Below are positions 1 through 37,279 of a DNA stretch of 37,279 bases, one piece after another. The stretch is from NCBI GenBank assembly GCA_003553945.1, contig PWEL01000047.1, positions 1-37,279 of the forward strand. The letters are read 5' to 3'. The position numbers and the translations under genes were made by a program. The first letter of the stretch is position 1; every line of letters begins with the position of its first letter. The notes beneath the pieces were generated by a model. That model did no database searches. It was given only the letters and a program-made list of their open reading frames with translations, and was not told the origin of the DNA. This DNA comes from Mollicutes bacterium (GTDB lineage: Bacteria; Bacillota_I; Bacilli_A; Izemoplasmatales; Izemoplasmataceae).

Positions 1-24
1 ATAAAATGATGAAGAGGGTTGCTC

Positions 25-540
25 ATGCGACGTCTGAATTTGTTTCAAAAGGACCTATGCATTCTTGTGGGATTGTTCATCGCACACACGCTAGTCACCT
101 TTTTGTTTCCGCTCCGGAGCGTAGGAACCATCGATACAGTGACAGTCGAACACGGTTATTACTTCCTGAGTTTCGAGACAGGAGAAGGGGAGGTCTTCAC
201 ATACTATCCCGTTCTCGTCGTCCTCTACATCGCCGTGCTTTTATTTTTGCTTATACGCAGGCGGGAGTCCTTGACGCTTATCTATGGACTCGGGCTGGTC
301 CTGCTCACTAAATTCACATTCTATACCCAGCTTTCGCAGCTTGAAGGCGCTCAGGAGAACATGCGTATCGAAGGCGTCCTCTCGAAGACAATCTCCGTGG
401 ACGGCGCGCCCGCTGTGCAGGATGTGAGCATCTATGTACTCCTGCTGCTGGTGTTCATCAAGGCGGTCATTGTCATCTATCAATATTTCCGCAAGCATTC
501 AGGTACCAAACGCATATATAAGAACGAGGCGACGTATTGA
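25..540 (+). CDS. Small four-helix membrane protein, function unknown
   Basis: I do not recognise this 171-residue protein. Four hydrophobic stretches suggest an integral membrane protein: about residues 9-30, 58-77, 85-102 and 136-156. The second helix is followed by an RRRE cluster, and the C-terminus is basic (KHSGTKR), which suggests it lies in the cytoplasm. I chose ATG 25 because GAAGAGGG lies six bases upstream; a TTG at 19 in the same frame sits right against that site and is less likely. The gene is the first in the window, so its promoter and operon partners cannot be seen. A strong hairpin 26 bases after the stop ends the transcript. Coding looks real (good ribosome binding site, membrane pattern), but no function is inferred. 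Confidence 0.7.
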   Translation: MRRLNLFQKDLCILVGLFIAHTLVTFLFPLRSVGTIDTVTVEHGYYFLSFETGEGEVFTYYPVLVVLYIAVLLFLLIRRRESLTLIYGLGLVLLTKFTFYTQLSQLEGAQENMRIEGVLSKTISVDGAPAVQDVSIYVLLLLVFIKAVIVIYQYFRKHSGTKRIYKNEATY

Positions 541-566
541 ATGTCTCAATGAAAACGCCGATAAAT

Positions 567-604
567 AAAGGCCTGATTCCGATGAAGCCGGAATCAGGCC
601 TTTT
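567..604. terminator. Bidirectional Rho-independent terminator
   Basis: A 14-bp perfect stem (567-580 with 590-603) encloses a 9-base loop. It has T residues on the right and A residues on the left, so it can work on both strands. It lies between the convergent membrane-protein gene and the cyclic-di-GMP signalling gene and probably ends both. Confidence 0.9.
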
Positions 605-640
605 CTATGGATATTGCCGTTATAAAGCGCCATTCAGGGG

Positions 641-2383
641 TCACTCTTCAAGAGGTTCATGCTTGATGATATCAAGGAAATGTTCACATAGCTCGGGGTC
701 GAACTGTTTCCCCGAGCACCGTTCGAATTCTTCGATGATCTCCTGCTTGGATTTTGCTTTTCTATAGGGTCTGCCGTTCAACATTACATCATACGCATCG
801 ACGATAGCGCCAATTCTCGAGAGCAGCGGGATTTCCTCTCCTTTTAAACCTTTAGGGTAGCCTTTTCCATCCCAGTGTTCATGATGCGCGAGTATGTCTA
901 TAGCAACGTGGGCGAAATCTTCGGTGGCCGATGCGATTCTGTAACCAATCTCCGGGGGTTTCTTTATTATATCCCATTCCTCTTCTGTAAGTGGGCCTTC
1001 TTTATTCAAGATCTTTTCAGGAATGTTTATCTTGCCGATGTCGTGCAAGGTGATCAACAATTTCAGCCGGTCGAGTTCGGATTCGGACAAGCCGAGCCTT
1101 TCCGCAAATTTCAAGGCAAGGACCGACATGCGCTTTGTGTGTTCTTCAGTCTCATGACTCTTTTCACTCAGGATTTTCAAGAAAGAGAGTACTATGGAGT
1201 TTTTCTGACTGTGTGTTTCTGTGAGTTTCTGTTTGTACATGTTGTCTTCGGCTTCATGAAGGATGCCATCAACATTCTGCGTTTCATTCCTTCGTATCCC
1301 GCATCCTAAAGCAGCGGAAAGCGGGATATCGTTTATTTGCCTTTCATTGATGTTATTCCGGATTCTTTTGCCGATGTCTTCCAACGCATCCTCATCAGTC
1401 TCCGGGAATAGAATGACAAATTCATCGCCGCCCCATCTGGCCACAATGTCTTCTTTACGGCAGGTATCCTCTATAATGCGTGCGGTCAGTTTCAGCATCT
1501 CGTCTCCGGTTTGATGACCATAAGTATCATTGACCAGCTTGAGGCCATTGAGGTCAAGCATTATGATTCCTATGGAGGGTTTCTTGCTATTGCTATCTAA
1601 TCGTCTCAACTCGGTTTCGAAGAAGTTCCTGTTGTAAAGTCCGGTCAGGCGGTCATGAAAGCTGGCGAATCTAAGTTCACTTTCCGCAGCCTTTCGACGC
1701 GTAATGTCGACAACGTTTATCAGGACGGAGGGTCTTTCATCATAATCGATGTGCGAACAGCTCATCACGCACCATTTTTCCTTATTGTCCAGTCTGATGT
1801 CATACGTCTCCTGTTCAGGCGTGCTCGTTTGGAAACCATTGTCAGTGATCAGATGCTCGATTGTCTTGGCGCTTTTTTCATCGAGAAGATCTTTGAAGGA
1901 CAGATGTTTCAAGTTGATGTTACCGTTGCCGAAGATGTCCATGAAAGCGCCGTTGAAATACACAATCCTACCGTCCTGCAGGATAGAGACGCCGGTGGGA
2001 CTGTCGTCGAGCACCTTCTTGAAATCATCGAACACTTTCTTGGTTTGTAGAAGATTTGCGATTCTTAATGAGAACTCTTCTTTCCCGACCGGGACATGGA
2101 TCAGTTCATCGGCTGTTTCAAGGTATTCGTTCGGCAGATTATGCTTTCTATCCGTCAGTAATAGTATGGGAAGATAGCTTGATTCGTGCCGCTCCTTTAA
2201 TGCCGCCAGCTCTTCTTTCAAGGCGGACGTGTGCTCTTCATCGATGATCACAAGGTCGGTGTCTAGGATATGCTCGTCAAAGTCGACTTTTTCAGGCTGA
2301 AACACGGTGTATTGACCGCGGAGGAATCGTTCAATAAGCCCGCTGTTGTTCTTATTTGATATGAGTACTGTGATTTTGTACAT
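641..2383 (-). CDS. Pseudo-receiver / PAS / GGDEF / HD-GYP cyclic-di-GMP signalling protein
   Basis: A 580-residue signalling protein for making and/or breaking down cyclic-di-GMP. Domains in order: receiver-like (1-115), PAS-like sensor (about 118-230), GGDEF cyclase (about 240-390), HD-GYP phosphodiesterase (about 400-575). The cyclase has an intact GGDEF (318-322) and an inhibitory-site RxxD (R309, D312) five residues before it, so it is probably active and product-inhibited. The receiver keeps an Asp at the phosphoacceptor position (D48, in 'VIIDEE'). It lacks the acidic pair after strand 1 and the conserved Lys near 'HVPV' (96-99), so it is a likely pseudo-receiver. The HD-GYP part keeps H447-D448, H500-H501 and G508-Y509-P510, but has Pro476 where most members have a metal-binding His. 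No membrane segment is seen, so it is cytoplasmic. Start ATG has GAGG eight bases upstream. It begins 31 bases after the KaiC-like gene, in the same operon. Confidence 0.9.
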   Translation of the reverse strand: MYKITVLISNKNNSGLIERFLRGQYTVFQPEKVDFDEHILDTDLVIIDEEHTSALKEELAALKERHESSYLPILLLTDRKHNLPNEYLETADELIHVPVGKEEFSLRIANLLQTKKVFDDFKKVLDDSPTGVSILQDGRIVYFNGAFMDIFGNGNINLKHLSFKDLLDEKSAKTIEHLITDNGFQTSTPEQETYDIRLDNKEKWCVMSCSHIDYDERPSVLINVVDITRRKAAESELRFASFHDRLTGLYNRNFFETELRRLDSNSKKPSIGIIMLDLNGLKLVNDTYGHQTGDEMLKLTARIIEDTCRKEDIVARWGGDEFVILFPETDEDALEDIGKRIRNNINERQINDIPLSAALGCGIRRNETQNVDGILHEAEDNMYKQKLTETHSQKNSIVLSFLKILSEKSHETEEHTKRMSVLALKFAERLGLSESELDRLKLLITLHDIGKINIPEKILNKEGPLTEEEWDIIKKPPEIGYRIASATEDFAHVAIDILAHHEHWDGKGYPKGLKGEEIPLLSRIGAIVDAYDVMLNGRPYRKAKSKQEIIEEFERCSGKQFDPELCEHFLDIIKHEPLEE

Positions 2384-2414
2384 GCAGGGGACCTCTTTTC
2401 TATCCTGAGCCGTC

Positions 2415-3920
2415 TTACCTGCGATTATTCATGGTATCATCTTCGCTTGGTCCGAGGATTTCAGGGACACCGCTCAGCACACCCCTTAATTCTGTCAGCG
2501 GTCTGCCCACTTTTATGCCTTCAGATGTTATGTCGAATTCCCTGAGTGTCTTCTCGAAATTGCTCAGACGTTTCTTAAGCACGCCGATGGCCTTTAGAAT
2601 ACTTCCTCTTACTTCTATATAGCGTAAGAAGATGATGTTATCAGCAATATAGCTTATGCCATGTTCGGAGACTTTGAACGTCCCGGTTATGTCGTGCACT
2701 TCATTGATCAGGATCAGGCTTACGCCCATGCTTTTAAGGTGTTCGGCCAGGATATGTATGTTTCTCAGCATTTCATCTTCCCGGTTCATTTCGTAAATGT
2801 CTCTTATGAAGGATAGCTGATAGCCGGAGATGCTGTCGAGTACGATGATGCTCGTGCCTTCATTTTCAGCTTTTTCCCTCACCCTGTTCGCGAACTGGAT
2901 GGGGGTATATTCTAACGGGTTGATTTTCTCGATTGATAGGTTTCCTTGATCAAACATCTTGTCAATCGGCATGCCGATTCCTCTGCAGCGTGTGATGATA
3001 GAATCCTTGGTCTCTTCAAAAGTATAGATCGCTGTGTGTTCCCCTCTCAAGGCGGCTTCATCTGTGAACTGTGCGGCCAGGGTCGATTTTCCGACGCCAG
3101 TGGGCCCGCTGATGACGGTGGTCGTCCCCTTTTCCAAACCGTCATGCAGGAGCTTGTCTATTTCGGGGACCCCCGAGGAAATGGTTTCATGGTTTCGTCT
3201 TTTTTCCTTTGACAAGTCTTCAGGTGTGATTCTGGGGTATACGGTCATTCCGTCGCTTTTGAGGCTTATGGAATGGACGCCGGATTTGAAGCCTGAGCCT
3301 CTGAATTTTTTGACACGGATGCCACGCTCTTCCCCTGTGAATATAAGCTCTATGACTCCGTCGCAGATGAACTGCAGGTCATCGTCCGTCATGGCGGCGC
3401 TTGTCTCCGAGGAGAGCACCAGAGTCACGTCGTATCCTGAGAGGAAATCCAGGAGGATCAAGAGTTGTTTGCGGAACTGATAGTTATCCGTGGAGATATA
3501 CTTGAGCTGCGAGACGCCGTCTAGGTATAACCGGTCAGGCTCTATTTCCTTAATCTTGCTGATAATGCTTTCTATGATGGGAGATGCCTCCACCTCGCTC
3601 GAGGCGAACACATTGTAATCCATTTCCTCCATGTCGGTCTCGCTTGGTGTCAAATCCAGAAACTCTACATTTTGTAAATTGAAATTCCTGCTTATGGCGT
3701 CTCTTTTAATCTTGTCGATGCTTTCTGAAAAGCTGACGAACAAGGATTTAGATTCATCTTCAGGATGATTACCGAGGAATTGCAGTCCCAGAGTAGTCTT
3801 TCCTGTGCCAGGACCACCAGTGATCAGATAACTGTTCTGTTTAATAATACCCCCTCTAAGGATATCATCCAGACCCGCCGTACCGCTCGATATTTTCTGT
3901 GCACCATGTTTTTCGCCCAC
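2415..3920 (-). CDS. KaiC-like double-domain RecA-family ATPase
   Basis: A 501-residue protein close in length and architecture to KaiC, the cyanobacterial clock ATPase, with two RecA-like domains. Domain 1 has a Walker A at 35-43 (GGPGTGKTT) and a Walker B near 131-135. Domain 2 has a Walker A at 272-280 (GPTGVGKST) and a Walker B near 358-362. The paired catalytic glutamates of KaiC are kept in domain 2 (E302-E303), but domain 1 reads S65-E66. Aligned by eye on 'YIEVRG', the KaiC Ser431/Thr432 phosphosites fall at S423 and Y424, and Thr426 falls at S418. KaiA and KaiB are not in the window. Non-cyanobacterial KaiC-like proteins are widespread and mostly uncharacterised, so a clock role should not be assumed. 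The start is GTG, with AAAGGG ten bases upstream. It shares an operon with the cyclic-di-GMP protein, which suggests that ATPase state and cyclic-di-GMP signalling are linked (inference). Confidence 0.9.
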   Translation of the reverse strand: MGEKHGAQKISSGTAGLDDILRGGIIKQNSYLITGGPGTGKTTLGLQFLGNHPEDESKSLFVSFSESIDKIKRDAISRNFNLQNVEFLDLTPSETDMEEMDYNVFASSEVEASPIIESIISKIKEIEPDRLYLDGVSQLKYISTDNYQFRKQLLILLDFLSGYDVTLVLSSETSAAMTDDDLQFICDGVIELIFTGEERGIRVKKFRGSGFKSGVHSISLKSDGMTVYPRITPEDLSKEKRRNHETISSGVPEIDKLLHDGLEKGTTTVISGPTGVGKSTLAAQFTDEAALRGEHTAIYTFEETKDSIITRCRGIGMPIDKMFDQGNLSIEKINPLEYTPIQFANRVREKAENEGTSIIVLDSISGYQLSFIRDIYEMNREDEMLRNIHILAEHLKSMGVSLILINEVHDITGTFKVSEHGISYIADNIIFLRYIEVRGSILKAIGVLKKRLSNFEKTLREFDITSEGIKVGRPLTELRGVLSGVPEILGPSEDDTMNNRR

Positions 3921-4015
3921 GTGCCATCAACCCTTTCATATAATAAAATAGGGAATTCATCAGAGGTTATTCCCGCTATGTTCCGCAGTGGGAAGTAGTC
4001 TTGGAAGAAATATAG

Positions 4016-4114
4016 TTAAAGCGTCGGTTCATTGATGATCCATGGTTGCTTGAATATGGAAACATGACTGAAAAACCCTTCGGCCATAGCCTTTGCGCTA
4101 TTTGAAAAGTTCAT
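4016..4114 (-). CDS. Possible 32-residue leader ORF before the KaiC-like gene
   Basis: A short open frame starting MNFSNSAKAM and ending NEPTL, with no membrane helix or signal peptide. It starts at ATG with AAAGGA about eight bases upstream and lies about 40 bases downstream of a well-formed promoter. It is followed after 95 bases by the KaiC-like gene on the same strand. It could be a leader peptide, a small partner protein of the ATPase, or a chance frame. Promoter and ribosome binding site support translation; length alone gives no support. Confidence 0.45.
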   Translation of the reverse strand: MNFSNSAKAMAEGFFSHVSIFKQPWIINEPTL

Positions 4115-4159
4115 GGGTGGTTTCCTTTGTCTTGTTCTCGGATTTTTTGATGTAAAATA

Positions 4160-4188
4160 ATTATATGCCTGTTTCGCTTAAATATCAA
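4160..4188 (-). promoter_or_regulatory. Sigma-A-type promoter for the KaiC/cyclic-di-GMP operon
   Basis: On the minus strand TTGATA (4183-4188) and a perfect TATAAT (4160-4165) are separated by 17 bases. Transcription would start near 4152 and run through the small ORF, the KaiC-like gene and the GGDEF/HD-GYP gene. Confidence 0.8.
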
Positions 4189-4229
4189 CAGAAATGTGTC
4201 TAGACGGCAAGGCTAGTTTAAGAAGCAAT

Positions 4230-4291
4230 AAAAAAAACCCTTTTAGAACAGTATGTGCCGGCTTTCTGCAGTGACTGTCCTAAAGGGGCTT
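4230..4291 (-). terminator. Terminator after the pyrophosphatase gene
   Basis: On the minus strand an 18-position stem (4274-4291 with 4235-4252, one mismatch and two G-U pairs) is followed by a run of eight T (4230-4237). It ends the pyrophosphatase transcript just before the KaiC operon promoter, insulating the two units. Confidence 0.85.
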
Positions 4292-4318
4292 ATCGGATGG
4301 ATCAGTAGGAGGTTCGAT

Positions 4319-6361
4319 TCAGAAGAGCGCCGCGAAGACCAGGCTGATGATCGTCATCAGTTTGATGAGGATATTGATGGAGGGGCCGCTTGTATCCTTG
4401 AAGGGGTCGCCGACGGTGTCTCCGGTGACGCTGGCCTTGTGGGCGAAGCCGCCTGCATCTCCATGATGCCCTTCTTCAATGAATTTCTTTGCGTTGTCCC
4501 ATGCGCCGCCGCTGTTAGCCATGAAGATCGCCATGCTTATACCGCTGGCGAGCGCGCCCGCAAGCAATCCTCCCAGAGCTTCGGGACCGAGGAGGAAACC
4601 GATGAGAAGCGGTGCGGCGACGGCGAGCAGTCCGGGGATGACCATCTCCTGGAGCGCGGCCTTGGTGGAGATATCGACACATCGTGCGTAGTCCGGCTTC
4701 TGCGTCTTGTCCATGATGCCCGGGATGTCGCGGAACTGCCGCCTGACTTCATCGATCATTTTCGAGGCAGCTCTGCCGACGCTGCTCATGGTGATCGAGC
4801 TGAAAAGGAACGGAAGCATGGCGCCGATGAGAATGCCGATGATGACATCGGGTGTCGCGATGTCGATGGCATCGGCCCCCGTGGCCTGGACGAATGCGCT
4901 GAACAGTGCAAGGGATGTGAGTGCGGCGCTTCCGATGGCGAATCCTTTTCCGATGGCGGCTGTCGTATTGCCGACACTGTCAAGCTTGTCGGTGATCTTG
5001 CGGACCTTGTTGTCGAGGTTCGACATTTCAGCGATGCCGCCGGCGTTGTCGGCGATGGGGCCGTAGGCATCGATGGCGATTGTCATGCCCGTCGTTGAAA
5101 GCATGCCGACGGCGGCTAGGGCGATGCCGTATAGCCCCGCGATGGCGTTCGAAAGCATGATGACGATGGCGATGAGCAGAATAGGGATCGCCGTGGATTC
5201 CATGCCGATCGCTAGACCGCCGATGATGTTCGTCGCATGCCCCGTCTCCGATTGCTTGGCGATGCCCTTGACTTTCTGGTATTCGCTCGAAGTATAGATT
5301 TCGGTGATAATCCCTATGACGATGCCCACGAACAAGCCGGCGATAATCGCGACGAGAGGGGCGAAGTTGCTGAAATAGCCGCTGTGGACGTAGAACCAGG
5401 TCAGAAAGAGTGCGAAGATCAGGAAAAGTCCTCCGGCGACATATGTACCTTTATTGAGGACCTTGTGCGGGGAATCCGCTTTTTTCGTTCTTATAGTCAT
5501 GACCCCGAGTATTGAGGCCAGAATCCCCACGCCGGCGAGGAATATCGGGAAAAGCGCCGCTTCAAGCGCCATGCCGTCAATGATCATCGGTGATGCCATT
5601 GTCGCGCCGAGCGTCACAGCGGCGATCAGGGAGCCGATGAAGGATTCAAAGAGGTCCGCGCCCATGCCGGCGACGTCGCCGACATTGTCGCCGACGTTGT
5701 CAGCGATGACCGCAGGATTGCGGGGGTCGTCCTCGGGGATTTCGGCTTCGATCTTTCCGACCAGATCGGCGCCGACATCAGCGGCTTTTGTATAGATGCC
5801 GCCGCCGACACGGCCGAAAAGTGCGATCGAGGAAGCGCCGAGACCGAATCCTGTCAACACCTCGACAAGGTGTGTGATTTCCATGTTCAATAGATATGTG
5901 CCGATGAGGTAATACGTGATCAGCCCGGTGAGACCCAGCCCGACAACGGACATGCCCATGACCGCGCCGCCGCTGAAGGCAACGTCCAGAGCCTTGTTCA
6001 TACCTTCTTTGTCAGCGCTTGTCGCTGTACGCGAGTTGGAAGCGACGGCGCCTCGCATACCGAGATATCCCGCCAATGCGGACAGCACAGCTCCGAAGGC
6101 GAATGCGCCGGCGGTGGGGAAGTCGATGGCGAAACCGATAATAAAAAAGAGCACGAAGACAAAGACGCCGAGTATCCTGTATTGGCGCGACATGAATGCC
6201 ATCGCTCCCTCACGGATATAGCCGGATATCTCTATGACCCGGGGGATGCCTTTTTCTATGCGCTTGATCTTGAGAAACAGCAGCAATGCATACAGCATGG
6301 CGATGACGCTGAAGATCAGCGCGATGCTCAATATGCTGTTCATGCTGAAGAGCAGTGGCAT
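4319..6361 (-). CDS. hppA: Membrane-bound cation-pumping pyrophosphatase (K+-dependent type)
   Basis: This membrane enzyme hydrolyses pyrophosphate in the cytoplasm and uses the energy to pump H+ or Na+ outward. It has 680 residues, typical for the family, with many transmembrane helices. Family motifs are seen: [19 protein letters not shown] (211-229), GMGADLFES (232-240), and [14 protein letters not shown] near the C-terminus (647-660). [10 protein letters not shown] (464-473) has Ala468 where K+-independent members carry Lys, so it belongs to the K+-dependent group. Glu239 directly after DLF is the placement known from Na+-pumping and some K+-dependent H+-pumping members, so the ion cannot be fixed by eye. 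Start ATG 6361 has AGGAAGGTGA close upstream. It is a single-gene unit with its own promoter and terminator. It could recycle the pyrophosphate made by nucleotide-cleaving enzymes such as RdgB and MazG. Confidence 0.96.
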
Positions 6362-6441
6362 GTAATCACCTTCCTATCTACTTGTCTGTCTGGCTTATGA
6401 AAAAGTTTATCATATCAATATAACAAAATTGCGTTGTATAA

Positions 6442-6470
6442 AGTATATCAAAAAGCGTTTTCATTATCAA
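6442..6470 (-). promoter_or_regulatory. Promoter of the pyrophosphatase gene
   Basis: On the minus strand TTGATA (6465-6470), 17 bases, then TATACT (6442-6447), with TGA directly before the -10 (extended -10). The predicted start near 6435 leaves a leader of about 70 bases with no clear structured element. Confidence 0.75.
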
Positions 6471-6579
6471 GAAAGGTTAATATCTGTTAGAATTAATAAA
6501 TTGTGGATAGTCCTTGAAATATTCGTCGAAATCTCATACAGTAAATAAGGAGAAAGAGACGCGCCCGCGTGTGACAGTG

Positions 6580-6588
6580 TGGTATAAT
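6580..6588 (+). promoter_or_regulatory. Extended -10 promoter of the cmk operon
   Basis: TGG directly followed by a perfect TATAAT (6583-6588), 29 bases before the cmk start. No good -35 is found at 17 bases, so this would depend on the extended -10. The 6471-6579 stretch between this and the pyrophosphatase promoter shows nothing else I can support. Confidence 0.6.
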
Positions 6589-6617
6589 GAGCCTGAACTG
6601 AGTGAAGAGGTGGTCGG

Positions 6618-7277
6618 ATGAAGACGACGCAAATTGCCATCGACGGCCCTGCCGGGGCCGGGAAAAGCACGATCGCCAAATTGGTGGCCAAGCGTTTCGG
6701 CTTCACTTATATCGACACCGGTGCCATGTACAGAGCCATTACCTTGAAAGCGATGGAACTCAATGTCGCACTCGATGACGAAGACGCCTTTGTCTTTCTC
6801 AACGATACGGCGTTCGACTACGAGGACGGCAGACTCATCATGGACGATGTCGATGTCAGTGAAAAGATACGCTCACGCGAGGTGTCCAACAATGTCTCGC
6901 TTGTCTCGTCGCACCGCCTCGTCCGCGAGCGGCTCGTTGAAAGGCAGAGGGAGCTGGCGGAGAACCTTGATGTAGTGATGGACGGCAGGGATATCGGCTA
7001 TAATGTTCTCCCCGGCGCCGATTATAAGTTCTTTCTCACGGCGGATGTCGTGACACGCGCCTATCGCCGCTTCAAGGAGAACGAGAAGTACGGCATCCAC
7101 GTCCCCCTCGAGGACATCAAGCAGGAGATCATCGACCGGGATGATTTCGACACCAACCGTGTGTACAGTCCGCTTAAACCGGCAACCGATGCGATTGTCA
7201 TCGACACGTCTAATATGCAGATTGAAGATGTTGTCGAAACTATAGAAGCCAAAGTAAGAGAGGAAGATACCCGATGA
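6618..7277 (+). CDS. cmk: Cytidylate kinase
   Basis: Phosphorylates CMP and dCMP with ATP to the diphosphates, a step in pyrimidine nucleotide recycling. The 219-residue protein opens with the P-loop IDGPAGAGKST (8-18), followed by the nucleotide-monophosphate-binding segment YIDTGAMYRA (31-40) and MDGRDIG (121-127), all typical of bacterial Cmk. ATG 6618 is preceded by AGAGGTGG. It is the first gene of the housekeeping operon. Its stop overlaps the start of the S1-domain gene (ATGA), so the two are translationally coupled. The cmk plus S1-protein pairing is common in bacteria. Confidence 0.97.
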   Translation: MKTTQIAIDGPAGAGKSTIAKLVAKRFGFTYIDTGAMYRAITLKAMELNVALDDEDAFVFLNDTAFDYEDGRLIMDDVDVSEKIRSREVSNNVSLVSSHRLVRERLVERQRELAENLDVVMDGRDIGYNVLPGADYKFFLTADVVTRAYRRFKENEKYGIHVPLEDIKQEIIDRDDFDTNRVYSPLKPATDAIVIDTSNMQIEDVVETIEAKVREEDTR

Positions 7278-8659
7278 AGAACATTCAAAAGATTGAAGAA
7301 GGGCAGAAAATCACAGGCACAGTGTACAAGGTCGACCGCAACGAGGTCATTGTCGATATAGGGTATTCGATGGAAGGGACCATCCAGCTGAGTCACCTGA
7401 CACGCCTCGATGTTGATTCCGCCGAGGAGCTTATCAGCGAAGGTGACGAGATTGAAGCCATCGTCAGCAAGATCGATGAAGATGATGAATATGTGCTGCT
7501 CTCCCGTCTTGAGATAGAACAGGATGAGATGTTCGAGGCGCTGCAGAATAAATTCGAGAATGACGAGACCGTCGAGGTCAAGGTGCTCCAGGAAGTCAAG
7601 GGCGGACTGAAATGCCGTTTATATGGTTTCAATGTGTTCATGCCCAAGAGCGAAGTCTCCAACGAATATACGGAGGACTTCAAACCCTATGTAGGCAAGA
7701 CCCTTCCCGCTAAAATCGTTGAGATAGGCCGTCCCAAAGGCCGTATCACGATTGTCGTCTCCCACAAGGCGATCGAGAAGGAGAAAGAAGAAGCCCGCAA
7801 ACAGGAAGAGCTCGAGAAGATCAAGGAAGGTGAAGTGCTCGAAGGCACGGTATCGAAACTGATGAGCTATGGTGCATTCATCCGTTTCGAACAGGTCGAA
7901 GGCCTCCTGCATATCTCCGAGATCTCCCACCACCGTCTCAAGTACCCCAGCGAGAAGCTTGAAGAGGGCCAGAAGGTCAAAGTCAAGGTCATCGGTGAAG
8001 ACGGCGACAAGCGCTCCCTATCGATGCGTGCGCTTGAACCCACCCCCTGGGAGCAATTCGCAGAGACACACAGCGAAGGGGACAAAGTCACCGCCAAGGT
8101 CGTCAAGAAGATGGACTTCGGAATGATTCTCGAAGTGGCACCGGGTGTCACGGGATTGCTTCACAAGAGCAACTACTCCTGGAACCCCCGCTACAATCTC
8201 GCCGGCGATGTGGAAGTCGGCGACACCTTCGAAGTGCAGATTCTCTCCATAGACACTGAAAGCAGGAAAATGCGACTATCGAAGAAACATCTCGAATACA
8301 ACCCCTGGGAGGATGTCAACGTCGAGATCGGCGAAGAAGTCGCCGGCGAGGTCAAGGAACTCCAACCCCAGGGCGCGCTTGTGGAAGTACAGGGCGTATT
8401 CGCTTTCCTCCCCATCTCCGAGATCCAGGAAGAGCATGTGGAGAAAGTGAGCGACGTCCTGAGCGAAGGTGACCTCATCAATGCCATTGTTCTCAAGTTC
8501 AACCGCGAGCGCTGGCAGATGGTCATCAGCAAGCAGGCCTACGAGAAGAAGCGCATCGAGGATGAATATAAGAAGCATCTGAAAGGCGACGACAAGGAAA
8601 GTGAATCTCAGACACTCGGCGAGCTCTTCGCCGACAAGCTGAAGGATTTCCAGAAATAG
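7274..8659 (+). CDS. S1-domain RNA-binding protein (ribosomal protein S1 type, five S1 domains)
   Basis: A 461-residue acidic protein made of five S1 RNA-binding domains, starting at about residues 8, 91, 186, 272 and 354. Domains three and four are the most typical ('GTVSKLMSYGAFI', 'VEGLLHISEISH'). The best match in type is the Firmicutes S1 homologue (YpfD), shorter than the six-domain S1 of Proteobacteria. It may help mRNA binding at the ribosome or act in RNA turnover; in low-GC Gram-positives an essential translation role is not certain. It overlaps the end of cmk by four bases and is followed 16 bases later by der, with which it shares an operon. Confidence 0.9.
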   Translation: MKNIQKIEEGQKITGTVYKVDRNEVIVDIGYSMEGTIQLSHLTRLDVDSAEELISEGDEIEAIVSKIDEDDEYVLLSRLEIEQDEMFEALQNKFENDETVEVKVLQEVKGGLKCRLYGFNVFMPKSEVSNEYTEDFKPYVGKTLPAKIVEIGRPKGRITIVVSHKAIEKEKEEARKQEELEKIKEGEVLEGTVSKLMSYGAFIRFEQVEGLLHISEISHHRLKYPSEKLEEGQKVKVKVIGEDGDKRSLSMRALEPTPWEQFAETHSEGDKVTAKVVKKMDFGMILEVAPGVTGLLHKSNYSWNPRYNLAGDVEVGDTFEVQILSIDTESRKMRLSKKHLEYNPWEDVNVEIGEEVAGEVKELQPQGALVEVQGVFAFLPISEIQEEHVEKVSDVLSEGDLINAIVLKFNRERWQMVISKQAYEKKRIEDEYKKHLKGDDKESESQTLGELFADKLKDFQK

Positions 8660-8675
8660 AAGAAGGTGAGGCGTC

Positions 8676-9983
8676 ATGCTTCCATCCGTAGCGATTGTGG
8701 GCCGACCGAATGTCGGAAAATCCACGCTGTTCAATCGCATCGCCGGGCACCGCATCGCCATTACCGACGAGACGCCCGGTCTCACGCGCGATAGGCTTTA
8801 TGCGAAAGCGGAATGGCTCACGCGCCCCTTTCATATCATCGACACTGGTGGCATCGACTTCGGCGATGCCCCTTTTATTCATGATGTGAAGGCCCAGGCC
8901 GAAATCGCCATCGAGGAAGCCGATGTGATCCTTTTCGTGGTGGATTTCATGACCGGCGTCACGGACCACGACGGCGATGTCGCCAAGATACTCTATAAAT
9001 CGGATACGCCGGTGTTGCTGGCTGTCAATAAAGTGGACGACCTCGACAAGAAGGATTACCTCTATGAATTCTACGCGCTCGGGCTCGGCGAGCCTTATCC
9101 CATCAGCGCCGCGCACGGGCACGGTACCGGCGATTTGCTCGATGAGACCATCGCCCGTCTCCCGGAGGCCGTCCCAGAACCCTATAGCGAGGACACTATA
9201 AGACTCTGCTTGACAGGTCGCCCGAACGTGGGCAAGAGCTCCCTCATGAACGCCCTCCTCGGCGAGGAGCGCGTCATTGTGAGTGAGATTCCCGGCACTA
9301 CGAGGGACGCCGTCGACTCTGTGTTCAGCAAGGACGAACAGGAATTCGTACTGATCGACACAGCCGGTCTCAGAAAGCGCGGCAAGGTCTATGAACGTCC
9401 GGAGAAATTCAGCGTGCTCCGTACCATTCAAGCCATTGAACGCAGCGATATCGCCCTCTTCCTTGTCGATGCCGAGGAAGGCATCATCGAACAGGACAAG
9501 AAGGTCGCGGGATATGCGCTTGAAGCGGGCAAGGCCGTCATAGTCGTTGTCAATAAATGGGACGCTGTCGAAAAGGACAGCCGGACGATGAACGAATGGG
9601 AGAGTCGCATAAGGCATCATTTCAAGTTCCTCCCCGATTCCCCGGTCATTTTTCTTTCGGCATTGACCAAGGCCAGATTGAACACGCTGTTCCCGGTCAT
9701 CCGCGATGTCTATGACAATTATTCCAAGGAAGTCCCGACCAGTGTGCTCAATGACGTGCTTTCCGACGCGCTTACTGCGAACCCCCCGAAGTCTCACAAT
9801 GGCGGGGTGTTCAAAGCCTACTACGGCACCCAGACCGACACCAAGCCTCCGACATTCATACTGTTTGTGAACGATGCCGCCTATCTTCATTTCAGTTATG
9901 AACGCTATCTGAAGAATCAGATACGTCAGGCCTTCGGATTCAGGGGCGTTCCGGTTAAAATACAGTTAAGGAAGCGTGATTGA
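8676..9983 (+). CDS. der: Ribosome-assembly GTPase Der (EngA)
   Basis: A tandem GTPase needed for assembly of the large ribosomal subunit. The 435-residue protein has two complete G domains: GRPNVGKST at residues 9-17 and a second GRPNVGKSS around residue 180. DTGG and DTAG switch motifs, NKVD and NKWD specificity motifs are all present, and a KH-like C-terminal domain follows. Length is typical. ATG 8676 has AAGGTGAGG just upstream. It lies between the S1-domain gene and gpsA, the common Firmicutes order, and its stop codon lies just before the gpsA start. Confidence 0.98.
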   Translation: MLPSVAIVGRPNVGKSTLFNRIAGHRIAITDETPGLTRDRLYAKAEWLTRPFHIIDTGGIDFGDAPFIHDVKAQAEIAIEEADVILFVVDFMTGVTDHDGDVAKILYKSDTPVLLAVNKVDDLDKKDYLYEFYALGLGEPYPISAAHGHGTGDLLDETIARLPEAVPEPYSEDTIRLCLTGRPNVGKSSLMNALLGEERVIVSEIPGTTRDAVDSVFSKDEQEFVLIDTAGLRKRGKVYERPEKFSVLRTIQAIERSDIALFLVDAEEGIIEQDKKVAGYALEAGKAVIVVVNKWDAVEKDSRTMNEWESRIRHHFKFLPDSPVIFLSALTKARLNTLFPVIRDVYDNYSKEVPTSVLNDVLSDALTANPPKSHNGGVFKAYYGTQTDTKPPTFILFVNDAAYLHFSYERYLKNQIRQAFGFRGVPVKIQLRKRD

Positions 9984-9984
9984 T

Positions 9985-10989
9985 ATGGCCAGAGTCAGTA
10001 TCATCGGCGGCGGGTCCTGGGGGCTCGCGCTCTCCAAAGTATTGAACGACAATGACCACGAGGTGCTCGTCTACGATGTGAACGAACGCATCGTGGAGAA
10101 CATCAATGAAAGGCATCTATGCGAGCAGCTCGATGTCTCCATCCCCGGGGACATCCGCGCGACCCTTTCTATTGAGGAGGCGCTCGCATTCTCGGATACA
10201 GTCCTCTTCGTCGTCCCGACCAAGGTTCTGCGGGAAGCGATACATGCCATCCTGCCGCATCTTCATGATGCCAAGCTCTTCATCAATGCCGCGAAAGGCA
10301 TCGAACCCGGCACGTTCCAGCGCAACTCCGAAATCTTCCGCGAGCTGATTCCCGGAGAGTATTTCAAGGGTTTCGTCGCCTTGAGCGGACCATCGCACGC
10401 CGAAGAAGTGATCCGTGGCATGACGACGCTCATCACCAGTGCCAGCGACGATGAGGCGCTGGCCAGGCATGTCCAGTCCCTTTTTCACAATCAACGCTAT
10501 TTCCGGGTCTATTCCAGCGATGATCTGAAGGGCGTGGAGCTGGGCGGCGCCCTCAAGAACGTCTTCGCCCTCGCCGCGGGCATCGCCAAGGGACAGGGAC
10601 ACGGCGACAATGCCCTAGCGGCCCTGATCACCCGCGGTCTTGTCGAGATGGGCAAGCTCTATACCTCTCTCGGTGCGAAAAAAGATAGCCTCCTGGGCCT
10701 TTCGGGCATCGGGGACCTCTTCGTCACCTGTACGTCCGAACATTCCAGGAACTTCCAGGCCGGTCTCAAGATCGGCCGCGGCAGCAATCTGGACGAGACC
10801 CTCGACTCCATGACCATGGTTGTCGAAGGCATCCGTACATGCGAAGCGGCCTACACCTTCTCACAAGAGGCCGGCATCGACGCTCCGATCATCCAGGCCA
10901 TCTATAACGTGGTTTTCAACCGCATCAAGCCCTCCGTGGTCTTCGCGCAATTGCTCGCACGCGAGCAAAAACCCGAGGAAAAGCCTTAA
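9985..10989 (+). CDS. gpsA: Glycerol-3-phosphate dehydrogenase [NAD(P)+]
   Basis: Reduces dihydroxyacetone phosphate to sn-glycerol-3-phosphate, the backbone for membrane phospholipids. The N-terminus has the Rossmann dinucleotide motif GGGSWG (residues 8-13 from ATG 9985). The catalytic-lysine region 'GGALKNVFALAAGI' and the C-terminal substrate-binding part are present. I chose ATG 9985 because AAGGAAG lies ten bases upstream. GTG 9976 in the same frame would sit on the ribosome binding site and within the end of der. The resulting 334 residues fit the family. Confidence 0.97.
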   Translation: MARVSIIGGGSWGLALSKVLNDNDHEVLVYDVNERIVENINERHLCEQLDVSIPGDIRATLSIEEALAFSDTVLFVVPTKVLREAIHAILPHLHDAKLFINAAKGIEPGTFQRNSEIFRELIPGEYFKGFVALSGPSHAEEVIRGMTTLITSASDDEALARHVQSLFHNQRYFRVYSSDDLKGVELGGALKNVFALAAGIAKGQGHGDNALAALITRGLVEMGKLYTSLGAKKDSLLGLSGIGDLFVTCTSEHSRNFQAGLKIGRGSNLDETLDSMTMVVEGIRTCEAAYTFSQEAGIDAPIIQAIYNVVFNRIKPSVVFAQLLAREQKPEEKP

Positions 10990-11004
10990 AAAGGCCGAAT
11001 TTTT
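10983..11004 (+). terminator. Weak terminator candidate after gpsA
   Basis: A five-bp stem (GCCTT with AAGGC, loop AAA) followed by CGAA and five T. The stem is short and the T run is offset, so termination would be partial at best. The stop codon of gpsA lies inside the stem. Confidence 0.3.
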
Positions 11005-11036
11005 CCGGATTTTTTCCATAAAACCCTCTTAAAGCC

Positions 11037-11065
11037 TTGCAATGCCTCGCGCATCTTGCTATAAT
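11037..11065 (+). promoter_or_regulatory. Promoter of the HU gene
   Basis: TTGCAA (11037-11042), 17 bases, then a perfect TATAAT (11060-11065) preceded by TGC (extended -10). This should give strong expression, as expected for a nucleoid protein. Confidence 0.85.
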
Positions 11066-11100
11066 GGCCTTAGTTAGAACAAAAGGAGGGAATTGGAACA

Positions 11101-11372
11101 TGAATAAGACCGAACTGGTTGCACGTATCGCAGAATCTTCAGGATTGACAAAGAAGGATGCTGAGGCGGCGCTGAACGCTACACTCAACGCCATCCAGGA
11201 TTCTCTTGTCAAGGGAGACAAAGTTGTATTGACAGGGTTTGGCACTTTTGAGGTAAGGGAACGCAAGCCGCGCGTCGGCCACAACCCGAGAACCGGCGAT
11301 TCAATCTCCATCCCTGCTCAGAAGTCGCCCGCGTTCAAGGCCGGTAAAGTCCTCAAAGACGCCGTCCGCTAA
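11101..11372 (+). CDS. hup: DNA-binding protein HU
   Basis: Small histone-like protein that bends and compacts DNA, acting as a dimer. The 90-residue sequence starts MNKTELVARIAE and carries the family signature GFGTFEVRERK (about 46-56), followed by the DNA-gripping arm with HNPRTG and the closing AFKAGKVLKDAV helix. Start ATG 11101 follows GGAGGG by eight to nine bases; upstream in-frame starts have no such site and would add residues foreign to the family. It has its own strong promoter and terminator, so it is a single-gene unit after the cmk-gpsA operon. Confidence 0.98.
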
Positions 11373-11395
11373 GCAATCTATCATTCAAGCTCCAT

Positions 11396-11428
11396 AAAAA
11401 AATACCATAGCAATATGGTATTTTTTTT
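11396..11428. terminator. Rho-independent terminator after HU
   Basis: A perfect 14-bp stem (AAAAAAATACCATA at 11396-11409 with its complement from 11414) around the loop GCAA, ending in eight T. The arms carry both A and T runs, so it is symmetrical in principle. Confidence 0.93.
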
Positions 11429-11433
11429 ATAAT
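11428..11433 (+). promoter_or_regulatory. Possible -10 element for the ankyrin gene
   Basis: TATAAT begins at the last T of the HU terminator, 31 bases before the ankyrin ATG. No matching -35 is seen at 16-18 bases, so it may be chance in an AT-rich tract. It is the only promoter-like element in this short gap. Confidence 0.35.
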
Positions 11434-11463
11434 TGTGCTACCTTTTAGGCAGTGGGTGATGCT

Positions 11464-12600
11464 ATGAGCCGAGGCGAATTTTTAGATGAAAACGCATTGG
11501 ATGCACTGCTCGAAGACGACATTGAGTCCCTCGAGGCCTTCGATGTCTTCGCGCAGGACACGCGCCGACAGAACCTCCTATTCTACGCCGTCCGCCAGAA
11601 AGCACGGCGCAGTTTTTTTCATCTGCTCGAGAGGGGGCTGGATGTCAATCAGGGCAATCATTTCGAGGACACCCCGCTGCATACGGCGGCTTCCCTTGGT
11701 GAAGCCGAGATGTCCCGCGCCTTGTTGGAAAGCGGCGCGCGCGTCGACACCCGCAACAAGAACGGAGTCACCCCGCTCATGCTGGCCTGCCGGAAAGGTG
11801 ACCTTCGGACGATTGAAACGCTGATCGATAGCCATGCCGAGATCGCCATCCGCGACAGGAGCGGATGCACAGCGCTCTACTATGCGGTGGAAAGCAAGAA
11901 GCCCCCGGCATTGAAGGCGCTTCTGGACCGGGATGCGAATGTGTTCGTCCTCAATGCCGAGAATGAAAGCCTCCATCATGCAGTGGCCCGTCATGGGACA
12001 CACGCAATGCAGAAGCTGCTTTACACGCACGCACTGACGCCTTATATCGAAAACCTCTACGGACAATCTCCCCTGCATCTTGCGGCACGGGGCAGCGATG
12101 ATGTCCTTGTCGATTCGCTCCTTTCATACGGTCTTTCGCCGGTGAGCGAGGACCGTTTCGGCGAAAGTCCGCTCACGTATGCCAAAGGACAGGGTGATAT
12201 AGAAAGCCTGCTTGCCCGCCGTGTGGATGATCAGGTACTTGAAGCTTCCTTCAAGCATCTCCCCATCCATCGTGCCATGCGCAGAGGTCTCCCGGATGAG
12301 GCGGAGGCGTACATCCGCATGGGGGAGGATCCGAATATCAGGGACATGTTCGGTAACACCCCGCTCTTCTATGCACTGCTTGAGAAGGATGCCTATATAG
12401 TGGACAGGCTGCTCGGCGCCGGCGCCGGTGTGGATGCTATAGACACTTTCGGACATACGGCGCTCTTCTATGCCGTCCTTTTGAAGGACGGCGGCAGCAT
12501 CCAAGCCTTGAAATCACATGAAAAGGACGCCTTGGATGCGCAGTCTCAAGCGCTTCTCAAGACGTCCGACTCGCGTATTAGAAAATTGTTCAATCAGTAG
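11464..12600 (+). CDS. Ankyrin-repeat protein
   Basis: A 378-residue protein built almost wholly of ankyrin repeats, which mediate protein-protein contacts. At least eight repeats can be followed by their 'TPLH/TPLM/TALYYA' turns, for example 'DTPLHTAASLGEAEM', 'GVTPLMLACRKGD', 'GQSPLHLAARGSD', 'GNTPLFYALLEKD' and 'GHTALFYAVLLKD'. There is no signal peptide or membrane segment, so it is probably cytoplasmic; the partner is unknown. The start is uncertain: ATG 11464 has GGTGAT three bases away, and GTG 11452 in the same frame is possible (382 residues). Its 3' end overlaps the convergent CPBP protease gene by seven bases. No enzyme domain is attached. Confidence 0.9.
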   Translation: MSRGEFLDENALDALLEDDIESLEAFDVFAQDTRRQNLLFYAVRQKARRSFFHLLERGLDVNQGNHFEDTPLHTAASLGEAEMSRALLESGARVDTRNKNGVTPLMLACRKGDLRTIETLIDSHAEIAIRDRSGCTALYYAVESKKPPALKALLDRDANVFVLNAENESLHHAVARHGTHAMQKLLYTHALTPYIENLYGQSPLHLAARGSDDVLVDSLLSYGLSPVSEDRFGESPLTYAKGQGDIESLLARRVDDQVLEASFKHLPIHRAMRRGLPDEAEAYIRMGEDPNIRDMFGNTPLFYALLEKDAYIVDRLLGAGAGVDAIDTFGHTALFYAVLLKDGGSIQALKSHEKDALDAQSQALLKTSDSRIRKLFNQ

Positions 12601-13322
12601 AGGAGCACCGGAATCATCAGACTGAAGAGATTCCAGACCATATGAAGGCCGATCGCGACATAGATCTGCCTGCCCGAATAGTAGTAGATATAGCTGATGA
12701 TAAGCCCCAGTAGCATGTAGGGCCCGAGCGCCATGAAGAACGTCGCGCCGAAAGGGCTCTCCACCAGTTCCACGGTCGCGTGCATCAAAGCGAATACAAC
12801 ACTGTTGCCGATGATGGCGACCCCATGATTGAAGCGGCTGTTGATAATACCGTAAAGCCCTTTCCTGAATACAATCTCCTCGGCGATAGGTGCGAAGATG
12901 AACGACATGGTGAATATCATGCCGAAATTGTACCATGAGCTCTCGAGGATGCGTTCGATGACCTCCTGATTGGCGGTGCCCGTCTCCCACCCCAGCAGTG
13001 TGTAGACAACGCCGAGGGCTAGGTTGGCGAAATACATCATGACGAACCCTATGCCGATGAAGCCCAAGTGATAGAGCGTCTTTCTGGTGAACGCCTTCCA
13101 GTCCTTCCTGATGAGCTCACTGCGTCCGATCCAGAGCAGGATGACAGTGAGGATGGCGAACCAGGCCAGATTCACGGCGGCGTCCATCGTCATGGCGAGA
13201 GCCTCGTCCTCGGCAAGGCCCGGGTAGAAGAGCACGAGCGCGTCGTAGATCAAAAAGACGACGAACAGCGTGGCGAAATATGCGATGATGTATTTGATGT
13301 TCAACAGGTTGCTTTTGCGCAT
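12594..13322 (-). CDS. CPBP family intramembrane glutamic protease (CAAX-protease-like)
   Basis: A 242-residue polytopic membrane protein of the CPBP (Abi/Rce1-like) family. The three catalytic motifs are visible: EEIVFRKG (EExxxR), FALMH (FxxxH) and HMVWN (HxxxN), placed in order in the C-terminal half as expected. The N-terminal half has several hydrophobic helices. In bacteria such proteins may process peptides or membrane proteins; the substrate cannot be told here. The start ATG is preceded by GAGGAGGG, an excellent site. It is divergent from the K+ regulator gene and convergent with the ankyrin gene, overlapping its end by seven bases. Confidence 0.93.
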   Translation of the reverse strand: MRKSNLLNIKYIIAYFATLFVVFLIYDALVLFYPGLAEDEALAMTMDAAVNLAWFAILTVILLWIGRSELIRKDWKAFTRKTLYHLGFIGIGFVMMYFANLALGVVYTLLGWETGTANQEVIERILESSWYNFGMIFTMSFIFAPIAEEIVFRKGLYGIINSRFNHGVAIIGNSVVFALMHATVELVESPFGATFFMALGPYMLLGLIISYIYYYSGRQIYVAIGLHMVWNLFSLMIPVLLY

Positions 13323-13342
13323 GCGGGTCCCTCCTCACACGG

Positions 13343-13351
13343 ATTATACCA
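13343..13351 (-). promoter_or_regulatory. Extended -10 promoter of the CPBP protease gene
   Basis: On the minus strand TATAAT (13343-13348) is preceded by TGG. The -35 region is weak (TTCTTA at an 18-base spacing). It lies 21 bases before the start codon. Confidence 0.6.
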
Positions 13352-13387
13352 CAGTTCCATGGCTTTTAAGAAGGAAAAACGCTATAA

Positions 13388-13415
13388 TTGACAAGGGCGC
13401 TGCGTGTGATACTAT
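13388..13415 (+). promoter_or_regulatory. Promoter of the KtrA-like gene
   Basis: A consensus TTGACA (13388-13393), 16 bases, then TACTAT (13410-13415). The short leader of under 30 bases leaves no room for a riboswitch. Confidence 0.6.
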
Positions 13416-13449
13416 GTTAGAAAGATAAGCAATAGAAAGTGGTGAGAGC

Positions 13450-14109
13450 ATGGCAAAGAAGACTTTCGCCGTCATCGGTCTTGGCAGATTCGGCATGGCC
13501 GTGGTGGAAGAGCTCATCAAGAGCGACCGGGAAGTGCTTGTCATTGACAATAATCAGGATAGAATCACCAAGGTGGCGAAGATCGCCACCCACGCCGTGG
13601 TCCTCGACACCTCGGATGAATCGGCGCTCAAGGAGGTCGGCATCCAGAGTATCGACCATGTCATCGTCTCGATCGGCAAGGATATCAAGAACAGCATCCT
13701 GACGACCCTGATCCTCAAGGAGCTCGGCGTCAAGAAAGTCACGGTCAAAGTGCAGAACGACTATCATCAGAAAGTCGTCGACCGACTCGGCGCGGACGAG
13801 ACGGTCCAGCCCGAACAGGAGGCGGGACGTCGTCTGGCCCACCAGGTGCTTTCGGAGAACATCCTGGAGTTCTACGACCTCAGCGACAAGCACAGTTTCA
13901 TCACCCTCAAGGCGACCCCCAAGCTCATCGACATGACCGTGGCGAATCTCGACCTGAGAGACCGTTTCCGTCTCAATCTCGTCGCCATCAAGCGCAACGG
14001 GGATGTCATCATCCCGAGTCCCGAGAATGTCTTCCAGGAGGGGGACCAGCTGCTCGTCGTCGGTGAGAACCGCGATTTGCAGAAGTTCTCCATGTGGTCT
14101 GAAAAATAA
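13450..14109 (+). CDS. KtrA/TrkA-type potassium uptake regulatory subunit
   Basis: Cytoplasmic gating subunit of a K+ channel/transporter (KtrAB type). The 219-residue protein has an RCK_N Rossmann domain with GLGRFG at residues 10-15 and an acidic residue after strand 2 ('VIDNN'), which bind nucleotide. From about 135 an RCK_C domain follows ('FREGDQLLVV'-type ending, here 'FQEGDQLLVVGE'). Length matches KtrA. No membrane KtrB/KtrD subunit is in this window, so its channel must be coded elsewhere. The start ATG follows GGTGAG. A terminator hairpin begins at its stop codon. Confidence 0.93.
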   Translation: MAKKTFAVIGLGRFGMAVVEELIKSDREVLVIDNNQDRITKVAKIATHAVVLDTSDESALKEVGIQSIDHVIVSIGKDIKNSILTTLILKELGVKKVTVKVQNDYHQKVVDRLGADETVQPEQEAGRRLAHQVLSENILEFYDLSDKHSFITLKATPKLIDMTVANLDLRDRFRLNLVAIKRNGDVIIPSPENVFQEGDQLLVVGENRDLQKFSMWSEK

Positions 14110-14135
14110 AAAGCCTTTTTCAAAAGGCTTTTTTT
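14108..14135 (+). terminator. Terminator between the KtrA-like gene and rdgB
   Basis: A 12-bp stem (AAAAAGCCTTTT with AAAAGGCTTTTT, two-base loop) followed by T residues. It starts at the KtrA stop codon and ends five bases before the rdgB ribosome binding site. Confidence 0.85.
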
Positions 14136-14150
14136 GCAGGAGGTCGGACA

Positions 14151-14729
14151 ATGAAGCACATTGTTCTCGCCACCCAGAACGCCAACAAGATCGATGAAAT
14201 CGCTCCGCATCTCGAGTATCTGCATTATACGGTCGACACCCTTGCGGATTTCGCGGGGGACGTCGTGATCAAGGAAAAGGGGAGCACGCTTGAAGAGAAT
14301 GCGCTGCTCAAAGCCCGGGCGCTCCGCACGCATACGAGCGCTATGGTGCTCGCGGACGACTCCGGTCTCGAGGTCGATGCGCTGGGCGGCAAGCCCGGTG
14401 TCATGTCGAAACGTTTTTCGAATGAAGGGACGGATGATGCGAACAACCGTCTCCTGCTTGAAAAGATGGCGAACGAGCGCAACCGCCGCGCCACTTTCAA
14501 GACGGTGATGGCGCTCATCGAGGAGGACGGCAGTGAACACATTTTCGAAGGCACGCTCCCCGGCTATATCCATACAGCCCTTGAAGGGGAGGAGGGGTTC
14601 GGCTACGACCCCCTTTTCATTCCCGTCGGATACTCGAAGACGCTCGCGGCCCTGGGGATGGACGTCAAGAACACCATCTCCCACCGCAGGAAATGCCTGG
14701 AGCGCGTATTGCAGTTCCTACGTAAATAG
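14151..14729 (+). CDS. rdgB: XTP/dITP diphosphatase (RdgB/HAM1 family)
   Basis: House-cleaning enzyme that hydrolyses dITP, XTP and related non-canonical purine nucleotides to monophosphate and pyrophosphate, keeping them out of DNA and RNA. The 192-residue protein has the N-terminal 'ATQNANKIDEI' (substrate and metal binding), 'ADDSGLEVDALGG' with the metal ligands, 'EGFGYDPLF' and the C-terminal 'SHRRK'. Length is typical. GGAGGT precedes the start. It opens an operon with the cobalamin-binding protein, an ABC permease and ATPase, and a YfcE-like phosphoesterase. In many Firmicutes rdgB is directly followed by the YfcE-like gene (YsnB), so the three genes between look like an insertion. A terminator sits directly upstream, so its own promoter is not obvious. 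Confidence 0.96.
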   Translation: MKHIVLATQNANKIDEIAPHLEYLHYTVDTLADFAGDVVIKEKGSTLEENALLKARALRTHTSAMVLADDSGLEVDALGGKPGVMSKRFSNEGTDDANNRLLLEKMANERNRRATFKTVMALIEEDGSEHIFEGTLPGYIHTALEGEEGFGYDPLFIPVGYSKTLAALGMDVKNTISHRRKCLERVLQFLRK

Positions 14730-14744
14730 ACAAGGAGGCACCCC

Positions 14745-15383
14745 ATGAAACAAGAACTGGAAAACGCCATGAAACAAAACGATAAGGCCAAAGCCGCCGA
14801 TGTTGCCTTGCAAGCCTTAGAGGGGGGCATGGACCTGGTCGAGCTCTATAGCGGGGTGCTCGCCCCCATGCTCAATGCCATCGACTGCGCGGAGGATGAT
14901 TTCGAGTGCGTCTGGCTCGAGCATCAGATGACATCCATCACCCGCACCATCGTCGAGATGGGCTATGCCTATGTCCTCAAGCGCCGCCGTGTCCCGGAAG
15001 AAAGCAAGCATGTGCTCATCGCCTGCCCGCGTGAGGAATACCATGAACTCGGCGCCATCATGGGCGGACAGTTTCTCGAGCTTGCCGGGTTCAAGACCAC
15101 CTACATCGGTGCGAACACTCCCCTGGAGACCATCGATGCGGCGCTAAGGACCCTGGAAGTGGACTTTCTCGCCCTTAGTGTCTCCAACGCCTATCATCTG
15201 TTCGAAGTGCGGCACATCATCGCCCATATAAGGAATGAGCATCCCCATGTGCGCATCATTGGCGCCGGCCGGGGGTTTGAGAATCATGAAGCCGCCTTCA
15301 GATCCTCGATCGCCTATCTCATCACATCGTATGCATCGGTTGAAGAAATGGCGGAAGCGGAGGGACTCGCATGCTCCCATTGA
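14745..15383 (+). CDS. Cobalamin-binding domain protein
   Basis: A stand-alone 212-residue B12-binding protein. An N-terminal helical cap (about 1-85) resembles the cap of methionine synthase and of LitR/CarH light sensors; E59-H60 fit the conserved EH of that cap, but the Trp of the CarH Wx9EH motif is not in place. A Rossmann-like B12 domain (about 88-205) follows, with E98-x-H100-x-x-G103 in place of DxHxxG, so H100 is the likely lower cobalt ligand. 'LALSVS' (142-147) and 'GAGRG' (173-177) fit the other B12 contacts. There is no DNA-binding or methyltransferase domain, so it may be a corrinoid carrier or a sensor. The start follows AAGGAGG. It begins 15 bases after rdgB and overlaps the ABC permease by 13 bases, so the genes are co-expressed. 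Confidence 0.85.
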   Translation: MKQELENAMKQNDKAKAADVALQALEGGMDLVELYSGVLAPMLNAIDCAEDDFECVWLEHQMTSITRTIVEMGYAYVLKRRRVPEESKHVLIACPREEYHELGAIMGGQFLELAGFKTTYIGANTPLETIDAALRTLEVDFLALSVSNAYHLFEVRHIIAHIRNEHPHVRIIGAGRGFENHEAAFRSSIAYLITSYASVEEMAEAEGLACSH

Positions 15384-16522
15384 AGATCGCCTTCCGTTTT
15401 CTCATCGCTTCCAAGGTCCAGACTGTGCTCATCATCATGGGCATCGCCGTCGGCGTCAGTGTGCAGGTATTCATAGGGTCACTCATCGAAGGGCTTCAGG
15501 CCGACCTTATTGACTCGACCATCGGCAATCAACCCCAGATCACTGTGCGCGCTGAAGAGCGAGGCGGTCTCCTCGAGGACGACCCCGACCGTTTCGAAGC
15601 GTTGAGCACATTCGACGAGGAGATCGAGACTGTGAACCGTGCCCTGGACGCTTCCGCGACGCTGAACGCTGAAAGCAGCGAGCAGGTGCGGATCCGCGGC
15701 TTCGATTTCGATGAAGCGGAGGGCATCTATGGGTTTTCGGAACGCCTTGAAGCTGGCAGGCTCCCCCGGGATGAAGGGGAGGTCGTCCTCGGTTCGGCGC
15801 TTCTCGATAATGCCGGTCTTGAGATCGGTGACACCGCGGGGCTCTTTTTTCCTCCGCCACTCAACGAGGATCATGATGTCGAGGTGGTCGGCGTCTTCGA
15901 TTTGGGTGCGGGCAATGTGAATGAAACCTGGGTCCTCTCGACGCTAAAGTCGGCTAAGATGTTTCTCGGCACTGACGATATCAGCGCGTATGAGATGCAG
16001 CTCGCGGATGTGTTCGCCTCTGATGCCGTCGCTCTTTCCATGCGTCAATCATTCCCGGACACTGAAGTGGAGGAATGGCAGTCACAGAATCAGGATCTGC
16101 TCGACGGTCTTGAAGGACAGAGCATCTCTAGTCTCATGATTCAAGTGTTCGTGCTCATCAGCGTGGTCCTCGGCATTGCCAGCGTGCTCGCCATCACCGT
16201 CCTGCAGAAATCCAGGCAGCTCGGCATCTTGAAAGCCATGGGCATCACCGACCGCCGTGCGAGTTTCATCTTTCTTTCGCAGGGTTTTCTTCTGGGCATC
16301 ATCGGTGCGATTGCCGGGGTGGGCCTCGGACTTTTCCTCGCATTCAGCTTCTCGAATTTCGTGGTGGATGCGGATGGTGACCCGGTAGTCAATATCGCTA
16401 TCGATCCCCCCTTCATATTCATCAGCGCCACGGCCGCCATCACAGCGAGCGTCATCGCTTCAATCATCCCCGCCAGACGCAGCGCGCGCCTGAGTATCAT
16501 CGAGGTGATTCGAAATGGCTGA
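15371..16522 (+). CDS. ABC transporter permease (MacB/LolE, FtsX-type)
   Basis: A 383-residue membrane protein of the MacB/LolE type. One N-terminal helix (about 17-40) is followed by a large extracytoplasmic domain (about 45-245). Three helices follow at the C-terminus (about 255-280, 300-325, 350-372), the FtsX-like permease module. The 'ILKAMGITDRRASFIFL' segment after the second helix is typical of the coupling region. Such transporters use ATP to drive extraction or release of lipoproteins, peptides or lipids rather than classical transport. In a single-membrane cell, peptide or antibiotic export or lipoprotein handling is plausible, but the substrate is unknown. It starts inside the end of the cobalamin-binding gene and overlaps the ATPase gene by eight bases. 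Confidence 0.9.
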   Translation: MLPLKIAFRFLIASKVQTVLIIMGIAVGVSVQVFIGSLIEGLQADLIDSTIGNQPQITVRAEERGGLLEDDPDRFEALSTFDEEIETVNRALDASATLNAESSEQVRIRGFDFDEAEGIYGFSERLEAGRLPRDEGEVVLGSALLDNAGLEIGDTAGLFFPPPLNEDHDVEVVGVFDLGAGNVNETWVLSTLKSAKMFLGTDDISAYEMQLADVFASDAVALSMRQSFPDTEVEEWQSQNQDLLDGLEGQSISSLMIQVFVLISVVLGIASVLAITVLQKSRQLGILKAMGITDRRASFIFLSQGFLLGIIGAIAGVGLGLFLAFSFSNFVVDADGDPVVNIAIDPPFIFISATAAITASVIASIIPARRSARLSIIEVIRNG

Positions 16523-17201
16523 AGTCATTGCTTTGGAACAGGTCCGCAAGACCTATGGCCGCATAGTGAAGACAGAAGTCCTTCATGGCATCGACCTCTC
16601 GTTTGAGGAAGGCACATTCAACGCCATCATCGGCCAAAGCGGCAGTGGCAAGAGCACCCTCTTGAACATTATCGGGACGCTCGATGCGCCGACGAGCGGT
16701 CATGTATATATTTCCGGCAGACGCACGGATTCCATGTCCAAACAAGCGTTGGCTTTACTGCGTAATGAAGAGATTGGATTCATCTTCCAGCATCATTATC
16801 TTCTCCCGGAATTCACCGCATTCGAGAATATTCTCATGCCGCGGCGCATCCGCGGAAAGATCAATGATGAGGCTTATGATTACGCCGAGGAGCTCTTGCG
16901 TTTCGTCGGTCTCGAGCATGTCAGGGATAACAAGGCCACGGAGCTCTCCGGCGGACAGCAGCAACGTGTCGCCATCGCCCGCGCGCTTGTCAACAGGCCC
17001 AGGATCATCCTCGCTGACGAGCCGACGGGGTCGCTCGACACGAAGACGACGGATACAATCTATTCGCTTCTGCGCGATCTCAACGCGAACTACGGAACTA
17101 CGTTCATCGTCATCACGCACGACCGCCGCGTGGCTGAAAAGACGGACCGCATCATTGAATTGACCGACGGCAACGTCGAACTCGACATTACACCGGAATA
17201 A
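16515..17201 (+). CDS. ABC transporter ATP-binding protein (MacB/LolD type)
   Basis: The ATPase partner of the FtsX-type permease just upstream. The 228-residue protein has Walker [10 protein letters not shown] (about 37-45), Q-loop '[17 protein letters not shown]', signature [15 protein letters not shown], Walker B '[12 protein letters not shown]' and the switch His in 'VITHD'. The '[13 protein letters not shown]' and 'GSLD' segments place it in the MacB/LolD group. The overlap with the permease gene indicates translational coupling, and a dimer of each subunit would form the transporter. Only one permease gene is present, so it is probably a homodimer. Confidence 0.95.
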
Positions 17202-17214
17202 CGGGGGGGTTCAT

Positions 17215-17721
17215 ATGAAAGTGCTCGTACTGAGCGATATACACGGTGACAGGAAACGTTTCAAAGACATCCTGAAACAGCACGAGGATGCCGAACAGGT
17301 GCTTAGCCTCGGCGACACGGGGCTCAAGCGCAAACTCCTGCAGAAGCATGACGTCATCGCCATCAAGGGGAACACACCCTTCGACGCCGGCTTCACGTAT
17401 GAACATGTCATGATACTCCGGGAACGCCGGATCCTGCTCACGCACGGCCACAAATACAAAGTCAAGTCCACCCATCAGAAGCTCTATCAGCGCATGCTGG
17501 ATGAGGACTGTCATATCGCTATGTACGGCCATACTCACGCAGTAGCCTTTCAGGAGATCGCCGGGCGCTACATCCTCAATCCCGGCTCGGCGGGCGATGC
17601 AAGAGGAGAGAATGCATCGGAGAGCTACGCCGTGCTTACATTTGAAAAAGGGGAAGTGACCGCGCAGTGGTATGATGCGGATTCACACGTGGCGTTCAGG
17701 AAGGAGATAATGAAGGTATAG
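17215..17721 (+). CDS. YfcE/YsnB-type metallophosphoesterase
   Basis: A 168-residue calcineurin-like phosphoesterase of the YfcE/MJ0936 family. Metal-binding motifs are in order: SDIHGD (7-12), 'LGDTG', 'IKGNTP' (GNxD-type, with Pro instead of Asp), LTHGH and YGHTH. Family members hydrolyse phosphodiesters in vitro, with unclear natural substrates. The position at the end of the rdgB operon matches the rdgB-ysnB pairing known in Firmicutes. A G-rich stretch gives the ribosome binding site. A hairpin terminator follows. Confidence 0.92.
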   Translation: MKVLVLSDIHGDRKRFKDILKQHEDAEQVLSLGDTGLKRKLLQKHDVIAIKGNTPFDAGFTYEHVMILRERRILLTHGHKYKVKSTHQKLYQRMLDEDCHIAMYGHTHAVAFQEIAGRYILNPGSAGDARGENASESYAVLTFEKGEVTAQWYDADSHVAFRKEIMKV

Positions 17722-17755
17722 CCCTTCATCAGGGGAAAAATTCACAGTCCTTGAT

Positions 17756-17787
17756 AAAAAGGGAAACCTTGCTTTGCCTTTTTATTT
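17756..17787 (+). terminator. Terminator of the rdgB operon
   Basis: An 11-position stem (AAAAAGGGAAA with TTTGCCTTTTT, one G-G mismatch) around CCTTGC, followed by ATTTA. It separates the rdgB operon from the nusB operon. Confidence 0.6.
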
Positions 17788-17796
17788 ACGCTGATT

Positions 17797-17805
17797 TGTG
17801 ATAAA
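17797..17805 (+). promoter_or_regulatory. Weak promoter candidate for the nusB operon
   Basis: TGT followed by GATAAA (17800-17805), an extended -10-like element 31 bases before nusB. No clear -35 exists at normal spacing. It is the best candidate between the terminator and the gene. Confidence 0.3.
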
Positions 17806-17836
17806 CTTTTAGTGACACAATGGATGGTGAAACCCT

Positions 17837-18238
17837 ATGAGCAAAGGTCATGAGAAATACTACGAGCGACACGAGCAGCGGCGGAGCGTTCTTGAGAAAC
17901 TTTATGAAATGGATATTCACGGAACCTTCTATCAAAGCCCCATGGAAGCACCGTTCGCCAATGCTTTGCTTAAGGGCGTCACCGCTAATATCGACGCCAT
18001 TGACACTATCATCGGCGAGCACCTTTTCGGATACACGCTCAAGCGTCTGAACACCGTTGACCGTGCGATCCTCCGCATCGCCACCTATGAGCTCGAATAT
18101 ACCGGAACGCCGAGCGAGATTATCATCGACGAGGCGCTTGAACTGACCCATGTGTTCTCCGATGAGGGGGACAGGAAACATGTATCCTTCAACAACCGGG
18201 TCCTCGAGAACATCAAAAAAACGCTAAGGGAAGCGTGA
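17837..18238 (+). CDS. nusB: Transcription antitermination factor NusB
   Basis: All-helical protein that joins NusE (S10) on boxA RNA to prevent early termination in rRNA operons. The 133-residue protein shows the family core: 'RRSVLEKLYEMDI' near the N-terminus, 'LNTVDRAILRIATYEL' in the middle and 'IIIDEALELTHVFSDE' after it. The usual C-terminal 'FVNGVLD' reads 'FNNRVLEN'. Length is typical. It opens the block nusB-xseA-xseB-dxs-tlyA-recN; xseA starts four bases after its stop. In many Firmicutes folD lies between nusB and xseA; here it is absent. Confidence 0.95.
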   Translation: MSKGHEKYYERHEQRRSVLEKLYEMDIHGTFYQSPMEAPFANALLKGVTANIDAIDTIIGEHLFGYTLKRLNTVDRAILRIATYELEYTGTPSEIIIDEALELTHVFSDEGDRKHVSFNNRVLENIKKTLREA

Positions 18239-18242
18239 TTGC

Positions 18243-19526
18243 ATGCCGGAAAAACCGCTGAGCGTCTCCGCGCTCACCGACTACATCAAATACAAGTTCG
18301 ACAACGACAAAAACCTGCGGAACATCCATCTCGAAGGTGAGATATCGAATTTCAAGCGGCACAGGCGCGGTCATTTCTATTTCACCCTGAAGGACAGCGC
18401 CGCCTCCATCAGCGCTGTCATGTTCAGAGGGCGCACGCACAGGGTTCCGTTCACGCCCGAGGACGGCATGAACGTCATCGTCCAGGGCAGCGTGAGTGTC
18501 TTCAAAGTCGCCGGAAGCTATCAGGTCTATGTCGATGACATGCTGGAGGTCGGGCTCGGCAACCTGTATCGACAATACCTTGAACTGAAGGCGACGCTGG
18601 AAAAAGAAGGATATTTCGACAAGGCACGCAAAAGAGCGCTTCCTGAGTTCCCCTCCCAGATTGCCGTACTCACGAGTTCGACCGGCGCGGCGGTCAGGGA
18701 CATCATCCAGATCATCAGCCGCCGTTATCCGCTTGTCAAAGTGCTCGTCTATCCCACAACTGTGCAGGGGGAACGGGCGAAGGAAGAGATCAAGGCCAAC
18801 ATTGAGCTCGCGGACGCTGACCCTGAGAACGACGTGCTCATCGTCGGCCGCGGCGGCGGCAGCATCGAGGATTTGTGGGCTTTCAATGAGCGCATGGTCG
18901 CCGATGCGATCTATCATGCACAGACACCGGTGGTCTCCGCCGTAGGGCACGAGACGGATTTCACCATCGCGGACTTTGTCGCGGACATGCGGGCCCCCAC
19001 CCCTTCAGGTGCCGCGGAGCTGGTCGTCCCCGACCAGAAGAGTCTGCGCCGCGACATCGAGAGAATGAGGGGGCGTGTCGCCGACAGGCTCTCGGACATT
19101 CTCGATGAGAAACGGAAACGGCTTTCGGACCTCGGGAGCCGCTATGTGCTCAAGGACCCGCCACGGATCCTCGAGCCCATGGAACGACGCCTTGAATATC
19201 TACAGGACAAGCTGCGCATACTGCATCCTAAAAAGAAGCTCTCCGAACAAAGGCGTCTTCTCGAGGACCATGCACTGAGGCTGAGCCGCGCCTTCAGGCA
19301 GCGTCTCACTGAAAAGCGGCACCGTCTCGAGACCAAAGGCGAGCAGCTTAAGTACCTCGACCCGAGACGCCTGATGGAGAGAGGCTATACGCTTGCGAAG
19401 AAGCGCGGCGAGATTGTGAAACGCGTGAAGGATCTAAGAACAGGCGACAAGGTGGAGCTGGAATTTTATGACGGCAGCGTTTCTGCCGAAGTAAAAGATA
19501 AAAAGGAGAAAAAACATGAAGGATAA
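18243..19526 (+). CDS. xseA: Exodeoxyribonuclease VII large subunit
   Basis: Catalytic subunit of the exonuclease that degrades single-stranded DNA from both ends. The 427-residue protein begins with an OB-fold ('NIHLEGEISNFKRH'). The catalytic core follows from about 115, with 'GRGGGSIEDLWAFNE', 'VVSAVGHETDFTIAD' and 'ADMRAPTPSGAAE'. A long charged coiled-coil region then leads to the C-terminal 'LMERGYTLAKKRGE' motif. Length is close to the family norm. It starts four bases after nusB and overlaps xseB by 11 bases. Confidence 0.97.
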   Translation: MPEKPLSVSALTDYIKYKFDNDKNLRNIHLEGEISNFKRHRRGHFYFTLKDSAASISAVMFRGRTHRVPFTPEDGMNVIVQGSVSVFKVAGSYQVYVDDMLEVGLGNLYRQYLELKATLEKEGYFDKARKRALPEFPSQIAVLTSSTGAAVRDIIQIISRRYPLVKVLVYPTTVQGERAKEEIKANIELADADPENDVLIVGRGGGSIEDLWAFNERMVADAIYHAQTPVVSAVGHETDFTIADFVADMRAPTPSGAAELVVPDQKSLRRDIERMRGRVADRLSDILDEKRKRLSDLGSRYVLKDPPRILEPMERRLEYLQDKLRILHPKKKLSEQRRLLEDHALRLSRAFRQRLTEKRHRLETKGEQLKYLDPRRLMERGYTLAKKRGEIVKRVKDLRTGDKVELEFYDGSVSAEVKDKKEKKHEG

Positions 19527-19746
19527 GACGTTTGAAGAAGCGCTCAAAGAACTAGAGGAGACAGTCAAGGCCCTGGAAAGCGGTGAACTCCCGCTTGAAG
19601 AGGCGGTCAGAAAGTATGAGCACGGCCTCAAGCTCTCAAAGCATGCCCAGTCCCTTCTCGAAAGGGCGGAAAAGGCGCTGACGAAGAAGATGGAAGACGG
19701 CGAAGAGAAAGACTTCAGCGTTGAAGAGACCAAAGAACAGGAGTGA
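19516..19746 (+). CDS. xseB: Exodeoxyribonuclease VII small subunit
   Basis: Helical partner of XseA, several copies of which bind the large subunit. The 76-residue protein has the classic 'TFEEALKELEETVKALE' start and 'GELPLEEAVRKYEHGLKL' segment. AAAAGGAG lies upstream inside the end of xseA, and the overlap with xseA keeps the subunits coupled. Its end overlaps the possible alternative start of dxs. Confidence 0.95.
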   Translation: MKDKTFEEALKELEETVKALESGELPLEEAVRKYEHGLKLSKHAQSLLERAEKALTKKMEDGEEKDFSVEETKEQE

Positions 19747-19750
19747 GTCT

Positions 19751-21601
19751 GTGGATCTTAAAAAAATACAGGACCCTCACTTTCTAAAGGATCTGTCGGT
19801 TAAGGAATGCGAGGCTCTCAGTGAAGAGATCCGTCGTTTTTTAATCGATACGCTCGCCGATACAGGCGGGCATTTTTCGAGCAACTTAGGGGTCGTCGAG
19901 CTCACCATCGCCCTGCATCGTCAATTCGACTCCCCCAAGGACCGCATTGTCTTTGATGTCGGTCACCAGGGCTATGTGCACAAGATTCTGACCGGGCGGG
20001 CGGAGTCGTTCACCTCACTGCGCCAGCACGGTGGCTTAAGCGGCTTTCTCAAGCGTGATGAGAGTCCTCACGATGTCTTTGAGGCCGGCCACTCCTCGAC
20101 ATCCATTGCGGCGAGTGCGGGCATGTTGTTCGCGAAGCCGCACACGGATATCGGCCACATCGTAACGTTTATCGGCGATGGCGCCCTAGCGAGCGGCATG
20201 GCGCTTGAAGCGCTGAATTTCATCGGGCATTATCCCGAGAAGACGCCGATCATCGTCCTTAATGATAACGAGATGAGCATCAGCGAGAACGTCGGCCATC
20301 TCGCACGGATGCTGACGAAAGTGAGGATGCGGAGGAGCTATCGTTCCTTGAAACGGCGGACACGCCGTTTTCTCCCGAAATTCCTGCGTGGCTTCACCAC
20401 CCGTGTCGAACAGCGCATCAAGGGTTTCATCTCCGGCTATACCACATTTGAATCGATGGGTTATGAGTATTTCGGACCGCTTGACGGCCATGATTTCAAG
20501 CAGCTTTTCCAGGCGTTCGAGACGGCGAAGAAGACACTGCGACCGACCGTCATCCATGTCCGCACAACCAAGGGTAAGGGCTATGAACCGGCGGAGAATG
20601 ACAAGACAGGACGCTGGCACGGCGTCCCCCCTTTCGACAAGGAGACGGGGGATTTCAAGAAAAAGACCGCCGAGGGCCGCGCCTCCTACAGCGACATCGT
20701 CGCGCGCTACATGGAGGAACGCATCAAGGGCGATACACCCTTCTATGTGGTGACCCCGGCGATGATCAGCGGGTCCAAGCTCCAAGGCCTCAAGGACCGT
20801 TTCCCCGAACACGTGATCGACACCGGCATCGCCGAGTCGACGAGCGTCACGCTCTCGGGAACCCTCGCTTCCGAGGGGGTCGGGACCTTTCTGACAGTCT
20901 ATTCAACGTTCCTTCAAAGAGGTTATGACCAGATAATCCATGATGTCGCGAGGATGCGCTCGCCCCTGGTCATAGGGCTTGACCGCGCCGGCGTCGTCGG
21001 TGGCGACGGCGAGACGCACCAGGGCATCTACGACATCCCCATGCTGTCGCACATACCTCATGTGACCATCGCCCATCCTAGGGACGGCCGTGAATTGATC
21101 CGGCTTTTCAACCGTGCCTTTCATTCCGGCAGGGACCCCTTCGTCATCCGCTACCCCAAGATGGATGTGCCGTTCGACGAGGCGCTGCTCGCCGATGACT
21201 CGCCCCTTATCGAGGGGTGGGAGCTCATCCGCGATGGAGCTTCGGCGACGATCATCACCTTCGGCCCCATGCTTGATGAACTTGATGACTTGATCGAGCG
21301 GGAGGACCTCGACGTCAGACTGATCAACTCACGTTTCATCAAGCCCCTCGACAAAGAGACCCTGGATGCCGTCCCTCTCGATAAGCCGCTTTTGATCCAT
21401 GAGGAATCCACGCTCAAGGGCGGCCTCGGAAGCATGATCCTGCAGTATCTCGCCACCCATCGCCGCGTCCCGCCCTTCAGACAGTTCGGCTTCGATGATG
21501 CGTTCGTCTCTCAGGGCGCCCGCGATGAAGTGCTGAAGGACTACGGCATCGATGCTCAAAGCGTCATCGATGCGCTGAAGGAGATGCTCGATGAGGCTTG
21601 A
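19751..21601 (+). CDS. dxs: 1-deoxy-D-xylulose-5-phosphate synthase
   Basis: First enzyme of the non-mevalonate isoprenoid pathway: joins pyruvate and glyceraldehyde-3-phosphate using thiamine diphosphate. The protein has 616 residues. It has 'FDVGHQGYVHKILTGR', the thiamine-binding 'GDGALASGMALEALN', 'LNDNEMSISENVG' and the second-domain 'DRAGVVGGDGETHQG'. GTG 19751 is preferred because CAGGAG lies seven bases upstream; a TTG at 19721 in frame lies inside xseB and has no such site. The ispA prenyl-synthase gene often found between xseB and dxs is absent. The tlyA gene overlaps its end by 11 bases. Confidence 0.96.
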   Translation: MDLKKIQDPHFLKDLSVKECEALSEEIRRFLIDTLADTGGHFSSNLGVVELTIALHRQFDSPKDRIVFDVGHQGYVHKILTGRAESFTSLRQHGGLSGFLKRDESPHDVFEAGHSSTSIAASAGMLFAKPHTDIGHIVTFIGDGALASGMALEALNFIGHYPEKTPIIVLNDNEMSISENVGHLARMLTKVRMRRSYRSLKRRTRRFLPKFLRGFTTRVEQRIKGFISGYTTFESMGYEYFGPLDGHDFKQLFQAFETAKKTLRPTVIHVRTTKGKGYEPAENDKTGRWHGVPPFDKETGDFKKKTAEGRASYSDIVARYMEERIKGDTPFYVVTPAMISGSKLQGLKDRFPEHVIDTGIAESTSVTLSGTLASEGVGTFLTVYSTFLQRGYDQIIHDVARMRSPLVIGLDRAGVVGGDGETHQGIYDIPMLSHIPHVTIAHPRDGRELIRLFNRAFHSGRDPFVIRYPKMDVPFDEALLADDSPLIEGWELIRDGASATIITFGPMLDELDDLIEREDLDVRLINSRFIKPLDKETLDAVPLDKPLLIHEESTLKGGLGSMILQYLATHRRVPPFRQFGFDDAFVSQGARDEVLKDYGIDAQSVIDALKEMLDEA

Positions 21602-22355
21602 TCTCTACCTCACCGAGCGGAAGAGATTCCGCTCCCGCCATCGCGCGCAGCACGCAATCAAAAAAGGGGTTGTGACAGTGAACGGCGAGACTGTCACCAA
21701 GCCCGGCGCCAAGGTCCGGGAGTCGGATGATGTGAAAGTCGTCAAGGAAGCGAATCCTTATGTCTCTTTCGGCGGCATAAAGCTTAAGGAGGCGCTTGAT
21801 GTCTTCTCCGTCTCGCTTGAGGAAGAAGTGGTGCTCGATGTGGGGAGCTCGACGGGCGGCTTCACCGACTGCGCCCTCAAGAAGGGCGCCGCAAAGGTCT
21901 ATGCCCTGGACGTCGGTACCGACCAGCTTCTCCCGCTCCTCGCTGCCGATCCCCGTGTCGAACGCCATGAACAGACGCACTTCCTCAAGACGGAGCTGGA
22001 TCGTTTCAGTGATGCGACGACGGTCTTCATCGACGTGAGCTTCACTTCCAGCATCCCCTTCGTCCAGAGGGCCCTCGCGCTTGAAGCGTCCATCATCGTG
22101 CTCATCAAGCCGCAGTTCGAGACGCGCTCCGTCCCTGAAAACGGCGTCATAAGGAACCAGGAGGTCCTAAAAAGAACGCTCGGAGACTATCTCGAGACGC
22201 TGCATCCCCATGCAGCGCTCACCGATATCGTTGAAGCGGCTAGAAAAGAAAAAAGAAGCAACCGCGAGTTCTTTCTATACATAGGAAGGGAACGTCACGC
22301 TGAACAGCCTGAAACGCTTCTTCGGCGTGCGTTGTCAAAAAAGAGGGAGGCCTAG
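21591..22355 (+). CDS. tlyA: TlyA family rRNA methyltransferase / hemolysin-like protein
   Basis: A 254-residue protein with an N-terminal S4 RNA-binding domain ('RLDLYLTERKRF', residues 2-13, through about 60) and an FtsJ-like methyltransferase domain (from about 65). The S-adenosylmethionine motif 'VLDVGSSTGGFTDCAL' and 'IKPQFE' are clear. TlyA proteins 2'-O-methylate cytidines in 16S and/or 23S rRNA; the hemolysin name is historical. Length is slightly short of the usual 265-275. It lies between dxs and recN as in Bacillus (YqxC), but the argR/ahrC gene that often follows is missing here. Confidence 0.94.
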   Translation: MRLDLYLTERKRFRSRHRAQHAIKKGVVTVNGETVTKPGAKVRESDDVKVVKEANPYVSFGGIKLKEALDVFSVSLEEEVVLDVGSSTGGFTDCALKKGAAKVYALDVGTDQLLPLLAADPRVERHEQTHFLKTELDRFSDATTVFIDVSFTSSIPFVQRALALEASIIVLIKPQFETRSVPENGVIRNQEVLKRTLGDYLETLHPHAALTDIVEAARKEKRSNREFFLYIGRERHAEQPETLLRRALSKKREA

Positions 22356-22356
22356 C

Positions 22357-24030
22357 ATGCTCAGACACCTCTCGGTCAGAAACTTTGCGATCATAGAGAA
22401 CATAGACGTCTCCTTTGAAGAGGGGATGAATGTGCTCACCGGCGAGACGGGTGCCGGCAAGAGCCTGCTCATCGACGCCATCGGACTCCTGCTCGGCGAC
22501 CGCGCGGATAAAAGCGCAGTGCGGAGCGGCGAAAAGCATGCCGAGGTGAGCGGCGTCTTTCATCCTCTGAACGATGCGATCAAGGCGGAACTGGAATCCT
22601 TGGATATCCCCCATCCGGATGATGAGCTTCTGATCAAGCGGCGCATAAGCGCCAAGAGCGGCAATCTCATCAAAGTGAACGATGAGACTGTCCCCCTGCA
22701 GACGCTCAAACGCATCACCCCGTACCTTGCGGATATCCATACACAACACGACACCAAGCGGTTGATCAATCCGGACATGTATCTCAGGCTGCTCGATACC
22801 TACGATGCGACCATCGGCGACTACAAGGGCGAATATCGTGAGGCCCTTGCCGTCTACAACGAGGCACTAAAAAACTATGAATCCCTCAAACGGGCGCGTG
22901 AGGAGACGCTCGAGAAGATGGACCTCTACCGTTTCCAGGCGGAAGAGATCGACTCCCATCAGCTCGAAGAAGGCGAGGAGGATACCATCGAAGCCCGCCT
23001 GAAGACACTCAAGAACTTCGATGAGATCTTTCAGTCCGTGAAAGAGGCCCACCGCCTTCTTGATGAGACCGGAGCTCTCGAGAATACGTTCGAGGCTTCG
23101 AGGACGCTCGAGGGCCTCGAGGATTACGATAGCGAGTTCTCATCGCTGAAAGAGCGGCTGGAGAGCGCCTATCATGAACTCGATGACATCCGGGGCGTGC
23201 TTTTCGACCGACTGAACAGTCTGGATTTCGACCCCGATGAACTCGAGAGGCTCGAGACGCGCCGGTACACACTCGATACGCTCAAGCGGAAATACCATCG
23301 GAGCATCGATGAGATCATCGCCTACAATGCGGAGATCAAAAACCGCCTCGAGGACATGGACGACTACGACGAAAAGCTAGAGGCCGCCAAGTCCAGAGCG
23401 CAGGAGGCCTTCGAGGCACTGCTTGAAAAGGCCGAGGCGCTCTCAAGCGCCCGTAGGAAGACCGCCAGGAGCATCGAGGAGACCCTGAAGGCGGAGCTTG
23501 CGGATCTTGAACTCAGGGAGGCGTCGTTCGAGATCGTCTTCGATGCGCGACCCCCCGAGGATTTCACGGACACTGAAGCATTCTCCGAAGATGGCATCGA
23601 CCGCGTGGATTTCCATCTCTCCACCAACAAGGGCGAAGACATGAAACCCCTCAGGCAGGTCGCCTCCGGCGGCGAGCTTTCGCGGATCATGCTGGCGCTC
23701 AAGGCACTGCTCGTCAGACAGGAGAGTTTGAATCTGATGATTTTTGATGAAATCGACAGCGGTGTCAGCGGCTATGTCGCCGGCCAGGTCGCGAAGAAGA
23801 TGGCCTCCATCGGCCGAGGTATGCAGGTTCTCGCCATCACGCACCTTCCGCAGGTCGCCGCCCGCGCCTCTACGCACTACAGGATACGTAAGGAGAGCGA
23901 CAGTGAACGTACGAAGGCGCATGTCGATGCGCTGGACCATGAGAACCGCGTCAGAGAGCTCGCCGAGATGATCTCCTCAGAAGAAATCACGTCCTCGGCG
24001 CTCGAAAGCGCCGAAGAACTGCTCAAATAA
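22357..24030 (+). CDS. recN: DNA repair protein RecN
   Basis: SMC-like ATPase acting early in double-strand-break repair. From ATG 22357 (GGGAGG six bases upstream) it has 558 residues. Walker A 'TGETGAGKSLLIDAI' lies at about 29-43. A long coiled-coil centre follows (about 160-390). The signature 'VASGGELSRIMLALK' and Walker B 'LMIFDEIDSGVSG' lie near the C-terminus, with 'AITHLPQVAARA' after. An in-frame GTG 30 bases earlier lies inside tlyA and is not needed. It is the last gene of the block and ends at a hairpin terminator. No LexA-type operator is apparent. Confidence 0.97.
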   Translation: MLRHLSVRNFAIIENIDVSFEEGMNVLTGETGAGKSLLIDAIGLLLGDRADKSAVRSGEKHAEVSGVFHPLNDAIKAELESLDIPHPDDELLIKRRISAKSGNLIKVNDETVPLQTLKRITPYLADIHTQHDTKRLINPDMYLRLLDTYDATIGDYKGEYREALAVYNEALKNYESLKRAREETLEKMDLYRFQAEEIDSHQLEEGEEDTIEARLKTLKNFDEIFQSVKEAHRLLDETGALENTFEASRTLEGLEDYDSEFSSLKERLESAYHELDDIRGVLFDRLNSLDFDPDELERLETRRYTLDTLKRKYHRSIDEIIAYNAEIKNRLEDMDDYDEKLEAAKSRAQEAFEALLEKAEALSSARRKTARSIEETLKAELADLELREASFEIVFDARPPEDFTDTEAFSEDGIDRVDFHLSTNKGEDMKPLRQVASGGELSRIMLALKALLVRQESLNLMIFDEIDSGVSGYVAGQVAKKMASIGRGMQVLAITHLPQVAARASTHYRIRKESDSERTKAHVDALDHENRVRELAEMISSEEITSSALESAEELLK

Positions 24031-24053
24031 AAAAAGCGCCTGAGCGCTTTTTT
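24029..24053. terminator. Bidirectional terminator between recN and the small membrane protein gene
   Basis: AAAAAAGCGC, loop CTGA, GCGCTTTTTT. T runs are present on both strands, so it can end recN and the convergent small gene, whose stop codon overlaps its edge. Confidence 0.9.
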
Positions 24054-24225
24054 AACCTGTGATGGCGTAATACATGATAAAGACCGTCGTGGCCACGAGG
24101 CCTAAAAGAAACGCGACAACCAGGATCATGACGACTACTTTGCCCCATGTCTGTTTCAAGGGGTTGACATATGTGGTTTCCTCTTCCGGTTGCGGTTTTT
24201 TCTTCCTGTGTTTGCTTTTTGGCAT
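24052..24225 (-). CDS. Small single-span membrane protein (57 residues), function unknown
   Basis: The protein starts MPKSKHRKKKPQPEEETTY, with a strongly basic N-terminus, and has one membrane helix at about residues 31-52 ('VVMILVVAFLLGLVATT'), ending YYAITG. It resembles in layout the small basic-start membrane proteins common in Firmicutes, but I cannot name a family. GAGGTGA lies just before the ATG, an excellent site. It is divergent from dinB across a 68-base spacer, and a shared hairpin lies at its 3' end. The basic tail should sit in the cytoplasm. Confidence 0.8.
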   Translation of the reverse strand: MPKSKHRKKKPQPEEETTYVNPLKQTWGKVVVMILVVAFLLGLVATTVFIMYYAITG

Positions 24226-24243
24226 GATTTCACCTCTCTAAGC

Positions 24244-24272
24244 AGTATACGCCTACCATTATAAAGTATACG
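24244..24272. promoter_or_regulatory. Divergent promoter region with AGTATACG direct repeats
   Basis: Two exact copies of AGTATACG (24244-24251 and 24265-24272) are 21 bases apart start to start, about two turns of DNA. Each contains the palindrome GTATAC. Between them lie overlapping -10-like elements: TATAAT on the minus strand (24258-24263), for the small membrane gene, and TATAAA on the plus strand (24260-24265), for dinB. The -35 elements are weak on both strands. The layout suggests an operator flanking a divergent promoter; this is inference. Confidence 0.5.
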
Positions 24273-24293
24273 AGACGAAAAGGAAAGTGCCCG

Positions 24294-25469
24294 ATGAAAA
24301 AATATCGAATCATCTTCCACGTAGACCTCAACGCATTCTTCGCATCCTGCGAGGCAGCGGAGGACCCATCCCTCAAGGACAAGCCCATCGGCATCGGCCC
24401 CTCCAGCGACCGGGGCATCCTGACGACGGCGAACTACGAAGCCCGCCGTTATGGTGTCACGAGCGCCATGCCTGTGAACGAGGCCCGAAAGCGATGCCCG
24501 CACCTCAGGGTCCTTCCCGTCAATTTCGACCTTTATGAACGCTACAGCCAGATTTTCTTCGACTATCTCAGCACCTACACCGAAAGGCTTGAACCCGCCT
24601 CCATCGATGAAGGCTACCTCGAGATGAGCGAATCGATCGGGGACGAGCATCCCGTCGATGTCGCCAAGCGCATGCAGAACGACCTTCACAAGCAGCATCG
24701 GCTTCCCGTGAGCATAGGCATCGCACCGAACATGTTCCTTGCGAAGATGGCCTCCGATATGAAGAAACCGCTCGGCATCACCGTCCTGCGCAAGCGGGAC
24801 GTGGAAGAGAAGCTCTGGCCGCTGCCGATTGAAGCGTTGCACGGCATCGGCAAGAAGACCGTACCCAACCTCAAGCTGATGGGGATCAAGACGATAGGCG
24901 ATTTGGCCACTTTCGAGGACAAGGAGAAGCTCAGGGCCTTCCTCGGGAACCAGACTGATTCCTTCCTTCAAAAGGTTCACGGCGAGGATGCGCGTCAGCT
25001 CGACCCGGAGCGCAAAGAGAAGCACAAGAGCATCGGCAACTCCAAGACCTTCGACGGATTCCTGCACGAGTATCATGAGATGGTCCAGGCGCTCGAAAGA
25101 CTGACCGCCCGCGTGAGTGAACGCCTGAAGGGGCATGACCTTGCCGCCTCGACGCTCACCGTGCAGGTGAGATACTCCGATTTCGAGAACCGTTCGAGAC
25201 AGATCACCCTCACTCAGCCGACCGATCATTTCTACACGCTCTTTGAAGATGTCGAGCGCCTTTTCGACGAACTCTTTGAAGACCGCCCCGTGCATCTCCT
25301 CGGGGTGAGCACCTCCAACCTGACGCCGCGGGCGAGATGGTTCAAGCAGCTCTCGATTTTCGAGGACACCCGTAAGAGAAGGGATGAAGAGACATTGGAC
25401 AAGGTGCTCGAAAGCATCAACGCGCATTACACGAAGCCTCTGCTTAAAAAAGGGATGGATGGCGACTGA
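24294..25469 (+). CDS. dinB: DNA polymerase IV (Y-family)
   Basis: Low-fidelity translesion DNA polymerase. The 391-residue protein has the palm motifs 'FHVDLNAFFASCE' (8-20; first catalytic Asp and Phe steric gate) and 'SIDEGYLEM' (catalytic Asp-Glu), the thumb helix-hairpin-helix 'LHGIGKKTVPNLKLMGI', and the C-terminal little-finger domain. It ends without an obvious beta-clamp peptide. AAGGAAAG precedes ATG 24294. It is a single gene with a short promoter region shared with the divergent small membrane protein. Confidence 0.97.
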   Translation: MKKYRIIFHVDLNAFFASCEAAEDPSLKDKPIGIGPSSDRGILTTANYEARRYGVTSAMPVNEARKRCPHLRVLPVNFDLYERYSQIFFDYLSTYTERLEPASIDEGYLEMSESIGDEHPVDVAKRMQNDLHKQHRLPVSIGIAPNMFLAKMASDMKKPLGITVLRKRDVEEKLWPLPIEALHGIGKKTVPNLKLMGIKTIGDLATFEDKEKLRAFLGNQTDSFLQKVHGEDARQLDPERKEKHKSIGNSKTFDGFLHEYHEMVQALERLTARVSERLKGHDLAASTLTVQVRYSDFENRSRQITLTQPTDHFYTLFEDVERLFDELFEDRPVHLLGVSTSNLTPRARWFKQLSIFEDTRKRRDEETLDKVLESINAHYTKPLLKKGMDGD

Positions 25470-25490
25470 TTGTGCATGAGCCCCCCCTTG

Positions 25491-25499
25491 TGATAGAAT
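25491..25499 (+). promoter_or_regulatory. Extended -10 promoter of the repeat lipoprotein gene
   Basis: TGA followed by TAGAAT (25494-25499), 31 bases before the start codon. TTGTGC at an 18-base spacing is a weak -35. A run of seven C lies between them. Confidence 0.5.
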
Positions 25500-25529
25500 A
25501 TACCGTATTAACATGGAGGAGTGTTTCCT

Positions 25530-28500
25530 ATGAAAAAATGGCTATTATCCTTGCTCGTGGTGACTCTCGGCCTTTCTCTCTTCGCTTGTAACGGCGAGGA
25601 GGAGGAGGTCGTCACGCCACCGTCTCTCGACCGCATAGAGATTCAAGGCCGCTCGCCGGAAGCGGATGGCGAACTCGACCCCTACACAGTGGAGAAGGGG
25701 GAGACCATCCGGGCCGAGATATTCCTTGACAACCCTTCAAATGTCGAGCTCAATCTCGTGCGGATGCATGACAGGAACTTCCGTGCGGCCCGATTCGAAG
25801 AGGAGAGTACCCGAGAGCACATCATCATCGAATTCAGCGCCTCTTCCATCCCCGGGGAGACCCTTCACACCCTCGAACACATCGAATACCTCGACGACGG
25901 GGTCGAGACCCTCGATTTCGAGGAGGAGCCCGCCTACATCATCAATGTGCTTGAAGAAGCTCCTTCGGTGACGCTCACCAGTGTCACGCCTGATGTCGAC
26001 GCCATCGATTTCACCGTGTCCATAGACGATACGGACGATGTGCTTGAGACGGGACGCATCGAGCTTCTGCATGAGGACGATATCGAGGCGGAAATGTCGC
26101 TTGCGGCCGGCGAGGCGCAGTTCGATTCACTTTTGAGCGACCATGCCTATACACTCCGTATCTTTGGCGATTATGAATTGAATGATGGAGAAGGCATGCG
26201 GGAGGATGTCCTTCTCTTCGAGAGCGACACGGTCGAGACATTGGAACAGGAAGCGCCCACCGCGTCCTTTGAAGCAATCACCGTGACGGAGAACAGCGCC
26301 GCTTTCTCCGTCGACTTTGTCGATGCCTTCGATGTGAAGGTCGAAAACTCGCTGCGCATAGAGCTTTTCGAAGAGGAGGCGGAGAGCCCTGTCGAGACTC
26401 TCACGCTTGATCCGGAGGCGCTTGAGGACCTCGCGTTCGATGAGCTTCTCTATGAGACCGACTACAGCCTGCGCCTTTTCATCGACTATGACCTCCAGGA
26501 CGGCGAGCCCCCTCGTGAAGACAAACTGCTCGCCCAGGCCTCCTTCGTAACCGAGGCCAAGGACATCCCGGCTATCGACACCACCCTCCAGACCATCACC
26601 GAAGACCGCGTCGTCTTCACCATCGACGCCTCCGCGTTGGAAGGCATCGTGACCCCGGGCACCCTGGTGGCGTCCTTTTATGATGATGAGACGGATGAAC
26701 GTCTTGCGACCTCAGCTTTCAGGAAGGAGTCCGGCCCCATTGAAGTCGACACCTTCACAGCCGACACGCCTGTCCGTATGGAGATCGAGGGTGAGTTCGA
26801 CCCCGAGGACGGCGGCGGCGAACGGTTCGGCATTCTACACGAAGAGATATTCCGCACGACGGCCAATGCCGCGCCGGACGCATCCGTGAGCGCTGTCGAG
26901 ACCACGCAGACAACGGTCTCCTTCAATGTCACGACCACCGATACGGACCAGACCTTCATCGAAGACGGACTGACAGCTCATCTGTATGCCTATGACGGCG
27001 AGGAGAACGAGCATATTGACTCCAAGTCCATTCCCGCCGGCGGCGGTTCGTTCGTTTTTGAGGATCTTACGGTCTATGCCGATTACAGCTACAGTGTGCT
27101 CTTGGAAAGTGCCTACGACCTTCGCGACGGCGAAGGCGTGCGGACCTGGGAGGCGGATGAGGTATTCGTCCGCGCCCGGACAAGCCCGAAGGCGCCGGAA
27201 GGGGCCATTCTGGAAATAGAAGAAGAGAAGGAGGCGCTTGTCGTCGGCTACAAGGTCCATGACAACGACGCCACCCTGCTCGAGGACGGCATCACCATCA
27301 GCATCGGCGATGCCTCCGAGTCCTTCGATGCATTAGAGGGGACGGCCCGTTTTGAAGGCTTGAAATCCGACAGCGACTACACGGCGAGCCTGGATGTCGC
27401 CTATGACCTCGGCGACGGGCTTATCGAGGAGACGCTCTCCCTCGAGGATGCACAGACACTCCCCATGGAGACACCGAGCATCTCCTTCGAGTCTCTTGTT
27501 TCAGACCAGGAAACCATCGATTATGCATTGGAGATAGAGGATGAGGATGCGACTGGAACGTTGGAGGCGGTGCGTCTTTTCAAAGACGACTCCCTCATCG
27601 CGGAGGAACAGGATGTATCCGGCACATTTGCCGGCCTCTATTCCGACACCGCCTATACAATCGAGGCCACCTACGCCTATGATCTTAACGACGGAGAAGG
27701 GGAACGCACCCTGACCGTCGAAGAGATCTTGACCACGGAGGCCAAGGCAGCGCCCGAGCTCGTCTTCACCGATGTTGAGGCGGCGCAGGAATCCGTGACG
27801 TTCGACCTCGACATCACCGATGGCGACGATGTTGGCGGGATTTCGGCGATCGAACTGTATCAGGACGGTGCCAAGGTCGATGAGCTCGCTGATTTCGATG
27901 ACCTCGTGTTCGAAGATCTGCTTTCGGACACCGCCTATACGATCGAGGCCACCTACGCCTATGATCTTAACGACGGAGAAGGGGAACGCACCCTGACCGT
28001 CGAAGAGAGCTTGACCACGGAGGCCAAGGCCGCGCCCGAGGGCACACTGGAGATAGAATCATTAGATCTCGGAGAGGTCGCTTTTGCGCTTTCATTCACT
28101 GACGAGGATGATACCATCACTGAGGATGTAACCCTCGAGCTCATAAAGGATGAGCAGGCGGTCGACGACCAGACATTCTCCGAGGACGATACCGGTGTCT
28201 TCACCGAACTCGAGAGCGATACCGCTTATACACTGAGCCTTGTCGCGAAGGTGGATATGAATGACGGTGAGGCCCTGCAGGAGGTAGTACTTTCGAGTAT
28301 GTCGTTCCAATCCGTCGATGCCGACCCGGATGTCGCATTCACTGATGTTGCTACGACGCCCTACCGCATCGACACCATCGTGTCGTTTGACGACCAGGAA
28401 GGCGCGGTGGATGCGGACAGCCTTCGTTTCGCACTTTATGATGAGGACGGCGACCTTGTCGGCGAACGTTCGCTTGAAGATTCCATGCACGCACGTCTTA

Positions 28501-28946
28501 CCGCCCTTTATTCCGACCATGACTATACGGCGCGCATCTACGGCGATATCGACCGCGAAGACGGTGAAGGCCTCATCGAGGATGCGTTGCTTCATGAAGG
28601 CACACTCAGCACGGATGCACTGACACTTCCCATTCCTGAATTCCTCGGATGGACCGCCGAAGGCGGCGACATCACCATAGAACTCGGTGATATCGACGAT
28701 AGCGAGAATGTCTATTTTGAAGACGACATGCGTCTCGTAATCTACGACATCACTGACGGGGAGCAGGAAGTGGCCTCGGTCGATCTCAACATCGACGAGA
28801 CAGGCGGTGAATATACCTTTGACGATGTGCATGATGAAAACAGGGAGTACAGGGTGACGATTGAAGCGAGCTACGATCTCAACACATATGAAGGTCCGTT
28901 GTACGATCAGATTCTCGACAGTTTCACCTTCTTCACCATCAACTAA
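25530..28946 (+). CDS. Large acidic repeat lipoprotein, surface-exposed
   Basis: A 1138-residue secreted lipoprotein. The signal peptide ends in a lipobox LFAC with Cys20 as the lipidated residue, so it is anchored on the outer face of the membrane. After an N-terminal part (about 21-150) come about ten tandem modules of roughly 95 residues, predicted to be beta-sandwich, fibronectin/Ig-like. Each carries a 'SDTAYT' turn and ends in variants of 'YDLNDGEGxR...TTEAKAAPE'. The whole chain is very rich in Asp and Glu, which could bind Ca2+ or suit a saline habitat (inference). Two adjacent modules are nearly identical in DNA. GGAGGAG lies eight bases before ATG 25530; GTG 25521 in frame overlaps that site and is rejected. 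No enzyme domain is seen; an adhesin or wall-spanning scaffold is plausible. Confidence 0.9.
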   Translation: MKKWLLSLLVVTLGLSLFACNGEEEEVVTPPSLDRIEIQGRSPEADGELDPYTVEKGETIRAEIFLDNPSNVELNLVRMHDRNFRAARFEEESTREHIIIEFSASSIPGETLHTLEHIEYLDDGVETLDFEEEPAYIINVLEEAPSVTLTSVTPDVDAIDFTVSIDDTDDVLETGRIELLHEDDIEAEMSLAAGEAQFDSLLSDHAYTLRIFGDYELNDGEGMREDVLLFESDTVETLEQEAPTASFEAITVTENSAAFSVDFVDAFDVKVENSLRIELFEEEAESPVETLTLDPEALEDLAFDELLYETDYSLRLFIDYDLQDGEPPREDKLLAQASFVTEAKDIPAIDTTLQTITEDRVVFTIDASALEGIVTPGTLVASFYDDETDERLATSAFRKESGPIEVDTFTADTPVRMEIEGEFDPEDGGGERFGILHEEIFRTTANAAPDASVSAVETTQTTVSFNVTTTDTDQTFIEDGLTAHLYAYDGEENEHIDSKSIPAGGGSFVFEDLTVYADYSYSVLLESAYDLRDGEGVRTWEADEVFVRARTSPKAPEGAILEIEEEKEALVVGYKVHDNDATLLEDGITISIGDASESFDALEGTARFEGLKSDSDYTASLDVAYDLGDGLIEETLSLEDAQTLPMETPSISFESLVSDQETIDYALEIEDEDATGTLEAVRLFKDDSLIAEEQDVSGTFAGLYSDTAYTIEATYAYDLNDGEGERTLTVEEILTTEAKAAPELVFTDVEAAQESVTFDLDITDGDDVGGISAIELYQDGAKVDELADFDDLVFEDLLSDTAYTIEATYAYDLNDGEGERTLTVEESLTTEAKAAPEGTLEIESLDLGEVAFALSFTDEDDTITEDVTLELIKDEQAVDDQTFSEDDTGVFTELESDTAYTLSLVAKVDMNDGEALQEVVLSSMSFQSVDADPDVAFTDVATTPYRIDTIVSFDDQEGAVDADSLRFALYDEDGDLVGERSLEDSMHARLTALYSDHDYTARIYGDIDREDGEGLIEDALLHEGTLSTDALTLPIPEFLGWTAEGGDITIELGDIDDSENVYFEDDMRLVIYDITDGEQEVASVDLNIDETGGEYTFDDVHDENREYRVTIEASYDLNTYEGPLYDQILDSFTFFTIN
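27645..27758 (+). repeat. Near-identical repeat unit, copy 1
   Basis: 114-base segment inside the lipoprotein gene (residues 706-743), matching 27927-28040 with about four differences seen by eye. It covers the 'DTAYTIEATYAYDLNDGEG' part of a module. Confidence 0.9.
27927..28040 (+). repeat. Near-identical repeat unit, copy 2
   Basis: Second copy (residues 800-837), exactly 282 bases (94 codons) after the first. The other modules of the gene differ far more in DNA, so this pair points to a recent duplication or gene conversion. Confidence 0.9.
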
Positions 28947-28949
28947 ATG

Positions 28950-28974
28950 AAAGGCGCCTTTCCGGGCGCCTTTT
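28950..28974 (+). terminator. Terminator after the repeat lipoprotein gene
   Basis: A nine-bp stem (AAAGGCGCC with GGCGCCTTT, six-base loop) followed by T residues, four bases after the stop codon. Confidence 0.85.
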
Positions 28975-28994
28975 CCTTGTGATAAGCGTGTCTG

Positions 28995-29003
28995 TGATAT
29001 AAT
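28995..29003 (+). promoter_or_regulatory. Extended -10 promoter of the aldehyde dehydrogenase gene
   Basis: TGA followed by a perfect TATAAT (28998-29003), 15-18 bases before the start codons. The -35 region is poor, so the leader would be very short. Confidence 0.55.
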
Positions 29004-29017
29004 GGAACAGAGGTGAT

Positions 29018-30373
29018 ATGATGCAAGCACTATTCGATAAGCAGAAAGCGTATTTCGACCGCGGAACGACCATCCCCCGTTCTTCGAGGGCGGACGCGCT
29101 GGACCGTCTTGAGCGCGCGATACTCGATTATCAGGACGAGATTGAGGATGCGCTCAAGGAAGACCTCAATAAATCCTCATTCGAAGCCTACACGACGGAG
29201 GTCGGGTTTGTGCGCCATTCACTCAGGAAAGCGCGGAGACATCTTAAGAAATGGATGAAGACCCGCCGCCGGCGCACACCGTTCTTCCATCTCTTCACCC
29301 GCAGCTATATCAAGCCCGATCCCCTGGGAACCGTGCTCATCATCGGCCCCTACAACTATCCCTTCCAGCTTGTGATGGAGCCCTTGATTGGCGCCATCGC
29401 CGCGGGGAATACGGCGATTGTGAAACCGAGCGAGTTTCCGAGCGCCACGGAGACAGTGATTAAAAAAATGCTGAACGAGACATTCGATGATGGATTCGTC
29501 CATGTCGTCACGGGCGGCAAGGAGACGACGCAGTCCCTCATCGCACTGCCGTTCGACCACATATTCTTCACCGGCAGTCCGCGGGTCGGTAGAATCGTCT
29601 ATCAGGCGGCGAGCGAGAACCTCACTCCGGTGACGCTCGAGCTCGGCGGGAAGACTCCCACCATTGTCGATGAACACGCGAAACTGAAAGTCGCGGCCCG
29701 CCGCATAGCTTTCGGGAAAGGGCTGAACGCGGGGCAGACCTGCATCGCGCCCGATTTTCTCTATGTGCATGAAAACGTGAAGGACGAGTTCCTGCGGATT
29801 CTCAAAGAGACGCTCGATGAGTTCTTCAATGACACCGATGATTTCCCGCGCATCATCAACGACCGTCATTATGAACGCATCACTTCCTTGATCGACGAGG
29901 ACAAGGTCGTCTATGGGAACCACAGGAATGCGGAGTCAAGATATCTTTCGATGACAGTCATGGACAATGTCTCGTTCGAGGATCCGGTGATGAAGGAGGA
30001 GATTTTCGGCCCCGTGCTGCCGGTGCTCACATTCTTTTCCCTCGATGAGGTTGTATCGACACTGAAAGAGCGCCCGAAACCGCTCGCGCTTTATGTGTTC
30101 ACCGAAAGGAGGCAGAATGCGCAGCGTCTCTTCGACCAACTCCCCTTCGGAGGCGGCGCCATCAATGACACCATCACGCATGTTGCGAACCCGCATCTGC
30201 CCTTCGGCGGTGTCGGTGAGAGCGGTATTGGCGTCTATCACGGCAAATACACGTTCGATGCCTTCACCCATTACAAGTCCTTCGTGAAGAAATCGACCAA
30301 GGCAGACCCCCCGGTAGCCTATCCACCCTATTCACAGAAGAAGGAGAAACTTGTCCGGCGCCTTATGAAATAA
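29018..30373 (+). CDS. Aldehyde dehydrogenase (class 3-like)
   Basis: NAD(P)-dependent oxidation of aldehydes to acids. The 451-residue protein is of the shorter class-3/fatty-aldehyde type. It has 'IIGPYNYPFQLVMEPLIGA', the cofactor loop 'FTGSPRVGRIV', the catalytic Glu in 'TLELGGKTP', the catalytic Cys in 'NAGQTCIAPDF' (about residue 244) and 'EEIFGPVLPVL'. The C-terminus is basic and has no membrane helix, unlike many fatty-aldehyde members. Two ATGs (29018 and 29021) follow GAGGTGAT; the second has the better spacing. It is a single-gene unit. The substrate is not predictable; medium or long-chain aldehydes are likely for this class. Confidence 0.94.
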   Translation: MMQALFDKQKAYFDRGTTIPRSSRADALDRLERAILDYQDEIEDALKEDLNKSSFEAYTTEVGFVRHSLRKARRHLKKWMKTRRRRTPFFHLFTRSYIKPDPLGTVLIIGPYNYPFQLVMEPLIGAIAAGNTAIVKPSEFPSATETVIKKMLNETFDDGFVHVVTGGKETTQSLIALPFDHIFFTGSPRVGRIVYQAASENLTPVTLELGGKTPTIVDEHAKLKVAARRIAFGKGLNAGQTCIAPDFLYVHENVKDEFLRILKETLDEFFNDTDDFPRIINDRHYERITSLIDEDKVVYGNHRNAESRYLSMTVMDNVSFEDPVMKEEIFGPVLPVLTFFSLDEVVSTLKERPKPLALYVFTERRQNAQRLFDQLPFGGGAINDTITHVANPHLPFGGVGESGIGVYHGKYTFDAFTHYKSFVKKSTKADPPVAYPPYSQKKEKLVRRLMK

Positions 30374-30378
30374 GCACA

Positions 30379-30409
30379 ATGTCCGCAGCCTAGCTGCGGA
30401 CATCTTTTT
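30379..30409 (+). terminator. Terminator of the aldehyde dehydrogenase gene
   Basis: An 11-bp perfect stem (ATGTCCGCAGC with GCTGCGGACAT) around a three-base loop, then CTTTTTC. The right arm lies inside the last codons of the opposite MFS gene, whose stop codon is the loop. Confidence 0.85.
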
Positions 30410-31664
30410 CTGGTTTCTGCACTGAGAGCGCCATGACGATTCCGGCGACAGCCATGGCCATCATGACGAGGATGCTTGCTTCAAAGCCTCCCGTAAGGTC
30501 ATAATTGATGCCGAAGGGAAGGGGGCCGAGCGAGCTTCCTATGACCATGAAAACATGCGCGGCGCCGCGGATGGTCCCGAGATGTTTGCGGCCGAAATAA
30601 TTTGGCCAGAAGGTGTTCAGTGCCACCTGCTGGGCGGCGACGGCGCTACCGTAGAAGAGGATGAAGAACGCGGCGGTCCCCGCACTTCTGACAAAGACAA
30701 TCAGAAGCGCCATGCTTGTGAAGATGATCGACTGCGTGATGAAGAAGATGACTTTCGCCCTCACCCTGTCAATCAGAAGCCGTGCGACGAAAGGCATCAC
30801 GAACGCCGGTGCGGCGATGAGACCGATGATGAAGGCCGCCGCGCCCGTGCCGACACCCCGGACGGCCATCATTTCCGTAAAATGGAATGTCACTCCGGTG
30901 GTGAACATTGACACGATGAGGCTCATATATCCCATGAACCAGAATTCTTTCGTCCTGAGCGTCTGTTTGAGCGTGAAACTTTCGGCATCGATCTTCGCGA
31001 GGGCCTCTTGTGCCGCACCTTCATCACCGTTGTTGGTGTTTTCTACAGTGATGCCGATATTTTCCGGCCGGTTGATGACAAAGAAGGAGACCAAAGGTAT
31101 GAAGATCAATGCAATAGCGAGCGCCCATATACGCCATGCCATCCGCCAGTCACCTCCCAATGTGCCGATGAGCCAGTGATTGAAGTAGGGAATGGACATG
31201 GTCGCGATGATTCCCCCGAGGGTCATCAGGCTGATGGCCAGCGCACGTTTCTTCTCGAACCACTGAGGCACCAGGCTGTTCGGGATGAGGACCATCGACC
31301 CCTGCCCGAAATAACGAAGCAGGAAGAATCCGATGAAGATCATGATTATATTAGACACATAGCTGTTATAGAAGGCGGTCACCGCTAGCAGAGCGCCGAC
31401 GATCAGCATCATCATCCGCTGTCCGAAACGGTCGACGAAACGGCCCATGAAGACAAGCAGGGTTCCGCTCAGGACGGTTGCGAACGTATAGCTTACAGAA
31501 AGCATGGTGCTCGAATAACCGAGCTCCTGTTCATAGATTGTACGGAAGATGCTTATGGAGTACGTCTGTCCCGGTGCCGAGAAGAACAGGCCGACAGCGC
31601 TGATCAAAACGATGACCCACCCATAATAGAATGAATCATTGATGCGTTGCGCGCGTTTTTTCAT
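30390..31664 (-). CDS. MFS transporter (oxalate/formate or monocarboxylate type)
   Basis: A 12-helix major facilitator transporter of 424 residues. The N-terminal 'YYGWVIVLISAVGLFFSAPGQ' segment, the loop 2-3 motif 'GRFVDRFGQR' and the middle loop of about 45 charged residues (about 200-245) resemble the oxalate-formate antiporter/monocarboxylate porter group. A small organic acid is a likely substrate (inference). ATG 31664 has GGAGTGA five bases upstream; a GTG at 31673 would touch that site and is rejected. It lies in a leader with two terminator-like hairpins in the same direction, the nearer only about 35 bases before the start, so regulated read-through is possible. Confidence 0.92.
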   Translation of the reverse strand: MKKRAQRINDSFYYGWVIVLISAVGLFFSAPGQTYSISIFRTIYEQELGYSSTMLSVSYTFATVLSGTLLVFMGRFVDRFGQRMMMLIVGALLAVTAFYNSYVSNIIMIFIGFFLLRYFGQGSMVLIPNSLVPQWFEKKRALAISLMTLGGIIATMSIPYFNHWLIGTLGGDWRMAWRIWALAIALIFIPLVSFFVINRPENIGITVENTNNGDEGAAQEALAKIDAESFTLKQTLRTKEFWFMGYMSLIVSMFTTGVTFHFTEMMAVRGVGTGAAAFIIGLIAAPAFVMPFVARLLIDRVRAKVIFFITQSIIFTSMALLIVFVRSAGTAAFFILFYGSAVAAQQVALNTFWPNYFGRKHLGTIRGAAHVFMVIGSSLGPLPFGINYDLTGGFEASILVMMAMAVAGIVMALSVQKPEKDVRS

Positions 31665-31699
31665 GTGTGTCACTCCATTGGTTTATCGGAATGGTGCAT

Positions 31700-31722
31700 A
31701 AAAAAAGCATGTATCATGCTTT
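31700..31722 (-). terminator. Terminator-like hairpin in front of the MFS gene
   Basis: On the minus strand AAAGCATG, loop ATA, CATGCTTT and further T residues (seven in a row). It lies only about 35 bases before the MFS start codon, with no clear promoter between. Confidence 0.7.
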
Positions 31723-31737
31723 CGCGGGGCTCTTGCG

Positions 31738-31771
31738 AAAAAAGAAGCGTTTCAGGAAACGCTTCTTTTTT
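31738..31771. terminator. Terminator of the small Ig-like lipoprotein gene
   Basis: GAAGCGTTTC with GAAACGCTTC around two bases (31744-31765), flanked by six A and six T. It works on both strands; on the minus strand it ends the lipoprotein transcript 18 bases after the stop. Confidence 0.9.
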
Positions 31772-31788
31772 GACTTTAAGAGTGCGGT

Positions 31789-32136
31789 CTAATCGCCTGC
31801 TTCGACCGTTACTTCAAAGTCTTTCGATTCCTCGTAAATCTGGTCCTCCTCGATGCGCACCGTCGCTGTCAGAGTCACAGTCACATCACCTTCAGCGGGG
31901 TCCGGCTGATTGACAGTGCCGTCTTCCGCAAGTACCGTGGGGTTGTCGCTTTCCCAAAGCACTGTCTCGCCTTCGCTTGTCGTGGGTACGTGGATGTCCT
32001 CATCTGTCTCCTCGGGCAGCTCGATGGCTTCAAGGGCATTGTTGATGCGGGTCACTGGGTCCTCCATTTCCGGTTCGACACATGCACTCATCCCCAGAAC
32101 CAGCAGCAACGCAAGCGAAACCAGCAGTTTTTTCAT
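31789..32136 (-). CDS. Small lipoprotein with atrophied bacterial Ig-like domain
   Basis: A 115-residue lipoprotein with lipobox MSAC (Cys19) and one beta-sandwich domain of the 'atrophied bacterial Ig' type. The pattern 'LWESDNPTVLAEDGTV' then 'GDVTVTLTATV' then 'KDFEVTVEA' fits that family well. A helix-like stretch 'VTRINNALEAIELPEE' precedes it. The same fold opens the S41 lipoprotein at 34521-36287. AAAGGAGGGG lies about eight bases before ATG 32136; an upstream in-frame start adds residues before the signal peptide and is rejected. It has its own promoter and terminator. No enzyme is attached; a surface binding or spacer role is likely. Confidence 0.85.
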   Translation of the reverse strand: MKKLLVSLALLLVLGMSACVEPEMEDPVTRINNALEAIELPEETDEDIHVPTTSEGETVLWESDNPTVLAEDGTVNQPDPAEGDVTVTLTATVRIEEDQIYEESKDFEVTVEAGD

Positions 32137-32179
32137 GTTCGCCCCCTCCTTTATTAGCTTTTGTCCCAATTACCATTTA

Positions 32180-32208
32180 AATATAACACGCTTTTTTCAA
32201 GGGCGCAA
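32180..32208 (-). promoter_or_regulatory. Promoter of the small Ig-like lipoprotein gene
   Basis: On the minus strand TTGCGC (32203-32208), 17 bases, TATATT (32180-32185) preceded by TGT (extended -10). Confidence 0.6.
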
Positions 32209-32230
32209 CCCATTGTCTGCGATTTTCATG

Positions 32231-33669
32231 TCAATCCATGTCATCGATCCATTCTTTCAATTGTTCGTGGTTCAAAGATTCCAGCTGCAACGGCTCATCG
32301 GGGACGATACCCTCTTCAAGCATGCGTCCGTCAATCGAGGCGAGGACATCGGTGCTGCTCAGCCGTATGATTGCGCCGCTCGGAAGGATGTGCGTCGCGA
32401 CCGAGGCGCCGCCCCCGCCCGTTCTTTCGCCATAGACTGTGGCGGAGCCTTCGACCTTGGCGACCACTGTGAAATGATGGGCGGCGCTGTAGGTGACATT
32501 CGAGACCAGAAGGGAGTATTCGAAGGGGAAATAGGTCTCGTCCGTTTCATAGACATGCGTGGTGAGTGCGCCGTCGCGCGCATTCTTGCGATGCGTCTCG
32601 ATGGTCTCATCCGTTATCATGCCGAGCGTGCGGATCATCGGTCCCCGCACGCCGCCGCTGTTGCAGGTGAGGTCGATGATGATGTGCTCCATGTCTTCCC
32701 TTTCGGCACGCTCCAAGGCGTCTTTCAGACGATGCGGCGTCTCAAGGGTGAACTGTTGCAGCACTATGCGCGCGGTATCGTCGGCGAGTCGCGTGAACCC
32801 CTCCTCGATTTCACAGGTCTCCATCCGTTCCCTTGCTTCATAGAGTCTCAGCGTGCGCGGCCCGAGCATATGCCTGTACAGGGGGAAGCGCGCGCGTCCG
32901 GCATACATGCCGCCCATGAGGAAGCTTGAATGCGGGTCGTCGAGCGCGTAGACGATATGCTGGATCGCTTCGTAGTGCCTCAGTGGCGAGGCTAGAAGCT
33001 GTCGTTCGTAATCTTCGATGATCGATTCGAACGAGCTCTCGCCCTCCGGCACGTCCAAGCCGTAGAAATGTTCAAACAGCAAAAGGAGGAAATCCCGTGT
33101 GGTCCTCCCGACGGCGTCGTCCATCGGATAATAGGTGTATGACGACTCCCTGAGCGTCTCCTGGATGGATTCCCGGTTCAGCTGATAGACGTCGACGCCA
33201 TGGAGGGCGTCGCCGTTATAGTGCACGTTGTAGGTGGTTCCGGAGAATAGGAGGTTGGCGAGATGCAAGGGAATGACCATCGAGCCCTCCTCGCTCTTTA
33301 TCTGGTGGTCATAGCTGTCGAGGTCGATGGTGACGGCGCCGCCTCCGCTTGTGTGGGTGTCGATGGTCTCGACGCCGGCACCGAAATCCGTGCGGGGGCT
33401 CTCACCGATGGCGCGGGTCATTTCGATGCGGTCCATCACGATTTTCTGCGCCTCCATGTCCAGTATCATGTCGTGCTCTTTCAGGGTGAGAATGACCCGC
33501 GCATCGGTGCTCTCGATATCGAGTGCGTCATGACGCACGGCACCCTCGATGGTGCTGAGAAACGCCTCGACGCCGATGTGCGGGGTGATTCGCGCTCATA
33601 AGGCTGGAGTATCGCAGTGATGATGAACGCCGAGAGCACCATCAGACACATGATCAGGAGTTTTTTCAT
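32231..33669 (-). pseudogene. S41-family peptidase, split by a frameshift near 33590
   Basis: Two reading frames must be joined to give a whole protein. Translation should start at ATG 33669 (GAGGAAG about eight bases upstream) with a signal-anchor (MKKLLIMCLMVLSAFIITAI), but that frame turns to nonsense and stops near 33481. The peptidase body lies in another frame open from about 33592 to 32231. Removing two bases (one CG of the CGCG at about 33588-33591), or adding one, joins them as '...LQPYERITPHIGVEAF...', about 478 residues. The body has S41 (tricorn/IRBP-like) features: 'LDDPHSSF' with the likely catalytic His, 'IIDLTCNSGG', 'SNVTYSAAHHF' with the likely catalytic Ser, and 'GERTGGGGAS'. 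It may be a sequencing error, a true pseudogene, or a phase-variable gene. A GTG at 33538 could start a 435-residue form without signal. Confidence 0.75.
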
Positions 33670-33697
33670 CGGGAATCTTCCTCACAGAAAAAGGGTG

Positions 33698-33706
33698 TGC
33701 TATGAT
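33698..33706 (+). promoter_or_regulatory. Extended -10 promoter of the exonuclease III gene
   Basis: TGC followed by TATGAT (33701-33706), 34 bases before the TTG start. The -35 region is weak. It lies in the 70-base spacer shared with the divergent S41 gene, for which no clear promoter is seen. Confidence 0.5.
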
Positions 33707-33739
33707 GAAAGCGAGTGATGAAGAGAGGGGGTGTGCATA

Positions 33740-34492
33740 TTGAAGATTGTCTCATGGAATGTCAATGGTCTCCGCGCGGTGCGTCGCAAGGGATTCGACG
33801 ATGTATTCGCCGACTTCGATGCCGATATCTTTGCCGTTCAGGAGACGAAGATGCAGAAAACGCAGAAGGATTTCTCCTATGAAGGGTATGAAGAGTACTG
33901 GAACAGCGCGGCACGCAAGGGGTATTCGGGAACGCTTGTCTACACCAGGATCCGCCCGCTTTCCGTTAGCTACGGCATCGACGGCGAGCCCTATAATGAC
34001 GAGGGCAGGATCATCACGCTCGAATATCCGTCGTTCTATTTCGTCAACGTCTATGTGCCGAACTCCTCGCAGGAGCTCAAGCGCTTGCCTTTCCGCATGC
34101 AGTTTGAAGAGGATTTCAGGGATTACCTCAAGCGCCTTGACAGTGAGAAGCCGGTCGTGCTCGCGGGCGACCTCAACGTCGCGCATCAGGAGATCGACCT
34201 CAAGAACCCCGCGAACAACCGCCGGAACGCCGGCTTCACCGATGAAGAGCGGGAGAAGTTCACCGCACTGCTTTCCGAAGCGTTCACCGATACATTCCGC
34301 ACGCTTTATCCCGATACCGTGAAATACACATGGTGGACGTATCGCTTCGGCGCCCGCAAACGGAACGCAGGGTGGCGCATCGACTATTTCGTCGTGTCTG
34401 AGCGTTTCATGGCGCATGTCGTTGACAGCCGTATCCATGATGAGATCCACGGCAGCGACCACTGTCCGATCTCTTTGACACTCGATATCTAA
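33740..34492 (+). CDS. xth: Exodeoxyribonuclease III / AP endonuclease
   Basis: Base-excision-repair enzyme that cuts DNA at abasic sites and removes 3' blocks. With the TTG start at 33740 the 250-residue protein opens MKIVSWNVNGLRA, exactly the family start; a GTG at 33731 would add three residues and crowd the G-rich ribosome binding site. Catalytic motifs: 'QETKMQ' (Glu), 'GDLNVAHQEIDL' (Asp, Asn), 'YTWWTYR', 'GWRIDYFVVS' and 'GSDHCPISL' (Asp-His). Length is normal. It lies alone between two S41-like genes on the other strand. Confidence 0.96.
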   Translation: MKIVSWNVNGLRAVRRKGFDDVFADFDADIFAVQETKMQKTQKDFSYEGYEEYWNSAARKGYSGTLVYTRIRPLSVSYGIDGEPYNDEGRIITLEYPSFYFVNVYVPNSSQELKRLPFRMQFEEDFRDYLKRLDSEKPVVLAGDLNVAHQEIDLKNPANNRRNAGFTDEEREKFTALLSEAFTDTFRTLYPDTVKYTWWTYRFGARKRNAGWRIDYFVVSERFMAHVVDSRIHDEIHGSDHCPISLTLDI

Positions 34493-34522
34493 AGAAGCGC
34501 TTGCCCGGCAAGCGCTTCCTTT
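34491..34522. terminator. Terminator between exonuclease III and the S41 lipoprotein gene
   Basis: A 12-bp stem GAAGCGCTTGCC / GGCAAGCGCTTC with a very tight centre, followed by CTTTATTC. T runs are imperfect on both strands, but the position between convergent genes supports a shared terminator. Confidence 0.7.
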
Positions 34523-36287
34523 ATTCTTCGAGGATGATATCTATCAGGGGTGCGTCATCTTTCAGCGCATCATCGCCGAGTATGAATGCAGGGGTGACGC
34601 CGCCCTCCTCGTCGTCCCCTTCGGCATTGATGAATCGGTAGGGGCTGTTCTTAGTGATGGCGGCGCCTGAAGGCGTGATCATTGTCGTGCTTCCGGCCGG
34701 CCCGCCGGCGGTCTCAGTGCCGATGACGGTTGCGGCGTCGAGTTCCTGCGCGATGCGCGCGAGGTAATGCCCCGCGCCTTTGGTGAGCGGCGAGGTGCGG
34801 ATATAGAAGTCAGCATCCCGTGCGCTTTCTTCGCTCTGATGATAGAAGAAGAAGGCGCTTTGTTCAAGCGTGTGCCGGCGTCTGAAGGGGATGTCCTCGT
34901 CGGTAAGAAGCGAGAGGGTCCTGACCGCGGCCAGCGTCTCGCCCCCTTCGGTGCAGGAGAGGTCGAGGACGATCTTCTCGATGCCCGAATCCTTGAACTC
35001 ATCAAGCGCTTCTAGAAGTTCTTCGACGCTGCCTTGGCCGATATATCCCATGCGGAAGATGCCGATGCCTTCTTCAGTATGCGTCCGTGCCCTTCCGGCG
35101 CAGTAGTCTTCGAGGAGCGACTGGTAGTGTCTGTATGTCTCGAGACGTTCGTCGATGGCGTCCTGTTCTATGCTTCCAAAGAACCCCGGAAGATACGGTC
35201 CTGTCATACGGTGCGCCGTATGGACATCGTCGTCGAACCGGTGGGTGATGTCGATGACGGCGTTGAAATGGTCGTATCTGCTGGTGCCCAGCAGTTCGGG
35301 GAGGTAGTCCGCGAAGTATGCGTAGTGGCTGTCGGTGTCCGGGGATATGTCGCTGCGCCCGTGGAAGTGGTCATATTGCAGCGCGAGATAATTGAACGTA
35401 TCGATCCGCAGATTATAGGGGATGCGTTCCCCGTCTCGGCCGCCGTCCTGCATCGCCATTTCCTCGTCCTCGCTTATATCGCTGATGTTGGCGAGGAAGA
35501 GGGTCTCGCCGTTGAAATATACGTCATATGTCTCGTCCGTGAGGAGCATGCCGGCAATCCGGAGGGGCAGATAATATCCTCCATCGTCTCTGATGAGGTC
35601 GAAACGGTACGCCCCGAGGTTCAGCATCAGCCCTTCCCCGAGCGTCACCTTCTCTTCGGTGATGCTCAGCGTCTCATCGGAGAGAGGATGGATCAACGGC
35701 GCGAAATCGATTCTTTCGCTTTGTACGGTGTTCGCTTCAAAGTCGAATGCGAGCGACGCATCGTCATAGGTGAGTGTGAGGAGCGGCCCTTCGGCGGACT
35801 GTTCTATGCCGTCATAGTCGATGGTGCCTTCGAGCATCTTCAGGAAGGCATCGATTTCAATGTAGGGGCGTTCTTCCGAGAAATGAAGGTCCAATTGGTC
35901 CTCATCCTGCGTTTTCACTCCGGCGAGGTTCTCGAGGTCGACGGTCTCGCTGTGGGTGAGCGTACGCGCCTCATAAGGGGGGGTATCGAAGGTATAGGTC
36001 TTTGTATCCGTATAAGCGCCGTAGCTGAATGTGGCCTCCATCTCCACGCGTTGGACGCCCTCGCTCTCGATGGGGCGGTTGAGGTGCCCTTGCGGATGCA
36101 TAAGGGAGGGGCGTTCCGACGTCCAGTCTATGGAGACCTCGTTCTCTTCCCTGGGAAGATGCGGGGCTTCTTCTATGAATGTGCGTTCAAAGTCGATCAC
36201 ATCCATGGCCTCCTCCACGCGCTCTTGATCGGTGGGGGTGCATCCCGCTAAAAAGAAGACAGCGATCAATATGCAGAGTAGTTTCAT
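34521..36287 (-). CDS. S41-peptidase-like lipoprotein, probably inactive
   Basis: A 588-residue lipoprotein with lipobox LAGC (Cys16). Residues about 21-105 form an Ig-like domain of the type seen in the small lipoprotein at 31789-32136 ('IDWTSERPSLMHPQGHL'). A middle part (about 105-330) has no clear family, though 'YYLPLRIAGMLLTDETYDVYFNG' has a counterpart in the frameshifted S41 protein. The C-terminal S41 (tricorn/IRBP-like) domain follows. It keeps the Asp-rich 'DDDVHTAH' with His356 and 'IVLDLSCTEGG'. At the Ser position it reads 'LTKGAGHYLA', with Gly504 where the sister protein has 'VTYSAAHHF'. It is probably a non-catalytic binding protein (inference). AGGGGG lies seven bases before the start. 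An extended -10 promoter precedes it. Confidence 0.85.
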   Translation of the reverse strand: MKLLCILIAVFFLAGCTPTDQERVEEAMDVIDFERTFIEEAPHLPREENEVSIDWTSERPSLMHPQGHLNRPIESEGVQRVEMEATFSYGAYTDTKTYTFDTPPYEARTLTHSETVDLENLAGVKTQDEDQLDLHFSEERPYIEIDAFLKMLEGTIDYDGIEQSAEGPLLTLTYDDASLAFDFEANTVQSERIDFAPLIHPLSDETLSITEEKVTLGEGLMLNLGAYRFDLIRDDGGYYLPLRIAGMLLTDETYDVYFNGETLFLANISDISEDEEMAMQDGGRDGERIPYNLRIDTFNYLALQYDHFHGRSDISPDTDSHYAYFADYLPELLGTSRYDHFNAVIDITHRFDDDVHTAHRMTGPYLPGFFGSIEQDAIDERLETYRHYQSLLEDYCAGRARTHTEEGIGIFRMGYIGQGSVEELLEALDEFKDSGIEKIVLDLSCTEGGETLAAVRTLSLLTDEDIPFRRRHTLEQSAFFFYHQSEESARDADFYIRTSPLTKGAGHYLARIAQELDAATVIGTETAGGPAGSTTMITPSGAAITKNSPYRFINAEGDDEEGGVTPAFILGDDALKDDAPLIDIILEE

Positions 36288-36320
36288 AGGCCGGCCCCCT
36301 TATACCTTCAGATTAAAAAC

Positions 36321-36329
36321 ATTATAACA
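36321..36329 (-). promoter_or_regulatory. Extended -10 promoter of the S41-like lipoprotein gene
   Basis: On the minus strand TATAAT (36321-36326) is preceded by TGT. At 17 bases the -35 is TTTTCT, a poor match. Confidence 0.6.
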
Positions 36330-36379
36330 TGCGGGGTGCACAGAGAAAACCTTTTCCGGATGAAAGCGCGCGGAGAGTA

Positions 36380-36388
36380 TGGTAGAAT
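36380..36388 (+). promoter_or_regulatory. Extended -10 promoter of the MazG-like gene
   Basis: TGG followed by TAGAAT (36383-36388), 25 bases before the start codon. The -35 region is weak. It is divergent from the S41 lipoprotein promoter. Confidence 0.5.
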
Positions 36389-36412
36389 GTTGTTAGATTG
36401 AGAGGTGTGCCT

Positions 36413-36730
36413 ATGGAAACATTCATCAAGCGCCTTAGGCGCTTTCGTGATGCGAGGGACTGGAAAAAGTTCCATACCCCCGAGAACCTGGCGAAGTCTG
36501 TGGCGATCGAGGCGAGCGAGCTCCTTGAGAATTATCAATGGCCGAACAGGGAGCCGGATATGGACAATGTGAAAGAAGAGATCGCCGATGTCGTGACCTA
36601 CTGTCTTATGCTCACCGATCACTACGGGTTCGACATCCACCGGCTGCTGGAAGAGAAGATGGACAAGAATGAAGAGAAATACCCCGTGGACAAGGCTTTC
36701 GGGAAAGCGGACAAATACAACGAACTCTAA
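36413..36730 (+). CDS. MazG-like nucleotide pyrophosphohydrolase
   Basis: A 105-residue all-helical protein of the MazG-like / dCTP-pyrophosphatase-like family, which removes pyrophosphate from nucleoside triphosphates. Typical elements are 'RFRDARDWKKFHTPENLAKS', the metal-binding 'EASELLE' and 'EEIADVVTY'. ATG 36413 follows GAGGTG by five to six bases. Natural substrates cannot be told. The product pyrophosphate could feed the membrane pyrophosphatase. It is followed 12 bases later by a membrane-anchored protein on the same transcript. Confidence 0.9.
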   Translation: METFIKRLRRFRDARDWKKFHTPENLAKSVAIEASELLENYQWPNREPDMDNVKEEIADVVTYCLMLTDHYGFDIHRLLEEKMDKNEEKYPVDKAFGKADKYNEL

Positions 36731-36742
36731 GGAGGAAAAGCC

Positions 36743-37270
36743 ATGTGGCCCCTACTGGTCTTTGCGCTGGCACTGGTCATATTCGCGTTCATCATCGTCG
36801 GCTCCTTCCGTGCGAAGACCGAGGAAGTCGTCGAGGATATCGATATATTCCTGGACCTAAGAGAAGACGAACTCGAGGACATCGACGCCAACAAGCTCGA
36901 CGCCGCGATCGAAGACACCGTCGAACACCTCGAGGATCCGGCGCTTCGCAGCTTCAATCCGAGAACACGCCGTGAAGCGAAGGAAAGGCTCAAGGAATCC
37001 TATCAGTCCCTCTGGGAGACATTCGCCGGCATATACCGGCGCTATTATGACAGCGAGGCTGATACGCAGGCGCTGCTTGAGGCTCTGCGCGATAAATCCA
37101 CCGGCGCTTTTGAAGCAGGCGACACCGTCCATGTCCCCTCGATCGACCTATATGGGGAGATCACGAGTGTCAACGAGGACGGGACCTATACCGTATGCAA
37201 TGTCATCGGTGACTGCGCGAGGGTGTATGAACACGACATGGAGCGTCTCGCCGACGATGAGGGTGAATGA
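36743..37270 (+). CDS. Membrane-anchored protein of unknown function
   Basis: A 175-residue protein with one N-terminal membrane helix (about 2-20) and an acidic soluble part. The middle (about 25-110) looks helical; the last 50 residues ('GDTVHVPSIDLYGEITSVNEDGTYTV') resemble a small beta barrel of the SH3/KOW type. With no signal-cleavage site and few positive charges before the helix, orientation is unclear. AAGGAGG precedes the ATG. Co-transcription with the MazG-like gene is likely. I do not recognise a family. Confidence 0.75.
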   Translation: MWPLLVFALALVIFAFIIVGSFRAKTEEVVEDIDIFLDLREDELEDIDANKLDAAIEDTVEHLEDPALRSFNPRTRREAKERLKESYQSLWETFAGIYRRYYDSEADTQALLEALRDKSTGAFEAGDTVHVPSIDLYGEITSVNEDGTYTVCNVIGDCARVYEHDMERLADDEGE

Positions 37271-37279
37271 TGCGCACAG
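37270..37279 (+). CDS. Possible start of a further gene, cut by the window end
   Basis: ATG at 37270 (or 37267) overlaps the stop of the preceding gene and has GAGGGTGA just upstream. Only three codons are visible, so nothing can be said about the product. Confidence 0.3.

Follow-up and report, generated by a model that had tools for sequence, protein, structure and literature searches.

Homologues of KaiC are widespread beyond cyanobacteria. De Luca et al. (2011; PMC3164672) described a KaiB-less kind, in which an SY-type KaiC is accompanied by a dedicated receiver-like kinase and for which an hourglass was proposed; in Ramlibacter, KaiC and the RtaNt kinase (Rta_04330/Rta_04340) were found by RT-PCR to be co-transcribed. 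For the histidine-kinase version, a KaiB-less timer was already on record in that year (PMC3164672). In Rhodobacter, KaiBC without KaiA forms an hourglass set by ATP/ADP (PMC10076222). The pseudo-receiver domains in KaiA and CikA are quinone binders that act on KaiC or attach to KaiB (PMC12632262). The EE pair of the CI domain is conserved across KaiC1 to KaiC3, with Tyr in some KaiC3 proteins only (Schmelling 2017).

Here we analyze a 37,279-nucleotide stretch from a Mollicutes bacterium (contig PWEL01000047.1; “the window”), in which a putative operon ties a clock-type ATPase to c-di-GMP, the dominant second messenger of this group. The reading we favor, and hold to be fairly probable, is a two-protein module: a KaiB-independent SY-type KaiC would be read by the pseudo-receiver of its partner and would thereby set the partner’s c-di-GMP turnover.

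Organization of the operon

The KaiC gene and the partner gene both lie on the minus strand and are separated by 31 bases. The features of the locus are as follows:

4160..4188, minus strand: sigma-70-like promoter, TTGATA-N17-TATAAT (11/12 match)
4016..4114, minus strand: 32-codon ORF in the leader, with a plausible ribosome site by sequence; probably no conserved gene
2415..3920, minus strand: KaiC-like two-domain ATPase of the SY subfamily (start GTG at 3920, 501 aa)
3795..3818, minus strand: CI Walker A motif GGPGTGKT, its lysine invariant across all loci
3723..3728, minus strand: CI catalytic pair, residues 65-66, EE changed to SE (subfamily comparison)
3012..3017, minus strand: CII catalytic pair, retained as EE at residues 302-303 (subfamily comparison)
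2649..2654, minus strand: phosphosite dyad Ser423-Tyr424, corresponding to S431-T432 in S. elongatus KaiC
641..2383, minus strand: PsR-PAS-GGDEF-HD-GYP protein (start ATG at 2383, 580 aa; Pfam)
2036..2383, minus strand: pseudo-receiver PsR-N, residues 1-116, the putative KaiC-linked adaptor (profile and predicted fold)
1688..2026, minus strand: PAS domain, about residues 120-232 (Pfam match 120-228)
1217..1672, minus strand: GGDEF domain, about residues 238-389 (Pfam match 242-389, E 3e-38)
659..1198, minus strand: HD-GYP domain, about residues 396-575 (Pfam HD_5 match 403-565, E 7e-35)
956..958, minus strand: codon CCC, Pro476, at a metal-ligand His position (H250 of PmGH; HD-GYP comparison)
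about 567..604, minus strand: terminator-like hairpin (folding of 555-640: -32.7 kcal/mol, z = -3.5)

The promoter is the top-scoring of 13 in the region, where 7.3 would be expected by chance. The short gap and the one promoter suggest that KaiC and its partner are encoded in a single transcript. A first-pass annotation made from the sequence alone had named this promoter, the KaiC-like ATPase, the four-domain partner directly behind it and the terminator, all of which are borne out by ORF coordinates, Pfam, motif match and folding. It had also counted the tiny ORF as a member of the operon: the frame is present, yet it has relatives in none of the fetched loci, that of the congener G004 included, and so we treat it as leader or chance and reject it as a third component of the module. 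Rfam gave no match to a leader riboswitch, either for the window or for four related loci.

A KaiC subfamily with its own signature

The window protein is a two-domain KaiC, with two ATPase domains (PF06745, E 3e-66; CI at residues 11-230, CII at about 250-471) in about 500 residues and Walker A and B motifs in each. It differs from canonical KaiC1, KaiC2 and KaiC3, which carry the CI EE pair and ST or SS phosphosites, in having SE and SY at these positions. Both changes are general among its relatives: the first CI catalytic Glu is missing in 73 of the 78 members of the subfamily, and the SY dyad is present in 77. Judged by these alignments, the subfamily has its own signature, a Ser-Tyr dyad together with loss of the first CI catalytic glutamate. 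KaiA and KaiB, by whose genes a KaiABC or KaiBC clock is recognized, had no match in the window’s own genome (64% complete) or in G004, which carries the pair (96% complete), in keeping with the earlier description of a sensor without either protein.

A pseudo-receiver in front of a c-di-GMP enzyme

Residues 1-116 of the partner have no Pfam match. Their predicted structure is a receiver fold (mean pLDDT 88.9) that matches receivers at Z about 15, with the CikA pseudo-receiver among the structural matches; in a profile search of solved structures, the top sequence match is the second receiver of PleD (E 5e-14). The acidic pair is replaced, the conserved Lys is Val and the phospho-Asp position is kept (D48): PsR-N thus has a receiver fold whose phosphotransfer residues are lost except at D48, and is classed as a pseudo-receiver. 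A KaiB-like domain had been hinted at in 2011; for PsR-N, the natural proteins among the profile and fold matches listed are receivers, with no KaiB among them.

The GGDEF active site is retained, with the motif and the RxxD I-site intact (RKED...GGDEF; CRKEDIVARWGGDEF). The HD-GYP domain lacks one of its metal ligands: every other HD-GYP domain compared has His at the position of PmGH H250, and the window copy alone has Pro, so the half of the enzyme that breaks c-di-GMP may be impaired here. Of the annotated pair of activities, the making of c-di-GMP fits the sequence and the breaking fits it less well. In the G062 copy it is the GGDEF motif that is degenerate (GGGQF). With these two losses, the direction and sign of the output are not the same throughout, which speaks against the reading we favor.

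The window’s own genome has 2 HisKA kinases versus 15 matches to the GGDEF/HD-GYP protein; the genomes of interest have 11-21 such matches each. PilZ effectors were found in 0 of 7 genomes. Four c-di-GMP-I riboswitches are present in the window’s own genome, outside this locus; such riboswitches lie upstream of an exported-protein/signal-peptidase cluster and of a prepilin-like protein with carbohydrate-binding modules.

Conservation of the pair and exchange of outputs

The first-pass annotation had proposed that the gene pair be sought in other genomes, and it proved to be conserved. KaiC is present in only 5 of 90 genomes of the same order, and a GGDEF/HD-GYP gene adjoins it in all five. G004 has the pair (KaiC 71% and partner 55% identical) between unrelated flanking genes; within the genus, four of six genomes show no KaiC. 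In a scan of contigs, a three-sequence alignment found relatives where a single KaiC query found none. KaiC searches that sampled 395 genomes from the class and 392 from the phylum had members of this order as their only finds.

A further 80 loci with the same KaiC subfamily were compared across other bacteria and archaea, and 76 of them encode PsR-N beside KaiC. There it is fused to histidine kinase (61 loci), GGDEF (9), GGDEF-HD-GYP (2), HD-GYP (1), GGDEF-EAL (1) or PAS-GAF (1), the output side of one locus being cut by the contig end; c-di-GMP enzymes are thus the output in 13 of 76. On the KaiC tree, at least three switches between histidine-kinase and c-di-GMP output are seen. A profile built solely from kinase-fused copies of PsR-N detects the window protein at 54.9 bits (E 3e-16), compared with 26 bits for the top background match outside the module. 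When the adaptor profile is run across the order (90 genomes), E <= 1e-27 is reached solely in the three genomes with SY-type KaiC, the next match having 3e-10. Both results uphold the earlier view of the receiver-like part as a KaiC-linked element.

Distances between KaiC proteins and between their PsR-N domains are correlated (r = 0.90; 0 of 2000 Mantel shuffles), as would equally be expected from plain co-inheritance of neighbors. A stand-alone pseudo-receiver gene occurs in many KaiC loci; it is absent at the window locus, where the module may accordingly be incomplete, and the window protein is not among the matches of its profile. We also considered Halanaerobiales as the source of the operon as a whole, and set this aside: the catalytic half clusters with paralogues from within the genus (94/91), and the L031 half is close but outside.

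Proposed mechanism and alternatives

We propose that KaiC, presumably as an ATP-dependent hexameric ring, would be read by PsR-N at the partner’s N-terminus, and that the PAS domain would supply a second input. The adaptor may bind KaiC depending on nucleotide or on phosphorylation (CII, Ser423/Tyr424), and its binding could alter the dimer geometry and hence the cyclase, by a PleD-like logic. The c-di-GMP would then be sensed by the c-di-GMP-I riboswitches elsewhere in the genome. Control of the enzyme by KaiC via the pseudo-receiver is, from the comparisons above, well supported but unproven. The ring more likely reports the energy state or works as a slow switch than serves as a clock.

Since PsR-N is the same plug that joins this KaiC to histidine kinases elsewhere, it seems that the plug was retained and its output exchanged. 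An exchangeable plug would mean that c-di-GMP enzymes took the place of the histidine kinase several times in evolution, in the present case in a lineage with few histidine kinases. The wider claim, that the KaiC ring drives c-di-GMP signaling directly without KaiB through a widespread exchangeable plug, with the kinase replaced repeatedly, seems to us evenly poised; if true, it would constitute a KaiB-independent output route from KaiC.

The alternative that survives best reverses the direction: the c-di-GMP enzyme, or its PAS domain or pseudo-receiver, would tune the ATPase or kinase activity of KaiC, whose output would lie elsewhere. The KaiA and CikA pseudo-receivers do act on the cyanobacterial clock (PMC12632262), PAS domains are sensors, and both the structural match to CikA and the stand-alone pseudo-receivers of many loci fit such a role. 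However, PsR-N precedes an enzymatic domain that varies with lineage (histidine kinase, GGDEF, GGDEF-EAL, HD-GYP), as an output coupler would, and we consider this direction unlikely.

Less probable again is a KaiC timer, be it hourglass or clock, that does without KaiA and KaiB and emits timed pulses of c-di-GMP. Homology to KaiC, the retained CII catalytic residues and Ser, the 2011 proposal for the histidine-kinase version (PMC3164672) and the KaiA-less precedent of Rhodobacter (PMC10076222) all favor a timer, but neither KaiA nor KaiB was found in the two genomes searched, the second phosphosite is Tyr, the organism has no known link to a daily cycle and the first CI catalytic Glu is missing. 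In known KaiCs, a mutated CI catalytic pair interferes with KaiB binding.

We give a similarly low probability to a recently acquired and decaying cassette that is no longer fully working in the window strain. The G+C content of the cassette (46-47%, compared with 54% across the window and 52-58% in the upstream genes), the His-to-Pro change and the four KaiC-less genomes of the genus would all suit this account. Against it, the two long frames are open, the GGDEF motif and I-site are intact, as are the Walker motifs and the CII residues, and Pro476 could reflect an error in sequencing or a change of role to that of a cyclase only. Chance adjacency or general clustering of signaling genes, with no functional coupling, is very improbable: the abundance of GGDEF/HD-GYP genes makes adjacency alone not very surprising, but the locus survey, kinase-copy profile and order-wide adaptor scan largely refute it, the adaptor being specific to this KaiC subfamily across phyla and the pair being retained in G004 although its flanks are unrelated.

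Comparison with known systems

As in PleD (REC-REC-GGDEF), a receiver-like domain feeds a GGDEF domain in the window partner, but PleD has no KaiC, PAS or HD-GYP, and what switches it is phosphorylation of an Asp in the first receiver. The cyanobacterial KaiABC-SasA system shares a two-domain KaiC and an output enzyme with an N-terminal KaiC-coupling domain; SasA, however, couples via a KaiB-like domain and the window protein would do so via a receiver fold, and the window differs in its CI catalytic pair, its second phosphosite and the lack of any KaiA or KaiB match. Within the order, KaiC of G006 and G080 also adjoins a c-di-GMP enzyme (GGDEF-HD-GYP). Unlike at the window locus, these KaiCs (24-27% identical to the window’s) occur with kaiB, the signaling gene comes first, and the partner has a membrane-type N-terminus in place of PsR-N; they represent here the first kaiC context of De Luca et al., KaiBC operons with GGDEF/EAL or histidine kinase genes.

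The comparison supplies a signature for the subfamily, natural output swaps and a concrete candidate for the coupling domain, which make direct talk between KaiC and its partner, and the KaiC state that is read, testable. The window operon corresponds most closely to the second context of De Luca et al. (SY/TY/SF-type; PMC3164672), with a Ser-Tyr dyad, no kaiB and a partner directly downstream with a receiver-like N-terminus, the homology of the adaptor having been tested against the kinase-fused domains found here and the likeness to Ramlibacter resting on its published description. It departs from that context in phylum and in its partner, which is not a histidine kinase: the output is PAS-GGDEF-HD-GYP in place of HisKA-HATPase. 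By its gene content, it is a c-di-GMP-output variant of the KaiB-less kind.

Organization of the predicted KaiC operon

The first-pass annotation placed a KaiC-like ATPase and a c-di-GMP protein in one operon behind a single promoter, a layout borne out by the promoter match, the Pfam domains and the hairpin:

4188-4160, minus strand: sigma-70-like promoter, TTGATA-N17-TATAAT, consensus match 11/12
4114-4016, minus strand: 32-codon ORF between promoter and KaiC gene
3920-2415, minus strand: KaiC-like gene, GTG start, 501 aa
2383-641, minus strand: partner gene, 580 aa, PAS-GGDEF-HD-GYP by Pfam
about 567-604: strong hairpin 3′ of the partner gene

The KaiC and partner genes are 31 bases apart. 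The 32-codon ORF, previously counted as a component, is discounted: no relative was found in any fetched locus, including that of the congener G004. Directly upstream, on the same strand, lies a membrane pyrophosphatase-like gene (4319-6361, minus strand) with its own promoter-like site (6470-6442). The host genome (G000, in which the window is C43) spans 1.17 Mb and is 64% complete; genomes of the order are small, mostly 1-2 Mb.

Conservation of the gene pair

KaiC occurs in just 5 of 90 genomes of the order, and a GGDEF/HD-GYP gene adjoins it in all five. The pair, whose presence elsewhere the annotation had left to be searched, is conserved in G004 and in G062, a genome of another family. 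G004 (locus L030; public MAG ‘Mollicutes bacterium B1Sed10_40m’) has the same gene order, with 71% identity in KaiC and 55% in the partner, and neither of the window’s two flanking genes was found in the 16 kb around its pair. It also carries a second PAS-PAS-GGDEF-HD-GYP gene about 2.3 kb from the pair (L013:10857-13256, minus strand), whose product is 51% identical to the window partner over the catalytic half. In G062, KaiC (42% identity) is followed by a stand-alone receiver-like protein and then a PsR-PAS-GGDEF-HD-GYP protein (PsR, pseudo-receiver). G006 and G080 encode a different KaiC type (24-27% identity) in the order GGDEF-HD-GYP, KaiC, KaiB; their loci (L014 and L029, same family) are tight operons of membrane-PAS-GGDEF-HD-GYP, KaiC (SS dyad) and KaiB. 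At the same threshold, samples of 395 class and 392 phylum genomes returned no further KaiC outside the order.

Of the six genomes of the genus, four show no such pair (two of them are 69-73% complete), and the G+C content of the pair is 46-47% versus 54% for the window. This composition and patchy presence suggest a cassette that is mobile or was gained recently.

A pseudo-receiver adaptor shared across KaiC loci

Searching named genomes with the KaiC alignment gave 80 loci, the top 80 among 184 relatives of the window protein and hence a sample biased to near kin. They are mostly from cyanobacteria and Chloroflexi, with Halanaerobiales, archaea and a Methylobacter. In 76 of these best 80, a KaiC-adjacent protein opens with the same N-terminal pseudo-receiver of about 117 residues (PsR-N; residues 1-116 of the window partner). 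Of these 76 proteins, 61 continue C-terminally into a histidine kinase and 9 into GGDEF (Nodosilinea and relatives); the C-terminal part is GGDEF-HD-GYP in 2 (L030 of G004 and L031 from Halanaerobiales, KaiC 52% identical), and PAS-GAF-GAF-HD-GYP (L087), GGDEF-EAL (L105) and PAS-GAF in one each; one further protein is broken off by a contig end. The Nodosilinea group (L053, L064, L066, L068, L069, L073, L081, L084 and L093) has the same KaiC followed by a PsR-N-GGDEF diguanylate cyclase, the two genes overlapping in most cases. At many loci a further, stand-alone pseudo-receiver of about 121 residues is encoded between the KaiC and partner genes; the window and G004 have none at that place. 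One exception of the 80, from the archaeon Halalkalicoccus (L108:4980-6476, plus strand), has KaiC with the Ser-Tyr dyad (SY-type) and no adjacent pseudo-receiver was found.

A profile built solely from the 60 kinase-fused copies of PsR-N and searched among 765 proteins matched residues 1-116 of the window partner at 54.9 bits (E 3e-16), and G004, G062 and L031 at 47, 72 and 93 bits; background proteins from outside the module scored 26 bits at most, and the two partners from G006 and G080 gave no match. A search of the order with a PsR-N profile whose build included the window and its kin gave E ≤ 1e-27 in three genomes and no others, G000, G004 and G062 (next match 3e-10); these are precisely the genomes that carry this KaiC type.

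The predicted structure of the window PsR-N is a receiver fold (pLDDT 88.9) that matches receivers, including PleD, with Z scores of 14-16, and also the CikA pseudo-receiver; by profile, its closest solved relative is the second receiver of PleD. The metal-binding acidic pair and conserved lysine are replaced, and the phospho-aspartate position is retained.

KaiC signature and absence of KaiB

At the positions equivalent to S431/T432, 77 of 78 loci have a Ser-Tyr dyad. In the CI catalytic pair the first glutamate is lost in 73/78 and the second kept in 78/78; CII has EE in 76 loci and DE in the other 2. The window KaiC carries the full signature (Ser-Tyr dyad, first CI glutamate lost, CII EE). 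Clock KaiC1-3 retain EE in CI (PMC5520375). Since mutating this pair disturbs KaiB binding (PMC10076222), the lost glutamate fits a KaiB-free subfamily. Consistent with the annotation’s proposal of a system lacking KaiA and KaiB, neither was found in the window’s genome (64% complete) or G004.

Catalytic state and output

Both the GGDEF motif and the I-site are preserved in the window and G004; the G062 partner has GGGQF. The window HD-GYP domain has Pro476 (CCC, 956-958; one base from CAC) in a position occupied by His, a metal ligand in the PmGH structure, in all the other HD-GYP domains compared. Pro476 is either a sequencing error, decay or the mark of a cyclase-biased copy. With such residues intact in some members and degenerate in others, the sign of the output may vary within the module.

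On a quick KaiC tree (G062 being a long branch), the partner changed between histidine kinase and c-di-GMP enzyme at least three times, with c-di-GMP states in window, G004 and L031, in the Nodosilinea group, and in G062 with L087. The window’s genome has 2 HisKA kinases versus 15 matches of the GGDEF/HD-GYP protein, and we therefore infer that the output is swapped toward the local signalling currency.

c-di-GMP-I riboswitches occur in 7/7 genomes tested. The window’s genome has four (loci L124 and L125):

G000:C7:11861-12745, minus strand: c-di-GMP-I riboswitches
G000:C48:36001-36075, minus strand: c-di-GMP-I riboswitch

Small exported proteins and a SipW-like signal peptidase are encoded in the cluster that holds three of them; the fourth precedes the gene of a prepilin-like protein that carries five CBM5/12 repeats. 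These positions suggest surface structures under c-di-GMP control. KaiC may feed these genes. No PilZ protein was found in 7 genomes. A similar riboswitch cluster is present in G004 (L126).

Proposed mechanism and comparison with known systems

The most likely arrangement is that PsR-N would read the state of KaiC (nucleotide or Ser423/Tyr424 phosphorylation) and alter the partner dimer and thereby c-di-GMP turnover, with the PAS domain as a second input. The main rival is signalling in the reverse direction, from partner to KaiC.

De Luca et al. (2011) described a group of SY/TY/SF KaiC proteins that lack KaiB and have a histidine kinase of their own, whose N-terminal domain is receiver-like; they demonstrated co-transcription of KaiC and kinase in Ramlibacter, proposed an hourglass, and observed that GGDEF/EAL genes can also lie close to kaiC in different gene contexts (PMC3164672). 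A KaiB-less KaiC with an adaptor-kinase is thus already known. A study of how c-di-GMP affects the Synechococcus clock reports that Kai proteins are not directly acted on by c-di-GMP. Against the literature searched, we count a Ser-Tyr KaiC joined by the PsR-N adaptor to GGDEF-HD-GYP as a new form of this known arrangement.
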